Below are positions 1 through 64,000 of a stretch of DNA of 64,000 bases, in pieces (the stretch's first letter is position 1; each line of letters starts with the position of its first letter). The stretch spans positions 60,712 through 124,711 of the forward strand of contig SVIH01000005.1 in assembly GCA_015069575.1 (NCBI GenBank), read 5' to 3'. A model generated the notes under the pieces. It was given only the letters and a program-made list of their open reading frames with translations, searched no databases and was not told where the DNA came from. The translations under genes and the position numbers were made by a program. Origin of the DNA: Clostridiales bacterium. GTDB taxonomy: Bacteria > Bacillota > Clostridia > Christensenellales > QALW01.

Positions 1-639
1 TCAAAGCAAAAACCCGACCTTGTACTTTTAGATATTATTATGCCTCAGCTTGATGGATTTGGAGTTATGGAATATTTAGTAGAACATAATATTATGCCCG
101 AAGTGATTGTTATATCCGCTTTAACACAGGAAAACTTTATATTCCGCGCATTAAATTTAGGCGCTAAATATTACATAGCAAAACCTTTTGAATCTGAAAA
201 TATTAAAAATCGTATTCGCGATGTAATTTCACTTAAAAAAGGAACTACCCCTTTAAATTTAAAACAGGATAATCGAGCAAGCACCTCGCTTGATGAAAAA
301 ATTTCCAGCGTGTTTATTTCAATAGGCATACCTGCGCACATCAAAGGCTATCATTTTTTACGCGAAGCCGTTAAAATGGTAGTTGAAAATCCTGATTCCA
401 TTAATCGTATAACTAAGGAATTATATCCCGGTATTGCCCGCAAATTCACAACTTCATCAAGCAAGGTTGAAAGAGCTATCCGCCACGCAATCGAAGTTGC
501 ATGGACAAGGGGTAAAATTGAAAACATCAATGAACTTTTTGGTTTTAAAGTTTATGGTAAAAATGATAAACCAACTAATGGCGAATTTATAGCCTTAATT
601 GCAGATAAACTTACTTTAGAAAATTTAGCGGCAAAATAA
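1..639 (+). CDS. spo0A: Stage 0 sporulation response regulator Spo0A (5' truncated by window edge)
   Basis: Frame is open from base 1 (SKQKPDLVLLDIIMPQLDGFG); receiver domain plus Spo0A C-terminal HTH (PAHIKGYHFLREAVKMV...YPGIARKFTTSSSKVERAIRHAIEVAW). Confidence 0.95.
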   Translation, partial: SKQKPDLVLLDIIMPQLDGFGVMEYLVEHNIMPEVIVISALTQENFIFRALNLGAKYYIAKPFESENIKNRIRDVISLKKGTTPLNLKQDNRASTSLDEKISSVFISIGIPAHIKGYHFLREAVKMVVENPDSINRITKELYPGIARKFTTSSSKVERAIRHAIEVAWTRGKIENINELFGFKVYGKNDKPTNGEFIALIADKLTLENLAAK

Positions 640-660
640 AAATTTTAACAAACGCAAAAA

Positions 661-686
661 AAGGAAGGTAAAAACCTTCCTTTTTT
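661..686. terminator. Bidirectional intrinsic terminator between convergent spo0A and PBP genes
   Basis: AAGGAAGG-taaaaa-CCTTCCTT followed by T-run. Confidence 0.8.
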
Positions 687-687
687 A

Positions 688-3609
688 TTATGTTGGTGCA
701 GTTTGATTACCGCTATGATCAACTTTACAACTGTTCATATTAACAACAGGCGTTCCTGCAACAGATACAAAGTATTGATAATAATTATAGTAAACATAAT
801 TAAACATACCTTTTTCAGGAATAAGAACAACTGTTTGCTTTTTACGTTTTTCCGTTGGGCAATTTTCAGTTGCAAGTGCCCCTGAATCAGAACATATTTC
901 TACTGTTTTATGCATATCACAAGTTTGCATACTTCCAGGTGCGCCATAATCAGAATGAACTTGTGTACAAGCCTCTGAAGCAAGTTTACCTGAAACTGAA
1001 CAATAATTAACCATTTGTACTCCTATACTTTCAGGATCAACATCGCTGAATGCTTTATTTGGCAAACCTTTATGTATTGCATTCATAACTGCAGCAAATA
1101 ACGGGCCTGCAAACTGGCTTCCCTGTGCGCTTGACTGCAAGGGTTTATATGCATCAGAACCTATCCAAGAACAACAAGTATAATATCCTGTAAAGCCCGC
1201 AAAGAACACACCGCGTGATTCAGAGTTTGTACCTGTTTTACCATAAACCGTCTGCCCGGAAACTGCTACCCTGTTGGCAATACCGCTTGTTGCAACATCA
1301 CGCATCATTGAGGCAACCTGCCATGCGGTACTTTCAGAAAATACTTTGCGTTTATCCTGTCCACCAAGCATATCAACAATAGTATTGCCATTTTGGTCAA
1401 CAACTTTGGTAAACGCTATAGGTTCAATATAAGTTCCAAGATTTGCTATGGCAGAAAAAGCGCCTGCCATTTCTAATGGTGTTATACCCGAACTGCCTAA
1501 TGCAAGCCCTGAACCCGTTGCGCTTATATGTTCAGCATCAACGCCAAGATTTTTAAGGGTATTAACTGAATTTTCAATACCAACATCATATAAAAGCGCT
1601 TGTGCTGCCGAAGTATTAAGTGAGTTTACAAACGCCTTGCGCATAGTTACTTTACCTGAAAATGTACGGTTATTATTTAAAGGATAACCGTTAACTGAAT
1701 CCCATCCGTTAATTTTGATTCCCTGATCATAATATACTGTACCTGTGCCTAATCCGTTTTCGATGGCAGGGGCATAAACGGCAATGGGTTTTATAGAAGA
1801 ACCTACAGGCATTGTAGACTGATATGCCCTGTTAAACTGCAATGATCCTGTTGGTGCTTGCCTTCCGCCAACAAGTGCAACGATATATCCGTTATGATAA
1901 TCAACTACCGCCACTGCCGCCTGCGGTTGTGTTAAACGAATAACCGTTCCATCAGGGTTTCTTCCTGCAACTGTATATGAATCTGATTCATATCTCATTT
2001 TAGGATAGTTTTTAAAATCATATACTGCCTTTTCTGCGGCTTTTTGTTTATCGCCATCAATGGTAGTATATATTTTGTAACCTGATGTGCGGATTTCTTT
2101 TCTTATTTCGCTGCGATTTTTTGAATTATCTTCTAAATTTCTGTCTTCCAATATTTCGGAAACAACACTGTCAATAACATAATCAGTAAAATATATCATT
2201 CCCGTTTCTGTAGAATACGGTGAACTCTCTAATACCGTTAATTTGTCATTTCTTGCTGCCTGATATTTTTCTTCATCTATTAAACCGTTATCGCGCATCT
2301 CATAAAGCACAAGATTTGTACGGTTATTTGTTCTTGCAGGATTGTTTCTTGAATAAAAATTAGTGCGTGGATTGTACCTTGACGGATTTTGTATCATACC
2401 GGCCAAACAAGCACATTCCCTTAATGTAAGCTGACTTAAATCTTTACCAAAATAGTCCTTTGCCGCTGTTTTTACGCCATAACAGGATCCGCCCATATAA
2501 ATAGTGTTAAGATAGGCTTCTAAAATATCTTCTTTTGAATACTTGCGCTCAAGTTCAAGTGCCAAAGAAGCCTCCTGAATCTTGCGCTTATATGTTTGTT
2601 CAAACGAAAGAATCGTATTTTTTATAAGTTGCTGTGTTATGGTTGAACCACCTTGCATAGAACCGCTTGTAAGGTTTGATAGCGCAACTGAAAATAATCG
2701 TTTGAAATCAATGCCCATATGGCGTTTAAACCTTACATCTTCAATGGCAATAACAGCGTTTTCAAGTTCATCAGGAATTTCTTCCAATTTTGCCCATTCG
2801 CGATTTTCCATATTGTAGTAGTTTACCAACAAATCGCCGTTAACATCCATTAAAACTGTCGCCTGATCCTGATCTTTAACTACGCCAAAATCAAGTTCAG
2901 GAACTGTTTCAAGATAAGATTTGGACATTCCAAGTAAAAATCCTATACCTGAAATGCATATTATAAGCAAACAAACAAGGAACATTTTAAAAGTAACTAT
3001 AAGCAAATTCACAAAATAATTGCTGTTACCTGTTTTTTCAGTAAAAAATCTTGATGTTTCTTCTATCTGCGCCCGTTTTTCATAGTAAATTCTTTGTTTT
3101 TGTTCATTTGTTTTTTCAACTTGCTGTTTTCTTACAGAAGAAACATTATCAGTTTTCTGTATTCTTTCACGGACTACTTGCTGTTGTGGCCTTTTATTTA
3201 CGCTAACTTGAAGATTACTTTGCCTTTGTTCTCTACGGCGTTTAATTTCTTCAAGTTCTTCTTTTGTCCTTTGTGGTCTTTTTTGTGTTGCGGTATTATT
3301 TTGCCTTTCTTCCCTGTTTGCCTGAGATAAATCGCGTTCTTTTTCCTTTACCTGTCTTAAAGCACGATGGCGTTTTATTAACTCTTTTTCGCTTTCAGTC
3401 AGAGGTCCGCTTAACTGCTCGCCCCTTTGCGCGCGCTTCTTTTTAATTAATGCAATTTCTTCCTGTGTAAGTTGGCTTTTTTTCGTATTTTGCTTTTGTT
3501 CAGACGCGTTTTCAGGGGAACTTCCGCTTTGCGATGACCTTACAGGTGTTACCTGAAAGCCCGAAGCATGTGTCTGTCTTTTATCATCAGTATAATCTAT
3601 GCGCTTCAT
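688..3609 (-). CDS. Class A penicillin-binding protein (PBP1A family) with long basic N-terminal cytoplasmic tail
   Basis: Transglycosylase motifs (EDVRFKRHMGIDFKR, GGSTITQQLIKN) and transpeptidase motifs (SSIKP, SLN, KTGT). Confidence 0.95.
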   Translation of the reverse strand: MKRIDYTDDKRQTHASGFQVTPVRSSQSGSSPENASEQKQNTKKSQLTQEEIALIKKKRAQRGEQLSGPLTESEKELIKRHRALRQVKEKERDLSQANREERQNNTATQKRPQRTKEELEEIKRRREQRQSNLQVSVNKRPQQQVVRERIQKTDNVSSVRKQQVEKTNEQKQRIYYEKRAQIEETSRFFTEKTGNSNYFVNLLIVTFKMFLVCLLIICISGIGFLLGMSKSYLETVPELDFGVVKDQDQATVLMDVNGDLLVNYYNMENREWAKLEEIPDELENAVIAIEDVRFKRHMGIDFKRLFSVALSNLTSGSMQGGSTITQQLIKNTILSFEQTYKRKIQEASLALELERKYSKEDILEAYLNTIYMGGSCYGVKTAAKDYFGKDLSQLTLRECACLAGMIQNPSRYNPRTNFYSRNNPARTNNRTNLVLYEMRDNGLIDEEKYQAARNDKLTVLESSPYSTETGMIYFTDYVIDSVVSEILEDRNLEDNSKNRSEIRKEIRTSGYKIYTTIDGDKQKAAEKAVYDFKNYPKMRYESDSYTVAGRNPDGTVIRLTQPQAAVAVVDYHNGYIVALVGGRQAPTGSLQFNRAYQSTMPVGSSIKPIAVYAPAIENGLGTGTVYYDQGIKINGWDSVNGYPLNNNRTFSGKVTMRKAFVNSLNTSAAQALLYDVGIENSVNTLKNLGVDAEHISATGSGLALGSSGITPLEMAGAFSAIANLGTYIEPIAFTKVVDQNGNTIVDMLGGQDKRKVFSESTAWQVASMMRDVATSGIANRVAVSGQTVYGKTGTNSESRGVFFAGFTGYYTCCSWIGSDAYKPLQSSAQGSQFAGPLFAAVMNAIHKGLPNKAFSDVDPESIGVQMVNYCSVSGKLASEACTQVHSDYGAPGSMQTCDMHKTVEICSDSGALATENCPTEKRKKQTVVLIPEKGMFNYVYYNYYQYFVSVAGTPVVNMNSCKVDHSGNQTAPT

Positions 3610-3724
3610 AATTTTCCCCTTTCGTATTTTATTTAATCTATTATATCAAATATAAAAAAATTTTTCAACCATTTAATAATATTCAACCAAAAACAGTGCA
3701 AAATATTATAAAAGGAGTGATTTT

Positions 3725-3805
3725 ATGACAAACGATAAAAATTATTTTATAATTGTTTGCATGCTTTTAGCGATTTCCTGTTTTGCATTAACCGTTTTAT
3801 TTTAA
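3725..3805 (+). CDS. Small hydrophobic 26-aa peptide MTNDKNYFIIVCMLLAISCFALTVLF (not in ORF track)
   Basis: ATG preceded by AAAGGAGTGA RBS at normal spacing; one TM-like segment; followed at once by an intrinsic terminator. Confidence 0.5.
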   Translation: MTNDKNYFIIVCMLLAISCFALTVLF

Positions 3806-3812
3806 ATATATA

Positions 3813-3836
3813 AAACCCCCGATTTTACGGGGGTTT
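3813..3836. terminator. Intrinsic terminator
   Basis: AAACCCCCG-atttta-CGGGGGTTT. Confidence 0.8.
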
Positions 3837-3859
3837 CTATTTTAAATTTTTTAAATTGT

Positions 3860-5778
<1,919 letters not shown>

Positions 5779-5800
5779 TGTTTACACATCCTTTCATGAA

Positions 5801-5827
5801 TTAGCACTCTTGCCTTTAAAGTGCTAA
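5801..5827. promoter_or_regulatory. CIRCE operator (HrcA binding site)
   Basis: TTAGCACTC-N9-AAGTGCTAA, one mismatch to consensus, upstream of groES. Confidence 0.93.
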
Positions 5828-5960
5828 CGCTCATATCATACTTATTTTACCATTTATTTGCAATTCTTATTCTATGATGTTTATAGGTAAAATACTGTGT
5901 TTTTTAAAGTTTTTCTCTGTTTTTCTCTTGTTTTTGGCTGTTTTTACATTTTTTAAGATT

Positions 5961-6926
5961 TCATCTGTTTTTCACAAGAAATTTCTGCTCATCTTCAAGG
6001 CGTTTTACTCTAGCTTTCAAACTTTTAATTTCTGCCTGTAATGAAAACAAAGTTCTTTGTTGCATATAAACCTCTTGTTGAAGTCCTCCATTACCTGACC
6101 TTTGCGGTTCAAATGTTATATACGGAAAAGGTGAAGACAGCAATATTTTCTTATCTTGATTTCTTTTGCATAAAATGTATTCTACTGCCCCTTTAGGTAT
6201 TAACGCTTGCCCTGAATATCTTATATCACCATCAATAATATATTCCCGCAGTGTTTCACCGCTTTTTATGGTTATGCGCTTTCCGTCAATGGCGTATATT
6301 CCCTGTCCGTTTGATATTTCTGTTTGATTATGGTAAACAGTTTCTCCTGCTTTAAATACTACGCCTTCAAATACGCCCTGCACATCCTTTATCTCTAAAC
6401 TTGACACAAACAGTTCTTCTTCAGGCTTATATGCATTTATGAGCATATATAAATTATTAATTTTCTTTACTACATAGCAATCATTTTTATTCTTTTTAAC
6501 ATACAATATCGTCATATCTTCAGCGCAAGTATAAAGATTTTTACCCTGCCAGGAATCCCCTTGTTTAGTATACTCAATTATTGCTGTGCCATCTCTGCTT
6601 TTAACGCAGTAATTAAGCCGAAGTTGCTTTTCAACATTAATAATTACACTTGTGATGCTGAATTTTTCAGGAAGATGCATTAAATGTACGGTGCTTGTCT
6701 TTTTGTCACTATATTTAATATAAGTAAGTGTTTCTTTGATCACTGCCGCAATATGTATGTCTCCGTTTTCGTCAATATCAGCAGAAAACATATGGCACTT
6801 ATGTTTAGTTAAAGGAACTGTTAATATTGTAACATCTCTTGATCCAACACACAACATTAAGCACCCTGAAGTATTGACCCCTATTTTATAAATCTGATCC
6901 TTATCAACAAGAATATAATCTTTCAT
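5961..6926 (-). CDS. Hypothetical protein with C-terminal coiled coil
   Basis: Long ORF; C-terminal LFSLQAEIKSLKARVKRLEDEQKFL coiled-coil-like segment. Confidence 0.7.
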   Translation of the reverse strand: MKDYILVDKDQIYKIGVNTSGCLMLCVGSRDVTILTVPLTKHKCHMFSADIDENGDIHIAAVIKETLTYIKYSDKKTSTVHLMHLPEKFSITSVIINVEKQLRLNYCVKSRDGTAIIEYTKQGDSWQGKNLYTCAEDMTILYVKKNKNDCYVVKKINNLYMLINAYKPEEELFVSSLEIKDVQGVFEGVVFKAGETVYHNQTEISNGQGIYAIDGKRITIKSGETLREYIIDGDIRYSGQALIPKGAVEYILCKRNQDKKILLSSPFPYITFEPQRSGNGGLQQEVYMQQRTLFSLQAEIKSLKARVKRLEDEQKFLVKNR

Positions 6927-7017
6927 AAAAACACACTTTCAATAACATATTTTCTATAAATTATATTGAATTAAATATAAAATTATGATATCATATATTA
7001 AATATTGCGAGGTTTAT

Positions 7018-7713
7018 ATGAAGATTTTTGCTGTTTCTGACCTTCACTTACCCGGCACGATGGATAAAACCATGGATATGTTTGGGGTTAAGTGGCAAGG
7101 TCATTTTGAAAAAATTAAAGATGACTGGCTTAATAAGGTTAGTGAAGATGATATTGTTTTAATTGCAGGTGATATTTCCTGGGCAATGCATTTAAGTCAG
7201 GCGGAACCTGATTTAAACTTAATAAGCGAGCTTCCCGGCAAAAAAATACTTATCCGCGGCAACCATGATTTTTGGTGGAGCAGTGTTTCCCGTGTCCGCG
7301 ATAAGTTAAAGGAAAATATATTTGTTTTGCAAAACGACGCTATAAAAATCGGCGATTACGTTTTTGCAGGCACAAGGGGTTGGATGGACAGTGAAGGCGA
7401 AGACAACAAAAAAATCTTTGCCCGTGAAGAAATCCGCCTTGACCTTACCCTTAAATCCGCAAAAAAATTAATGGATGAAAGTTCCACGTTAATTACAATG
7501 CTTCATTATCCCCCCATAATAAACAAAACAAAAGCAACAGCTTTTTGCGATATTATGGAAAGCTACGGTGTTAAATATTGCGTTTACGGGCATCTTCACG
7601 GTGTTGACAAAAAGGAAGCCGAAATTTTTACCCGTAACGGTATAACATACATACTTTCTTCTTGCGATATGATTGATTTTACTTTACGGGAAATTGAAAC
7701 AAAAAAGGACTAA
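7018..7713 (+). CDS. Metallophosphoesterase
   Basis: MKIFAVSDLHLPG...GDISWAM...RGNHDFWW...YGHLHG; the track ORF starts upstream at 6985. Confidence 0.9.
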   Translation: MKIFAVSDLHLPGTMDKTMDMFGVKWQGHFEKIKDDWLNKVSEDDIVLIAGDISWAMHLSQAEPDLNLISELPGKKILIRGNHDFWWSSVSRVRDKLKENIFVLQNDAIKIGDYVFAGTRGWMDSEGEDNKKIFAREEIRLDLTLKSAKKLMDESSTLITMLHYPPIINKTKATAFCDIMESYGVKYCVYGHLHGVDKKEAEIFTRNGITYILSSCDMIDFTLREIETKKD

Positions 7714-7719
7714 AAAACA

Positions 7720-8616
7720 ATGGTTAAAATTTACGAATCAGCTTACGGTGGTTGGCAGAAATGCCTTTTTATTGAAAACGAAATTGTTCAACTTGTTGTA
7801 ACATTAGAAGTTGGACCAAGAATTATCCGTTATGCTTTACAAAAAGGCGAAAATATGTTTTGTGAAGTTAAAGATCAAATGGGCACAACAGGTGGAGATA
7901 ATTGGAAAATCTACGGTGGTCACAGGCTTTGGCATTCGCCTGAAAACAAACCAAGAACTTATATTAACGATAATTTCCCCGTTAAATATACTGTTGATGG
8001 CAACTCTGTTACCGTTACCCCTGAAAACGAAGATTATTCCCGCACACAAAAGGAAATGGCTATTACTTTAAGTGAAAATTCAAGCAAGGTAATAATTGAA
8101 CACCGTATAACAAACACAGGCGCTTGGGATATTGACCTTGCACTTTGGGCACTTACCGTTTGCGATAAAGGCGGACTTGAGGTTTTAGGTGAGCCTGAAA
8201 AATACAGGGCGCTTTTACCTAACCGCAGAGTTTCACTTTGGCCTTATTCAAAAATGAACGACCATAGGGTTTATTGGGGCGATAAATATATTACTCTTAA
8301 TTCTGACCCTACGCTTAAAGAACCATTTAAAATGGGCATTGATAACCATTTAGGTTGGGCGGCAATATTTAATAAAGATTGTTTATTCTTAAAGCGCTAC
8401 CCTGTTGAGCCTGAGGTTGAATACACAGATTTCGGCGTTTCCTTTGAAACTTATATCTGCGATTATATGACAGAGTGCGAAAGCCTTTCACCCCTGATGC
8501 GCCTTACCCCCGGTTCAATGGGTATCCATGTTGAAGAATGGGAACTTTTTAAAGAAGAACGCCCTGACGCAAAGGACGAAGAAGCCATTAAAAAGATTAT
8601 GGATAAATACATGTAA
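7720..8616 (+). CDS. Hypothetical protein, DUF4380-like / aldose-epimerase-like beta-sandwich
   Basis: EVGPRIIRYALQKGENMFCE...GGHRLWHSPE pattern. Confidence 0.55.
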   Translation: MVKIYESAYGGWQKCLFIENEIVQLVVTLEVGPRIIRYALQKGENMFCEVKDQMGTTGGDNWKIYGGHRLWHSPENKPRTYINDNFPVKYTVDGNSVTVTPENEDYSRTQKEMAITLSENSSKVIIEHRITNTGAWDIDLALWALTVCDKGGLEVLGEPEKYRALLPNRRVSLWPYSKMNDHRVYWGDKYITLNSDPTLKEPFKMGIDNHLGWAAIFNKDCLFLKRYPVEPEVEYTDFGVSFETYICDYMTECESLSPLMRLTPGSMGIHVEEWELFKEERPDAKDEEAIKKIMDKYM

Positions 8617-8623
8617 AACAAAA

Positions 8624-8645
8624 AGCACCGCAAGGTGCTTTTTTA
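8624..8645 (+). terminator. Intrinsic terminator
   Basis: AGCACCgcaaGGTGCTTTTTT. Confidence 0.75.
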
Positions 8646-8844
8646 GTGAATAGTGAATAATGAATAGTAAATAACGAATAATGATGGTGTTGCTGCGCCA
8701 CAAACTTTATATACGGTAAGAAAATTAACGTTTGTAGGTGCGACCATTGGTCGTCCGCATATAATATCCGTACCAACGGCACACCTTTCCTATTACTTCT
8801 TACCTTTTACTTCTTTCCTAAAAAAAGCACCTCACGGTGCTTTT

Positions 8845-9900
8845 TTATTTTATACTTTCTTTAATAACCTCCAAAACCTTATCCCTACCCTTATGGGCGC
8901 CGCTTTTTTGCATTGTTTCAATAAATTTATTACGGTTATCGTAAAGGTCTTTTATAGAGTTAACTAAAATATCTTGGGTAATATTTTCTTCTAAAAGCTT
9001 CATAGCGTAGCCTAAAGATTCAAATTCATCAGCATTAACTAATTGATCGCCCCTTGAATGAAGCGCGGGCAACGGTATTAAAAGCATTGGTTTATTAAGT
9101 GCTAAAAATTCGTTGATACTGTTTGAGCCTGCACGGGAAATTACAATATCAGCCAGTGCCATAATATCAGGCAGTTCTTCGTTTACGTATTCAAGCTGAA
9201 TATATCCGTTTTTCTTAATGCTTTCATCCTGTTTACCTTTTCCGCAAATATGTACTATGTTAAAAATAGGCAGTAATCTATCTAAAACAAGACGGATATT
9301 ATCATTTATTCCCTTTGCGCCTAAACTGCCGCCCATAATTAAAATTACGGGTTTATTATCTAATTTAAGTTTTTTGCGCGCAATATCTTTACTTCCAAAG
9401 AAAAGATTATCCCTTAAAGGCGTACCTGTGCAAACACCTTTTTTGCCTAAATTTCTGGCAGTTGTTTTAAAGGTGGTGCAAGCCTTTTTTGCATAAGGCA
9501 AACAAAGTTTTGTGGCAAGGCCGGGAGTCATATCAGATTCATGAATAACGATGGGCACTTTGTGTGCTTTTGCCGCCATTACAACAGGAACGGAAACAAA
9601 TCCGCCTTTTGAAAATAACCCTTTTGGCTTAATTTCCTTAATTAAATTAAGCGCTTGAAAATAGCCCTTAATTACCCTGAAAGGATCGGTAAGGTTTTTA
9701 ATATTATTATACCTTCTTAATTTACCGGCGCTGATACCGTGGTATATAACGCCTGGCATATTTTCAATTAAATCCTTTTCAATACCTTCGTATCTGCCGA
9801 TATAATGAACGGTATATCCCATCTCTTGAATTTTAGGAATAAGCGCAATATTAGGTGTAACGTGCCCTGCGGTACCACCGCCGGTGAAAACAAAATTCAT
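8845..9900 (-). CDS. murG: UDP-N-acetylglucosamine--N-acetylmuramyl-(pentapeptide) pyrophosphoryl-undecaprenol GlcNAc transferase
   Basis: FTGGGTAGHVTPNIALIP...VIHESDMTPGLATKL...IMGGSLGAKGIN...SRAGSNSINE. Confidence 0.93.
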   Translation of the reverse strand: MNFVFTGGGTAGHVTPNIALIPKIQEMGYTVHYIGRYEGIEKDLIENMPGVIYHGISAGKLRRYNNIKNLTDPFRVIKGYFQALNLIKEIKPKGLFSKGGFVSVPVVMAAKAHKVPIVIHESDMTPGLATKLCLPYAKKACTTFKTTARNLGKKGVCTGTPLRDNLFFGSKDIARKKLKLDNKPVILIMGGSLGAKGINDNIRLVLDRLLPIFNIVHICGKGKQDESIKKNGYIQLEYVNEELPDIMALADIVISRAGSNSINEFLALNKPMLLIPLPALHSRGDQLVNADEFESLGYAMKLLEENITQDILVNSIKDLYDNRNKFIETMQKSGAHKGRDKVLEVIKESIK

Positions 9901-9903
9901 AAA

Positions 9904-10383
9904 TTAAATCTCCAAAGTGATCTTTCTGCCGGTCATTTCATAGGGGGTAAGCTTTACGCCAACCATATTGAACATCTGCTTTGATGCAATTGTGCCTTCG
10001 GTACAAGCGTATTTATCAGAAAGATAAATAACCTCACTGATACCTGACTGAATTAAAGCCTTTGCGCATTCGTTACAAGGGAAAAGTGTTGTATAGCACT
10101 TTGCACCCTTTAAAGAAGCCCCTGCATTATTTAAAATAGCGTTAAGTTCAGCATGGCAAACAAAAGCGTATTTACTTTCTAACATTCCGCCTTCCCTGCC
10201 CCAAGGCATATCGTCATCACAGCAGCCTCTTGGCATTCCGTTATAGCCAACGGTTAAAATCTTATTATCCTGGCTTACGATACAAGCGCCAACCTGTGTG
10301 CCTGCATCCTTACTTCTTTCAGCGGATAAAAGAGCGATGCCCATAAAATATTCGTCCCACGAAATGTAATCGGTACGTTTCAT
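9904..10383 (-). CDS. dCMP deaminase (ComEB-like)
   Basis: CHAELNAILN and PCNECAKALIQSGI zinc motifs. Confidence 0.93.
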   Translation of the reverse strand: MKRTDYISWDEYFMGIALLSAERSKDAGTQVGACIVSQDNKILTVGYNGMPRGCCDDDMPWGREGGMLESKYAFVCHAELNAILNNAGASLKGAKCYTTLFPCNECAKALIQSGISEVIYLSDKYACTEGTIASKQMFNMVGVKLTPYEMTGRKITLEI

Positions 10384-10470
10384 AAATAAATCTCCTTTAA
10401 ATATATTCGCAAATTATTTGTTCTATTATATAATACATTTAAAAATTTTGCAATAGCAGGTAAATTAAAA

Positions 10471-10499
10471 TTGACTTTACGTTTATTTAGTGATATAAT
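10471..10499 (+). promoter_or_regulatory. SigA-type promoter for the SCIFF peptide
   Basis: TTGACT-N17-TATAAT. Confidence 0.75.
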
Positions 10500-10531
10500 T
10501 TATCCATAAATATTGTTGGAGGTATTCTTAA

Positions 10532-10681
10532 ATGGAACATATTAAGACTATTAAGACTCGTTCTTTATGCGAAAGCGCTAAAAACGGCGGTTGTGGTGAA
10601 TGCCAGACATCCTGTCAGTCCGCTTGCAAAACAAGCTGCGGTATTGCAAATCAACAGTGCGAAAATAAAAAAGAGAACTAA
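10532..10681 (+). CDS. scfA: SCIFF RiPP precursor peptide (49 aa; not in ORF track)
   Basis: MEHIKTIKTRSLCESAKNGGCGECQTSCQSACKTSCGIANQQCENKKEN; GGAGG RBS; followed by its maturase. Confidence 0.95.
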   Translation: MEHIKTIKTRSLCESAKNGGCGECQTSCQSACKTSCGIANQQCENKKEN

Positions 10682-10689
10682 TAAAAATC

Positions 10690-10714
10690 GCCGCCTAAAA
10701 GGGCGGCTTTTTTT
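10690..10714 (+). terminator. Terminator/attenuator hairpin between SCIFF and maturase
   Basis: GCCGCC-taaaa-GGGCGGC-TTTTTTT between the two genes. Confidence 0.75.
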
Positions 10715-10725
10715 AAGGAGAAAAT

Positions 10726-12099
10726 ATGATACATCAGTATAAACTTAACGGTTATAATATCGTGCTTGACGTTTGCTCAGGCGCTGTTCACGCCGTTGAT
10801 GAAATTGCCTACGATATAATTGCTTTGTTTGAAAACAATGATAAAAATTTTGTTGTAAGTGAAATCGCAAAAAAATATCCTGAACTTTCAAATAGCGAAA
10901 TTGAAGAATGTTATAATCAGGTGCTTTCTTTAAAACAAAACGGTCAGCTTTTTACAGAAGACACCTTTGAAAATATGGCAGGCGAATTAAAGCAAAAGAC
11001 TGCGGGTGTTATTAAGGCACTTTGCTTGCATATTGCCCACACCTGTAACCTTAATTGTTCGTATTGCTTTGCTTCGCAAGGTCATTACCAAGGCGAGCGC
11101 GCAGTTATGAGTTTTGAAGTTGGCAAGCGCGCCCTTGATTTTTTAATTGAAAATTCAGGCACCCGCCGTAATTTAGAGGTTGACTTTTTTGGTGGCGAAC
11201 CGTTAATGAACTTTCAGGTGGTTAAGGATCTTGTTAAGTATGCAAGAAGCATTGAAAAGGAACATAACAAGAATTTTCGTTTTACCTTAACCACAAACGG
11301 CGTTTTAATTGATGATGATGTTATTGATTTCTGCAACAAGGAAATGAGCAACGTTGTTTTAAGCCTTGATGGCAGAAAAGAGGTCCACGACCGTTTTCGT
11401 GTGGATTACAATAACAAAGGTAGTTACGATAAGATTGTGCCCAAGTTCAAAAAACTTGTTCAGGCAAGGGGCAACAAAAACTATTATATGCGTGGTACTT
11501 TCACCCACCATAACCCTGACTTTTTAGAAGATATTAAGGCTATGCTTGATTTAGGTTTTACTGAATTAAGTATGGAGCCTGTTGTTACTAAAAAAGGCGA
11601 GCCTTCTGAATTAACTGATGAAGACCTTCCCGTTGTTTTAAAGCAGTACGAGGACCTTGCAAAGTTAATGCTTAAAAAAGATAAAGAAAACAAGCCTTTT
11701 ACTTTCTATCACTATATGATTGATTTAACTGAAGGCCCCTGTATTTATAAAAGAATTTCAGGCTGCGGTTCAGGAACGGAATATATGGCGGTTACCCCTT
11801 GGGGCGACCTTTATCCCTGCCATCAGTTTGTTGGGGATGAAAAGTTTAAGTTAGGCGATATTTTTAATGGCGTAAACAATAAAAAAATCATTGACGAATT
11901 TTTATCCTGTAATGTTTATGCTAGGAAAGATTGTAAAGATTGTTGGGCAAAATTATACTGTTCAGGCGGTTGTGCCGCCAACGCTTACCACGCCACAGGA
12001 AAGATTACAGGCGTTTATGATTACGGTTGTAAACTTTTTAAAAAGCGTATGGAATGTGCAATTATGGTTCAGGTTACCCGTATTTTAGGTGATGAATAA
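10726..12099 (+). CDS. scfB: SCIFF radical SAM/SPASM maturase
   Basis: CNLNCSYCFASQG radical SAM motif; C-terminal SPASM cysteines (CGSGTEYMAVTPWGDLYPCHQF...CKDCWAKLYCSGGC). Confidence 0.95.
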   Translation: MIHQYKLNGYNIVLDVCSGAVHAVDEIAYDIIALFENNDKNFVVSEIAKKYPELSNSEIEECYNQVLSLKQNGQLFTEDTFENMAGELKQKTAGVIKALCLHIAHTCNLNCSYCFASQGHYQGERAVMSFEVGKRALDFLIENSGTRRNLEVDFFGGEPLMNFQVVKDLVKYARSIEKEHNKNFRFTLTTNGVLIDDDVIDFCNKEMSNVVLSLDGRKEVHDRFRVDYNNKGSYDKIVPKFKKLVQARGNKNYYMRGTFTHHNPDFLEDIKAMLDLGFTELSMEPVVTKKGEPSELTDEDLPVVLKQYEDLAKLMLKKDKENKPFTFYHYMIDLTEGPCIYKRISGCGSGTEYMAVTPWGDLYPCHQFVGDEKFKLGDIFNGVNNKKIIDEFLSCNVYARKDCKDCWAKLYCSGGCAANAYHATGKITGVYDYGCKLFKKRMECAIMVQVTRILGDE

Positions 12100-13425
12100 A
12101 TGAACACCCCTATCTGTGATTTTGTTAAAAATTACATATCTAAAAAACCGTTAAGGTTTCATATGCCCGGGCATAAAGGCAAAAACCTTTTAGGCTTTGA
12201 AAAATATGATATAACGGAAATTAACGGTGCCGATAGTTTATTTCAGGCTAAAAGTATTATTAAGGAAAGCGAAAATAACGCAAGCAAGATTTTTAATGCA
12301 CATACTTTTTATTCTTGCGAAGGCTCTTCCCTTTCAATTAAAGCAATGGTTTATCTTGCGCTTTTGTGGGGCAGGGAAAACAACCGTGCGCCCTTAATCT
12401 TGGCAGGCAGGAACGCCCACAAAAGTTTTTTAAATGCATGTGCATTAAACGATACAGATGTTTTATGGCTTAAATCCAAAGAAGAATCATATCTTTCCTG
12501 TAATATTGATATTGATTTTTTAGAAGATTATTTAAAATCAGCCAAAGTGTTACCTTGCGCGGTTTATATTACAAGCCCTGATTATTTAGGCAATATTACT
12601 GATTTATGCACGATTGCTCAAATATGCAAAAAATATAAAGTGCTATTTTTGGTTGATAACGCACACGGTGCTTACCTTAATTTTTTAAATATGCATCCAT
12701 TAAATTTTGGCGCAGATTTAGTCTGCGATTCAGCACATAAAACCTTGCCTGTTTTAACAGGTGGCGGATACTTGCATATTTCAAAAAAAGCACCTAAAAC
12801 AATAAAAAACAATGTTAAAGATGCATTAAGTTTATTTGCTTCAACTTCTCCATCTTATTTAATTTTACAATCCCTGGATAAGTTTAACGGGCAAACTGAA
12901 AAGTTTAAAAAAGAACTTAATTCCATTTTACCCCATATTGAAAATGCAAAAAATGTTTTAACAAAAAGCGGCTATACTCTTTATGGAAATGAGCCTTTAA
13001 AATTAACCATTAAAACCAAACTTTATGGATATTTGGGCACAGAGTTTTCGTCAATTTTAGAAAAGCAAAATATCTTTTGCGAATTTTCCGATCCCGATTT
13101 TTGCGTATTTATGCTAACCTTAAACAAAAGAGAATTGCAAAAACTAGTTAAAACGCTTTTAAAAATCAAACAGAAATCACCCATTGAAAAAACACCCCCC
13201 GTTTTAGCGGAAACTGAAAAAGTTTTAAGTCCAAGAGAAGCATTATTTTCACCTTGTGAAACCGTAAAAATTAAAAATGCGCTAAACAGAATTCTGGCTA
13301 TGCCATCAGTTTCTTGCCCCCCTGCAGTGCCGATAATTTCTTTAGGCGAAAAGATTAACGAAAGCGCAATAGAAGCATTTAAGTATTATGGCATTAAGGA
13401 AGTTAAAGTAACAAAAGAAGGTTAA
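12100..13425 (+). CDS. Orn/Lys/Arg decarboxylase-family PLP enzyme
   Basis: RFHMPGHKGK...VDNAHGAYL...CDSAHKTLPVLTGGGYLH. Confidence 0.88.
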   Translation: MNTPICDFVKNYISKKPLRFHMPGHKGKNLLGFEKYDITEINGADSLFQAKSIIKESENNASKIFNAHTFYSCEGSSLSIKAMVYLALLWGRENNRAPLILAGRNAHKSFLNACALNDTDVLWLKSKEESYLSCNIDIDFLEDYLKSAKVLPCAVYITSPDYLGNITDLCTIAQICKKYKVLFLVDNAHGAYLNFLNMHPLNFGADLVCDSAHKTLPVLTGGGYLHISKKAPKTIKNNVKDALSLFASTSPSYLILQSLDKFNGQTEKFKKELNSILPHIENAKNVLTKSGYTLYGNEPLKLTIKTKLYGYLGTEFSSILEKQNIFCEFSDPDFCVFMLTLNKRELQKLVKTLLKIKQKSPIEKTPPVLAETEKVLSPREALFSPCETVKIKNALNRILAMPSVSCPPAVPIISLGEKINESAIEAFKYYGIKEVKVTKEG

Positions 13426-13507
13426 AAACCTTCTTTTTTATTTTTCATTTGTGTTTTATGATTAATTGTGCTAAAATCAATATATACTTAATTTTAAGGA
13501 GACCTTT

Positions 13508-14698
13508 ATGGATTATTATTTCACACCCCAGGCAGATAAATTAAAACCTTCTGCAATAAGAGAAATTTTAAAACTTTCTTCCGCCCCTGATATTATTCCT
13601 TTTTCAGCAGGCAACCCTTCGCCCGAAGCATTTCCTACTGAAATTGTTGAAAAAATTACTACTGATATTTTAAAGGAAAATCCTATCGGTGCCCTTCAAT
13701 ATTCAGTTACCGAAGGATATATGCCTTTAAGAGATTATTTAAAAAAATATATGCAGGAAAAATATCAAACAGGCACCAATGACGATGATATTTTAATTAC
13801 ATGTGGCGCACAACAGGTTATGAGCCTTAGCGCAAACGCTTTAGCCGGTGTTGGCGATACTATTTTGTGCGAAAGCCCAAGTTTTGTTGGTTCACTTAAC
13901 GCTTTAAAACTTTCAGGCGCTAATTTAGTTGGTATTCCCATGGAAGAAGACGGTATGGATATTTCCGCTTTGGAAAAAGCAATAAAAGAAAATAAAAACA
14001 TTCGTCTTTTATATATTATTCCTAATTTTCAGAACCCAACAGGGATTACAACTTCTTTAGAAAAGCGCCAAAAAATTTATGATTTAGCTAAAAAGCACGG
14101 CTTTTTAATTGTTGAAGACAACCCGTATGGTGACCTTTACTTTGATGAAGCGCCACCTGCAACAATTAAGAGTATGGATAAAGATGGCATTGTTATTTAT
14201 GCAGGCTCATTTTCTAAAGTACTTGCGCCCGGTCTTCGTGTTGGTTGGTGTATCGCACCTAAAAACTTAATTGCAAAATTTACTGCAATTAAACAAACAC
14301 AAGATGTTCATTCAAATATTTTGGCGCAGATGATTGCATACAAATTCATTACTGAATATGATTTTGAAAGCCACCTTGAAAAATTACGCGCTTTGTATGT
14401 AAAAAAAGCAAAACTCTGCTTTGATTTAATGGATAAACATCTTGCCCCTGAAATTGAGTTTCAAAAGGCAAAAGGCGGTTTGTTTGCCTGGTGTAAGTTA
14501 CCCGAAAATGTTGATATGCCAGAATTCTGCACAACTGCAGTTAAGGAATATAAAACTGCTATTGTACCGGGTTCAGCCTTTGATATTGCGCCATGCAAAA
14601 ATCAGTATTTCCGCATAAACTATTCTACCCCAACAGACGAACAAATAATTAAGGGTATGGCTAATTTAGAACAACTTAAATTACAGATCTTAAAGTGA
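13508..14698 (+). CDS. PLP-dependent aminotransferase, class I/II
   Basis: YIIPNFQNPTG...VEDNPYGDLYF...YAGSFSKVLAPGLRVGW. Confidence 0.92.
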   Translation: MDYYFTPQADKLKPSAIREILKLSSAPDIIPFSAGNPSPEAFPTEIVEKITTDILKENPIGALQYSVTEGYMPLRDYLKKYMQEKYQTGTNDDDILITCGAQQVMSLSANALAGVGDTILCESPSFVGSLNALKLSGANLVGIPMEEDGMDISALEKAIKENKNIRLLYIIPNFQNPTGITTSLEKRQKIYDLAKKHGFLIVEDNPYGDLYFDEAPPATIKSMDKDGIVIYAGSFSKVLAPGLRVGWCIAPKNLIAKFTAIKQTQDVHSNILAQMIAYKFITEYDFESHLEKLRALYVKKAKLCFDLMDKHLAPEIEFQKAKGGLFAWCKLPENVDMPEFCTTAVKEYKTAIVPGSAFDIAPCKNQYFRINYSTPTDEQIIKGMANLEQLKLQILK

Positions 14699-14707
14699 GG
14701 AAAATCA

Positions 14708-15367
14708 TTGATAACTTTTGAAGATATACAAAACGATAAAAATATTAAAGTTTATATTACTGAGGCCGATAGCGCATTAAAGGCTTTAGGTTATACTGAA
14801 CATAGTTTTGCCCATGTTACAAAGGTAGCGCTTTTAGCGGGTGAGATACTTGAAACCCTTAGCTTTGATAAACGCCATATTGAACTTGCAAAAATTGCAG
14901 GATTTCTTCATGACATAGGAAATCTTATTAACCGCCACAACCACGCGTTAAGCGGTGCGCAAATGGCTTTTCGAATACTTGATCACCTGGATATGCCCCC
15001 TGAAGATGTTGCAATGATAGTTTCTGCAACAGGCAACCACGATGAAGATACAGGTTTCCCTGTAAACAGTATTGCTGCAGCTTTAATTCTTGCTGATAAA
15101 TCAGATGTAAGAAGATCCCGTGTGCGCAACACGGATATTCCGTCATTTGATATACACGACCGTGTTAATTATTCTGTTGAAAAATCCCAACTGATTATTA
15201 ACAAAGATAAAACTGAAATAACTTTGTTTCTTGATATTGATACTTCTTTAAGCAGCATTATGGATTATTTTGAAATTTTTCTTGATAGAATGGTGCTGTG
15301 CCGCAAAGCTGCGGAAGTTTTAAACCTAAAATTTAATCTTATTATCAACGGGCAGACGATAATGTAA
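14708..15367 (+). CDS. HD-domain phosphohydrolase
   Basis: FLHDIGNLINRHNHALSGA, HD motif; TTG start. Confidence 0.85.
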   Translation: MITFEDIQNDKNIKVYITEADSALKALGYTEHSFAHVTKVALLAGEILETLSFDKRHIELAKIAGFLHDIGNLINRHNHALSGAQMAFRILDHLDMPPEDVAMIVSATGNHDEDTGFPVNSIAAALILADKSDVRRSRVRNTDIPSFDIHDRVNYSVEKSQLIINKDKTEITLFLDIDTSLSSIMDYFEIFLDRMVLCRKAAEVLNLKFNLIINGQTIM

Positions 15368-15369
15368 AA

Positions 15370-15408
15370 AAAGAACTATGATGTTTCGGTTCATCATAGT
15401 TCTTTTGT
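15370..15408. terminator. Intrinsic terminator
   Basis: AAAGAACTATGATG-tttcggtt-CATCATAGTTCTTT. Confidence 0.8.
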
Positions 15409-15410
15409 TT

Positions 15411-16165
15411 TTAATAGGCCTCTGATAATTTAGCAATTATCCTTAACAATTCCTTTGAATATTCCAATGCTTCATTGGTATCTTCTATTTCTAATTCAAT
15501 TTCATCAGCGCGTTCAGCCCACTCTGTCATTTCGGTAACTAACTCCATATATTCATTAAGCAACGCCATATCGGTGGGATTATTTTGATATTTTTTACTG
15601 ATATCTATATATTTATTAACCAGTCTTCGTAATCTTTTAAAAACTGCCGCCAATCACTTTTTTCTGTTGTGTTAACATTGTTGTTTATTGGCTGTGAAGT
15701 AGCTTGTGCTGTTGCCGTAGCTTGTGCTGTTGCCGTAGCTTGTGCTGTTGCCGTAGCCTGTGCTGTTGCGGCAGGCTCTTCTGTTTTTTTAGGTATTTCC
15801 TGACTATCAGATGTTTTTATAAGATATAACTTTAATCTATATCCATCATCAAGACAAAGTTTCTCATCAACAAAAGTGAGTTGCTCACCATCTAACACAA
15901 TACAGTCTTCTGTTTTAAACCAATCAACCAGGTCATCATATTCCCCATCAAATATGTAAGCCTTACCACCTTCTTTAAAAATAATATAAAAATTGGTAAA
16001 ATCTTCATCTTCCATATTGTTCCACTCAGTAATAGTAAATTTTGAACCTTCGTATTCAATAAATTCTACTTTCCAAGTTCCTTCAATACTGTCTTTCTTT
16101 TCTCCGCAAGCTGCAAATGATATTGCAAGTATAGCTACAAGCAACATGGTTAAAATTTTTTTCAT
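15411..16165 (-). pseudogene. Small lipoprotein interrupted by a -1 frameshift (intact to 15605; continuation in ORF 15411..15653)
   Basis: MKKILTMLLVAILAISFAACGEKKDSIEGTWKVEF lipobox; frame ends DYEDWLINI*; the alternative frame continues VNKYIDISKKYQNNPTDMALLNEYMELVTEM... Confidence 0.6.
15699..15770 (-). repeat. Four tandem 18-bp units in the lipoprotein ORF encoding (ATATAQ)n-type linker
   Basis: GTAGCTTGTGCTGTTGCC x3 plus GTAGCCTGTGCTGTTGCG. Confidence 0.95.
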
Positions 16166-16236
16166 CGTGGTTTCCTCCAAAAAAATAAAAAAGTGCGCAA
16201 GCAGAGCCCACGCACCGAAAAACGCACGCCCTACTG

Positions 16237-16353
16237 TTGCGACACAATTTCCACGTACTACAAGTATGCGAAAAAGAGCATATGCATTTTTACCATTAGT
16301 TAAAATGCACATACTTGCAAAAAAATATACGTGGTTATTTAATTGTGTCGCAA
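16237..16353. repeat. 117-nt long imperfect inverted repeat / hairpin with 13-bp perfect termini
   Basis: TTGCGACACAATT...AATTGTGTCGCAA; nested CCACGTA/TACGTGG, CAAGTATG/CATACTTG, TGCATTTT/AAAATGCA. Confidence 0.85.
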
Positions 16354-16468
16354 AATCATTATAACATGTTTTTTGCAGTGTTGTAAACATATTTTTATTA
16401 CAAAATTTCATCATACAAACAACCCCAAAAAAGACAGTTCTTTTGGGGGGTTGTTTTTTTAATATTCT

Positions 16469-17275
16469 TTATTTTATTAACATAAGCAAATCAATGCACT
16501 TTTTGGGGCAGGCATCTTTACATATGCCACAACCTGTACATTTTAAAGGATCAACTGTTGCTAAAAAGTTTTCTACTGTTATTGCGCTTTCAGGACATTC
16601 TTTTTGACATTTTCCACAACCAATACAACTTACTTTGCAACTTTTTTGTGCAGCAGCACCTTTTTCTTTGTTTTTGCACATTACATATGCTTGTTTTTTA
16701 TTGGCTTCAATTAAAGAAATAAGTCCTTTAGGGCAAGCATTTATGCATTTTGTACAAGCACCGCATTTTGAAATATCTATTTTTGCAATGCCATCACAAA
16801 TAAAAATAGCACCATTATCGCATGCCGAAATACAATCACCATAACCAAGGCAACCATAAACGCATGTTTTTTGACCGCCCATCATTAAATGGGCTGCTTT
16901 ACAAGATTTTATTCCTGAATATTCTACCTTTTGCGGCGCAACATTACAATTACCTTTACAGGCAACAACAGCAACTAAAGGTTTGATTTCTTCTGCTTTT
17001 TTGCCTGTAATTTCAGCAATTTCATTAGCAACATCATTTCCGCCCGGAGTACAAAGTGATATATTCTGTGTTTCGCCTTTTGATATTGCCTGTGCATATC
17101 CATCACAACCTGAATACCCACACGCACCGCAGTTAGCGCCGGGCAAACATTCCCTTACTTTTTCTTCAATTTCGTCTTTTTTAACACCAAAAACGCTTGA
17201 AGCAAAAGATAATCCAACGCCTATTATTAACCCAATAAGAGAGACAATAACAACTGCTAATATGATTTCTTCCAT
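16469..17275 (-). CDS. rnfB: Electron transport complex subunit RnfB (Fe-S)
   Basis: GANCGACGYSGCDGYAQAI; multiple 4Fe-4S motifs; operon context. Confidence 0.95.
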   Translation of the reverse strand: MEEIILAVVIVSLIGLIIGVGLSFASSVFGVKKDEIEEKVRECLPGANCGACGYSGCDGYAQAISKGETQNISLCTPGGNDVANEIAEITGKKAEEIKPLVAVVACKGNCNVAPQKVEYSGIKSCKAAHLMMGGQKTCVYGCLGYGDCISACDNGAIFICDGIAKIDISKCGACTKCINACPKGLISLIEANKKQAYVMCKNKEKGAAAQKSCKVSCIGCGKCQKECPESAITVENFLATVDPLKCTGCGICKDACPKKCIDLLMLIK

Positions 17276-17289
17276 TTATCTGTCCCCCC

Positions 17290-17877
17290 TTACAAAAAGA
17301 TACCTTCCACAATGCCTGAAAATCCCATAAATGAAACTGAAACAAGGCTTGCGGCAATTAATGTTATAGGAAGTCCTTTTAAAAATTCAGGAACATCACT
17401 GCTTTCTATTTTACTGCGCACCCCTGAAAACATAATCATTGCAACCATAAATCCTACGCCTGCGCCAAGGGAAGAAAACATTGATTCCATAAAATTATAG
17501 CCTTGTGAAACATTTAAAAGAACCACGCCAAGCACTGCGCAGTTAGTTGTAATTAACGGAAGATATATCCCAAGCGCATTATATAATGATGGAATATATT
17601 TTTTTAAAAGTATTTCAACAAGCTGAACAAGTGCAGCAATAACAAGAATAAATACTATGGTTTGTAAGTAAGCATACTTTTGGCCTAAAACAAACTGATT
17701 TATAGGATAACATACCGCTGTTGAAACTGCCATAACAAATATAACAGCAACACTCATACCCATAGCAGTATTAAGTTTTTTTGAAACACCTAAAAACGGA
17801 CAGATACCTAAAAACTGCGCTAAAACAAAGTTTTCAGTTAATATGCCTGTTAAAAGAATTGAAAATAATATTTTCAT
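17290..17877 (-). CDS. rnfA: Electron transport complex subunit RnfA
   Basis: NFVLAQFLGICPFLGVSKKLNTAMGM. Confidence 0.96.
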   Translation of the reverse strand: MKILFSILLTGILTENFVLAQFLGICPFLGVSKKLNTAMGMSVAVIFVMAVSTAVCYPINQFVLGQKYAYLQTIVFILVIAALVQLVEILLKKYIPSLYNALGIYLPLITTNCAVLGVVLLNVSQGYNFMESMFSSLGAGVGFMVAMIMFSGVRSKIESSDVPEFLKGLPITLIAASLVSVSFMGFSGIVEGIFL

Positions 17878-18587
17878 TAAATTTCACTCTCCTTTTCAGC
17901 GCATACTTTATTGCAATTATCTTTCATGGGGCATCCTGTACAGGCAAGCTCTGCCTTTGGTTTTCCCTTTTTTTGTGCAAAAGCATTAACCACAGCCATG
18001 AGAATACCAAACACAAAAAAGCCACCTGGCGGAAGAATAAATATAAGCAACGGATTTTCCTTTAAAAAAGGAATTTCAAATTTTAATCCTTCAACATAAC
18101 TTGTTAAATCTATTACCCCTGCGCCAAGCACTTCGCGAATAATTCCCATACACATTAATGCTGCAGTAAATCCAATTCCCATACCTAAGCCATCAAAAAG
18201 AGATGCTAAAACAGGATTTTTGCCTGCAAATGCTTCTGCCCTGCCTAAAATTATACAGTTTACAACTATCAAAGGCAAATACACCCCCAGTTGCGCATCA
18301 AGGAACGGAACAAAAGCCTTAACAAGCATCTGTATTATTGTAACAAACGAAGCGATAACAACTATGTACGCAGGTATTCTTACTTTTTGCGGAATCACTT
18401 TTCTTAACATCGATATAACAACATTCGAGCATGCAAGTACCAATGTTGCCGCAATTCCCATGCCTATCGCGGAAGAAAGACTTGTTGTAACTGCAAGTGT
18501 TGGGCAAGTACCTAAAACAAGCCTTAAAACAGGGTTTTCTTTTATTATGCCTTTAGAAAACTCTTTGGCTAACGATTTTTCTGCCAT
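17877..18587 (-). CDS. rnfE: Electron transport complex subunit RnfE
   Basis: KENPVLRLVLGTCPTLAVTTS; operon context. Confidence 0.95.
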   Translation of the reverse strand: MAEKSLAKEFSKGIIKENPVLRLVLGTCPTLAVTTSLSSAIGMGIAATLVLACSNVVISMLRKVIPQKVRIPAYIVVIASFVTIIQMLVKAFVPFLDAQLGVYLPLIVVNCIILGRAEAFAGKNPVLASLFDGLGMGIGFTAALMCMGIIREVLGAGVIDLTSYVEGLKFEIPFLKENPLLIFILPPGGFFVFGILMAVVNAFAQKKGKPKAELACTGCPMKDNCNKVCAEKESEI

Positions 18588-19162
18588 TAGCTGTTACCCC
18601 CTAACACATTATAGGCTTCTATTGAATAGTTTACGCTTGTTATAACTGCCTGTGATGTAAAAGTGGCGCTTGTTACACCTGTAATATCATCACCTTCGCC
18701 GTTTGCCTTTACCCAGTTAAAAGGTCCTTTTTTATTATTAAACTGATTTAAAAATTCACCTTTTGCGGCATTTTGTCCAAGACCGGGTGTTTCATCGTCC
18801 ATAGAAAGTATTGCCGTTTTTAAAACATTACCGTTAATGTCAATACCCGTCATAACAGAAACCAATCCGCCATAACCTTTTGTTCCGCAAGTAAAAATAT
18901 ACCCTATTTTTTTGCCTGCGCCATCAAAAGCGGTGCAATATGATACCTGAACATCTTCAACCTGAACTTGTCCGAATTCACCAAAGGCACTTGCAGAAGA
19001 AAACACAATCTTTCTTGTTGCAATTTCTTCTTCCTGTAAATTTTGTTTAATTCTTTCCTTTGTTAAAAAGTTTGTGCCTGCCAATAATCCGGCAGAAACA
19101 AGACATATTATAAAAATTTTCAACGCCGGTGAAAAAATTTCTTTAAATTTAATTTTTGCCAT
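18587..19162 (-). CDS. rnfG: Electron transport complex subunit RnfG
   Basis: Single TM, DDETPGLGQNAA, DITGVTSATFTSQAV flavinylation region. Confidence 0.93.
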   Translation of the reverse strand: MAKIKFKEIFSPALKIFIICLVSAGLLAGTNFLTKERIKQNLQEEEIATRKIVFSSASAFGEFGQVQVEDVQVSYCTAFDGAGKKIGYIFTCGTKGYGGLVSVMTGIDINGNVLKTAILSMDDETPGLGQNAAKGEFLNQFNNKKGPFNWVKANGEGDDITGVTSATFTSQAVITSVNYSIEAYNVLGGNS

Positions 19163-20108
19163 TTTTAACCTCCTTCACCTTGCCAAAGTATTTAGGTAAA
19201 GTTAAATTATCTATATGAGGCGTTAAAATGTTCATTAAAAGAATTGAATAAGAAACTCCTTCGGGCAAAGAGCCAAACAGCCTGATTGCAACTGTTATAG
19301 CGCCGCAACCAATGCCAAATATCACTTTACCCCATTTTGTTATTGGGCTTGTTACATAGTCCGTTGCCATAAAAATTGCGCCGAGGAATAATCCGCCTGA
19401 AAGAATATGATATAATGCAAAATTCACATCAAAGCCTTTTAAAAAGGTTAAAACAAACACTGTGCCTATAAATGTTACAGGAATAATCGGTGAAATTACT
19501 TTTTTAATAATAAGATATATTCCGCCTAGCAACAATGCAATTACGCTTGTTTCACCGATACTGCCTGCGCGAACGCCAAGAAGCATTTCTAAAAATGTTG
19601 GCATTTCACCAACGCCTGTTGATAAAATTCCTAAAGGCGTTGCACCTGTTAAACCGTCAATATGTTCTTTATAGTTGGGGGTTACCCACGAAGTCATCGC
19701 GCCGGCAAAACAAAGCATTAAAATAATTCTTGCTGTAATTGCAGGGTTTACAAAATTCTGTCCTAAACCGCCAAAGAACTGTTTAACTACAACTATAGCA
19801 ACTATACTGCCAAAGACAGCCATCCATAAAGGAATATTTACAGGCAAATTAAGTGCAAGCAACACTCCTGTTACCACTGCGCTTAAATCACCGATAGTGT
19901 TATTTCTTTTCATTACCTTACGGCATATAAATTCACAAAGCACGGAAGAAATACTACAGGTTAATACAACTAAAAGTGCCCTGAAGCCAAAGAAGATTAC
20001 TGAAGCAATTATTGCAGGAATCAAAGCAATAATTACATCAAGCATTATTTTTGTAGTAGTATCTTTGCCCAAAATATGTGGCGAAGACGAAATAGTGCGT
20101 TTTGCCAT
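19149..20108 (-). CDS. rnfD: Electron transport complex subunit RnfD
   Basis: SSSPHI...FVNPAITARI...DGLTGATPLG...ATDYVTSPI. Confidence 0.95.
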   Translation of the reverse strand: MAKRTISSSPHILGKDTTTKIMLDVIIALIPAIIASVIFFGFRALLVVLTCSISSVLCEFICRKVMKRNNTIGDLSAVVTGVLLALNLPVNIPLWMAVFGSIVAIVVVKQFFGGLGQNFVNPAITARIILMLCFAGAMTSWVTPNYKEHIDGLTGATPLGILSTGVGEMPTFLEMLLGVRAGSIGETSVIALLLGGIYLIIKKVISPIIPVTFIGTVFVLTFLKGFDVNFALYHILSGGLFLGAIFMATDYVTSPITKWGKVIFGIGCGAITVAIRLFGSLPEGVSYSILLMNILTPHIDNLTLPKYFGKVKEVKNGKN

Positions 20109-20109
20109 A

Positions 20110-21429
20110 TTACTTCTTTTCCTCTCTTAAAATTTGTTTTGAAAGACGCATATATTGCACAAGGGGTATTCCTGAAGGGCAAGAATATGCACAGCATCCA
20201 CACTCCATGCAAACCATAAGCCCAAGTTTTTTAAGTCTTGCCGCGTCTTTTTGCTCGCACGCCTTTTTAATAAACGAAGGCACCAGATTCATTGGGCAGG
20301 CTTCAACACACTTACCGCATTTAATGCATGGGCGCTCTTTTTTTATATCCGATTTATCAAAAGCAAGAATGGCATTGTTTTGTTTACAAACAGGTGCATC
20401 CAAATCATATATCGCACCACCCATCATAGGTCCGCCAAGAATCAATTTTTCAGCATCATATTTAAATCCGCCGCAAAAATCAATTACATCTCCTATTCTT
20501 GTACCAATAGGAACACGAACGTTTTTAGGCTCTTTTACTGCGGAGCCATCAACAGTTAATGAACGGCTTACAAGTGGCTTTCCTGTTTTAAGATACCTTG
20601 AAATAAAAGCAACTGTTGCTATGTTTATTACAATACAACCAACATCGCTTGGAAGTTTGCCTTCAGGCACTGTTCTGCCTGTAGCAGAGAGCACCATCAT
20701 TTTTTCTGCACCTTGAGGATACTTGCTTTTAAGCGCCATCACAGAAGTTTTACGGGCTTGTGTATCGCTTTTTTTCGCAATGGTTTTTAATATTTTTATT
20801 GCCTGTGGTTTATTATCTTCAACAGCAATAACAACATTTTCAATATTTAAAATTTCGCTTATTGTATAAACGCCTGAAAGTACATCCCACGAATTATCTA
20901 TAGCCTCGCGATAATCAACAGTTATGTAAGGTTCACATTCGGCGGCATTTATAATCAGCGTATCAATTTTTTTATCTTCAGGAATGTTAAACTTCACATG
21001 CGTGGGAAACCCTGCGCCGCCTAAGCCAACAACACCCGATTCCCTTACAGCCTTACAAAGATCCTGAACTGTTTCAACTACAGGTGGATGTATATCATTA
21101 AAAAGAGTCATATTACCATCTGATTCAATGGCAATTGCCTTTGTGATTAACCCGCTTGCAGTTTTAATTTCACCAATAGATTTAACCGTTCCTGAAACGG
21201 AAGAATGAACAGGCGCGCTGATATACTTATCACTATCACCTATTTTTTGCCCAACAAAAACCTGATCGCCTACTTTAACAATAGGTTCACAGGGCGCACC
21301 GATATTCTGCAATAAAGGAATAACTACCGTTTTAGGCGTTGGTATCCTTTGGGCGCTTAAATCTTTTGTGTTTTTGTGGTGGGGCACCATTACGCCCCCC
21401 GAAGCTTGCTTTTTTGCTTTTAAAATCAT
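20110..21429 (-). CDS. rnfC: Electron transport complex subunit RnfC
   Basis: GLGGAGFPTHVKF; two C-terminal 4Fe-4S motifs. Confidence 0.96.
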   Translation of the reverse strand: MILKAKKQASGGVMVPHHKNTKDLSAQRIPTPKTVVIPLLQNIGAPCEPIVKVGDQVFVGQKIGDSDKYISAPVHSSVSGTVKSIGEIKTASGLITKAIAIESDGNMTLFNDIHPPVVETVQDLCKAVRESGVVGLGGAGFPTHVKFNIPEDKKIDTLIINAAECEPYITVDYREAIDNSWDVLSGVYTISEILNIENVVIAVEDNKPQAIKILKTIAKKSDTQARKTSVMALKSKYPQGAEKMMVLSATGRTVPEGKLPSDVGCIVINIATVAFISRYLKTGKPLVSRSLTVDGSAVKEPKNVRVPIGTRIGDVIDFCGGFKYDAEKLILGGPMMGGAIYDLDAPVCKQNNAILAFDKSDIKKERPCIKCGKCVEACPMNLVPSFIKKACEQKDAARLKKLGLMVCMECGCCAYSCPSGIPLVQYMRLSKQILREEKK

Positions 21430-21932
21430 AAATCTTGCTCCCTTATTCTCTGAATATATGGTTTTAAAATTTTTATAATCACGCCTGTTACTGTTCCTGA
21501 AAAAAGTGAGAACACTACTAAAACAGGCAGATAATATATTAATGCAGGCGTTCCTGTTAAAAACATTGAAACACCTAACTGCGCTATATTATGTATTATT
21601 GCGCCGATTATTGATATGCCGATTATTGAAAAGGGGCATTTTTTCATTTTTAATAATACTGCCATTACAAGAAATGAAAGCAAACCGCCTGAAAAACTTA
21701 ATAAAAATGCGCTTACACCTCTTGTTAAAAGCGCAAAAACCGCTTTAACAGTTACAACGTATATTCCGCCCCAGAGATTTAAAACATTCAACGCAAAAAG
21801 CGTTATTACATTTGATAATCCTATCTTTGCACCAGGTGGTAAAAACGGCAGTGCAAAAAGACCATCAATAAACGAAACGGTAATGGCTAACGCGCCCAAT
21901 ATACCAAACAACGCTATCTTCTTTGCTTTCAT
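21426..21932 (-). CDS. Gx transporter / heptaprenyl diphosphate synthase component I family membrane protein
   Basis: PGAKIGLSNVITLFAL; upstream of rnfC. Confidence 0.8.
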   Translation of the reverse strand: MKAKKIALFGILGALAITVSFIDGLFALPFLPPGAKIGLSNVITLFALNVLNLWGGIYVVTVKAVFALLTRGVSAFLLSFSGGLLSFLVMAVLLKMKKCPFSIIGISIIGAIIHNIAQLGVSMFLTGTPALIYYLPVLVVFSLFSGTVTGVIIKILKPYIQRIREQDL

Positions 21933-22291
21933 CCTGTTACCCCGTCAACATAATCGTTGCCTTCAACAATTAAAATCACTATTTTATTGGGAACGCAGGC
22001 AATAACCTGTCCGTTTTTATTTATTGCCCCTGTTTTGATGCAAACTTTATCAGGGCAATCAGAAGAATTCATCTGTATTTTACCGTTTTTTATAAGTATT
22101 TTTACCGTATCAATAATGATTTCTTTATCTTCACTAAGATTTATTCGTGTATATTCTTCGCCGTTTAAATATATTACCGCCTGCGCTTTTTCAGGGTTTT
22201 GAAACGAAAAAAAGCACAAAACCGCAGTTACAAGTATAACTGCAACAAGAATTATATCCCCTGTTTTAATTAACGGTTTTTTCAAAATCAA
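21929..22291 (-). CDS. NusG domain II-containing protein
   Basis: SDCPDKVCIKTGAINKNGQVIACVPNKIVI. Confidence 0.85.
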   Translation of the reverse strand: MILKKPLIKTGDIILVAVILVTAVLCFFSFQNPEKAQAVIYLNGEEYTRINLSEDKEIIIDTVKILIKNGKIQMNSSDCPDKVCIKTGAINKNGQVIACVPNKIVILIVEGNDYVDGVTG

Positions 22292-23243
22292 TATCTCCTA
22301 CAACGGTTATTTCACCGTTTTTCGTAACAAAAATTCCCTGCGCGTTATATTCAGTTAATATACCCTTGCTTTTTTCTGAACCAACCATAAAGCACACAGT
22401 AGAAAGCGCATCAGACATAAGCCCATCGGGACAAACTACCGTCACGGAAACTAAATCCGTATTTACAGGATATCCTGTAGTAGCATCAATAATATGATGA
22501 TATTTTGTTCCGTTTTCTTCAAAAAAGCGCTCGTAACTGCCAGAGGTTGAAACAAAGCCTTCTTTAATATTAAAAGTACCAAGATATTTATTTGTATTAA
22601 ATGGGTCTTTTACCGCGCACACCCAATCTTTTTTTGAAGGATTTTGCCCGTAAAACAGAACACTTCCGCCAACGGTTATTACCGCGCCCTGAACTTTGTT
22701 TAAATCTAAAATTTCCTTTGCTTTATCTAATGCGTAGCCTTTTGCAGTTGCTCCTAAATCTACCTTTTGCCCTTTTAAAAGAGTTAAAGTGCCGTCTTTT
22801 AGCATAGTTTTTGAACCATCAACAAACTTAACGGCATCTTCAATTTCATTGTGTTCAGGCTTTTTTGCGTTTAGAAATCCTATGTTCCACAAAGTTGTAA
22901 GTGCACCAACGGTATAATCAAATTTACCTTCTGATTTTTCTAACAACGGTGTTATTTTTTCAACCTGTTCTGTTATATATTTATTATCCGTTGTGCCTGT
23001 TTCATTTAAAAGATTGATTTTGGAACCTTCTTTTGTTAATGAGCAGGCGTTTTCAATTTCATCAAACATATGAGAAATCTGAGTATAAACCACATCCGGG
23101 TTTTTACCGTATATTTTATATGAAATAACCGTGCCCATACCAGTAACTGTTCCGGAAAAACTTTCTTTAGATGCACACCCTGTAAAAATCAGCATAAAAA
23201 GACATAATATCGATATAATTTTAACAAAAACCCATTTTTTCAT
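22266..23243 (-). CDS. apbE: FAD:protein FMN transferase (ApbE), lipoprotein
   Basis: VDLGATAKGYALDKA...YHHIIDATTGYPV. Confidence 0.93.
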   Translation of the reverse strand: MKKWVFVKIISILCLFMLIFTGCASKESFSGTVTGMGTVISYKIYGKNPDVVYTQISHMFDEIENACSLTKEGSKINLLNETGTTDNKYITEQVEKITPLLEKSEGKFDYTVGALTTLWNIGFLNAKKPEHNEIEDAVKFVDGSKTMLKDGTLTLLKGQKVDLGATAKGYALDKAKEILDLNKVQGAVITVGGSVLFYGQNPSKKDWVCAVKDPFNTNKYLGTFNIKEGFVSTSGSYERFFEENGTKYHHIIDATTGYPVNTDLVSVTVVCPDGLMSDALSTVCFMVGSEKSKGILTEYNAQGIFVTKNGEITVVGDIDFEKTVN

Positions 23244-23341
23244 AATATAATTATATCTTAAATAAAGCCATTTTTCAATCTATTTATAAGCGAATATTGT
23301 AAAAAAAATAAAAAGTCCTTTTAAAACAAGGACTTTTTTAG

Positions 23342-24430
23342 TTAAACATTAAACCTGAAAAGTGTTATATCGCCATCTTGCATAACGTATTCTTTGCCTT
23401 CTGAACGAACTAGTCCTTTTTCTTTAGCCTGGGTCATTGATTTATATTTCATAAATTCATCATAGGCAATAATCTCTGCACGGATAAAGCCGCGTTCAAA
23501 ATCTGAATGAATTTTACCTGCTGCCTGAGGCGCTTTTGTACCGTTTGTAATTGTCCAGGCGCGAACCTCACTTTCCCCTGCGGTTAAGAAGGAAATTAAA
23601 CCTAAAAGCTTATAACTTGCTTTAACAAGCCTGTTAAGACCGCTTTCTTCTAAACCGTATTCAGATAAAAACATTTCCTTTTCATCTGCTTCAAGCTGTG
23701 AAAGTTCTTCTTCAATTTTTGCAGAGATCACCATAACCTGATCCCCGTCTTTTTCAGCCATTTGCTTTAACGCTTTAACCCCATCATTTTCTGTGCCAAT
23801 TTCGCTTTCAGAAATATTTGCAGCATAGATAATAGGCTTGGTTGTTAAAAGGAAAAAGGTTTTTGCAAGTTCTTTTTCTTCCTTTGTCATATTCATTGAG
23901 CGCACAGGTTTTTCGCTTTCAAGCCAAGGAATCATTCTATTTAAAAGGTCAACTTCTTCCTGTGCCTGTTTATCGTTACCCCTTGCGGCTTTTACAGCCT
24001 TGTCCAAGCGTTTCTGCGCAGTTTCCATATCAGCTAAAATAAGTTCTAAATTGATAGTTTCAACATCACGAACAGGGTCAATAGTGCCGTCAACGTGAAT
24101 AATATCTGCATTTTCAAAACATCTTACCACGTGAACGATAGCGTCAACCTCACGGATATGGGAAAGGAATTTATTGCCTAAACCTTCACCCCGTGATGCA
24201 CCGCGAACAAGACCTGCTATATCAACAAACTCAATAAAAGCCGGTGTATATTTTTTAGGATTATATATTTTTGCAAGTTCATCAAGCCTTGCATCAGGAA
24301 CGGACACTACCCCAACATTTGGTTCGATAGTGCAAAACGGGTAGTTTGCAGCCTCAGCCCCTGCATTAGTAATTGCATTAAAAAGTGTGCTTTTACCAAC
24401 GTTTGGTAAGCCAACAACACCTAATTTCAT
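23342..24430 (-). CDS. ychF: Redox-regulated GTPase/ATPase YchF
   Basis: MKLGVVGLPNVGKSTLFNAIT; the track ORF starts upstream of the probable MKL start. Confidence 0.96.
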   Translation of the reverse strand: MKLGVVGLPNVGKSTLFNAITNAGAEAANYPFCTIEPNVGVVSVPDARLDELAKIYNPKKYTPAFIEFVDIAGLVRGASRGEGLGNKFLSHIREVDAIVHVVRCFENADIIHVDGTIDPVRDVETINLELILADMETAQKRLDKAVKAARGNDKQAQEEVDLLNRMIPWLESEKPVRSMNMTKEEKELAKTFFLLTTKPIIYAANISESEIGTENDGVKALKQMAEKDGDQVMVISAKIEEELSQLEADEKEMFLSEYGLEESGLNRLVKASYKLLGLISFLTAGESEVRAWTITNGTKAPQAAGKIHSDFERGFIRAEIIAYDEFMKYKSMTQAKEKGLVRSEGKEYVMQDGDITLFRFNV

Positions 24431-24503
24431 AAAACAACCTCCGTTAAAGCAAACTAACTTTTGTATATTATAGTACAAATTTGTAAAATTGGCAAAGAAA
24501 TAT

Positions 24504-24532
24504 TTGACTTATGTATACTTCAGGTGTACAAT
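24504..24532 (+). promoter_or_regulatory. SigA-type promoter for folT operon
   Basis: TTGACT-N17-TACAAT. Confidence 0.65.
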
Positions 24533-24544
24533 AAAATAAATAAA

Positions 24545-24700
24545 TGCAGAGTAGATGGTATGCGCTGAAGCAATACGCTTCTGAAGTGTTAAGGGATGGG
24601 AAGTTGCCTTTAAACGAATAACCCTATCGGGTTAGCGATATACTGTTGCATCCGCTGCAGGATGTATCACACTACTCTCCTAATTTAAAATAGGAGATTT
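24545..24700 (+). promoter_or_regulatory. Tetrahydrofolate (THF) riboswitch plus RBS-sequestering/terminator hairpin
   Basis: TGCAGAGTAGATGG...TTGCATCCGCTGCA core; CTCCTA...TAGGAG-T7 expression platform; upstream of folT-folC. Confidence 0.88.
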
Positions 24701-24704
24701 TTTT

Positions 24705-25226
24705 ATGCAAAAAATAAAATCAGTAAAAACTCTTGTTATCTGCGCTTTTTTATCGGCGTTAAGCATTATTTTTGGTAAATTTTTAAATATCCCCATTGGT
24801 GAAACAATTCGTTTTTCTTTTGAAAACACACCTCTTTTTCTTTCAGGAATAATGTTTGGCCCCATTATTAGCGGAATCGTTGCTTTTGTTAGTGATATTT
24901 TAGGAAGTATTTTAAGGGGCTATGCCATAAATCCTATAATTACCTTAGGTGCAGTTTTCACATCAGTAACAGGCGCATTCTTATTCAAAATTTTTAAAAA
25001 ACTGCCCGTTTTTATAAGATTGATTTTAAGCGTGAGTATTGCACATATTGTAGGCTCAGTTATAATTAAAACATGTGGGCTTAGTATTTATGCAGGCACA
25101 AGTTTTATATCGCTTTTACCTATGCGCTCGGTAAATTATCTTATAATGATTGTTATTGATACTCTTGTTTTATTTTTCTTATTAAAAAACCGTTCTTTTA
25201 AAAAAATATTGGAGTTAAATTTATGA
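24705..25226 (+). CDS. folT: Folate ECF transporter S component
   Basis: S-component membrane protein (LSIIFGKFLNIPIGETIRFSFENTPLFLSGIMFGP) behind a THF riboswitch. Confidence 0.88.
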   Translation: MQKIKSVKTLVICAFLSALSIIFGKFLNIPIGETIRFSFENTPLFLSGIMFGPIISGIVAFVSDILGSILRGYAINPIITLGAVFTSVTGAFLFKIFKKLPVFIRLILSVSIAHIVGSVIIKTCGLSIYAGTSFISLLPMRSVNYLIMIVIDTLVLFFLLKNRSFKKILELNL

Positions 25227-26473
25227 ATTATTCAGAGGCCATTGAATATATACATTCAATAAACTGGACTTTTTGCAAGCCCGGGCTTGAACGCATAAAA
25301 ATTTTGCTTGATAAATTAAATAATCCGCAGGATTCACTTAAATTTGTTCATGTTGCAGGCACAAACGGAAAAGGTTCTTTTTGCAAAATGCTTCAACAGG
25401 CTTTAACTCTTTCAGGGTATAAAACAGGTCTTTTTACCTCACCATATATTAAAGTTTTTAATGAACGGATGCAGATTTCAGGGCAGATGATAGATAATGA
25501 TGAACTTGCCCTTATAACCGAATATGTACGTCCTTTTGCCGATGAGATGGATGACAAGCCAACAGAATTTGAACTTATAACTGCCATTGCTATGGAATAT
25601 TTCAACAGGCATAATTGCGATATTGTTGTTCTTGAAACAGGTATGGGCGGAAGGCTTGATTCAACGAACATAATTACCACTTCTGTTTTATCAGTTATAA
25701 CAGGTGTTGCCCTTGACCATACCCAATTTTTAGGCAACACAGTTGAAGAAATTGCAAAAGAAAAAGCAGGAATAATAAAACCTTTTGTACCTGTTTTATT
25801 TGGTGGAAAAGATAAAAGCGCCGAAAAAATCATATCAGATGTTGCAAAAGAACATTCATCACCATTTTATTCAATAGATTATAGTAACCTTCTTATTAAA
25901 AAAATGACTATTGAAGGCACTGTATTTGATTACAACAACTATTCAGATATTAAGTTATGCCTTTTAGGTGAATATCAACCTGAAAATGCATCTTTGGTGC
26001 TTAAAGCATCAGAAATTTTAGTTAAGCAGGGTTTTGAAATTTCTGAAAATGCTCTAAGAAAGGCTTTTTTAACTGTTTATTGGCCCGCAAGGTTTGAAGT
26101 TTTAAAAACTTCGCCCCTTGTTATTTTTGATGGTGCCCACAATCCGCAGGGCATTGAAGTTTGCATAAAGAGTATTAAAACATATTTTAATAGGCAGAAA
26201 GTACTTGTGATGACAGGAGTTTTAAAGGATAAGGACTATTTTTATATTGCAAAAAAACTTGCAGAAATAACTGACACTGCACTCATCTTTACACCGGAAA
26301 ATCCCCGTGCTCTTAAAAAAGAAGATTATGCCGTAGTATTAAAAGAAAACGGCATTAATGCCATAACTTTTGAAACTATAAAAGATGCTTACTCCTTTGG
26401 GCTGAAAGAGGCTAATGAAAAAAATATGCCTTTAATAATTTTAGGTTCACTTTATACTTACTCTTTTATTTAA
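25223..26473 (+). CDS. folC: Folylpolyglutamate synthase/dihydrofolate synthase
   Basis: VAGTNGKGSFCKML...ETGMGGRLDSTN...FDGAHNPQG. Confidence 0.95.
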   Translation: MNYSEAIEYIHSINWTFCKPGLERIKILLDKLNNPQDSLKFVHVAGTNGKGSFCKMLQQALTLSGYKTGLFTSPYIKVFNERMQISGQMIDNDELALITEYVRPFADEMDDKPTEFELITAIAMEYFNRHNCDIVVLETGMGGRLDSTNIITTSVLSVITGVALDHTQFLGNTVEEIAKEKAGIIKPFVPVLFGGKDKSAEKIISDVAKEHSSPFYSIDYSNLLIKKMTIEGTVFDYNNYSDIKLCLLGEYQPENASLVLKASEILVKQGFEISENALRKAFLTVYWPARFEVLKTSPLVIFDGAHNPQGIEVCIKSIKTYFNRQKVLVMTGVLKDKDYFYIAKKLAEITDTALIFTPENPRALKKEDYAVVLKENGINAITFETIKDAYSFGLKEANEKNMPLIILGSLYTYSFI

Positions 26474-26478
26474 TTTTG

Positions 26479-26507
26479 TTGACATCTGTTTTTTACTGTT
26501 ATATAAT
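26479..26507 (+). promoter_or_regulatory. Consensus SigA promoter TTGACA-N17-TATAAT
   Basis: Perfect consensus directly upstream of the FMN riboswitch. Confidence 0.9.
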
Positions 26508-26515
26508 ATATTTGT

Positions 26516-26620
26516 TTCGGGGCAGGGCGCAATTCCCTGACCGGTGGTACAGTCCACGAGCCATTTTGGTTGATGCGGCGAAATTCCGCAACCGACGGTA
26601 TAGTCCGGATGATAGAAATA
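26516..26620 (+). promoter_or_regulatory. FMN riboswitch (RFN element)
   Basis: TCGGGGCAGGGCGCAATTCCCTGACCGGTGGTACAGTCCACGAGCC...GATGCGGCGAAATTCCGCAACCGACGGTATAGTCCGGATG. Confidence 0.97.
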
Positions 26621-26639
26621 ATATTTTATTGTTTCATAA

Positions 26640-26668
26640 TCCCCCGATTTTTTGGGGGATTTTTGTTT
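26640..26668 (+). terminator. Terminator of FMN riboswitch expression platform
   Basis: ATCCCCCGATTTTTTGGGGGATTTTTG. Confidence 0.85.
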
Positions 26669-26685
26669 TTTAAAGGAGACTTATT

Positions 26686-27270
26686 ATGAAAAACACACGC
26701 AAATTAATCGTTACTGCTCTTTTTTCTGCATTAAGTTACATCTTAATGTTGCTTGAATTTCCCTTACCGTTTATACCAAGTTTTATACAGTTTGATTTTT
26801 CTGAACTTCCCGCACTTATTTGTTGTTTCAGCGCAGGTCCACTTTGGGGCGGTGCGGTTTGTGTAATAAAGAACATTCTTCACGGTTTTTCTTCTTCAAC
26901 AATGTGGGCGGGTGAACTTTCAAATATGCTTTTAGGCTTATGTTTTGTTTTACCTGCAGGCTTTATTTACAAAAAACATAAAAGCCGCAAAAGCGCACTT
27001 TTAGGTTGTGTTGTTGGCGCATTTTTAACTGCAATTTTAAGCATATTTATAAATTACTTTGTAACTTATCCCGTTTATATGAAACTATTTATGCCAAAAA
27101 GTGTAATTTTAGGTATGTATCAGGCATTACTTCCTAGTGTTGACAGCATTTTAGAAGCCCTTTTAATATTTAACACACCCTTTAACTTTGGCAAATATAT
27201 GATTGTTGCACTAATTACCTTTTTAGTTTATAAACGCCTTTCACCCATAATTAAAGGAATAAAAAATTAA
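26686..27270 (+). CDS. ribU: Riboflavin ECF transporter S component
   Basis: S-component fold (LEFPLPFIPSFIQFDFSELPALI) behind an RFN element. Confidence 0.92.
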   Translation: MKNTRKLIVTALFSALSYILMLLEFPLPFIPSFIQFDFSELPALICCFSAGPLWGGAVCVIKNILHGFSSSTMWAGELSNMLLGLCFVLPAGFIYKKHKSRKSALLGCVVGAFLTAILSIFINYFVTYPVYMKLFMPKSVILGMYQALLPSVDSILEALLIFNTPFNFGKYMIVALITFLVYKRLSPIIKGIKN

Positions 27271-27283
27271 TATATTAATACAA

Positions 27284-27318
27284 AAAGCCTTGATGAAAAT
27301 TCATCAAGGCTTTTTTAT
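27284..27318. terminator. Intrinsic terminator
   Basis: AAAAGCCTTGATGAA-AATTCATCAAGGCTTTTTT. Confidence 0.85.
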
Positions 27319-27326
27319 GTTTTAAA

Positions 27327-27542
27327 TTAGCATTTTGCATCGGGTTTTCTTTTAACAGGGGTTTTTGTTCCGTCAGGATACTGAATAACAGTGTTATCAA
27401 GTATGCCTGAAAGCCCAAGTTTAAAGGACGCCCTATATTCATTGCGCAAAACTTCTCTTTCTTTTAATTCTTCTTCAGTTAATCCTTCGTTTTTAGCTTT
27501 TTTTGCTAAAAAGTTAATTCTATCAATTTTCTTCTGATCCAT
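27327..27542 (-). CDS. DUF896 family (YnzC-like) protein
   Basis: RINFLAKKAKNEGLTEEELKEREVLRNEYR. Confidence 0.9.
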   Translation of the reverse strand: MDQKKIDRINFLAKKAKNEGLTEEELKEREVLRNEYRASFKLGLSGILDNTVIQYPDGTKTPVKRKPDAKC

Positions 27543-27548
27543 AATTTT

Positions 27549-28694
27549 TTACCAAAGTTTTTTATAAATTGCAATAACTTCTTCCTTTGTAGGAATTCTT
27601 GGGTTAGTTTGGGTACATGCATCATTCATAGCAGCAACTGCCATTTCTTCAATATGGCTTTCATATTCTTCTTTTGTGCAAGAAAGAACTTCATTAAGGT
27701 GCATAGGAATTGACATTTCTTCTGCCATAAAACGCAAATAGTTGGCTAAAGAATGAATCGTCATAACTTCATTTGTACCATGGAGCCCTAAAAGATGCGC
27801 AATATTACAATATTTTCTTACACAGGGGTCATAATTCTGCCTTGAGCGTGAGCCCTGATTTATATTTGAATTATATTCAATAATCAAAGGTAAAAGCATA
27901 GCGTTTGCTCTGCCATGGGGAATATGAAAAGCAGCCCCAAGCTGATGCGCCATACCATGATTCAAACCTAATGATGCAGAGTTAAATGCAAGCCCGGCCA
28001 AGCATGCGGCAATATGCACCTTTCTTCTTGCGTGGGCATCATTATTATCCATATAGGACCTGTAAAGGAACTGACCGCAAATTTCAATAGATTTTTCAGC
28101 CAATGCACCTGAAAATTCGTTGTTATTTATACTTACATATGCTTCTATAGCATGGGTAAGAACATCCATACCCGTATCAGCCGTTACGCTTGCAGGCACA
28201 CTTTTAACTAAAACTTCATCTAAAATCGCTTCATCAGGAGTCATATCAGGTGATGCAAGAGGAATTTTTGAATGTGTTTCATTATCAGTTATAACTGAAA
28301 ATGATGTTACTTCACTGCCTGTACCGCTTGTTGTGGGTATAGCAATTAAACGCGGGTTAAAGTTTTTATCCATTTGCTGTGCTATTTTACGAATAGATTT
28401 AGCAAGATCCATAGCACTGCCGCCGCCAACTGCAATAATACATTCCGGGTTAACTTTTACTGCTGCCGCAATACCTGAAATAACTTTTTCTGTAGTAGGA
28501 TCAGCGCACACATCTGTATAAAGTTCATAATCAATGTTCGCCCTATCAAGAGGTCTTGTTATATGGCGGATTAATCCACTTTCAACAACAAACGGATCTG
28601 ATATAATAAATGCATTTTTATATTCAAGTTGGCTAAGCCTGTCTAAAGCATTTTCACCAAAGTAGATATCGGTAATAACTTTGAATTTTTTCAT
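27549..28694 (-). CDS. Iron-containing alcohol dehydrogenase
   Basis: AVGGGSAMDLAKSI...PTTSGTGSEVTSFSVI; probable MKKFKV start. Confidence 0.92.
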   Translation of the reverse strand: MKKFKVITDIYFGENALDRLSQLEYKNAFIISDPFVVESGLIRHITRPLDRANIDYELYTDVCADPTTEKVISGIAAAVKVNPECIIAVGGGSAMDLAKSIRKIAQQMDKNFNPRLIAIPTTSGTGSEVTSFSVITDNETHSKIPLASPDMTPDEAILDEVLVKSVPASVTADTGMDVLTHAIEAYVSINNNEFSGALAEKSIEICGQFLYRSYMDNNDAHARRKVHIAACLAGLAFNSASLGLNHGMAHQLGAAFHIPHGRANAMLLPLIIEYNSNINQGSRSRQNYDPCVRKYCNIAHLLGLHGTNEVMTIHSLANYLRFMAEEMSIPMHLNEVLSCTKEEYESHIEEMAVAAMNDACTQTNPRIPTKEEVIAIYKKLW

Positions 28695-28871
28695 AAAACG
28701 CACCCCATAAAAAGCATTATAAACTATATCAAATTAATTATACCACTTAATAAAAAAAAGTCAACACAAAACAACACAAAACAAAAATATTTTATTATAT
28801 TTTTTTGATGTTTTTTAAAAATAATACCCCAACCTTTTATATTGATTGGAGTATTAATGATTTATTAAATT

Positions 28872-29312
28872 TTATTCTTTCCACTTGGGTTTTGAAAGTA
28901 TTTCTGCCATAACTATACCTTTAACAAGGTTTTCCCTATTAAAATCAACAACTGTTTCATCTTTTATTTCAGTATCATAAACAGTATCTTCCATATGTTC
29001 TACTGCACAATGGTTTGCATTAGGCTCAATACATTCGCCTTCCTGACTTCCGTAACCTTCACTGCTTATAAAGTCAGGACGAATATTTGATTCATTTTTT
29101 ATTTTTGCGCCAAGTTTATCCCTGTTATATTCAGTAGAACGGGTGGTTCTTTCAAAATCAACCTTAGCCGTTGGTTCAGCTTTGGGTTCAGAATAAGTGT
29201 TTACCTTTATTTCTTCAGGTTCAGTACTGTTTTGCGCTGCGTTTTTTTGTGTTTTTTTAATAAGACGAATTATTACTATAGCAATTGTTGCTAAAGCTAG
29301 CAAAGTATCCAT
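28872..29312 (-). CDS. Hypothetical membrane-anchored protein (downstream of floA)
   Basis: N-terminal TM then charged region; stop/start adjacent to floA. Confidence 0.7.
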   Translation of the reverse strand: MDTLLALATIAIVIIRLIKKTQKNAAQNSTEPEEIKVNTYSEPKAEPTAKVDFERTTRSTEYNRDKLGAKIKNESNIRPDFISSEGYGSQEGECIEPNANHCAVEHMEDTVYDTEIKDETVVDFNRENLVKGIVMAEILSKPKWKE

Positions 29313-30331
29313 TATTCTGTTTTACCTTTTACATTAGGTTCTGCAATCGAAGCACGCATACGTGTATCTGCGATCACATTTTCCATCTTATAATAATCCA
29401 TAACGCTTAAATTACCGCTTTTTAATGCTTCAGCCATTGCTTTTGGAACTTCAGCCTCTGCCTCAACAACTTTTGCTCTCATTTCCTGAACCTGAGCCTT
29501 CATTTCCTGTTCTTTTGCAACAGCCATAGCGCGTCTTTCTTCTGCTTTTGCCTGTGCTATTTTCTTATCTGCTTCAGCCTGATCCATCTGAAGCTGTGCG
29601 CCGATATTTCTTCCAACGTCAACATCAGCAATATCAATAGAAAGAATTTCAAATGCTGTACCTGCATCAAGGCCTTTATCAAGAACTGTTCTTGAAATAA
29701 GATCAGGGTTTTCTAAAACTGCCTTATGGCTTTCAGCACTACCTGCAGTTGTAACTATACCTTCACCAACACGGGCAATAATAGTTTCTTCACCTGCGCC
29801 ACCAACAAGACGGTCAATATTAGCCCTAACTGTTACCCTTGCTTTTGCCCTTAATTCAATACCATCTTTTGCAATAGCGGCAATGATGGGAGTTTCAATA
29901 ACCTTAGGATTAACTGACATCTGTACTGCAGTTAAAACATCTCTACCTGCAAGGTCAATTGCTGCAGCGCGTTCAAAGTTAAGAGGAATTTCTGCGCGTT
30001 GTGCTGCAATCAAAGCATTAACTACCTTTTCAACATTACCTTTAGCAAGCAAATGTGCTTCAAGTTTGCTCATACTTAAATCAAGGCCAGCCTTGGTTGC
30101 CTGAATCATAGGATAAACTATCCTTTGAGGATTAACCCTTCTTAAACGCATTGTTGCAAGTTGGAAGATACCAACACGCACGCCTGAAAAAACTGCAGTC
30201 ATCCAAAGCCCTACAGGGAAAAGGCGCAAGAATAAAACAAGAAAAATAAAAGCGACAATCAAAATAACAATAACAGGTATCATAAATACCCCTTCGCCAC
30301 TTAATGCGGCAACAGCTAAACCGTTTAACAT
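29312..30331 (-). CDS. floA: Flotillin-like protein FloA
   Basis: [70 protein letters not shown]. Confidence 0.95.
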
Positions 30332-30337
30332 AATTTT

Positions 30338-30823
30338 TTACTCTCCTTTAAATTCATTTACTATAACTCGGCGCCCCTGAATACCTGAAACAAAAATTTT
30401 CGTTTCTTTTTTAATAAAGGCGCCATCAGTAACAACATCAACACGCTTGCCATCAATTTCGGCTATGCCTGAAGGTCTTAAATCAGTAATGGCTACACCT
30501 GATTTATTCATTAAATCATTGTTATCATCATTTGCTGAAAAGCCTTCTTCTTTACTTGTTTTTGCAGAAAGCACAAAGGGATTGATACCTTTATCGGCGC
30601 TGTTTGCAAAGAAATATATTACAAGCATTATCATAACTATTATTGCCATAATAACAAAAACTACATACCAGCCGATATATGGAATCAGGCAAACTATACC
30701 AAATATAGAAAGCGCAGCGCCGCTGATACCGGCAATGCCAATTCCGGGAATAAAACATTCAAGGCATAAAAGCGCGCAGCCGGCTATCAACGCCGCAATT
30801 ATCAACCCTAAAGGAATAAACAT
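30338..30823 (-). CDS. NfeD-family membrane protein
   Basis: C-terminal OB-fold-like GVAITDLRPSGIAEIDGKRVDVVTDGAFI; next to floA. Confidence 0.9.
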   Translation of the reverse strand: MFIPLGLIIAALIAGCALLCLECFIPGIGIAGISGAALSIFGIVCLIPYIGWYVVFVIMAIIVMIMLVIYFFANSADKGINPFVLSAKTSKEEGFSANDDNNDLMNKSGVAITDLRPSGIAEIDGKRVDVVTDGAFIKKETKIFVSGIQGRRVIVNEFKGE

Positions 30824-30826
30824 ATA

Positions 30827-32305
30827 CTAAACCTCCTGAACAAATTTTTTAATTTTTAAAGATGCATTCAAAATGCCCCAAGGAGTTGCAATATGCAATG
30901 TTTTATCATCATATTTTGCAACTGCAACGGTATCATCATAAGCAATAAATCCTATTTGTTTATCAACATTACTTATAAACGCCGTCACCTTTCCATTGGC
31001 ATCAGACATACAAAGATCGTTGTTTTCACCTATATAATAATACAAATTACTATAGTTGTAAAGAACATTGTTGCTTTGAATATTTCCAACTGTTTGCACA
31101 TTCATTTTATCTTTGAAAATCAACACTTCATAAGGGGGAGTTTTTCTTTTAAACAAAATCAGCGCTGTATCTGCATTTTGCACTGCATCAATATCCGTTA
31201 ACAAAACATCACTGACTTTTCCGTTTTCAAGAGCCCTGAATTTATTACCCTCCAGAATATATATATTTCCTTTGCAATAATAAATATTCTCAAGCGAACA
31301 ACTTTCGCCCAATAAAAATGCCATTAAATTATCAGTGTAATCAATAATATTTGTTTTTACAATATTATTTTCCATTGTTTCGTAGGCAAAAACATCTCTG
31401 TTTATTGAAATATATTTGCCCCATATAATATTTTTTGCTTTTAAAACTGCTTCACTTGAATCTATTCTGTAAAGATCATATGTTAATGTAGGTTCGTTTT
31501 CATTACAGGTAAGAACAAAAATATGCTTGTTTTGTTCAAACTGCGATAACACTACAGAAGGAAGTTCAAATAAAATCTCACCGTCTGCATAAACAAACAG
31601 CGTAGCCACCTGACATGAAGCCGTTCTTTTTTGTACAGTGTGCTTGTTTTTTATTATATAAGCCTTTCCATTAACGCTATCCGTTGCCAAAATATCAAGG
31701 CCATCCATCATATAATTACGGTAATCTCCTGTAGCGGAATAAATAGGATATAAATATTCCCCATCAACTTCCTTACCCTTTTTTAACCTGAACAAAAAAG
31801 TTTCTTCGTTTACAAACTCACTTTGTGCAACGCCTTCTTCAATTTTAATCACGATACCGTCACGGCGAAAAAATAAAGTGTCTTTTTCATCAACAAAAAG
31901 CATATCACCGTTATTCTGAAGCCGTAAACTTTCCAGTTTTATTTTTTCAGCAATAGTTTTTACTTGTTCCTGCCCGTTTTTTTGGCAGATATCAGCAATA
32001 GTCTGACCATTTTCAACTAAAATGTTTGTTGCAAAAATTACGGTGTCTTTTTCCTTTAAGTATCTTACAAAATTAAGTTCATTACTGCCTGAAACATAGT
32101 TTACCTTCTTTTTTAATGAATATGCACCGTGCCTTTCAATGCGCCAGAGCATATCATCTTCACCAATACAATAAAAAGGAAAAATATTGCTTTGTTCTGC
32201 AGTAAAAGAGTAAACTTGTGCCTGTTGAGTTTGATTATCATTTCTACAACCTGAAAATAACAACAAAAATATCAACAATAATGCAAAAATTTTATAAACT
32301 TTCAT
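30827..32305 (-). CDS. Hypothetical lipoprotein
   Basis: KIFALLLIFLLLFSGCRN lipobox; overlaps glgA 3' end. Confidence 0.75.
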   Translation of the reverse strand: MKVYKIFALLLIFLLLFSGCRNDNQTQQAQVYSFTAEQSNIFPFYCIGEDDMLWRIERHGAYSLKKKVNYVSGSNELNFVRYLKEKDTVIFATNILVENGQTIADICQKNGQEQVKTIAEKIKLESLRLQNNGDMLFVDEKDTLFFRRDGIVIKIEEGVAQSEFVNEETFLFRLKKGKEVDGEYLYPIYSATGDYRNYMMDGLDILATDSVNGKAYIIKNKHTVQKRTASCQVATLFVYADGEILFELPSVVLSQFEQNKHIFVLTCNENEPTLTYDLYRIDSSEAVLKAKNIIWGKYISINRDVFAYETMENNIVKTNIIDYTDNLMAFLLGESCSLENIYYCKGNIYILEGNKFRALENGKVSDVLLTDIDAVQNADTALILFKRKTPPYEVLIFKDKMNVQTVGNIQSNNVLYNYSNLYYYIGENNDLCMSDANGKVTAFISNVDKQIGFIAYDDTVAVAKYDDKTLHIATPWGILNASLKIKKFVQEV

Positions 32306-33722
32306 AAAGCACCTGATATTCTTTTGCGGAATTTTTCCAGGAATAATCCACGCTCATTGCCCGTTTAGCCATGGAATTCCACTGTTTTTTATCTTCATAA
32401 ACTTTTAAGGCATAACTAATTGTATTAAGCATATCGTGGGCATTATAATTACAAAAACTGAATCCTGTGCCTGTTTGTTCAAACTCATTAAAACTGATAA
32501 CAGTATCCTTTAAACCGCCTGTTTCCCTTACGATAGGTAATGTACCGTAACGAAGGCTCATAAGTTGCGAAAGCCCGCAAGGCTCAAATAATGACGGCAT
32601 TAAAAACGCGTCGCAACCTGCGTATATTTTATGGGAAAGTTCTTCACTGTAAAAAATATTTGCCTTTAATTTTTGCGGATATTTCTGCTGATAAAACTTA
32701 AACATATCCTCGTAACGCTTTTCCCCTGTACCAAGCACCACAAGTTGAATATCCTTTTGTAAAATTTCATCAAGCACACAGTCAATAAGATCAAAGCCTT
32801 TTTGATCGGTAAGGCGTGAAACAATACCTAGAAGCATTGTGTCTTCATTTTGAGGTAATCCCATTTCTTTTTGAAGTTCTTTTTTATTAATTTTTTTATT
32901 TAAAAAATTAACCTTGTTATAACAAGCATAAATTAACGGATCGCATTTAGGATCAAAAGTTTTATAATCTATCCCGTTAACGATTCCTATAAGGTCGTTT
33001 TGCCTTTTTACAATATAATCATTAAGACCTTCACCGTAAAAATCTGTTTTAATTTCCTGTGCATAACTTGCGCTTACAGTTGTTATCTTATCGCTTAAAC
33101 AAAGAGCACCTTTTAAAAGATTTGCGTTGCCGTGTTGTTGAAGCGTTCCGTTATCAAAATAACTGTTTGAAACGCCTAAAACATCTTCAATAATTTCTTT
33201 AGAATATATACCTTGAAATTTAAGGTTATGTATAGTAAATATAGTTTTTGTGTTTTTATAAAATTCAGTGTTTTTAAACTCGTCAAAAAGATACACAGGA
33301 ATCATTGATGCCTGCCAATCATGGCAATGAATTATATCAGGTTTAAAATCAATAATGGGCATAACCGATAAAACTGCACGGCAGAAAAAAGCGAACTTTT
33401 CAATATCCCCTCTTGCTTCACCATAAGGCGTTTCAGTTTTAAAATAGAACTCATTATCAATAAAATAATAAGTAATACCGTTATTTTGCGCCCTGAAAAC
33501 ACCTGCATATTGCATGCGCCAAGAAAGACGCACATCTATATGAAATAAAAATTCTAAATTTTCCTGGTTTTTTAAGCAAGCATACTTAGGCAAAATTACA
33601 CGAACATCGTATTTCCTTTTATCAAAATATTCAGGCAACGTGCCTGCAACATCTGCCAAGCCCCCTGTTTTTACAAAAGGAACTGCCTCAGAAGAAACAA
33701 AAAGAATTTTTTTCTTTGCCAT
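32292..33722 (-). CDS. glgA: Glycogen synthase
   Basis: KKILFVSSEAVPFVKTGGLADVAGTLP...FLMPSLFEPCGLSQLMSLRYGTLPIVRETGGL. Confidence 0.96.
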   Translation of the reverse strand: MAKKKILFVSSEAVPFVKTGGLADVAGTLPEYFDKRKYDVRVILPKYACLKNQENLEFLFHIDVRLSWRMQYAGVFRAQNNGITYYFIDNEFYFKTETPYGEARGDIEKFAFFCRAVLSVMPIIDFKPDIIHCHDWQASMIPVYLFDEFKNTEFYKNTKTIFTIHNLKFQGIYSKEIIEDVLGVSNSYFDNGTLQQHGNANLLKGALCLSDKITTVSASYAQEIKTDFYGEGLNDYIVKRQNDLIGIVNGIDYKTFDPKCDPLIYACYNKVNFLNKKINKKELQKEMGLPQNEDTMLLGIVSRLTDQKGFDLIDCVLDEILQKDIQLVVLGTGEKRYEDMFKFYQQKYPQKLKANIFYSEELSHKIYAGCDAFLMPSLFEPCGLSQLMSLRYGTLPIVRETGGLKDTVISFNEFEQTGTGFSFCNYNAHDMLNTISYALKVYEDKKQWNSMAKRAMSVDYSWKNSAKEYQVLYESL

Positions 33723-33750
33723 AGTATCAAGCCTTTCATATAAGTTAAAA

Positions 33751-33886
33751 TTATTATATCATAAGTAAAAATACTTGCTTGCAAGGGCATTTTTACGCCT
33801 TTATTCAATAAACTGCTGTGCAAAGCACAGTGTGCACGAAGTGTAAATTCTTGCCTTTTGCAATAATTTATATGTTTATTATATCA
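33751..33886 (-). repeat. 136-bp structured intergenic element, copy 1 (5' leader of glgA)
   Basis: Differs from 52816..52951 at 4 of 136 positions by hand alignment; three hairpins. Confidence 0.95.
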
Positions 33887-33906
33887 TATTTACTGCTGTT
33901 TTTCAA
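33878..33906 (-). promoter_or_regulatory. SigA-type promoter transcribing element copy 1 toward glgA
   Basis: Minus strand TTGAAA-N17-TATAAT. Confidence 0.7.
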
Positions 33907-33973
33907 CTTTTCATATTAAAAAGCGCACTAAAAAATAATCACCTTGCCCATAAAGACAAGGTGATAAAACAAA

Positions 33974-35260
33974 TTAAACAGCCATCTTACCTGTTTCTGT
34001 ACTTAAAATACGGAAAGAGGTTTTTTCTTTTCCGTCTATTGCAGAAAAATATACGGCAAAATCAAGGTCGTTATATTTGCCGAAAAACTCATAGCAAAGT
34101 TGCTCTTTTTCATTTATGCTTATTAATGCAACACGGGAAGTTTCAACCATAAATCCTTCTTTTAAATTCTTTTGTGCCTGCTGTTTTGTTATTTTTATTT
34201 CATCTATTGTGCGATTATGATTATTCATTATATAACTTTTTCCTTCAAAAGCCACAACACTTCCATCATCAAGGGCGATTTTAACTTTAAATATATCCGG
34301 ATAAATTACCACATCATCAACAACAGGAACAAAATTAAACACAATAAAGTTGCCATAATATTCCTGCCACACATTTTTTACTTTGCCAAACCCAAGTTTT
34401 TTTACAAATTCATTTGCTTTTTGCTCGGCTTGTTCATTAGTTAAAACCGCATCTGATATTTCACGGTCAGAAAGCGCAAGATAAAGTAATCCGCCTTTTT
34501 TTGTAACCTGTAAAGTTAATGCATCACTTTCAAAAAGATATAGCGGTTGCTCACCTGTAATTTCATTTTTAAATGAACAATCAAAACCTAATTTTTTAAC
34601 ATATTCCTGCGCCTGTTCTACCGTTACTTCATTTCTATCCTGTTTAGGTGTATTTCTTTCTTGCCCATCAGAAAAAGGTCCATCAAAAATAACCGAAGGA
34701 TATTCTATAAGATTCTCACCAATACTTCCAAACATTCCGCTTGTTTCTGTTTTGCCGTCATTAACATTTAAAAGAGATATTTTTCTGCTTAATATATCTG
34801 CTTCAACCATATTAAGTTCTGCATTAACCTGTTTGCAGGTATCAAAAAATTCCTGAATTTGTTTATCAAAATTATCCGGAAGTTTAAATCCCTCAGAATA
34901 ATTTTTAATAACGGTAGTGCAATAAGAAGAAAGTTGATTAGTAAATTTTAAGGTATTCTGCACTCCCGTAGCAACAATAGGAAGGCGTGAAAGTTCCTGC
35001 CCGCAAGAAGCACTTTTTAACGCAACCACAGATAAAAGTTGATTAATAACCTTTTCATCTACTGAAATCATAAGTTTTGAAAGATCCGATTCAATGGTAC
35101 GCATACTGCTTATGGCTTCCTGCGTTGATGAAATTAAAGAGTTTTCATATTTTAATTTCACTTCGCTTAACTCGTTTGATTTAAATATGGTTACAACACT
35201 TAACGCAAGTATAGTTAAAGTTAAAACGCCTGTAATAATATAATATAAAAATTTTCTCAT
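33974..35260 (-). CDS. ypeB: Germination protein YpeB
   Basis: YpeB N-terminal helical region and PepSY-like repeats; adjacent to sleB. Confidence 0.9.
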   Translation of the reverse strand: MRKFLYYIITGVLTLTILALSVVTIFKSNELSEVKLKYENSLISSTQEAISSMRTIESDLSKLMISVDEKVINQLLSVVALKSASCGQELSRLPIVATGVQNTLKFTNQLSSYCTTVIKNYSEGFKLPDNFDKQIQEFFDTCKQVNAELNMVEADILSRKISLLNVNDGKTETSGMFGSIGENLIEYPSVIFDGPFSDGQERNTPKQDRNEVTVEQAQEYVKKLGFDCSFKNEITGEQPLYLFESDALTLQVTKKGGLLYLALSDREISDAVLTNEQAEQKANEFVKKLGFGKVKNVWQEYYGNFIVFNFVPVVDDVVIYPDIFKVKIALDDGSVVAFEGKSYIMNNHNRTIDEIKITKQQAQKNLKEGFMVETSRVALISINEKEQLCYEFFGKYNDLDFAVYFSAIDGKEKTSFRILSTETGKMAV

Positions 35261-35269
35261 TTTTTCTCC

Positions 35270-35896
35270 TTACCTGCAAAAAGAATGATTGCCAACTGAC
35301 AAGGTAACTTCTTTAGAGAGCATCCATTTATTTGTGGCGGTTTTAGGATTATAGTAATATAGGCACCCATTTGTTGGATCCCATCCGCCAAAGGCATCAC
35401 GGGCGGCACGAATACATTCTTCATCGGGGGTAAGATTTATTTGCCCATCGCTAACTGCATCAAAAGCGCCCGGCTGATATATTACCCCTGCAACAGAATT
35501 AGGAAAATTTGCATCCTTTACCCTGTTTAAAATTACTGCGCCAACTGCAACTTTGCCTAAATACACTTCACCACGCGCCTCACCATAAATACACCGCGCA
35601 AGTAAGTATACATCGCTTGATGAATTTGTGCTTTCCGTATTTATTTTAAGGGCATCAAGAGTTTTTACACCTGCAATACCATCAGGAACAAGCCCGTTAT
35701 CTTTTTGAAACTGTATAACTGCATTTCTTGTTTTTGAACCATAAATACCATCAACTGTAACACTGTATCCCCTGTCGTTTAACGCCTGCTGAAGTTTAAT
35801 TACTTCCTGTCCCCTTGTACCCTGGCTTAAGGTTGCCGCCGAAACAGAAACCGTTATAATTAGAAAAATCAGAATCAGCGATAAAGTTTTTTTCAT
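35270..35896 (-). CDS. sleB: Spore cortex-lytic enzyme SleB
   Basis: PG-binding domain (SQGTRGQEVIKLQQALNDRGY) plus hydrolase (LLARCIYGEARGEVYLGKVAVGAVILNRV). Confidence 0.93.
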   Translation of the reverse strand: MKKTLSLILIFLIITVSVSAATLSQGTRGQEVIKLQQALNDRGYSVTVDGIYGSKTRNAVIQFQKDNGLVPDGIAGVKTLDALKINTESTNSSSDVYLLARCIYGEARGEVYLGKVAVGAVILNRVKDANFPNSVAGVIYQPGAFDAVSDGQINLTPDEECIRAARDAFGGWDPTNGCLYYYNPKTATNKWMLSKEVTLSVGNHSFCR

Positions 35897-36411
35897 AAAA
35901 CACCTAACCTTTCAAGAATTTCAACAAAAAATGATTTATATTCAACCTTTTTTTCACTTGTTGTATAACACATATTAGGGAAAGCAACGCACCACCAATT
36001 TCTGCCTGCGCCTTCGCCAATTTCAATTATTAAAGCAGTGTATTCCCCTTCAGGATAAACAGTACCGTTATAATTTTTTCTAGGAAAATACTCTTGCCCC
36101 AATGTTACATTACAGTCCGTTTTTGAAACATCCTGCGCAATTTTCTGAAGCTCGGGCAACTGCTGTGTTAAAACTTCAACAGCCTGTTCTTTTGTTTCTA
36201 ACTGTTCTAAAACAGGCGCAAGATATTCGTTTACTTTATCCCTTACAAGCAGTTTGGTTGCCTGGTCCGATTCAGAATCAGAATTTGCCCTGATATGTAT
36301 CCTTACAATATCTTGTTTTAAATTTAAATTAAAAATTCCCACAACAGCAACTATTACGATAAGCATAAAAATTATAATTTTTTTCATTATTATCTCTCCT
36401 TTTCGCATCAA
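35893..36411 (-). CDS. spoIIR: Stage II sporulation protein R
   Basis: VRIHIRANSDSESDQATKLLVRDKV...GAGRNWWCVAFPNMCY. Confidence 0.95.
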   Translation of the reverse strand: MMRKGEIIMKKIIIFMLIVIVAVVGIFNLNLKQDIVRIHIRANSDSESDQATKLLVRDKVNEYLAPVLEQLETKEQAVEVLTQQLPELQKIAQDVSKTDCNVTLGQEYFPRKNYNGTVYPEGEYTALIIEIGEGAGRNWWCVAFPNMCYTTSEKKVEYKSFFVEILERLGVL

Positions 36412-36474
36412 GTATTAACTGATATTTTTTGATTTATACCGTTTTTTTACAATCAAAAAAGTTTGTTTTTTTGC

Positions 36475-36503
36475 TTGACATAATAAAACATTAAGTATAT
36501 AAT
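36475..36503 (+). promoter_or_regulatory. Promoter TTGACA-N17-TATAAT for tRNA-Pro
   Basis: Exact consensus. Confidence 0.88.
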
Positions 36504-36514
36504 ACTTTTGTTTT

Positions 36515-36591
36515 CTGGGTGTGGCGCAGTTTGGTAGCGTGCATGAATGGGGTTCATGAGGCCGGAAGTTCAAGTCTTCTCACCCAGACCA
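36515..36591 (+). tRNA. tRNA-Pro(GGG), CCA encoded
   Basis: CTGGGTG/CACCCAG acceptor; CATGA-ATGGGGT-TCATG anticodon arm. Confidence 0.92.
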
Positions 36592-36662
36592 TAAAAACCG
36601 CATTTCATATAAAGAAATGCGGTTTTTTATTTTATAAAAAAAGCGTCCTGTAGGACGCTTTT

Positions 36663-37637
36663 TTAAATTTCATATGCCTGGCTGTGCGCATGATTGTTAA
36701 ATTCATCAATTACGGTTATTCTAAAATACCCATCACTTTCCTTTAATTTAAAGGTTGCTTTTGTTAAATCTTTGCCTGTTTTCGCATCACATCTTCTGCC
36801 TTTTGTTGAAATGCTTATGCGCTTTGCACTTGAACATTCAACCGTTACTTCATTACCTTTTTTAATTAAAGAATAAATTAACGGTCCTTGGCTTGAATAA
36901 AATTCACCGTTTTTAAGGGCAGTCATTATTGTATCGTAATTAAGTTCCGGGGCGTTTATCATAATAAAAGCGCCGAACATACTTTCTTTTTTGTGGCTAT
37001 CGTCTGCCATAGTAGCAAAAACTTTTTTGCCACTTCTTAAAATATCATCAAAAACTTTAATCTGATAGCCTTCACCGCCCTCGCAAGAACAGGTGTGATT
37101 ATAAATTTCAACAAAATCAAAGTTTTCGTATTGTAAATAATCCGTTGCATCTTCTAATGACCAATCGGGGTGATTATACGAAACTAAAAAGCCCTGTGAT
37201 TTTGCTTCTTTTATAATTGCGTTTATTCCATCTTTTGAATAAATACGGTTGTATTCACCGTTAAATTTGATTTTATCTTCAATGTTTGGGTTTTTAAAAT
37301 GGTCGTAAACTGAATTATAACAGGGCGTTACCACGTTGTGCTGATTTTGCGCATATAAATTAAGATGTGTAACGCGCATTAACGTGTTTTTTAAAGTGGA
37401 TTGTTTAGGGAATTCCTTAATTGCAATCTCACAGGAAGTAATTGTTAAAAAATCCTTATCATCTAAAAAAGAATTATCAATTAAATGCTCGTGATCGGTA
37501 AAAGCAACAACGGAATAGCCTTGCTTTTTAAACAGTTCCTTTTGTTCCTGAACAGATAATTTACCGTCAGAGTTAGTGCTGTGACAGTGCATCGCAGCCT
37601 TAAAAAAAGGCATATTTTTGTTAAGTAGAATTTGCAT
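36663..37637 (-). CDS. PHP-domain metal-dependent phosphoesterase
   Basis: AAMHCHSTNSDGKLSVQEQKELFKKQGYSVVAFTDHEHL. Confidence 0.88.
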   Translation of the reverse strand: MQILLNKNMPFFKAAMHCHSTNSDGKLSVQEQKELFKKQGYSVVAFTDHEHLIDNSFLDDKDFLTITSCEIAIKEFPKQSTLKNTLMRVTHLNLYAQNQHNVVTPCYNSVYDHFKNPNIEDKIKFNGEYNRIYSKDGINAIIKEAKSQGFLVSYNHPDWSLEDATDYLQYENFDFVEIYNHTCSCEGGEGYQIKVFDDILRSGKKVFATMADDSHKKESMFGAFIMINAPELNYDTIMTALKNGEFYSSQGPLIYSLIKKGNEVTVECSSAKRISISTKGRRCDAKTGKDLTKATFKLKESDGYFRITVIDEFNNHAHSQAYEI

Positions 37638-37711
37638 AAATTGGGATCCTTTTGAATAATACTGATGATTTCATTATATATCATCTAATAATGAAAGTCA
37701 ATCAATAGAAT

Positions 37712-37804
37712 ACCCACTTTGGTTTCAAAACTCCCCTATTACTATTGAACAACAAAAGACACCACATTTGTGATGTCTTTTATTATTGGCGGAGAAGGGG
37801 GGAT
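37712..37804. repeat. ~92-bp direct repeat, copy A (ends in a tRNA-Ser 3'-end fragment)
   Basis: Near-identical to 37913..38004. Confidence 0.9.
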
Positions 37805-37912
37805 ACGCCTGTTTCACAGGCTTCCTGCTCGTTGACCGTTGCTTCGCAACAGTTCCCAACTCACAGTGCTTGGCTAAAAACAGTTTACTAAACTGTTTTT
37901 TATCGCCTGCGC

Positions 37913-38004
37913 ACCCACTTTGGCTTCAAATCCCCCTGTTACTACTGAACAACAAAAGACACCACATTTGTGATGTCTTTTATTATTGGCGGAGAAGGGG
38001 GGAT
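37913..38004. repeat. ~92-bp direct repeat, copy B (runs into intact tRNA-Ser)
   Basis: Near-identical to 37712..37804. Confidence 0.9.
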
Positions 38005-38078
38005 TTGAACCCCCGCACGGTAATTAGCCGCCTACTGGTGTTCGAAGCCAGACCCTTCAGCCTCTTGGGTACTTCTCC
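37987..38078 (-). tRNA. tRNA-Ser(CGA), CCA encoded
   Basis: GGAGAAG...CTTCTCC acceptor, long variable arm, TTCGAAC anticodon loop. Confidence 0.88.
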
Positions 38079-38127
38079 GTACGCAAAAATTATTATACAT
38101 AAAACTTAATATTTGTCAAGTTGACCT

Positions 38128-38292
38128 TTATAAAAGTCTGTTTAGCATATTTTCTTTTTTCTTTGATAAAATCTCATCGTCAAATTCAACATAAATACAT
38201 TGAGTGCACATTCCTGAATTATCAATACTTATATTTTCTAACTTGCAGTTTCCGTTTTCCTGATAAATGCAAAAAACGTTATCACATTCCAT
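38128..38292 (-). CDS. 54-aa Cys-containing small protein (not in ORF track)
   Basis: MECDNVFCIYQENGNCKLENISIDNSGMCTQCIYVEFDDEILSKKKENMLNRLL; AAGGGGA RBS. Confidence 0.75.
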   Translation of the reverse strand: MECDNVFCIYQENGNCKLENISIDNSGMCTQCIYVEFDDEILSKKKENMLNRLL

Positions 38293-38404
38293 ATTTATTT
38301 CCCCTTTTTACAATTCAAGTAAATTATAACATTATTTTTAAAATTACGCAAGCGCGTATACGCGGAAATGTAAATGGGCATACAATATTTTTGAGGTGAA
38401 TATA

Positions 38405-38647
38405 ATGAGCGTTAAAGATATTGTAGTAAAAAGATTTCAGGAAATCTTAAAAGAAAGAAACGTAAAAATAAACGAACTTGCCAATATTTCAGGCGTAACA
38501 CCGTCAACTGCTTACAGTATGATGGACAAAACAAGGCGAGACGTTTCAATTGTAACAATTAAAAAGTTTTGTGATGGGCTTGATATAACGTTGGGCGAGT
38601 TCTTTTCAACCAAAGAGTTTGATGAATTAGAACAAGAAATAAAATAA
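38405..38647 (+). CDS. XRE/Cro-CI family HTH regulator
   Basis: KINELANISGVTPSTAYSMMDKTRRDVSIVTIKKFCDGLDITLGEFF; ATG with GAGGTG RBS. Confidence 0.9.
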   Translation: MSVKDIVVKRFQEILKERNVKINELANISGVTPSTAYSMMDKTRRDVSIVTIKKFCDGLDITLGEFFSTKEFDELEQEIK

Positions 38648-38721
38648 TTCAATTTTAATTAATTTCCATCTTGCTCTTTTATTAAAGGCGTGTTAAAATG
38701 CATTTTAAGAGGTGAACGATA

Positions 38722-39831
38722 ATGAAAAAATATGATATTGCTGCATACGTTTGGCCTGCATATACAGGCGATGAAGAAAAAACAAGGATTTTCTGGGAAG
38801 AAGGCTATGGCGAATGGCAGACGGTTAAAAATTCTAAACCCAAGGCAAACGGATATAATTGGGGCAGAAAGCCACTTTGGGGCTTTGTAAACGAGGCTGA
38901 CCCATATGTTATGCAAATGGAAATTGAATCCGCGTTAGAGCACGGCGTAAATGTTTTTATTTACGATTGGTATTGGTATGATAACAGTCCTTTTTTAGAA
39001 AACTGCCTTAACGAAGGCTTTTTAAAAGCGCCTAACACCAACAAAATGAAGTTTTACATTATGTGGGCAAACCACGATGTAAACTATACCTGGGATATTC
39101 GCAATTCAAAGATGATTGATAAAACAACGCTTTATAAAGGGACAGTAACCTTTGAACAGTTTAAGGATATCGGCAAACGTTGGATTGAAATGTACTTTAA
39201 TAAGGAAAACTACTATACAATAGACGGTAAACCCGTTGTAAGTATTTATGACCTTAATAATTTTATTAAGGGATTAGGTGGTATGTTAAAGGCTAAAGAA
39301 GCGATTTCCTGGCTTCAGGAAGAAGCAACAAAAGCAGGGTTAAAGGGCGTGCATTTACAGTTTATCCGTTGGAATGGCAAAGCACAAAAGATTACAGGTG
39401 TTGATGGCGAAGTTATGGAAACCACCGCGGAAATCGTTGAAGATTTAGGGTTTAATTCACTTACCCATTATCAGTACTGTCACTTTACCAACATTAACAG
39501 AGATTATAACGTGATAATGGAAGACGTTAGAAATCAATGGAAAGAAATTGAAGCAGAATATAATATTCCGTATTATCCGCATATTTCTCTTGGTTGGGAT
39601 AATAACCCAAGATTTAAGGATTTTATTCCACATATTACCACAAATAACACTCCTGAAAACATTGAAACAGCATTAAGGCAAGCTAAAGAATTTGCAGATA
39701 AAAACAATGTAAACCTTATTACCGTAAACAGCTGGAACGAATGGACTGAAACAAGTTATCTTCAGCCTGATAATATTTACGGTTACGGGTATCTTCAGGC
39801 AATTAAAAAAGTTTTTAAAGATGAAGATTAA
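38722..39831 (+). CDS. WbsX / GH99-like protein
   Basis: AAYVWPAYTGDE...FIYDWYWYDNSPFLENCLNEGF...NSWNEWTETSYLQPD. Confidence 0.85.
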   Translation: MKKYDIAAYVWPAYTGDEEKTRIFWEEGYGEWQTVKNSKPKANGYNWGRKPLWGFVNEADPYVMQMEIESALEHGVNVFIYDWYWYDNSPFLENCLNEGFLKAPNTNKMKFYIMWANHDVNYTWDIRNSKMIDKTTLYKGTVTFEQFKDIGKRWIEMYFNKENYYTIDGKPVVSIYDLNNFIKGLGGMLKAKEAISWLQEEATKAGLKGVHLQFIRWNGKAQKITGVDGEVMETTAEIVEDLGFNSLTHYQYCHFTNINRDYNVIMEDVRNQWKEIEAEYNIPYYPHISLGWDNNPRFKDFIPHITTNNTPENIETALRQAKEFADKNNVNLITVNSWNEWTETSYLQPDNIYGYGYLQAIKKVFKDED

Positions 39832-39943
39832 TTTTTAAAGCACCGGCAAGGTGCTTTATTTTTTTTAATTTTTATTGACAAAACTAAAAAAGTGTTGTAT
39901 CATTATATTAGTCAAGTAATACAGCGCAAAAAAAGGAGAGGTT

Positions 39944-40303
39944 ATGTCTTTTACACTGGATAACAAATTACCTATATACTTGCAACTTGTAAACGAAATC
40001 AAAATAAATATAATTTCGGGCAAACTAAAAGCAGGAGAAAGAATACCTTCTGTGCGCGAACTTGCCTTGCAAAATCAGGTAAACCCAAACACCATGCAAA
40101 AAGCGCTAGCGGAATTAGAAGAACTTGGGCTTATTTATACCGAACGCACCAACGGTAAGTTTGTAACCACAGATAACGATTTAATAAAAAAATACAAAAA
40201 GGAATATGCATCTCTTTTAGCCCAGAACTTTTTTAAAGATATGGAAAATTTGGGATTCAATAAAGAAAAAGCCATAGACTATTTGAAAGGAGAAAACAAA
40301 TAA
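39944..40303 (+). CDS. GntR family regulator (YtrA-type)
   Basis: PIYLQLVNEIKINIISGKLKAGERIPSVRELALQNQVNPNTMQKAL. Confidence 0.93.
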   Translation: MSFTLDNKLPIYLQLVNEIKINIISGKLKAGERIPSVRELALQNQVNPNTMQKALAELEELGLIYTERTNGKFVTTDNDLIKKYKKEYASLLAQNFFKDMENLGFNKEKAIDYLKGENK

Positions 40304-40998
40304 TGGCATTATTGCAAGTTAAAAATGTTTACAAATCTTTCAGCGATAAAAACGTTTTAAAAGATGTAAGTTTTTCTGTTGAAAGTGGCAGAATCGTAGG
40401 ATTATTAGGCAAAAACGGAACAGGCAAATCAACTTTAATTAAGTTAATTAATGACCTTTTAACCATAGATAAAGGGGAAATTTTAATTAACGGTGAAAAA
40501 GTTGGTGTAAAAACAAAAAATATAGTTTCATATTTGCCCGAAAGAACTTATCTTGATAAATCAATGACGGTAAAAAAAGCCATAGATTATTTCTCGGATT
40601 TTTACGAGGATTTTGATAAAGTTCTGGCAGAAAAATTACTTAATGACCTTAAATTAGATATTAATCAAAAACTTTCAAAAATGAGCAAAGGTATGCAGGA
40701 AAAAGTTCAACTTGTGCTTGTTTTATCCCGCAAGGCAGAACTTTATATTTTAGATGAACCTTTAGGTGGCGTTGATCCTGCAACAAGAGATTATATTTTA
40801 GATACAATTTTAAAAAACTTCAATATTGGGGCAAGCGTTTTAATTTCAACCCACCTTATAAGCGATATTGAACGGATTTTAGATGATGTTATTTTTATAG
40901 ACGATGGAAAAATAGTTTTAACCTGTCCAAGCGACGAATTAAGGAAAAAGGAAAACGCTTCCATTGACGAAATTTTCAGGAGGATGTTCAGATGTTAG
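40303..40998 (+). CDS. ABC transporter ATP-binding protein
   Basis: GLLGKNGTGKSTLIKLI Walker A; LYILDEPLGGVDP. Confidence 0.95.
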   Translation: MALLQVKNVYKSFSDKNVLKDVSFSVESGRIVGLLGKNGTGKSTLIKLINDLLTIDKGEILINGEKVGVKTKNIVSYLPERTYLDKSMTVKKAIDYFSDFYEDFDKVLAEKLLNDLKLDINQKLSKMSKGMQEKVQLVLVLSRKAELYILDEPLGGVDPATRDYILDTILKNFNIGASVLISTHLISDIERILDDVIFIDDGKIVLTCPSDELRKKENASIDEIFRRMFRC

Positions 40999-41783
40999 CA
41001 AAACTTTTAAAACACGAACTAAAGTATATGCTTAAATTCTTAAGCATCTTTTACAGCCTTGCTATTGTGTTCGCGCTGTTAACGCGCATATTCTTAAGTA
41101 TTGAAAACTCTTTTGTTTTTAACATTATTGGTGAGATTTGTTCAGGCGCCACAATTGCGATGATAGCAAACACCATAATAAATAACATTGTTCGTTATTG
41201 GGTGCGGTTCAGGCAGACAATGTACGGCGACGAAAGTTATTTAACCCACACCTTGCCTATTACAAAAGGCACGCTGTATTCTTCAAAAATGCTTGCAGGC
41301 TTAATTACAATGCTTATAAGTGTTATAGTTATTGCCATATCTGTGTTTATTGCTTATTATTCACAAGCAAATATGGAAATGCTTAAAACTATATTTAATA
41401 CCGTTGGCGTTGCCTTAGATGTTTCAGTTTCTACCTTAATTATTGTTATGGCGCTTACACTGTTCTTACAGTATTCTTGCCTGTTACAAAACGGTTTTAC
41501 AGGAATCATATTAGGCCATAAAATGCACGGCGGGAAAATCGGATTTTCATTTTTGTTTGGTTGCATAGTTTATTCTCTGTGGCAGATGCTTGGATTACTT
41601 TCACTTTTTATTACAGGCTTATTTAATAAAGATATACTGGATATGTTTACAACAAACAATATAGCGTCTATAGACGGATTAAAAACAATCTTTACTGTTA
41701 TATGTGTTTATTACGCATTAGCTGTTATTATTAACTTTATCCTAAATATAAAACTAATTAAAAAAGGAATTAATGTTGAATAA
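40992..41783 (+). CDS. ABC transporter permease-like membrane protein
   Basis: Multi-TM; overlaps the upstream ATPase gene. Confidence 0.8.
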   Translation: MLAKLLKHELKYMLKFLSIFYSLAIVFALLTRIFLSIENSFVFNIIGEICSGATIAMIANTIINNIVRYWVRFRQTMYGDESYLTHTLPITKGTLYSSKMLAGLITMLISVIVIAISVFIAYYSQANMEMLKTIFNTVGVALDVSVSTLIIVMALTLFLQYSCLLQNGFTGIILGHKMHGGKIGFSFLFGCIVYSLWQMLGLLSLFITGLFNKDILDMFTTNNIASIDGLKTIFTVICVYYALAVIINFILNIKLIKKGINVE

Positions 41784-41818
41784 AAAATAAAGCACCATAA
41801 GGTGCTTTATTTTTATCT

Positions 41819-43207
41819 TTATTTTCGTTTTTTAAATATTTTACTTCTGAACAGAATAATGTTCATAATTATAAAGAACGGTATTAAAAGCGCCATTGTA
41901 AGCGGCGGATTTTCAGGCGCAAGATTAGCAAGTAACATCATAGGAAATCCAAATACGATGGCAGGAAAATTCTGATACACCATATTATCAGAAGCGGGAG
42001 TTTTAAATTCACCATCAATTTCCCTTAAAAGAATTGTGCCGGTACTTGCAGTACCTGTAAGCATACCGTACATCATCAAAAACTGTTCCTGCGGATAATC
42101 CTTAAACAAAGTTTTGGCAACAACAAGATTATAAATATATGTGCTCACAAGGCCAACAACACCTAAAATAAGCATTATTCCCCAGTACTTTTCCAACACA
42201 CCAAGCCTGATGGCAGCAACACCTGCAACAACCATAATATCAAAAAAGAAATTGCTGATTCGCGTCATCAAAAAATCATTAACATAACCATGGTTTATAA
42301 TCTTTTTCTTGCGCATTAAATTAATTACAGTTTTAAATAAAGTTGCACTTAACACACCTAAAATAAAGTTAAAACCAAATATTACCGACTTCATACCCGG
42401 CAAAACAAGCCCTAACAAAACCATCAGAAGATATGCAACAAAATACGCTGCAATAACAAAAGCTACCTGAATGGTCATTTTATCCATACTGTCCTGCATG
42501 GGAATTTCGTTGGCAGGCTGAATTTCCTGCAAAAACATAGTACCTTCATCTTTATCAGAAACAGTAATTTTGTTTTTCTTTCTTAAAATATTAAGGTGAA
42601 TAACACCGCCTACGCTTGCAGAAATAAATCCAAGCGCCGCAATAGTTAAGCCAAATGTTTTACCGCCTGTAAAACCGTATTCGGTTTCATAAATAGTACC
42701 GTAATTAAGCGCTTGCCCTGTACCCTGACCGTATCCAAAGGGCAAAAGAATGCCTGCTGAAGAAAAGAAACCTTCTATAAAATAAACGGCAACCATTGTT
42801 ATTCCAAAGCCAAGTATTGCCTGTAAAAGATATGTTGAAACAGTTGTAACGCCTGTATTAAAAATTTCAACTGTGCGCTTTTTTGTTAACGTTCCTTTTG
42901 AAGCCTTGAATGTTGAAGCAATAAAGCCTAAAGCAAGAGCGTGATATGTTATAATTTCTAACTTTTCGTAACCGTTACCGCCAAAAAATTTCGTTTCAAA
43001 CATAGGTGTTTTTGCAACAGCATCGTAGATGCCCACAATTATTAATAAAAGCACTCCACCTAAAACAGATGTTGGAATTAACGAATTCCTGAAGAATTTT
43101 ATTCTTCTTTTCATCATATTGGCAACAAGCAAACTTAATAAAAGCATAGCAATTAAACTGATTGTACCCCAAACATTATAATCCCAAAAATTTGACATCC
43201 GCTTCAC
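41819..43207 (-). CDS. Sodium/glutamate symporter (GltS)-like transporter
   Basis: Multi-TM; FRNSLIPTSVLGGVLLL, FGYGQGTGQALNYG. Confidence 0.65.
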   Translation of the reverse strand: MKRMSNFWDYNVWGTISLIAMLLLSLLVANMMKRRIKFFRNSLIPTSVLGGVLLLIIVGIYDAVAKTPMFETKFFGGNGYEKLEIITYHALALGFIASTFKASKGTLTKKRTVEIFNTGVTTVSTYLLQAILGFGITMVAVYFIEGFFSSAGILLPFGYGQGTGQALNYGTIYETEYGFTGGKTFGLTIAALGFISASVGGVIHLNILRKKNKITVSDKDEGTMFLQEIQPANEIPMQDSMDKMTIQVAFVIAAYFVAYLLMVLLGLVLPGMKSVIFGFNFILGVLSATLFKTVINLMRKKKIINHGYVNDFLMTRISNFFFDIMVVAGVAAIRLGVLEKYWGIMLILGVVGLVSTYIYNLVVAKTLFKDYPQEQFLMMYGMLTGTASTGTILLREIDGEFKTPASDNMVYQNFPAIVFGFPMMLLANLAPENPPLTMALLIPFFIIMNIILFRSKIFKKRK

Positions 43208-44384
43208 CTCTCTTTATGTTTTTATATCTGTTAAACAAGTGCACATATTTTAATGCATTGAACCCTTTAAAAAGACCTTGTACCTGATAAACATTATCTT
43301 CAAAGTATACGTTTAAAATATTTTTACCTAAAACGGTTATAGCATCGGTGTTATCAAAATCAAATGCAAACTGAAGTACATCGTTTTCAAATATTTCTGC
43401 CTTAAAGCCATAAAGTTTTATTGTGCCGTCTTTTATTACTTCTTCTTTGTTTTTGTTAAGATTCACCTTTGAAAGTTTGATTTTTTCTTCATATAAAACA
43501 TTATTTTCATTTGTAAAATCACACGAATTTATAAAATCCTTCTGATATTCATACCAATCGTTTACAAAATTAAATTCCGATTTAAAACCAACGCCCTCAA
43601 TATGAGTATCTTCACAATATTTATATGTTTTTCCACATTGTGCGCATTTAAAAGTATCTTTATCACTTTTAAAAGTTGAAAGCCCGCAATCCTTACAAAC
43701 ATAAATTGCCCGTTCAAGATACTGCGCAAGTTCTTTATGTTTATAAATTTTTTCTCTGTTATTTTCTTCTACGGTAAGCCCTTGTTTTATAATTGCAAAA
43801 AGTTCTTCTGTTGATAAATTCTTATATTCTTGGGGTTCAACTACTTTATAAACATACGCTTTCATTTTACCCTTGCGAACTTTATCACTCCATCTTGGGT
43901 GAACGCCATATCCGCCTTCAATCCTGAAAAGCATTATAGGAAGCCCCATCTTTTTTGCTAACGATGCAATAGCAGGATTCATATATTCTGTTTTACCGCT
44001 GTAAGTTCTGTTTCCTTCAGTGGCAATAGCAATAGTTCCGCCTTCTTTGGCAACAAGAATACAGTTTTTTACTGCAGAAATATCAACAGTTTGTTTTTTT
44101 ATAGGAATAGGCGCAACTGCAAACCTTAAAAGATCTGATATAAAACCCTTGGAGAACAGGTCTTCCGAAGCAAGATAATACACAGGCTTTTTTAATGCCA
44201 TTCCAACAAAAAACTGATCAAAGGCAGTTTGATGATTATATAAAACAAGATACTGTTTTTGTTGATTTTCTTTATACCTTGTAATATCAACATTATATTT
44301 TAATTTTACATACGGATACAAAATGTAATAAGCAATTTTAGTTATAATTTCGTGCCTTTTCTTTATCCACTTTTTCTTTTTCAT
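43176..44384 (-). CDS. PlsC-type acyltransferase with C-terminal zinc ribbon
   Basis: NHQTAFDQFFVGMAL (NHxxxxD), EGNRTYSGK; CKDCGLSTFKSDKDTFKCAQCGKTYKYC. Confidence 0.8.
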   Translation of the reverse strand: MKKKKWIKKRHEIITKIAYYILYPYVKLKYNVDITRYKENQQKQYLVLYNHQTAFDQFFVGMALKKPVYYLASEDLFSKGFISDLLRFAVAPIPIKKQTVDISAVKNCILVAKEGGTIAIATEGNRTYSGKTEYMNPAIASLAKKMGLPIMLFRIEGGYGVHPRWSDKVRKGKMKAYVYKVVEPQEYKNLSTEELFAIIKQGLTVEENNREKIYKHKELAQYLERAIYVCKDCGLSTFKSDKDTFKCAQCGKTYKYCEDTHIEGVGFKSEFNFVNDWYEYQKDFINSCDFTNENNVLYEEKIKLSKVNLNKNKEEVIKDGTIKLYGFKAEIFENDVLQFAFDFDNTDAITVLGKNILNVYFEDNVYQVQGLFKGFNALKYVHLFNRYKNIKRGEADVKFLGL

Positions 44385-44549
44385 AATATTTTAATCCTGC
44401 AAAATCCAATATATAATCAAATTATAACATATTTTATTAAAAAAATCACTACTTGTTTTTAAAAACTTTTGTGGTTTTTTTAAAGTTCCTTGCGTGTTTG
44501 TGCAATTTATGTTAGAATAATATTGATCTTTACGCTAGGAGGTTTTTCT

Positions 44550-45323
44550 ATGCAAGCATTACAGGATAAACTTGGTTTTATTTGTGATATGGACGGTGTT
44601 ATCTATCATGGTAACAAGGTGCTTGAGGGTGTTAAGGAATTTATAGAATGGATGATTGCCAATAATAAAAAATTTGTGTTTTTAACCAACAGCCCGGAAA
44701 AAACTCCTCACGAATTAAGCATGAAACTTTCCCGTATGGGTTTAGATGTTTCTGCAGACCACTTTTACACAAGCGCTATGGCAACTGCAGAATTTTTACA
44801 TTCACAAAAACCTGACAGCACTGCCTACGTTATAGGTGAAGCCGCACTTACAAAAGCCCTTTACGATCGTCATATATACATGAACGATGTTACACCTGAT
44901 TATGTTGTTGTTGGTGAAACAAGAACTTATAATTTTGAAAAAATCGAAAAAGCCATCGAACTTGTTAATAAAGGCGCAAAACTTATTGGCACAAACCCCG
45001 ATATTACAGGCCCGACAGAAAGGGGAATTATGCCGGCAACAGGCTCATTAATTGCTCCTATTGAAATTGCAACAGGCAAAAAAGCGTACTTTGTTGGCAA
45101 ACCCAACCCACTTATGTTGCGGCACGGATTAAAAAAATTAGATTGTCATTCACAGGATATCGCTTTTATTGGCGACAGAATGGATACTGATATTATCGCA
45201 GGTATTGAATCCAACGTTGATACAGTTTTGGTTCTTTCAGGCGTAACAGCACTTGATGATATTGAAAAATTCCCCTATCGCCCCAAATACATATTAAACG
45301 GTGTAGGTGAAGTAGTGAAATAA
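44550..45323 (+). CDS. HAD-IIA family hydrolase (NagD-like)
   Basis: FICDMDGVIYHGNKVLEG...VGKPNPLMLRHGL...IGDRMDTDIIAG; AGGAGG RBS before 44550. Confidence 0.9.
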   Translation: MQALQDKLGFICDMDGVIYHGNKVLEGVKEFIEWMIANNKKFVFLTNSPEKTPHELSMKLSRMGLDVSADHFYTSAMATAEFLHSQKPDSTAYVIGEAALTKALYDRHIYMNDVTPDYVVVGETRTYNFEKIEKAIELVNKGAKLIGTNPDITGPTERGIMPATGSLIAPIEIATGKKAYFVGKPNPLMLRHGLKKLDCHSQDIAFIGDRMDTDIIAGIESNVDTVLVLSGVTALDDIEKFPYRPKYILNGVGEVVK

Positions 45324-45425
45324 AATTAAAGCGTCTTTTAAAGGCGCTTTTTTTATATTTAAGATGTTGAATTTTAAACTTTTTTATGGTATACTTTTTT
45401 CACAAACAACTTGGAGGATTCTTTA

Positions 45426-48386
45426 ATGTTAGAAGTAAAAAATCTTAAAAAAATCTACAAAACAAAAAAAGGCGCTGATGTTTTTGCTTTAAACGGCGTA
45501 TCTCTTAAATTTAACGAAACAGGTATGGTGTTTTTGCTTGGTAAATCAGGCAGCGGTAAATCTACTCTTTTAAATCTTTGCGGTGGTCTTGATGCCCCTA
45601 CTGAAGGCGAAATAATCGTTAAGGGCAGAAGCAGCAAAGATTTTTCACAAAGTGATTTTGATTCATACCGCAACACCTTTGTTGGTTTTATTTTTCAGGA
45701 ATATAATATATTAAATGAGTTTTCTGTTGAAGATAATATTGCCCTTGCCCTTGAACTACAAGGCAAGCCAAAGGATAAAGCAAGTATTCAGACATTGCTT
45801 GACGAGGTTGACCTTGCAGGCCTTGCAAAACGCAAACCCAACACTCTTTCAGGCGGGCAAAAACAACGTATTGCCATTGCCCGCGCGTTAATTAAATCCC
45901 CAGAAATTATTATGGCTGATGAACCAACGGGTGCATTGGATTCAAAAACGGGAAAACAGGTTTTTGATACTCTTAAAAAATTATCAGAAAAAAAGCTTGT
46001 TATCGTTGTTTCCCATGACCGTGATTTTGCACAGCAGTACGGTGACCGTATTATTGAATTAAAAGACGGTAAAGTGCTTTCTGATATTACAAAAACGCAA
46101 ATTTCAAATAAACAGATTTCCGAAAACCTTAATTCTATCGGTGATGTACTTCACATAAAAAAAGGTGTTGAGCTAAGTGCTGAAGATATTAAAAAAATCA
46201 ACTCTTTTATAAAAGCAACAAGTGAAGACATTATTATCGCCACCAACAAAGATGATATTTTAAACTTTAAAAAAGCAAGCAGAATTAATGAAAACAACGA
46301 AAAAGAAATTTTTGTTGAAACTGATGAAAGTAAGCAAAAAGCCAAAACTTACACAAAAGAAGAAAGCCGTTTTATTCGTTCTAAACTCCCCTTAAAACAC
46401 GCTTTTAAAATCGGCGTTTCAGGTCTTAAAACAAAGCCTTTCAGGTTGTTTTTTACAGTTTTGCTTTGCACTGTTTCGTTTATCTTTTTCTCGTTGCTTT
46501 CAACATTAAGTTTTTATGATAGTGAAGCAACCTTCAGGCAAACACTTAACGACGCAAGTGTTCCTTTAATACAACTAGAAAAGCAATACCAAGCCCGTTC
46601 ACTTTGGTATGAATTTGGTGAGTTGTTAGGTGATAACGAAACTTATTATGATGGCGCATTCAACCAACAGGAATTAGAAAACTTTATTGCAACCCTTTCA
46701 CCTTCTGCCTTTGGCGGATATAAATATTATTGTTCGTTTAACATACGCCAGACAAACAACCGTTATTGGCAAAATGAAATCCGCGCTTTTGCATTTTTGC
46801 CTGAAAATAATTCTTTAAGGAACACTATTGAGGGCGAATATCCAAAAACTGATAGCGAAATCGTTATTTCTTCTTATTTTGCCAATCTTTTAAAGGAATG
46901 TACTGTTTATGATAATAACGGCAACGCCATTGAGGTTTCTTCTTTAGGCGAACTTATCGGTAAAACCATTACCTTACAGGATAATTCTTATACGATTACA
47001 GGCATTATCGAGAGCGGGGAAATTCCTGAAAAGTTTGAGCCCCTTAAAACTGCCGATGGCGCAACTAATTACAACTTGCAGAATGACTTTTATTCTTACC
47101 TTACCGATAGCCTTCATCAAATTGTTTTTGTAACAGAAAACAGGTTAGCCACCATTAAAGCCGATAATCCACAGTATATTGAAAAGATTTCACAGTACAC
47201 ATCAATTGTTATTGGTATTAAACGCGGGGATGAAACTGTTTATAATGATTGGACCTCAACCACATATGATAAGGCTTCAACCATTACAGGAAAAATAATT
47301 CCTATAACATCAGAAACTATTAAAGACGGTCAACTTTTAATGCCTTCTAACGCTTTTGCTTCTTACATTCGTGATATGGCTAATATTTTGGCAGAAAATG
47401 TTCCCCAAGACAAGTGGGAACAAAGGGAAAAATATTATTCTATCAGCACAATCTGTGATGAATTATTAGTAGGCGGTAATTATATTTATAGTGAAGATCC
47501 TGATAAAAAAGACGAAAAGCCTGAATTTATTGCGTTTACAAAGACTGAAATTGAACAAAAAATTGCTTCGCTTATTACCTTTGCAAAAGAAAATAAAATT
47601 CCGTTAACCGTTTCATACAAACTTTTTAATTCACGCAATCAATCGGCAATCGGTGATGGCTATAATTTTGAAATTGCAGGCGTTTATATTCCCCAATCAA
47701 GCCGTTACGGCAACGAAATTATCGGTGTAAGCGATGCTGATTTTGAAAAATTGTGGAATGAACAAAAGGTCTCATTTGATTATTATTCTGAAACCATTAC
47801 TTCTTATGTTGAACCTGCAAACGCCATTTACAGCGTTATATTCTTACCATACCAAAACAATGCCCAAGCCATTGACAGTTATTGGGAAATATATTCTAAC
47901 AAAGAATTTGGTGACAATTCATCACGCCTTGCCCTTACAGGAAACTTTATTTACAGCATTCAGAATGTTGATGAAATGGTAAAAAGTTTATCCATGGTAT
48001 TTCTTTACGTAGGCCTTGTACTTGCTGTTTTTGCTATACTTTTATTCTCTAACTTTATTTCTGTTTCAATTTCGCAAAAAACACGAGAGATTGGTATTTT
48101 AAGGGCAGTTGGCGCAAGAAGTTTTGATGTGTTCAAAATATTCTTCTCTGAATCCTTTGTAATAAGTGTTATCTGTGTTGCGCTTGCAACAATAGCAAGT
48201 ATCATTACATGTCATTTTATCAATGTTTCTCTTGCTTCAACCCTTGGTGCATCAATATTTGTGTTTGGTCCTGTATCCTTTATAATACTTGTGTTAATTG
48301 CATTTGCTACAGCAGTTATTTCAACTTTCCTGCCTGTTTATAATGCTGCAAGAAAAAAACCTGTTGATTCAATAAGATCATTATAA
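45426..48386 (+). CDS. ABC transporter ATPase-FtsX permease fusion
   Basis: MacB-type ATPase (LLGKSGSGKSTLLNLCGG...LSGGQKQRIAIARAL) fused to FtsX permease (ILRAVGARSFDVFKIFFSES). Confidence 0.93.
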   Translation: MLEVKNLKKIYKTKKGADVFALNGVSLKFNETGMVFLLGKSGSGKSTLLNLCGGLDAPTEGEIIVKGRSSKDFSQSDFDSYRNTFVGFIFQEYNILNEFSVEDNIALALELQGKPKDKASIQTLLDEVDLAGLAKRKPNTLSGGQKQRIAIARALIKSPEIIMADEPTGALDSKTGKQVFDTLKKLSEKKLVIVVSHDRDFAQQYGDRIIELKDGKVLSDITKTQISNKQISENLNSIGDVLHIKKGVELSAEDIKKINSFIKATSEDIIIATNKDDILNFKKASRINENNEKEIFVETDESKQKAKTYTKEESRFIRSKLPLKHAFKIGVSGLKTKPFRLFFTVLLCTVSFIFFSLLSTLSFYDSEATFRQTLNDASVPLIQLEKQYQARSLWYEFGELLGDNETYYDGAFNQQELENFIATLSPSAFGGYKYYCSFNIRQTNNRYWQNEIRAFAFLPENNSLRNTIEGEYPKTDSEIVISSYFANLLKECTVYDNNGNAIEVSSLGELIGKTITLQDNSYTITGIIESGEIPEKFEPLKTADGATNYNLQNDFYSYLTDSLHQIVFVTENRLATIKADNPQYIEKISQYTSIVIGIKRGDETVYNDWTSTTYDKASTITGKIIPITSETIKDGQLLMPSNAFASYIRDMANILAENVPQDKWEQREKYYSISTICDELLVGGNYIYSEDPDKKDEKPEFIAFTKTEIEQKIASLITFAKENKIPLTVSYKLFNSRNQSAIGDGYNFEIAGVYIPQSSRYGNEIIGVSDADFEKLWNEQKVSFDYYSETITSYVEPANAIYSVIFLPYQNNAQAIDSYWEIYSNKEFGDNSSRLALTGNFIYSIQNVDEMVKSLSMVFLYVGLVLAVFAILLFSNFISVSISQKTREIGILRAVGARSFDVFKIFFSESFVISVICVALATIASIITCHFINVSLASTLGASIFVFGPVSFIILVLIAFATAVISTFLPVYNAARKKPVDSIRSL

Positions 48387-48486
48387 AATAAAAATGGCGC
48401 TTATATAAGCGTCATTTTTTATTTTGTTGACTTTTATCATTATTTAAAATATAATTAGTTTCGATATTTTCAAAAGGGGTTTTTTT

Positions 48487-49431
48487 ATGGGCGTGTTTTT
48501 ACCAACTTTAAATCAAATGGCTTTTTTAATGATTTTAATAATCATTGGCTATATTATTGTTAAATTAAAGGTTGTGCAAAATGAGGGTACTGTTTTACTT
48601 TCGCGGCTTGAAAACAATGTTTTTGTGCCTGCACTTATATTAAACACTTTTGTAAATAACTTTACCCCTGAAACAATGAACGAGGCGTGGAAGTTTTTTC
48701 TGGGCGGCATTGTATTTTTAACCGTTATTACTCCCGTTGCTTTAATTATTGCCCGTTTTTTAACAAAGGACAAATATTTGCAAAAAATTTGCGCATACGG
48801 GCTTATGTTTTCAAACTTTGGGTTTATGGGTAACGCCATAGTTATGGCACTTTTCCCTGATATGTTTATGAATTATATTATCTTTGTTTTACCCCTTTGG
48901 TTCGCAATTTACGGTTGGGCTGTACCAATGCTTTTAATCCCCTCTACAGAAGGCAAGCAAACTGTTAAGGAAACATTTAAAGCCTTTTTGAACCCTATGT
49001 TTGTTTCAATATTGATCGGTGCAATTTTAGGGCTTACAAAGGCGCCATTACCCGATTTTCTGTTAACATCATTTTCTTCTTTAGGTGATTGTATGTCACC
49101 TGTAGCGATGATATTAACCGGTATGGTTATAGCAACAATCAATCTTAAAACAACTCTTAAAAACATTACAATATATATTATTTCACTGATTCGTTTACTT
49201 TTTATTCCGTTAACTGCAATAATAATTTTAATTTTTATTCCAATACCATATAGCATTAAACTTTGTGTTCTTTGCGCGCTAGCAATGCCTTTAGGGCTTA
49301 ACATAATCGTTGTGCCAAGCGCTTATGGAAAAGATGTTTCCGTTGCAGCAGGAATGACATTGATTTCCCACGCATTATCCTGCATAACAATTCCTATGAT
49401 TTTTACGATTTTTCAATTACTTATAAAATAA
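48487..49431 (+). CDS. AEC (auxin efflux carrier) family transporter
   Basis: 10-TM pattern; LSRLENNVFVPALILNTF. Confidence 0.85.
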   Translation: MGVFLPTLNQMAFLMILIIIGYIIVKLKVVQNEGTVLLSRLENNVFVPALILNTFVNNFTPETMNEAWKFFLGGIVFLTVITPVALIIARFLTKDKYLQKICAYGLMFSNFGFMGNAIVMALFPDMFMNYIIFVLPLWFAIYGWAVPMLLIPSTEGKQTVKETFKAFLNPMFVSILIGAILGLTKAPLPDFLLTSFSSLGDCMSPVAMILTGMVIATINLKTTLKNITIYIISLIRLLFIPLTAIIILIFIPIPYSIKLCVLCALAMPLGLNIIVVPSAYGKDVSVAAGMTLISHALSCITIPMIFTIFQLLIK

Positions 49432-49458
49432 TAAAAAACACCGTTAAAACGGTGTTTT

Positions 49459-50151
49459 TTATATAAAGAACTTTCTTTCAACCTTTTCCCTTAAAGAAGG
49501 GATAATTGCCATTAATATTAAAAATCCGCCTATCAGGACAAATGTTACAAGCGGGTAAAAACTCCATCCTATAAAAGACAAGTTTTTAAATGTTACAACA
49601 AGCATAAATTCAATAAGCATCGCAAGTAATCCAAGCAAAATAAACATACCGCCAAATATATACAGTCTGCCGCCTTTAACATACCGTGTTAATGTTACAA
49701 CTGCCGTTAAAATCAGCATCATCACTGACGCAATAGGAAAAGCAAAACTTAAAAACCAATTTCCCCCTGTTATGATATTTATAAACAACAGATACAATAT
49801 TACGCCGCCAAAATTTGAAGGCACAAAAATTACAGGGTTTGGTTTTTCAAACCAGAAAGGCAAAATAAAAATACTATATAAAAGAATCAATGCTCCTATA
49901 ACATAGCCCGACCATGTTCCCATTGAAAAACGCATATCGCAAACAAGGCAGGTTAATGCAATAATTATAAATGATGCCGCTATTATTGCCAGAATCCCTT
50001 TAAGGCTCATTTTTCTTGGCGGATATTTATCACTTGGGTAAAGGCTTTCCCCTTGTGGTATTTTTATATGGGGATGATAAACCTTTGTTAAGCATAAAGG
50101 ACATACTTTTTCGCTGTCTTCAAGTTTAACACCACACGAAACACAATACAT
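49459..50151 (-). CDS. DUF6320-like zinc-ribbon membrane protein
   Basis: MYCVSCGVKLEDSEKVCPLCLTKVYHP then TM helices. Confidence 0.7.
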   Translation of the reverse strand: MYCVSCGVKLEDSEKVCPLCLTKVYHPHIKIPQGESLYPSDKYPPRKMSLKGILAIIAASFIIIALTCLVCDMRFSMGTWSGYVIGALILLYSIFILPFWFEKPNPVIFVPSNFGGVILYLLFINIITGGNWFLSFAFPIASVMMLILTAVVTLTRYVKGGRLYIFGGMFILLGLLAMLIEFMLVVTFKNLSFIGWSFYPLVTFVLIGGFLILMAIIPSLREKVERKFFI

Positions 50152-50152
50152 A

Positions 50153-51490
50153 TTATTCTCCAATTCTGTTACTTTCAACTGTTGCAACAATTCCCATATC
50201 CATTAAACAATCATGGAATGCCTTTTCAAGATAAGGCTGTTTTATGTTGCGAATAAAATTTATATACACTGTATCATTAAAAGAAAGCACACCGCAGTTA
50301 TAAGGCGCCGTTGCCTGAACACCTAAAATAAAATCAAAACGCTCAATAAATTCCCGCATACTCTCCGGTACTTCAATTTTTCCAAGGTTTGAAAGGCTTA
50401 AACACGCCGTTCTTTCACCTACTGCATCAAATATCGCTTTCATCACAATATTCTTGATGAATAACGGCATCAGTTTAACAATAAGCGTTTCTTCGCTTTG
50501 AACATTGGTGGTTATCTTTTTTATCATCTGTTTTTGCGTAATATCCTGTCCCATTTTGCATTTGATGATTTTTAAAATCTCATCAAAATCATATTCCCCA
50601 AGCCTTGTTTCCATTTCAGGAGTGGTATAATACACAAAATTTCTTAATGTGTTGCTTTTTAAAAGTTTGCGCAAATTTACAGGAACAAGTACTTTTATGG
50701 GCTTGCGTTTTAATACATTTTTTACCCGTTCTTTTTGTAATTTCTGTAACGCCATCATCATTACTGCGCATAAATATTGCGTAACACTTGCGTTTTTCTC
50801 TTTTACTTTTTCTTTTAAAACAGAAATCGGAATTTTAAAACAAGTATTATTTAAAAATCCTGCAGGTTCGTTATCCCCGCCTAACCGCCAGGCAATAGAT
50901 TCTTTTCTTGATGCCTTTACGTTTCCTTTATATTTTAAAAAGCTATCTTCAAATTCACTTTCATCAGGTTTATCATCCCTTGAAAGTATTCCGAATTCAT
51001 CAGGAATTTTTACACCATATTTTTGCACAAAATATTCTGCCGCAAGGGTTTTCAAGAATACCATTGCACCGTTGCCGTCAGTTAAAGAATGGAATATCTC
51101 AACAGCCAGTCTTTTTTTGTATGCGATTATTCTGACAGCACTTTTGCGCGTTTCATTTTTATCCATTCTTGTTAAAGGATAACTGTTTTCCTGCATAATT
51201 TCAGGCGGTGAAGAAAGTTCCTCTAAATAATACCAAAACAGCCCCTTTTTCAGCCTTGCGCAGATAGAGGGAAAACGAACATAAGTTTTTTTAATGGCAG
51301 ATTCCAGAATATTTTTATCAATATCCTCTTTAAAAGTAACGCTTACCCGATAAACATTACTCCAATTCTGCCTTCTTGCTGCAGGATATATCTTTGCTGC
51401 GTTATCAAGACGCATCCATCTTAATTTTCTATTTTTAAGTTTTTGTTTTTCATACGATTTTTTCATAACAAGAACATTATAACATATCAA
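50153..51490 (-). CDS. Condensation/alcohol acetyltransferase-like protein
   Basis: AVEIFHSLTDGNGAMVFLKTL (HxxxDG-type motif); CoA-acyltransferase-like layout. Confidence 0.65.
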   Translation of the reverse strand: MICYNVLVMKKSYEKQKLKNRKLRWMRLDNAAKIYPAARRQNWSNVYRVSVTFKEDIDKNILESAIKKTYVRFPSICARLKKGLFWYYLEELSSPPEIMQENSYPLTRMDKNETRKSAVRIIAYKKRLAVEIFHSLTDGNGAMVFLKTLAAEYFVQKYGVKIPDEFGILSRDDKPDESEFEDSFLKYKGNVKASRKESIAWRLGGDNEPAGFLNNTCFKIPISVLKEKVKEKNASVTQYLCAVMMMALQKLQKERVKNVLKRKPIKVLVPVNLRKLLKSNTLRNFVYYTTPEMETRLGEYDFDEILKIIKCKMGQDITQKQMIKKITTNVQSEETLIVKLMPLFIKNIVMKAIFDAVGERTACLSLSNLGKIEVPESMREFIERFDFILGVQATAPYNCGVLSFNDTVYINFIRNIKQPYLEKAFHDCLMDMGIVATVESNRIGE

Positions 51491-51540
51491 ATTAAAATTG
51501 AAAAGCCGATAAGCAAGAAACTTATCGGCATTTTGTTATG

Positions 51541-52779
51541 TTATTTTACCTTTTTTTCAAAAGCTTCCAGATCATTTTGTAAATAAGAAATATCTTCGCC
51601 CCATAATGTTTTATCTTTTAATATGTTTTTGCTTATTTTAAGTTTTGTTGAAAAACCATCATTTATATTCATAACGCTGTAGAGTTTTAATGTGCAAAAA
51701 AGAGCAAACACAAGATGTTTAGGGAACTTTTCATATAATTTATAAAAATTCTTAATTACAGGAATAATTGATTTTTTAAACTTATCCCCTAAATTTTCAG
51801 CGTAATCACGCCACTTAACAGTAACAGAAGCATCTTCAAACCGTTGAAGCATTTCTACCGTATAGGCTTGCGCCGTTTGAAAATTAACGTTGATTACCGG
51901 TACAATTTCTTCAAAAACAGAAACCGTCATTTGCTTAACAAGTTTTTCCCTGAACATAAAAGCGTCAAGGGTTAAAACTTCATGCAACAAAGAATATGCG
52001 CAGGCTGAACATAATGCGCCTTCATATATATGGGTTCTTAATGTGTAATAACCGGAAAGTTCTTCATCAACTGCTATAAATTTTGCATTTTTCAAAAGGT
52101 TGCTTTCTTTATCAAAAACACACAGAAAATATCTTTCCACATTAATGGTTAATTCTGCATCTATCTTTTGTGCGCCCACCCTTGTTTCAACAAAGGCATT
52201 GATAAAATTAACTTCCATTGTAAGCCAGTTTATAAAATCCATATTAAGCCCGCGCGCATGGGCATATTCAATTATTTCGCCTTTTAAAACCTCGCCATTG
52301 TGATCTTCATTTAATAACAAAATAACTTCAAACCCATGCATTTCAAGGCAAAACCGCCTGAAAAGCATCATGGTCAACTGCGCTAACAAATTATCATTTG
52401 TGTTTTTTATGGTGCCATCAGGATTAATCCAGTTCTTTTTTTCAGGAGCCCATAACACAGTAGTAATTTCACTGTTATCTGCAAGGGCAGAAAGGCGGTT
52501 ATAATCATTGAATCCATCAATAATTTCATTAATGCAGTTAACATCCATTAATGTTTCCTTTGCCCCGCGTTTAAACAGCAGATTAAATCTGTTAAACTGC
52601 CTTATGTTTTTATCCCCTGGATTATCCCTTATCATTACAGCGTTGGCATTAATATTATTCTCATCATTTGCCTTTTGCAGAATTCTTCCGCAAACGCCAC
52701 GGGCGTATCCATTATCGCCAAATATTACTGCTTTTATGGGGCGCTCAACAACCTCTGAAATTGTGATTTTTTTCTTCAT
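51541..52779 (-). CDS. Divergent tagaturonate reductase/mannitol dehydrogenase-like protein
   Basis: N-terminal IKAVIFGDNGYARGV and UxaB-like layout (LAQLTMMLFRRF...LNEDHNGEVLKGEIIEYA); weak similarity by eye. Confidence 0.4.
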   Translation of the reverse strand: MKKKITISEVVERPIKAVIFGDNGYARGVCGRILQKANDENNINANAVMIRDNPGDKNIRQFNRFNLLFKRGAKETLMDVNCINEIIDGFNDYNRLSALADNSEITTVLWAPEKKNWINPDGTIKNTNDNLLAQLTMMLFRRFCLEMHGFEVILLLNEDHNGEVLKGEIIEYAHARGLNMDFINWLTMEVNFINAFVETRVGAQKIDAELTINVERYFLCVFDKESNLLKNAKFIAVDEELSGYYTLRTHIYEGALCSACAYSLLHEVLTLDAFMFREKLVKQMTVSVFEEIVPVINVNFQTAQAYTVEMLQRFEDASVTVKWRDYAENLGDKFKKSIIPVIKNFYKLYEKFPKHLVFALFCTLKLYSVMNINDGFSTKLKISKNILKDKTLWGEDISYLQNDLEAFEKKVK

Positions 52780-52815
52780 TTTTCACCTCATGAAAAAATC
52801 ATAAGTTTATATAAA

Positions 52816-52951
52816 TTATTATATCATAAGTAAAAATGCTTGCTTGCAAGGGCATTTTTACGCCTTGATTCAATAAACTGCTGTGCAAAGCACAGTGTGC
52901 ACGAAGTGTAAATTCTTGCCTTTTACAAGAATTTATATGTTTATTATATCA
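52816..52951 (-). repeat. 136-bp structured intergenic element, copy 2 (5' leader of 51541..52779 gene)
   Basis: See copy 1 at 33751..33886. Confidence 0.95.
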
Positions 52952-52971
52952 CCTTTTGTAGAAAATTTCAA
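52943..52971 (-). promoter_or_regulatory. SigA-type promoter transcribing element copy 2
   Basis: Minus strand TTGAAA-N17-TATAAT. Confidence 0.7.
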
Positions 52972-53001
52972 CAGTAAAAAAACCGCTTAAAACAAGCGGT
53001 T

Positions 53002-53202
53002 TTATTTGTTATATTCAATTATATCCTTTATATCACAATTAAGCGCCTGACATATTCTATCAAGTACAAAACTATCATACCTTACAACTTTGTTTTTGTA
53101 ATAATTATCTATAATCTGATATTGTATCCCTGTACGCTTGGACAATTCATATCTGCTTATATTCTGTTTTTTTAACGCTTTTTCAAGTACTAACTTAATC
53201 AT
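53002..53202 (-). CDS. Small XRE-family HTH protein
   Basis: ISRYELSKRTGIQYQIIDNYYKNKVVRYDSFVLDRICQALNCDIKDIIEY. Confidence 0.9.
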   Translation of the reverse strand: MIKLVLEKALKKQNISRYELSKRTGIQYQIIDNYYKNKVVRYDSFVLDRICQALNCDIKDIIEYNK

Positions 53203-53299
53203 AATATATATTCTGCACCTCTGACTATATTTTATTAAAGATAGGCAAAGTTGTCAATACTGCAAACAAAAACCGCTTAAAACAAGCGGTTTTATTTGT

Positions 53300-53740
53300 T
53301 TAATTTACTTTTACTATAACCTGCATTTTTGCAGAAACTTCAGGAAAAAGTTTAAGGGTTACAGTGTATTCGCCTTCTGATTTCATAGAAGGAACATCGA
53401 TTTTCTTTTTATCAATATCAAGGCCGTGTTGCTGTTTAATAGCCTCGGCAACATCGCTTGCAGAAATCGAACCGAACATCTTGCCGTTTCCGCCTTTACC
53501 AATAACGGTTACGCTTAATTTGCTTAACTTGTTAGCATTTTCAATGGCTTCAGCCTTTAAAACTTCTTTGCGATGGGCTTCAGCCTTGTTCTGCACTTCA
53601 ACTGCGTTAATATTGGTGCTTGTGGCTTCTTTAGCAAGTTTTCTTGGGAATAAGAAATTCCTTGCATAGCCATCGTTTACATCAACAATCTGATTCTTTT
53701 TACCTGAACCTTTAACATCCTGTAAAAGAATAACCTTCAT
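53300..53740 (-). CDS. rplI: 50S ribosomal protein L9
   Basis: [36 protein letters not shown]. Confidence 0.97.
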
Positions 53741-53763
53741 TAAAAATCACTCCTTGTGAAAAA

Positions 53764-54612
53764 TTACTTGCTTATAAATAACACACCTAATGTACCGGCA
53801 CCGCAATGTGATGAAACAACACAACCGGCGCGGGTAATATAGATATTTTTAAATTTATTAAGGCCTGAAACATATGCATAAACATCGTCTATTATTGCTT
53901 GATCTGTACCTGAATGTGTAATAAATACTACTTCTTCATCAGCGTTTAAAATTGCTTCTTCTAAGCCTTGTGCATACTTCATTGTAGCAGAATGAATATC
54001 ACCGCGAACTTTTTTATCAACCTTAATAGAACCATCAACAACCTTAAGTGTTGGGCGGAGTTTTAATGCTGTTGCGCCAAAGGCTGCCATAGCAGAACAT
54101 CTTCCGCCTTTATGTAAGAATAAAACATCTTCAACTACAAAACCTGCGCGAACTTTAGGTATGATTTCGTTTATTTTGTTTACAACATCATCATAGTTTG
54201 CGCCTGCCTTAATCATTTCACCTGCAGTAACAATCTGTAATCCAATGCCTGTTGAAAGGTTACGGCTATCAATAATTGTTATTTTGCTTTCAGGAAATTC
54301 CCCTGCGGCGTTAGCGAAAGTTTGATATGTTGATGACATTTCGCTGCTGATAGTAAATGCAATAATATCGTATTCATCAGCATACTTGCCCATAAGTTCA
54401 ATAACGCTATCGGGACTTGGCGCGCTTGTTGTAGGTGTTTTACCGTTTTTATCTGCCCATGCATAAATTTCGTCGGGCTGAATATCAACACCATCAAAAC
54501 GGCTTTCATCCCCTAAATTTACCTGAAGCGGTAAAATGGCTATATCATATTTTTCAATCAGTTCTTTTGAAAGATCACTGGTTGAATCAGAAATAATTTT
54601 AATTGGTTTCAT
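53764..54612 (-). CDS. DegV family fatty-acid-binding protein
   Basis: IKIISDSTSDLSKELIEKYDIAILPLQVNLGDE...TSAPSPDSV. Confidence 0.95.
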   Translation of the reverse strand: MKPIKIISDSTSDLSKELIEKYDIAILPLQVNLGDESRFDGVDIQPDEIYAWADKNGKTPTTSAPSPDSVIELMGKYADEYDIIAFTISSEMSSTYQTFANAAGEFPESKITIIDSRNLSTGIGLQIVTAGEMIKAGANYDDVVNKINEIIPKVRAGFVVEDVLFLHKGGRCSAMAAFGATALKLRPTLKVVDGSIKVDKKVRGDIHSATMKYAQGLEEAILNADEEVVFITHSGTDQAIIDDVYAYVSGLNKFKNIYITRAGCVVSSHCGAGTLGVLFISK

Positions 54613-54783
54613 ATTTTTCTCCTTAAAAATAATATATATAAGTTCAACATTATTATATCACAGCACAAAGAAAATTAAAAGAGAAATTTTTTCACATATT
54701 TTTTTACAAAAAATATTGTTATTTTCAACTGTAGACCGACAAATCAAACAAGCAAAATAGTTTAAAATATCAGTGGTGATGTT

Positions 54784-55542
54784 ATGACGGTTTATATTGA
54801 AATAGTTTTTATTGAAAATTTTATTATAGATTATTATTTATTATTAGGTGCAAGTAAAATCACATATATTCCTTGTAAGCACGCTATCGGAGGCGCAATT
54901 TTTGGTGCATTATATGCTTGTATTATGCCTTTATTTTATTCAGTTGCGCCTGTTGTTCAAAGATTACTTGTTCTGTTATGTATGTGTGTTATAACATTCA
55001 AAACAAAAAATATCAAAACTTTGATTTTTACTTCTGTTGCTGTTTTATGTGCTTCTGCTTGTTTATATGGTATTGTAAATCTTTTATTCGGGCATTTTAT
55101 TGACGGGATTTTTTATACGGACAACGTATTTTTTATTATTGCATTGTGTTCATCATTTGCTTCGGTTTTAATCTACCGTATGCTTATACTTTTAATTAAC
55201 GAGAAAAAACTTAAAAACGCATATTGTCAGTTAAAAATTAACGAAATTTTGTTAAACGCTTTTATTGACAGCGGAAACTCGCTTTATTACAAATCCACCC
55301 CCGTTGTGCTTGTTAATAAAAATGTTTTTAAAGATTGCGAATTACCTATAAAACCTGTTATTATTCCCTATTGCTCCATAGAAAACAGCGGTGCTCTTTT
55401 GGGTTTTACGCCAAAAAGCGTTTCCTTGATATATTCTGATAAAACAGTTGAATTAAACTGTGTTATTGCATTATGCGATCATAAATTCAATAAAAAATAT
55501 GATGCGTTATTGCATCCTGATCTTGTAAGGGAGTGTGTTTAA
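54784..55542 (+). CDS. spoIIGA: Sigma-E processing peptidase SpoIIGA
   Basis: TM N-terminus; [18 protein letters not shown] aspartic protease motif; overlaps sigE. Confidence 0.92.
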
Positions 55543-56240
55543 TGAGCTTTGAAAAACTTTTAGATAAAATTCGTCAACTTTTTGAAAAAGAAAGCATATA
55601 TTATGTTGGTGGCGCACAAACACTTCCGCCGCCCTTAGAACAGGAAGAAGAAGATCAGGCTCTTATAGGTTTAAAAAACGGTGACCCCAAAGCAAGAAGT
55701 TTATTGATTGAGCATAATCTTCGTCTTGTTGTTTATATTGCAAAAAAATTTGAAAACACAGGAATTTCTGTTGAAGATTTAACAAGTATCGGTGCAATAG
55801 GCTTAATAAAAGCGGTAAATACATATAACACCGATAAGCAGATTCGCCTTGCAACATATGCTTCCCGTTGCATCGAAAACGAAATTTTAATGTACCTGCG
55901 GCGTACCGCAAAACTTAAAGGTGAAGTTTCTTTTGACGAGCCTTTAAAAGTTGATTGGGACGGTAATGCCCTGTTGCTTTCTGATATCTTGGGCACCGAA
56001 GCAGATATTGTATATAAAGATATGGATGATCGCGATGATATTAAACTGTTAAGGGGCTTAATTAATAAACTTAATGTGCGGGAAAAAGAAATTATTATGC
56101 TTCGGTACGGCATTGACTGTGAACGGGAATTTACTCAAAAAGAAGTGGCGCAAAAGCTTCAAATAAGCCAGTCTTATATTTCCCGCCTTGAGAAAAAAAT
56201 AATTAAAAAATTAAAAAAAGAAATGCAAAAAGTTATTTAA
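55542..56240 (+). CDS. sigE: Sporulation sigma factor SigE
   Basis: [65 protein letters not shown]. Confidence 0.95.
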
Positions 56241-56247
56241 AAAACAG

Positions 56248-56276
56248 TTGACAAAAATTTTCTGTTATAATATAAT
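56248..56276 (+). promoter_or_regulatory. Promoter TTGACA-N17-TATAAT for tRNA cluster
   Basis: Exact consensus upstream of tRNA-Val. Confidence 0.88.
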
Positions 56277-56298
56277 AACAACGCTTTAAAGAGCACGT

Positions 56299-56374
56299 GG
56301 GAGCATAGCTCAGCTGGGAGAGCATCTGCCTTACAAGCAGAGGGTCACAGGTTCGAGCCCTGTTGTTCCCACCA
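56299..56374 (+). tRNA. tRNA-Val(TAC)
   Basis: GGGAGCATAGCTCAGCTGGG...CTTACAA...TTGTTCCCACCA. Confidence 0.95.
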
Positions 56375-56379
56375 AAAGT

Positions 56380-56456
56380 GGCCCGGTAGCTCAGTTGGTT
56401 AGAGCGCTAGCCTGTCACGCTAGAGGTCGTGGGTTCGAGCCCCATTCGGGTCGCCA
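56380..56456 (+). tRNA. tRNA-Asp(GTC)
   Basis: GGCCCGGTAGCTCAGTTGG...CTGTCAC...TCGGGTCGCCA. Confidence 0.95.
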
Positions 56457-56466
56457 CTTTTTATTT

Positions 56467-56542
56467 GCGGTAGTAACTCAGCTGGTAGAGTGCCACCTTG
56501 CCAAGGTGGATGTCGCGAGTTCGAATCTCGTCTATCGCTCCA
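56467..56542 (+). tRNA. tRNA-Gly(GCC)
   Basis: GCGGTAGTAACTCAGCTGG...TTGCCAA...CTATCGCTCCA. Confidence 0.94.
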
Positions 56543-56545
56543 TAT

Positions 56546-56619
56546 GGCGCTATAGCCAAGCGGTAAGGCATGGGCCTGCAAAGCCTCCATCCCCGGTTCG
56601 ATTCCGGGTGGCGCCTCCA
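56546..56619 (+). tRNA. tRNA-Cys(GCA)
   Basis: GGCGCTATAGCCAAGCGG...CTGCAAA...TGGCGCCTCCA. Confidence 0.95.
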
Positions 56620-56620
56620 G

Positions 56621-56656
56621 AAAGAAAGACACGATGAAAATCGTGTCTTTCTTTTT
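56621..56656 (+). terminator. Terminator of tRNA cluster
   Basis: AAAGAAAGACACGAT-gaaa-ATCGTGTCTTTCTTTTT. Confidence 0.9.
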
Positions 56657-56660
56657 GTGT

Positions 56661-56833
56661 TTGTGTCCATAGGACACAACATCGTTTGCGAGTTTACTCG
56701 CAACATCATTTGACCGATAGGTCAACATCATTGTCCGCTTGGGGACACAAAACGATGTTGCCTTACGGCAAACAGTGTTGTGCTTCGCACAAACGATGTG
56801 GGCTAACGCCCAACGATGTTGCACTTCGTGCAA
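56661..56833. repeat. Tandem hairpin array 1: eight stem-loops with variable stems and conserved CATCGT/ACGATG linkers in mirror-image halves
   Basis: Stems include TTGTGTCC/GGACACAA, TTGCGAG/CTCGCAA, TTGACC/GGTCAA, TTGCC/GGCAA, TTGTGC/GCACAA, TGGGC/GCCCA, TTGCAC/GTGCAA. Confidence 0.95.
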
Positions 56834-56847
56834 ATATATGGTATAAT
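56819..56847 (+). promoter_or_regulatory. Possible promoter of four-helix-bundle gene, overlapping last array hairpin
   Basis: TTGCAC-N17-TATAAT; the -35 matches consensus only at TTG. Confidence 0.4.
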
Positions 56848-56872
56848 CTGTGTTACATGAGAGGTGTTAGCA

Positions 56873-57229
56873 ATGAAAGAGGATAAACTTTCGGATTTAT
56901 CTATGCAATTATCGGTTGATGTTTTGAAATTAACAAAAGAACTCCGTGCAAAACACGAAACTGTGATTTCAAATCAAATTGGCAGAAGTGCAACAAGCGT
57001 TTGTGCTAATATTGCGGAAAGCAAATACGGTCATAGTCGTGCGGATTTCATTGCTAAACTTGAGATTGCATTAAAAGAAGCAAACGAAACTAGCAAATGG
57101 CTTGAAATGCTTTTTAAATCGGACTATATTGATGAAGCCACCTATAAATCTATTGATAAAACTTGCGCAACAATTCGCATATTATTGATTGCTTCGATTA
57201 AGACAGCTAAAAGCAAATTAAATAAATAA
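56873..57229 (+). CDS. Four-helix-bundle protein (S23 / 23S-IVS / Avd-like family)
   Basis: LTKELRAKHETVISNQIGRSATSVCANIAESKYGHSRADFIAKLEIALKEANETSKWLEML; RBS GAGAGG before ATG 56873. Confidence 0.9.
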   Translation: MKEDKLSDLSMQLSVDVLKLTKELRAKHETVISNQIGRSATSVCANIAESKYGHSRADFIAKLEIALKEANETSKWLEMLFKSDYIDEATYKSIDKTCATIRILLIASIKTAKSKLNK

Positions 57230-57246
57230 CCCAAGGCGGTGATGAT

Positions 57247-57603
57247 ATGAGAAAACTATTAATTTTGTTTTTTGTGCTTCTTTTAGCCCTATCTGTGTGT
57301 GGATGCGGCGCTTCAACAACAGAATCAGATATCGGTTCTACGCCATCGGGCCCTGCTTCATCAACGAATGAAACTTCTAAAATTACTGAAGAAGAGGCTC
57401 TTGAAATTGCGTCACAACATTGGGGCATTAAAAACGGCGATAAAGATGAAGTAACGGGCTTTCCTTTTTTTATTATGCCAGTCGAGAGTTCAAACGATAA
57501 TATTGCAATAGCGCTTAAATGGCTTGTAGACAATCACCATTACTCCACAGTTGATTCAATTGAAATCGACCCTTATACAGGAAATATTGTAAATAGAGAT
57601 TAA
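57247..57603 (+). CDS. Small lipoprotein
   Basis: LILFFVLLLALSVCGCG lipobox; begins 17 nt after the four-helix-bundle gene. Confidence 0.8.
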   Translation: MRKLLILFFVLLLALSVCGCGASTTESDIGSTPSGPASSTNETSKITEEEALEIASQHWGIKNGDKDEVTGFPFFIMPVESSNDNIAIALKWLVDNHHYSTVDSIEIDPYTGNIVNRD

Positions 57604-57660
57604 GAAAATCATGTTTTCAGACATATTTCATTTCGTGTCATTAAGTTCAAAACTCCCAAA

Positions 57661-57692
57661 AATAAAGCACTTGTTTCGACAAGTGCTTTATT
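57661..57692. terminator. Intrinsic terminator
   Basis: AATAAAGCACTTG-tttcga-CAAGTGCTTTATT, 13-bp perfect stem. Confidence 0.9.
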
Positions 57693-57697
57693 TTTAT

Positions 57698-57855
57698 CCA
57701 ATCCGAAGGATTGGTATGTAATCGCCGTTAGGCGTATGTTATCACGCGAAGCGTGTATGTCATCACCGCAGGTGTATTTTCTTTGGATTGATTACATACC
57801 ACCTGCGGTGGATTGCATTCCGACTTCGTCGGATTACATACAATGCGACCCATTG
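57698..57855. repeat. Tandem hairpin array 2: seven stem-loops with variable stems and TATGTNAT/ATTACATA linkers in mirror-image halves
   Basis: CCAATCC/GGATTGG, CGCC/GGCG, CACGC/GCGTG, CACC/GGTG, CCACC/GGTGG, CCGAC/GTCGG, CAATG/CATTG. Confidence 0.95.
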
Positions 57856-57902
57856 ATTTATCACCGCTTTTTTGCTATAAAAGCTAAAAGATAGGTGGTT
57901 TT

Positions 57903-58364
57903 ATGAAATCTTTATTAAAATATATAAATATAAAAACAACCCTTTATTCACTTGGATTTTCCTGTGCAAGTGCCTTAACCCTTTGCTCACTTTATAATCT
58001 TTTTGTGATTGTTATTGCAGATTTGTCAAGCGCTTATCCTGAATTTGCTTCTTTAATATATATTTACCGCGCACTTTTTATTGCAAGCATAATCGGTGCA
58101 GTTATCGGCTTAATTTTTGGCAACTATTTTCGCTGTTATTTACATGCGTTTAAAGAAGAAATCTTTTACAAAAAAAGGTTTGATTATAGACATTGGTTTC
58201 AGCCTTATTTGTTTTCCGTTTTTCCTTTTAGTATTATCGTTTCTTTCAGGGTTACTAACGTTATAAGTAAAAAGGCTCCTTTATGGGAGCTCTTTTTCAA
58301 TTTAACATTGCACAATCTTTCAGAATATGTTAGAATATTAATACTGCTTAAATACAAAATTTGA
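57903..58364 (+). CDS. Hypothetical integral membrane protein
   Basis: Several hydrophobic segments; RBS-like AGGTGG upstream. Confidence 0.65.
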   Translation: MKSLLKYINIKTTLYSLGFSCASALTLCSLYNLFVIVIADLSSAYPEFASLIYIYRALFIASIIGAVIGLIFGNYFRCYLHAFKEEIFYKKRFDYRHWFQPYLFSVFPFSIIVSFRVTNVISKKAPLWELFFNLTLHNLSEYVRILILLKYKI

Positions 58365-58403
58365 ATATGCGTTATAATCGTTTTTTATTTTAGGAGGTAG
58401 AAA

Positions 58404-59396
58404 ATGCACTCTATTTTATATCAGCTTAAAAGTTTTGATAAATTCTACAAAATTCTAGCAAAAAAAGAGAAGCATAATCGCTTTTTAATATTTTGCGATT
58501 ATGTGTTTTCAATGTTTCTTTATGGTGCATCTGCTTCGGATTATTTTGACTTTGAGTTCTATAAAAAGAAACATTCTGTTCGCAACAAATATGTTTGTTG
58601 GAAACTTAAAAAACAGTTTATGCACACAGTAAATGATTATTCTCCTGAAAAAAATAAAATCTTTAACAAAAAAACTGAGTTTTTAAAGTGCTTTGACAAA
58701 TTTATCGGTCGCGACTGGTTAGATACTTCTGTTTGCAGTTTTGAAGAATTTTGCGTTTTTATAAAAAAGCACCCTTCGTTTATTATTAAACCTTCAAATA
58801 TGTCGCAAGGTAAAGGCATAAAAAAAGAAACCGTAGATGATTCACAGGATCTTCAACTTATTTTTGAAAATTATAAAAATGAAAAAATGTTGTTGGAAGA
58901 ACTTATAATCCAGCATCCCAGACTTAATGATTTATATCCCGGCAGCGTTAACACAGCGCGTATTGCAGCAGTAAACTGCAAAGGTGAACTTGTTATTTTA
59001 GGTACTTGTTTGCGTTTGGGCAGTGGTGGATCAGTAACGGATAACTTCAGTGCCGGCGGGCTTTCTGCTACTATTGATAAAGAAACCGGTATTATTACTT
59101 CTGATGGATATAATCACCTTCACGATACCATTGAAAAGCATCCTGATACAAACGAGACATTCCGCGGTTTTGAGATTCCATTCTGGCAAGAAGCAATCGC
59201 GATGATAAAGGAAGCTTCCACTATAGTTGAAGGCGTTAATTATATTGGTTGGGATGTTGCCTTTACTGAAAAAGGTCCTGTTTTAGTTGAAGGCAATTTT
59301 GAAGGTATGTTCCATGCAATTCAATCTAACAACAACTATTTAAAGAAAGACGTGCTTAAAATATTAAATATTTTCCGTAACGAAAAAGGCGCTTAA
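58404..59396 (+). CDS. Sugar-transfer-associated ATP-grasp-like protein
   Basis: FIIKPSNMSQGKGIKK...NTARIAAVNCKGELVILGTCLRLGSGGSVTDNFSAGGLSATID...GWDVAFTEKGPVLVEGNFEG. Confidence 0.85.
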   Translation: MHSILYQLKSFDKFYKILAKKEKHNRFLIFCDYVFSMFLYGASASDYFDFEFYKKKHSVRNKYVCWKLKKQFMHTVNDYSPEKNKIFNKKTEFLKCFDKFIGRDWLDTSVCSFEEFCVFIKKHPSFIIKPSNMSQGKGIKKETVDDSQDLQLIFENYKNEKMLLEELIIQHPRLNDLYPGSVNTARIAAVNCKGELVILGTCLRLGSGGSVTDNFSAGGLSATIDKETGIITSDGYNHLHDTIEKHPDTNETFRGFEIPFWQEAIAMIKEASTIVEGVNYIGWDVAFTEKGPVLVEGNFEGMFHAIQSNNNYLKKDVLKILNIFRNEKGA

Positions 59397-59505
59397 AAAG
59401 TGCCTTTTTTATTGCAATCTTATTTGTTTTTCTTGCAAAATTGCTTGAAATTAACTGTTTAATCTTTTATAATATATTCACTAACATATAAGGCGGTTTT
59501 AAAAA

Positions 59506-60531
59506 GTGAAAAAAGTTCTTTTAACAAACGAAAAACCATATTTTAAGGCAAATTTGCATTGTCATACAACCATTTCTGACGGCAGGGTTTCAAAGGAAAC
59601 AATAAAAGAGCATTACAAGAAAAACGGATATTCTGTAGTTGCATTTACTGACCACGATGTTCTTGTGCCCCACCCTGAGTTAAATGACGAAAACTTTTTA
59701 GCGTTAAACGGCTATGAAATTCAATTAGACAAATGGGAAAGTGATGATTATGCTGACACAAAAACCTGCCATATCTGTTTTATCGCATTAGAAGAAGACA
59801 ACCGCTACCCCGCGTGTTTAAGGCGCACAGGCTATAAAGTTGGCGATGCAGACAAATACACCCATTTGTTAGAGTTTGAAGAGGGTCAAGAAGATTTTGA
59901 TGTTTCTTACGGGTTAAAGCAAGCAAATCTTGCTTTTAAATTAGGTAGAGAGCACGGCTATTTTGTAACCTACAACCACCCCACCTGGAGCCAGGAAAAC
60001 TATCCTATATATTCAAAATACGAAGGTATGTGCGCTATGGAAGTGTTTAACACTATGGAGTACCGTGATTACCTTACCTATAACCGCCATATTTATGACG
60101 ATTTTTTAAGACAAGGCAAGCGCATTTACTGTATTTATGCTGACGACACTCATTGCCATTACCCATTAGGTCATCCCATGAACGATGCCTGTGGCGGTTG
60201 GGTAAACATAAATGCGAACGAATTAAAATACCGCACAATAACCAAGGCGCTGGAAAACGGTGAGTTTTATTCTTCAAACGGACCTGAAATTTATAATCTT
60301 TATGTTGAAGACGGTAAAATACATATTGAATGTTCGCCTGTTAAGAGAATTATTTTTTCTGTTGGCAGGCGCAACAATAGTTCGCGTATTGAAACCGATA
60401 TGTGTTTAACAAGCGCTGAACATCCGTTAAACGCAGATGACGAATATATCCGCATTACATTAGTTGATGAAGAAGGCAAGTGTGCCGATACCAACGCATA
60501 TTTTATAGATGATCTTTTAGGAGAAGAATAA
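59506..60531 (+). CDS. PHP-domain phosphoesterase (paralogue of 36663..37637)
   Basis: ANLHCHTTISDGRVSKETIKEHYKKNGYSVVAFTDHDVL. Confidence 0.88.
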   Translation: MKKVLLTNEKPYFKANLHCHTTISDGRVSKETIKEHYKKNGYSVVAFTDHDVLVPHPELNDENFLALNGYEIQLDKWESDDYADTKTCHICFIALEEDNRYPACLRRTGYKVGDADKYTHLLEFEEGQEDFDVSYGLKQANLAFKLGREHGYFVTYNHPTWSQENYPIYSKYEGMCAMEVFNTMEYRDYLTYNRHIYDDFLRQGKRIYCIYADDTHCHYPLGHPMNDACGGWVNINANELKYRTITKALENGEFYSSNGPEIYNLYVEDGKIHIECSPVKRIIFSVGRRNNSSRIETDMCLTSAEHPLNADDEYIRITLVDEEGKCADTNAYFIDDLLGEE

Positions 60532-63500
60532 TGCTTTTTAATAAAAAAGACGAAAAAGTTTTATCAGAAAACTTGTTTAAAAACCCTACAAACGAATATC
60601 GCGGTGCTCCATTTTGGTCCTGGAACACAAAATTAGACGATGAAACTTTGCTTGAACAGATTGATATGTTTAAGGAAATGGGCATAGGCGGATTCCATAT
60701 TCACGTTAGAACAGGAATGGAAACCCCATACTTAACAGATGAATATATGCACTTCATTAAACTTTGCAACGAAAAGGCTAAAAATGAAGGTATGCTTTGC
60801 TGGCTTTACGATGAAGACCGTTGGCCTTCAGGCGCGGCAGGTGGATACGTTTCTAAAAACTATCGTTTCAGGGCAAAACATTTCAGGCTTTCCTTTAATG
60901 ACCCAAGAAATCAAGATAACTTTGCAAAAGATTATGATGAATATTTAAAAATGACCAAAAACAACGGTATGTGCTCAGGTTATATGATTTCCCGCTACGG
61001 TGTTAAATTAGATTCTGACGGCTTTTTAGTTGACTATAAGCGCTTAAATGATAATGAAGATTACGATGGTGATATCTGGTACGGTTGGATGCATATTCAT
61101 CCCAGAAGCGGTTGGTATAACGGACAGGCTTACATAAACACCTTATCAAAACCCGCAGTTGAAGAATTTATGCGCACCACCTACGATGCGTATTATAACG
61201 CGGTAGGCGAAGATTTTGGCAAAAGTATTCCTGCAATTTTTACTGACGAACCGCAAGTTTTAAGGCACACATATCTTACTACTTCTTTTGATAAAACTGA
61301 AGCAAATCTTCCTTTTGTTGAAGATTTTGATAAAACTTACAAATCCGTTTACAATGAAAGCATATTAGATAAAATTCCTGAACTTGTTTGGGAAAAGAAA
61401 AATAACGGCTGTGCAAGAACACGCTACACCTATATGGATCACATGTGTGAACGTTTTGTTTCAGCATTTTCCGATACATTGGGTGCTTGGTGCGAAAAAC
61501 ACAATATTGCTTTTACAGGTCATATGATGCACGAAGGTTCTTTAGGTTTGCAAACAGATTCTTTAGGTGAAGCGATGCGTTGCTACCGCTCGTTTCATAT
61601 TCCAGGAATGGACCTTTTGTGTGACAGAATGGAATTTTCTACTGCAAAGCAGGTACAATCCACCGTTCATCAGTACGGCAGAGAAGCTATGCTTTCTGAA
61701 CTTTATGGCGTTACAGGCTGGGATTTTGCATTTAAAGGGCATAAGCGTCAGGGTGATTGGCAAGCTGCGTTAGGCGTTACAGTCAGGGTTCACCATTTAA
61801 CATGGGTTTCAATGAATGGTGATGCAAAGCATGATTATCCTGCTTCCATCGGTTATCAGTCGCCATGGTATAAGCAATATAATTATATTGAAGACCATTT
61901 TGCACGCCTTGCAACAGTGCTTTCAAGAGGCACGCCCGATGTTAAAATTGGCGTTATCCATCCCATCGAAAGTTTCTGGCTCTACACTGGACCTAACGAT
62001 AAAACTGCCCTTAAACGCACATATCTTGACGAACAATTTAAACTTTTAACAAATGCACTTTGCTTAGGCGGTGTAGATTTTGATTTTATTGCTGAATCTT
62101 TGTTACCCGAACTTTGCAAAAAAGGTTCTAACCCCTTAAAAGTTGGAAAAATGGAATACGATTGCGTAATCGTGCCTGTAATGGAAACAATGCGTTTTTC
62201 AACTTTAGAACGCCTTAAAGCCTTTGCAGAAACGGGTGGCAAAGTAATTCTTTTAGGTAAAGCGCCCGAACATTTAGATGCTGTTTTATCAGACGAAATT
62301 AAAAAAGCATCTGTTTCTTGGAAAAAAATTGATATTGATTATGTTAGATTAATTGATGAATTAAAAGATTTCCGCTTTGTTGATTTTATGGATAAAGATA
62401 CAGGCGTGCGCAGTAAAAACATCGTACATCAGCTTCGTAATGATAATGGTGATAAATGGTTGTTCTTCTGCCACGGTGAAGATCAGACCAACCGTTTAGG
62501 CTTTGTTCCTGCATTTTCACGGGAAAATATCCGCCTTACTTTTAACGGAAGATTTGATATAACTGAATACAACACAATAACCGGTGAAATTTATACGCCA
62601 AATTATAAAATAGAAAACGGCAAAACGGTTGTTGATGTTACAATGTTTAATGAGGACAGCTATTTATTTAAACTTTCCCCTGCAAACGAGGATAAAGAAA
62701 TTTTGGGTTCTGCACCAAAAAAAGCTATGCCTCTTGAATCAAATAACCCGTTAAATAAAAACTACATAAAACTAAACGATTATGTTGATTATTCGTTAGA
62801 TGAGCCTAACGCCATTTTGCTTGATTTGTGTGAGTATTCTTTTGATTCTGAAGATTATCTGCCCTTAGAAGATTCTGTGCGTGTTGCAGATTTAGGCAGA
62901 GAAAAATTTTATAAATCGCATAAAAATCAAACAAGCATTCAGCCTTGGGTGCCTGTTCCTGATGAATTAAAGAACGATTGCGGACACACAGTAAAACGCA
63001 AATTTACTTTTTATAGTGATATAACATTAAATAATATTCACCTTGCCCTTGAAGAAGCAGATAAAGCAACCATCTGGGTAAATGGCGAAAAAATTACAAA
63101 AGAATTTGACGGCTGGTACGTTGATAAATGTATTAAAAAGGTTAAATTGCCTACCCTTTCCCCCGGAAAACAGGTTATTGAAGTTGAAACACCCTTTTTC
63201 TTGCGTTCAAGAACCGAATGGCTATATATTTTAGGTGATTTTGGCGTAAAAGTAGCAGGTAAATTTGTTACTGCGGTTAAAAGGGCGGAAAAACTTGCTT
63301 TTGGTGATGTTGTTAATCAAACATTGCCTTTCTATACAGGTAATATCACCTACTCAACGAGTTATACTGAAACTGAAAAAGCAAACCGCACTATGCAGAT
63401 TGCCCAGTTTGGCGGTGCGTTAATACGCGTTAAAGTAGATGGCAAAGATAAGGGAATTATAGCAATTTCACCTAACACGATTAACCTTGGCGTGATGGAA

Positions 63501-63689
63501 AAAGGTGAGCACAAAATTGATATTACCGTCTTTGGCACACGCTTTAATGGGTTTGGCCCTGTTCATAACACAAGAAAAGTTACAGAAGATCACGGCCCAG
63601 GTTCATGGCGTACTTACGATAGCCCGATGTGGACTGATTGCTATCTGCTTCACCCTGCAGGAATTTTAAATAACCCAACAATTTATTAA
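60531..63689 (+). CDS. Large glycoside hydrolase (GH106/alpha-L-rhamnosidase-like)
   Basis: RGAPFWSWNTKLDDETLLEQIDMFKEMGIGGFHIHVRTGMETPYLTDEYM...WLYDEDRWPSGAAGG. Confidence 0.75.
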   Translation: MLFNKKDEKVLSENLFKNPTNEYRGAPFWSWNTKLDDETLLEQIDMFKEMGIGGFHIHVRTGMETPYLTDEYMHFIKLCNEKAKNEGMLCWLYDEDRWPSGAAGGYVSKNYRFRAKHFRLSFNDPRNQDNFAKDYDEYLKMTKNNGMCSGYMISRYGVKLDSDGFLVDYKRLNDNEDYDGDIWYGWMHIHPRSGWYNGQAYINTLSKPAVEEFMRTTYDAYYNAVGEDFGKSIPAIFTDEPQVLRHTYLTTSFDKTEANLPFVEDFDKTYKSVYNESILDKIPELVWEKKNNGCARTRYTYMDHMCERFVSAFSDTLGAWCEKHNIAFTGHMMHEGSLGLQTDSLGEAMRCYRSFHIPGMDLLCDRMEFSTAKQVQSTVHQYGREAMLSELYGVTGWDFAFKGHKRQGDWQAALGVTVRVHHLTWVSMNGDAKHDYPASIGYQSPWYKQYNYIEDHFARLATVLSRGTPDVKIGVIHPIESFWLYTGPNDKTALKRTYLDEQFKLLTNALCLGGVDFDFIAESLLPELCKKGSNPLKVGKMEYDCVIVPVMETMRFSTLERLKAFAETGGKVILLGKAPEHLDAVLSDEIKKASVSWKKIDIDYVRLIDELKDFRFVDFMDKDTGVRSKNIVHQLRNDNGDKWLFFCHGEDQTNRLGFVPAFSRENIRLTFNGRFDITEYNTITGEIYTPNYKIENGKTVVDVTMFNEDSYLFKLSPANEDKEILGSAPKKAMPLESNNPLNKNYIKLNDYVDYSLDEPNAILLDLCEYSFDSEDYLPLEDSVRVADLGREKFYKSHKNQTSIQPWVPVPDELKNDCGHTVKRKFTFYSDITLNNIHLALEEADKATIWVNGEKITKEFDGWYVDKCIKKVKLPTLSPGKQVIEVETPFFLRSRTEWLYILGDFGVKVAGKFVTAVKRAEKLAFGDVVNQTLPFYTGNITYSTSYTETEKANRTMQIAQFGGALIRVKVDGKDKGIIAISPNTINLGVMEKGEHKIDITVFGTRFNGFGPVHNTRKVTEDHGPGSWRTYDSPMWTDCYLLHPAGILNNPTIY

Positions 63690-63691
63690 AA

Positions 63692-63724
63692 CAAAAAGTA
63701 TCGCAAGAACGCGATACTTTTTTT
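63692..63724 (+). terminator. Intrinsic terminator
   Basis: AAAAGTATCGC-aagaac-GCGATACTTTTTTT. Confidence 0.85.
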
Positions 63725-63750
63725 GCGACAATTTTTTCACAAAAAAAGAG

Positions 63751-63779
63751 TTGACATTTTACCTGTATTAACATATAAT
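63751..63779 (+). promoter_or_regulatory. Promoter TTGACA-N17-TATAAT for tRNA-fMet
   Basis: Exact consensus. Confidence 0.88.
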
Positions 63780-63808
63780 AAAAGCGTAATCAGTTGATTA
63801 CCCTATAT

Positions 63809-63885
<77 letters not shown>

Positions 63886-64000
63886 TGGTTGGCTACCAAA
63901 ATAGATGACAGCCCGAAAAACCCAGTAACCACAACGGTTTCTGGGTTTTTTCGTTCCCTAAACACCACTTGAATTAAAAAGATGCCACCTCCCTAAAATA

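Follow-up and report, generated by a model that had tools for sequence, protein, structure and literature searches.

S23/IVP genes and their hairpin arrays as small mobile units in Clostridia and other phyla

The window, which is the whole stretch of 64,000 nucleotides that was analysed, contains a cluster of four tRNA genes followed by two arrays of hairpins, between which lie a gene of the S23/IVP family and a lipoprotein-like open reading frame (ORF). All of these features are on the forward strand:

56299 to 56619, + strand: cluster of tRNA-Val, Asp, Gly and Cys genes (ARAGORN), the insertion neighbourhood, outside the unit
56618 to 56657, + strand: palindromic A..T terminator at the left edge of unit 1, either the host terminator or the left-most part of the unit
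56658 to 56833, + strand: array 1, made of hairpins, with linkers CATCGT/CATCAT that become ACGATG/ACAGTG past the mid-point inversion
56842 to 56847, + strand: TATAAT −10 box of the S23 gene, 17 nt past a TTGCAC (weak −35 match) in the last hairpin
56873 to 57229, + strand: S23/IVP four-helix-bundle protein of 118 aa (profile matches; PDB 2rld, E=2e-24)
57247 to 57603, + strand: lipoprotein-like ORF, exchangeable cargo (weak PepSY match; lipobox by eye)
57613 to 57657, + strand: conserved right end of unit 1 (GTTTTCAG...GTGTCATTAAGTTCAAAACTCCC), common to L013, L014 and L016
57658 to 57695, + strand: palindromic terminator at the left edge of unit 2
57696 to 57866, + strand: array 2, with a separate linker family (TATGTNATC inverted to GATTACATAC); an array of the same type lies 5' of the S23 gene in L010, which is from a related genome
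57903 to 58364, + strand: membrane protein ORF directly 3' of array 2, the probable cargo of an S23-less unit (compare L015 and L062)

The two hairpin arrays with an S23 gene and a lipoprotein between them, as described in the original prediction, are real. By a count of perfect stems, the arrays are the two densest 200-bp stem-loop stretches of the 64 kb, with 8 hairpins per 200 bp in array 1 and 6 in array 2 (64-kb mean 0.49, next best 3), and their folding z-scores relative to shuffled sequences are −5.8 and −4.4, respectively. Each begins straight after a terminator, that of the four-tRNA cluster for array 1 and the one at 57658 to 57695 for array 2. Within each array, one linker recurs between differing hairpins and flips to its reverse complement mid-array. 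The S23 protein matches PF05635 (E=5e-27, 94.6 bits, cut-off 33.8) and TIGR02436 (E=1e-28, 99.6 bits, cut-off 24), and the ORF has no Pfam match besides S23/IVP. Its nearest solved relative, identified by sequence match only, is PDB 2rld, which has five chains. The promoter of the gene was not called in a consensus scan because its −35 box is weak, and Rfam gave no match for the array or the right end at the loci scanned. The host genome (1.59 Mb in 22 contigs) has only three S23 genes, and each of the three is closely preceded by an array that itself follows a tRNA terminator. It also has an orphan array, of the linker family of the window array, beside a tRNA-Gln gene.

The original prediction took the two arrays as brackets around a single module, which is not how the locus is built: array 1 opens the S23 unit and array 2 opens a second one. 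Their linker families differ, so they are not a matched pair belonging to one element, and since the linker type of array 2 precedes the S23 gene of L010, array 2 belongs to a second S23 subfamily. The window contains two tandem units, the first of which ends near 57,657. The right end of unit 1 is found after different cargo in the window and in the three other loci that have it. The S23 gene is tied to its array, but the lipoprotein, proposed as part of the same module, is replaceable: the 40 nearby downstream genes make up 32 families, with acetyltransferase-, NUDIX- and lipoprotein-like types recognised by eye. Clostridial S23 units are mostly homologous at the nucleotide level only as far as the stop codon of S23, and the genes beyond it differ. 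L045 and L040 represent an orthologous locus, at which the former has cargo of about 800 bp behind its S23 gene and the latter lacks it.

The statistical link between S23 genes and hairpin arrays, which had been named in advance as the critical test of the prediction, holds in a sample of 80 homologous loci, nearly all labelled clostridial; most of these clostridial sequences are MAGs, and related loci are not independent of each other. The 300 bp upstream of S23 contain 17–27 hairpins per kb, against about 3 per kb elsewhere. A 7-mer occurring at least four times is found upstream of S23 in 60/86 close relatives and 34/50 members of other subfamilies, compared with 1/21 distant S23s and 85/1919 background windows. 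The distant clostridial S23s are thus mostly devoid of arrays; we checked four of them as possible rRNA intervening sequences (IVS), and none lies in rRNA. The suggested insertion beside tRNA genes is also borne out, as 50/71 loci have a tRNA in the 230 bp before the array, compared with 1/175 control windows. In 53/75 loci, the array has at its left edge a palindromic hairpin that resembles a terminator, against 2/175 controls. Most clostridial forms have both halves of the array upstream of the S23 gene. Among the units between linkers in the right half of the array, 119/129 (from 65 loci) can pair into stems of 4 bp or more, which happens in 1.2% of controls, and they do so with 43 different self-complementary arms. 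Hence, the pairing is kept while the sequence changes.

Two side observations concern the make-up of the arrays. In clostridial arrays (L001, L109, L113, L154–L156, L163 and others), the centre contains a reverse-complement copy of the 5' arm belonging to the first hairpin or to the terminator, so that the left arm could pair either locally or with the centre; this copy often takes in the CCA end of the tRNA. Near an orphan array in L200 (about 1600–1900), a copy of the tRNA T-arm in inverted orientation (GCAAGGGGATTCGAAGCC) comes after a duplicated tRNA-Glu 3' end and terminator.

The array motifs follow the proteins. We surveyed the S23 subfamilies in 148 genomes of the class and 40 fetched loci. 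Each subfamily has its own linker motif; besides those of the window, we found GTGATGC, GTGAAGT, GCTAAAT, TGAATTG, GTGATATT, TTATGA, ATTTCA and plain TTATTCA heptamers. The identity between S23 proteins correlates with the similarity of their linkers (Mantel r=0.43, 0/1000 permutations), also when restricted to the 31 proteins with less than 70% identity (r=0.29, 0/1000 permutations).

The GCTAAAT family shows that arrays outnumber their partner gene. Three consecutive GCTAAAT linkers have 53, 34 and 26 matches in three genomes (overlapping matches, corresponding to about 8–15 arrays each), and the cognate GCTAAAT-type S23 genes number 2, 1 and 0 in the same genomes, among the S23s examined. 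The reversed triple pattern has one match in the 148 genomes. These arrays are found mainly in S23-bearing genomes (9/11 vs 44/137, p=0.002). Among the 18 copies that were read, many share a right end (GGCATCTAAAT...), which is also present after the cargo of the S23 unit of L205. L205, L263, L264, L266 and L270 are flanked on either side by matching repeats (TAGAATAGA or TATAATGAATTC), which are absent in the other copies; direct repeats at unit ends are clear in few copies only. Right ends vary between subfamilies and are defined for only some of them. Units with an array and cargo but no S23 also lie ahead of S23 units in L015 and L062, and movement in trans is probable for S23-less units that have the ends of an S23 unit. 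Separately, a conserved stretch of 175 bp (CATAGATCTCGTTTGCAAGCATGGAGTAGCACCCCGG...) follows different cargo genes in L062 (at about −455 to −290 from the S23 start), L064, L057 and L072. It has no match in Rfam and is possibly a right end or a structured RNA.

These data bear on two other accounts. Arrays could be ordinary repeats that grew by replication slippage near terminators, with S23 carried along by chance, and heptamer repeats are indeed common in some cyanobacteria and Bacteroidetes, where the mechanism was not reported (PMC4679880). Yet the association, the congruence of linkers and the shared, defined ends go far beyond chance, and GCTAAAT arrays concentrate in S23-bearing genomes. 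We regard this account as largely refuted and its remaining probability as minimal. Alternatively, a site-specific recombinase or transposase of the host could recognise the array or the ends and move the whole as a cassette, of which S23 would be only a cargo or a regulator. The S23-less units with the same ends, the diversity of the cargo, reminiscent of integron cassettes, and the concerted repeats at some unit ends are all in keeping with it. A generic recombinase would not, however, need array families that track their own S23 subfamilies, and we judge this account to be unlikely.

The gene and its array constitute a mobile unit. In the Nostoc strain C052, a unit is present in plasmid pC052_A (L169), and its two flanks are joined without interruption in five other plasmids (L215–L219), one of which is pC052_D from that strain. 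The insertion in pC052_A replaced about 228 bp of host sequence and left no clean target duplication. At a second site, Anabaena cylindrica and Nostoc TCL26-01 (L228, L232) have a unit that separates cas2 from cas1, and the two genes abut directly, with no unit, in two other Nostoc plasmids (L231, L233). The S23 family has earlier been linked to CRISPR adaptation genes (PMC10910872), a link that may be explained by the insertion of the unit between cas2 and cas1. With these empty sites and the dispersed copies, the proposal of a mobile, array-associated element is backed. The empty alleles that it called for were found at the two sites in Nostoc plasmids, but not for the window or, on both sides, for any clostridial unit. 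In the sister genomes of the window, either the tRNA cluster is missing or the sequence breaks off with the contig; the insertion of L116 at Ald has a clean left junction, with the right side lost at the end of the contig; and the search in the genus of G047, which covers two genomes only, gave no two-sided empty site. No enzyme that cuts or joins DNA was recognised inside the unit. As a side observation, S23 units are often within defence loci (L165, L168, L170, L223, L224, L228), which include DISARM/BREX-like, type I restriction, methylase-HEPN and cas1-cas2 loci.

Outside the clostridial sample, we analysed 15 S23 loci of plasmids from six phyla, one of which is a true 23S rRNA IVS. They come from Cyanobacteria, Treponema, Bernardetia, Chlorohelix, Azospirillum and Monoglobus, the latter being a further member of the Clostridia. 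Read by eye, 15/15 have repeat arrays on both sides of the S23 gene, mutually inverted. The tandem score exceeds the 95th percentile of the background on at least one side in 12/15 loci, nearly always with a period of 7. The inverted 8-mers common to both flanks number 3–38 per locus, against a control mean of 1.6, and because 24% of the controls reach 3, the weakest plasmid loci are not significant singly. The simplest form outside the Clostridia is an S23 ORF between inverted arrays, usually with a 7-bp period. In Azospirillum (L229), the S23 ORF is within the 23S rRNA gene, with inverted heptamers on both sides, i.e., it is a real IVS. This locus forms a bridge between the classical insertions in rRNA and the stand-alone units.

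Our explanation starts from the association of arrays with S23, the congruence between linkers and S23, the empty sites free of S23 and the dispersed copies with shared ends. We think it probable that these are very small mobile elements, in which an array is recognised by its own S23 protein and enzymes of the host transfer the strands. The unit plan would comprise a terminator-like hairpin, an array that inverts at its middle, a promoter, usually an S23/IVP gene, an exchangeable cargo and a short conserved right end. An S23 oligomer would recognise the linkers or hairpins of its own array, and this binding would maintain the array. It may also regulate the adjacent S23 promoter, whose −10 box lies just past the last hairpin, in a form of autoregulation. 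The bound protein would bring the ends of the unit together as a mobilising factor, leaving strand transfer to host enzymes, and S23-less units with shared ends would be mobilised in trans. The classical 23S rRNA IVS would be one landing site of the simple form with two arrays. More tentatively, and with somewhat less than even confidence, we suggest that S23/IVP proteins define a new class of mobile elements across phyla, lacking any recognised recombinase, in which a protein that recognises the array of its own subfamily moves its own and S23-less units, and of which rRNA IVS, many heptamer arrays and the clostridial arrays are products.

The nature of the folded form is relevant to another account, in which the array is a structured RNA leader or small RNA bound by S23, making a self-regulating RNA–protein module that spreads passively with its neighbours. 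Stems with a single mismatch in the sense strand of window-type arrays include 22 distinct G.T and 7 distinct A.C cases, against 122 and 120 in the background (Fisher p=0.010). Such an excess would arise from a sense strand that folds as RNA, and it hints at RNA or a single DNA strand as the form that is folded. S23 relatives are also found in RNA contexts, namely rRNA and diversity-generating retroelements (DGRs) (PMC10053308). However, the bias is not significant in the other subfamilies (13 vs 7). Furthermore, most arrays have a terminator before them and a −10 box after them, so that sense transcription across the array is not obvious. Passive spread also leaves unexplained the empty sites and the 8–15 dispersed copies with shared ends. 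We consider such a module conceivable, if rather doubtful.

An enzyme acting in trans was part of the original prediction, and a reverse transcriptase (RT) could in principle copy the RNA of the array, with S23 in a role like that of Avd. The two proteins are homologous (PMC10053308), and a single RT is encoded in the host genome. Nevertheless, RVT_1 is present in about 6/24 genomes with array-type S23 and in 63/148 overall, a difference in the opposite direction (Fisher p=0.07, subject to the incompleteness of MAGs); the RT of the host is about 46 kb from the nearest S23; and the RT-adjacent members in the survey of 148 genomes are weak S23 matches, apparently of a different branch. Mobilisation by an RT in trans is thus not favoured by the data, and we hold it to be very unlikely. 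On the RT itself, we observed that the only RVT_1 of the host (L171, G000:C5:15472-16062) has GxxxSQ-like and YMDD motifs and a phage-tail-like ORF downstream; from its sequence, it looks like a DGR-type RT in a prophage context. Weak S23 matches lie beside RVT_1 on the same contig in G022, G033, G043, G058, G065, G107 and G123, and are probably Avd genes of DGRs, from a branch separate from the array-type S23.

The units resemble several known systems and differ from each. They have a protein of the same S23/IVP family as the 23S rRNA IVS, and L229 has inverted heptamers around its S23 ORF. In contrast, the window unit follows a tRNA cluster, L229 is the only locus found inside a 23S rRNA gene, and the units otherwise stand by themselves, behind tRNA terminators or flanked by protein genes; they have cargo, and some copies lack S23. 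Like REPIN/RAYT systems and MITEs, they are short, dispersed, palindromic, share ends and outnumber the partner gene, but this partner is a four-helix-bundle protein instead of a Y1 tyrosine or DDE transposase, and the array inverts, has many different stems and a linker proper to each protein subfamily. With integron cassettes they share diverse small cargo genes, tandem units and folded sites, whereas each unit has its own promoter and array, and no integrase was found at the loci read. Avd of DGRs is from a homologous fold family with pentameric relatives, yet there is no RT beside array-S23 loci, the single RVT_1 of the host (C5:15472) has no adjacent S23, and, in the 148 genomes, S23s of the array type seem to form a branch apart from the members next to an RT. 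The heptamer repeats of Cyanobacteria, Bacteroidetes and Beggiatoaceae (e.g., TAACTGA) are also tandem arrays of period 7; those described here differ in being linked to S23 genes, which the TAACTGA paper does not mention, nor does it report the mechanism of spread (PMC4679880). We considered a CRISPR array and rejected it, given that the units are hairpins with 43 distinct self-complementary arms and a mid-array inversion, and that the window locus shows no cas genes. In the open-access literature we found no work linking S23 to such arrays. What appears new is the combination of an S23 partner, arrays of its own type and mobility without a recognised recombinase.

The novelty would be smaller if a known host recombinase turned out to move the units. 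If our explanation is correct, DNA units that move with no recognised recombinase would be new to biology, and the heptamer arrays of Cyanobacteria and Bacteroidetes would acquire a partner protein and a testable mechanism. It would also tie heptamer arrays to rRNA intervening sequences and give a role to the S23 family, whose function is unknown. Finally, the cargo genes and the insertions in cas1-cas2, restriction-modification and DISARM/BREX-type regions suggest that these units have effects on genome plasticity.

Follow-up and report, generated by a model that had tools for sequence, protein, structure and literature searches.

A mirrored hairpin array in a clostridial genome as the probable left end of a small element at tRNA 3' ends

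The tRNA-Cys locus and its two hairpin arrays

The window analysed here is a whole stretch of 64,000 nucleotides from the 1.59-Mb genome of a Clostridiales bacterium, which we sampled in 20 stretches. Towards its right end lie, in order, tRNA-Cys, a terminator, array 1, a gene for a small four-helix-bundle (4HB) protein, a gene for a putative lipoprotein, another terminator and array 2. The features are as follows, all on the + strand.

56546..56619: tRNA-Cys (gca), called by ARAGORN; its CCA end is the left junction of element A
56620..56655: terminator hairpin, first unit of element A; its stem word GACACGAT also stands at tRNA-Thr (L012), tRNA-Cys (L015) and tRNA-Leu (L017)
56661..56834: array 1; stems TTG..CAA, linkers CATCGT/CATCAT (left) and ACGATG (right)
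56819..56847: promoter; TTGCAC (within the last hairpin of array 1), 17 nt, TATAAT
56873..57229: 4HB protein (PF05635 / TIGR02436, '23S rRNA intervening sequence protein'; Pfam 5.5e-27, TIGR02436 1.2e-28)
57247..57603: cargo gene for a putative lipoprotein with weak PepSY similarity (under the Pfam cut-off); other loci carry other genes there
57604..57658: conserved right-end segment ending ...GTTCAAAACTCCCA (also ...GTTCAAAnCTnCCCA)
57658..57695: terminator hairpin, apparently the first unit of array 2
57698..57855: array 2; linkers TATGTNAT (left) and ATTACATA/ATTGCATT (right)
57853..57881: promoter ending array 2; TTGATT at 57853, 17 nt, TATAAA at 57876
57903..58364: 153-aa membrane-like ORF with no family hit, occupying the expected start of a type-B 4HB gene

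For the 4HB gene the ORF tool picks a GTG at 56864; the ribosome site stands before the ATG at 56873. Strong purifying selection acts on the protein (dN/dS about 0.05). The genome holds three PF05635 genes (on contig C5 at 62 kb and on contigs C11 and C21), and each of the three is preceded by a tRNA gene, a terminator and a hairpin array, in that order.

The original prediction placed seven stem-loops downstream of the lipoprotein terminator, and we find all seven there, each with a perfect stem (57698-57714, 57723-57734, 57743-57755, 57764-57774, 57799-57811, 57820-57832 and 57841-57855). The mirrored linkers that it described, and the loops that flip with the arm, are also present: the linkers read, in order, TATGTAAT, TATGTTAT and TATGTCAT on the left and ATTACATA, ATTGCATT and ATTACATA on the right, and at the centre the arm of the first hairpin, CAATCCGAAG, recurs inverted as CTTTGGATTG with one mismatch. 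What it had called the lipoprotein terminator appears to be the first unit of array 2, given that a related locus (L095) has this terminator frame, with the inner stem compensated, ahead of an array homologous to array 2.

A chance origin of the arrays can be rejected. The seven chained hairpins of array 2 (score 61) are equalled by none of 1000 dinucleotide shuffles (shuffle maximum 4), and the eight chained hairpins of array 1 are likewise matched by 0/1000 (shuffle maximum 3). The two arrays are the top hairpin chains in the 64-kb window, and compared with shuffles array 2 is strongly folded as single-stranded DNA on its two strands (z = -6.5 and -7.1). The earlier argument that two arrays with unrelated linkers, a common loop vocabulary and mirror symmetry are no coincidence holds in full, and it applies to about 80 loci of other genomes as well.

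Ordinary REP/BIME or MITE repeats would also provide short intergenic palindromes with a conserved spacer, and the ends of REP/BIME and IS200/IS605 elements resemble the arrays in their paired inverted palindromes and short loops. However, the stems here are variable and tied to the 4HB gene, the genome has no Y1 (RAYT/IS200) transposase (0 matches to PF01797), and the arrays are not dispersed, since all those found in 400 kb of the genome adjoin tRNA genes. Nor does array 2 behave as the single dispersed palindrome of a REP/BIME with a RAYT: a genome search recovered its linker as an array nowhere else, which excludes a dispersed repeat, and the loci hold 177 distinct stems. We therefore give this explanation hardly any credence. 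The several linker families anticipated for the genome were found, namely ACGATG, GTGATGC, ATTACATA and a truncated TATATCAT. In other parts of the genome, tRNA-Gln (L129) and tRNA-Val (L136) are followed by arrays that are solo or cut down.

Arrays, 4HB genes and tRNA genes in related genomes

A scan with the 4HB protein yielded 80 related loci, mostly in gut Clostridia assemblies; nearly all are metagenome assemblies, mostly fragments, and they are not independent of one another. Absence of similar arrays from related genomes had been named as the finding that would speak against the original prediction, and relatives do carry them: at least three chained hairpins lie within 350 nt upstream of the 4HB gene in 77 of the 81 loci with enough upstream sequence to be counted, versus 47 of 760 control windows. 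Sixty-three loci have a tRNA gene within reach, on the same strand in every one (63/63), with 23 anticodons represented; one locus lies behind 5S rRNA. The terminator stem starts 0-1 nt past the CCA in 48 of the 53 loci where this distance is measurable, so that the left junction is exact. Close terminators also follow sixteen terminal tRNA genes counted as array-free. Their stems, however, lack the words that array loci at different tRNA isotypes have in common, and for this reason we think that the terminator hairpin belongs to the element.

The association of arrays with the gene has a defined phylogenetic range. A 4HB match is present in 95 of 396 genomes of the sampled order, and the array-bearing genes form one supported clade, separate from the 4HB genes of a phylum-wide sample. 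In that sample, the genes outside the array clade have no arrays save one weak chain, and thus arrays are not needed by 4HB genes everywhere. Phage and plasmid records gave distant 4HB genes only, and no 4HB gene was found on viral contigs. One of these distant genes lies on a plasmid of a named Clostridia strain, Monoglobus pectinilyticus (NZ_OY725736.1; L207:3001-3351), between hsdS and hsdR of a type I restriction system.

Linker type follows the protein. With types assigned by motifs that we defined ourselves, the 4HB tree requires 21 changes of linker type versus 47.8 when types are shuffled, and on this mapping each linker family goes with one 4HB protein clade. Related genomes add linkers such as GTGATATT, GTTATATT, AATGATG, CATTATGTA and GTGAAAT, and some of the arrays concerned follow protein genes instead of tRNAs. 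In the type-1 and type-2 clades, then, tRNA ends are the principal target, but the wider group also has others.

Array 2 itself is, by homology, the leader of a second 4HB family. In a genome of the same family (G004), locus L095 shows tRNA-Pro, a terminator, an array, a promoter and a diverged 4HB gene, and its leader is 90% identical to array 2 over 142 nt comprising the terminator and left half; the right halves differ more. Searching with the L095 protein returned eleven further type-B genes that have upstream sequence and leaders of the array-2 type (L177-L182, L184-L188), eight of them directly at tRNA genes (Cys, Cys, Leu, Val, Gln, Ser, Arg and Ser). In the window the type-B 4HB gene is absent, and the unrelated 153-aa ORF starts at the place matching the beginning of the L095 gene. 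Furthermore, in six loci (L011, L014, L016, L017, L030 and L033) a type-1 element is followed, after its cargo, by a type-2 array, and therefore the tandem arrangement seen in the window is common.

Each array consists of two mirrored halves, and its stems change freely while pairing is kept. Among the 177 distinct stems, which draw on a recurring vocabulary, a unit's own arms pair fully in 73-89% of cases versus 5-9% when arms are swapped. Five pairs of stem words occur in both orders, which rejects a fixed order; stem modules seem to shuffle, although the pairs are few. The loops have a polarity. In the left half of type-1 arrays, 24 of 38 three-base loops are GNA and none (0) is TNC; in the right half, 101 of 147 are TNC and none (0) is GNA. 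GNA and GNNA loops closed by G-C pairs give exceptionally stable DNA mini-hairpins (PMC4686876), and with this distribution the two halves offer C(GNA)G hairpins on opposite strands, the left on the top strand and the right on the bottom strand.

Near-perfect stems despite such sequence variation could also arise if the hairpins had no function and template switching during replication corrected near-palindromes to perfect ones. Such correction leaves the conserved linkers, the mirrored halves and the GNA loop polarity to be accounted for, as well as the inverted copy of the first-hairpin arm at the array centre (at least 9 nt in 59 of 73 arrays; shuffled maximum 7) and the tie between arrays and one gene family. 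We regard it as very unlikely.

Evidence on whether the arrays act as DNA or RNA

Promoters resembling the one in front of the window's 4HB gene were found in 66 of 86 loci, versus 8 of 86 after shuffling, and the spacing to the -10 box is 17 nt in 60 of the 66. The last hairpin of the array overlaps the -35 box of this promoter. With a terminator on one side and a promoter on the other, the arrays probably remain untranscribed.

One alternative is that the array acts as RNA, either as a structured leader or as a small RNA, bound by the 4HB protein in the manner in which Avd is thought to bind the RNA of diversity-generating retroelements, and that it controls expression of the 4HB gene and cargo or serves as a template. 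PF05635 has been described as related to Avd (PMC10053308) and to 23S rRNA intervening sequences, the RNA fold is strong on both strands (z -4.4 and -5.7), and the genome has one reverse transcriptase beside a small helical ORF. However, transcription of the tRNA or of the 4HB gene should not cover an array that comes after the terminator and before the -10 box. Stem mismatches show no RNA-strand bias, with G-T (20) and A-C (15) about equally common and no excess of G-U, and no Rfam covariance model matches array 1 or array 2. The placement between terminator and promoter and the lack of a G-U excess therefore favour DNA, a reading with which antisense or read-through transcripts are compatible; a role as RNA seems unlikely to us. 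Elsewhere in the window, THF and FMN riboswitches lie at 24545-24659 and 26509-26624.

Contig C5 carries the single reverse transcriptase of the genome at 15.5 kb, and the nearest 4HB gene is about 46 kb away. At the reverse transcriptase locus (L206:558-2316) a 137-aa helical ORF lies upstream of the enzyme gene and other small ORFs lie around it; the locus is possibly a prophage diversity-generating retroelement.

The promoter overlap, the uniform 17-nt spacing and the conserved, clade-specific linkers could also be understood if the region were double-stranded control DNA, in which palindromes and linkers are operators through which the 4HB protein regulates its own promoter and the cargo. 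Yet operator palindromes should hold their sequence, and here the sequence changes while the symmetry stays, as the number of distinct stems and the pairing test indicate. The junction at the tRNA CCA and the occurrence of one unit at many tRNAs would also be left unexplained, and we judge an operator function of this kind improbable. The reading with the best support is a DNA element that is, or recently was, mobile and is recognised by way of a single-stranded end in folded form.

Boundaries, cargo and a proposed mechanism

The unit runs from the tRNA CCA end to the 4HB stop codon. We compared 51 pairs of loci at different tRNAs, selected because their 4HB genes are similar (82% or more); what is informative is therefore how the unit contrasts with its flanks. 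Median identity is 0.74 from CCA to ATG and 0.85 in the 4HB gene, versus 0.58 upstream, 0.61 in the tRNA and 0.61 downstream, with a shuffled background of 0.59. By this measure, loci at different tRNAs have only the array-4HB unit in common, and their flanks are at background. BLAST homology commonly stops 2-15 nt beyond the 4HB stop codon, and the first ORF after it, which often overlaps the stop as ATGA, varies among loci. Among 33 cargo proteins scanned, six belong to the GNAT family (Acetyltransf_1), and the others include NUDIX, AAA, DMP19, a sulphite-reductase-like protein, lipoproteins and unknowns.

The right boundary of the element is weakly defined. A 26-nt core of the right-end segment recurs with 0-5 mismatches in the window, L010, L011 and L021 (best control 7), which amounts to three independent cases because L010 and L011 are orthologous loci. 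No duplicate of the tRNA 3' end scored above background within the 4 kb searched to the right, and a classical tRNA att duplication was accordingly not found there. A tRNA-end-like sequence ending in CCA or ACA stands before some second arrays (L014, L096). The search for an empty site found none: G001 has a different 4HB element at the matching sigE-tRNA locus, and the sigE, ATP-grasp and deacetylase neighbours led in relatives to contig ends, to no orthologue or to loci without a tRNA.

Considering these observations together, we hold it reasonably probable that array 2 is the left end, or leader, of a small element that carries a PF05635 4HB gene as its hallmark and has folded single-stranded DNA at work. 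A unit comprises, in order, the tRNA CCA end (or a tRNA-end-like sequence), a terminator hairpin, two half-arrays in mirror image, whose variable-stem hairpins are set on family-specific linkers, a promoter, the 4HB gene and cargo. In the window, element A (array 1, the 4HB gene and the lipoprotein gene) lies between tRNA-Cys and element B, of which array 2 and its promoter are left and the 4HB gene is absent. We infer that the array acts as folded single-stranded DNA, in which unwinding would let the top strand of the left half and the bottom strand of the right half form C(GNA)G mini-hairpins. An oligomeric 4HB protein would recognise the linkers and hold the folded end. Joining that end to tRNA 3' ends would then fall to a recombinase or polymerase provided in trans, and the genes behind the 4HB gene would be exchanged as cargo. 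Anatomy and relocation are well supported. Binding of the array by the 4HB protein is suggested because linker and protein type are co-inherited and because the family is reported to be oligomeric (a homopentamer, as cited in PMC4990558), and the joining enzyme is likewise something that we infer. The unit contains no recombinase or reverse transcriptase, and a search of the genome for an integron integrase (TIGR02249) gave weak tyrosine-recombinase matches only (best 35.6 bits versus a cut-off of 265).

Several known systems share features with the element. Integron gene cassettes and their attC sites are alike in that structure rather than sequence is conserved, as the own-arm and swapped-arm pairing suggests for the arrays, in that folded single-stranded DNA is the likely substrate, and in their small, variable cargo (GNAT, NUDIX and lipoproteins). 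They differ from the 4HB element, which has many hairpins per site rather than one, a fixed 4HB gene, a location at tRNA ends, and no integron integrase above the cut-off in the genome. The 23S rRNA intervening sequences with an S23 (PF05635) gene, for example in Coxiella (PMC4990558), are stem-rich selfish inserts tied to stable-RNA genes and encode the same protein family, which is present in the array 1 element and in the homologues of array 2. In contrast, the 4HB element is located not in rRNA but behind tRNA genes, brings a terminator, an array and a promoter of its own, and is not one long stem cut by RNase III. Unlike diversity-generating retroelements, it has no reverse transcriptase, template or variable repeat beside the 4HB gene. 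Integrative elements that target tRNA genes likewise have a left junction exactly at the tRNA 3' end; the 4HB element departs from them in using many isotypes per 4HB clade and in having no integrase in the unit, and a tRNA-end duplicate was not found within 4 kb to the right. Group IIC introns are also placed downstream of terminators, but here the terminator appears to be part of the element, the unit has no intron-encoded protein, and no Rfam intron model matches the arrays.

No earlier description of such arrays, or of an element with a PF05635/TIGR02436/4HB gene, was found in the open-access literature, so a description elsewhere is possible. This is probably an undescribed, mobile element of gut Clostridia at tRNA 3' ends. 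We put forward more tentatively, as a possibility that we would not yet favour, that it represents a new class of mobile gene cassette, in which the PF05635 protein serves as a specificity factor that directs a folded single-stranded DNA array to tRNA 3' ends, with a recombinase or polymerase in trans and swappable cargo. PF05635 proteins occur in many bacteria and their function has not been known since they were named from 23S rRNA inserts (PMC4990558). If true, the cassette reading would give this 'S23' family a function. The loci assign to its members a defined DNA partner, tRNA 3' ends as a target and a role that can be tested, and they would add a family of cassette-carrying elements without a recognisable recombinase.

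Some further observations concern the sequences around tRNA ends. At L061:3700-4420, a segment of about 45 nt (GCGAAGTTCTTTTTGCAACG..GTTCCGCTG) stands as a direct repeat on either side of the 4HB element and is a possible insertion footprint. In four loci (L045:3455-3760, L048:3517-3750, L061:3324-3750 and L077:3497-3750) a segment with a terminator and an inverted tRNA-like T-arm lies between the tRNA gene and the 4HB element. In L045, L048 and L077 this segment ends with the tRNA 3' end in a second, direct copy (about 20-23 nt including the CCA), and in L061 with a shorter tRNA-end-like sequence. The 4HB element begins directly past this segment, which looks like another tRNA-end element. 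The Rfam Gut-1 RNA (RF01706) matches directly behind tRNA genes at L046:2709-2779 and L048:7911-7983 and may be the same as the inverted-tRNA element. In the window, tRNA-Ser at 37987-38078 (- strand) is followed by its terminator and then by a degenerate inverted piece resembling a tRNA 3' half. Finally, L018 and L020, of which one is binned as Lentisphaeria and the other as Clostridia, are 99.9% identical over 4.7 kb, and therefore at least one of the two assemblies is mis-binned.
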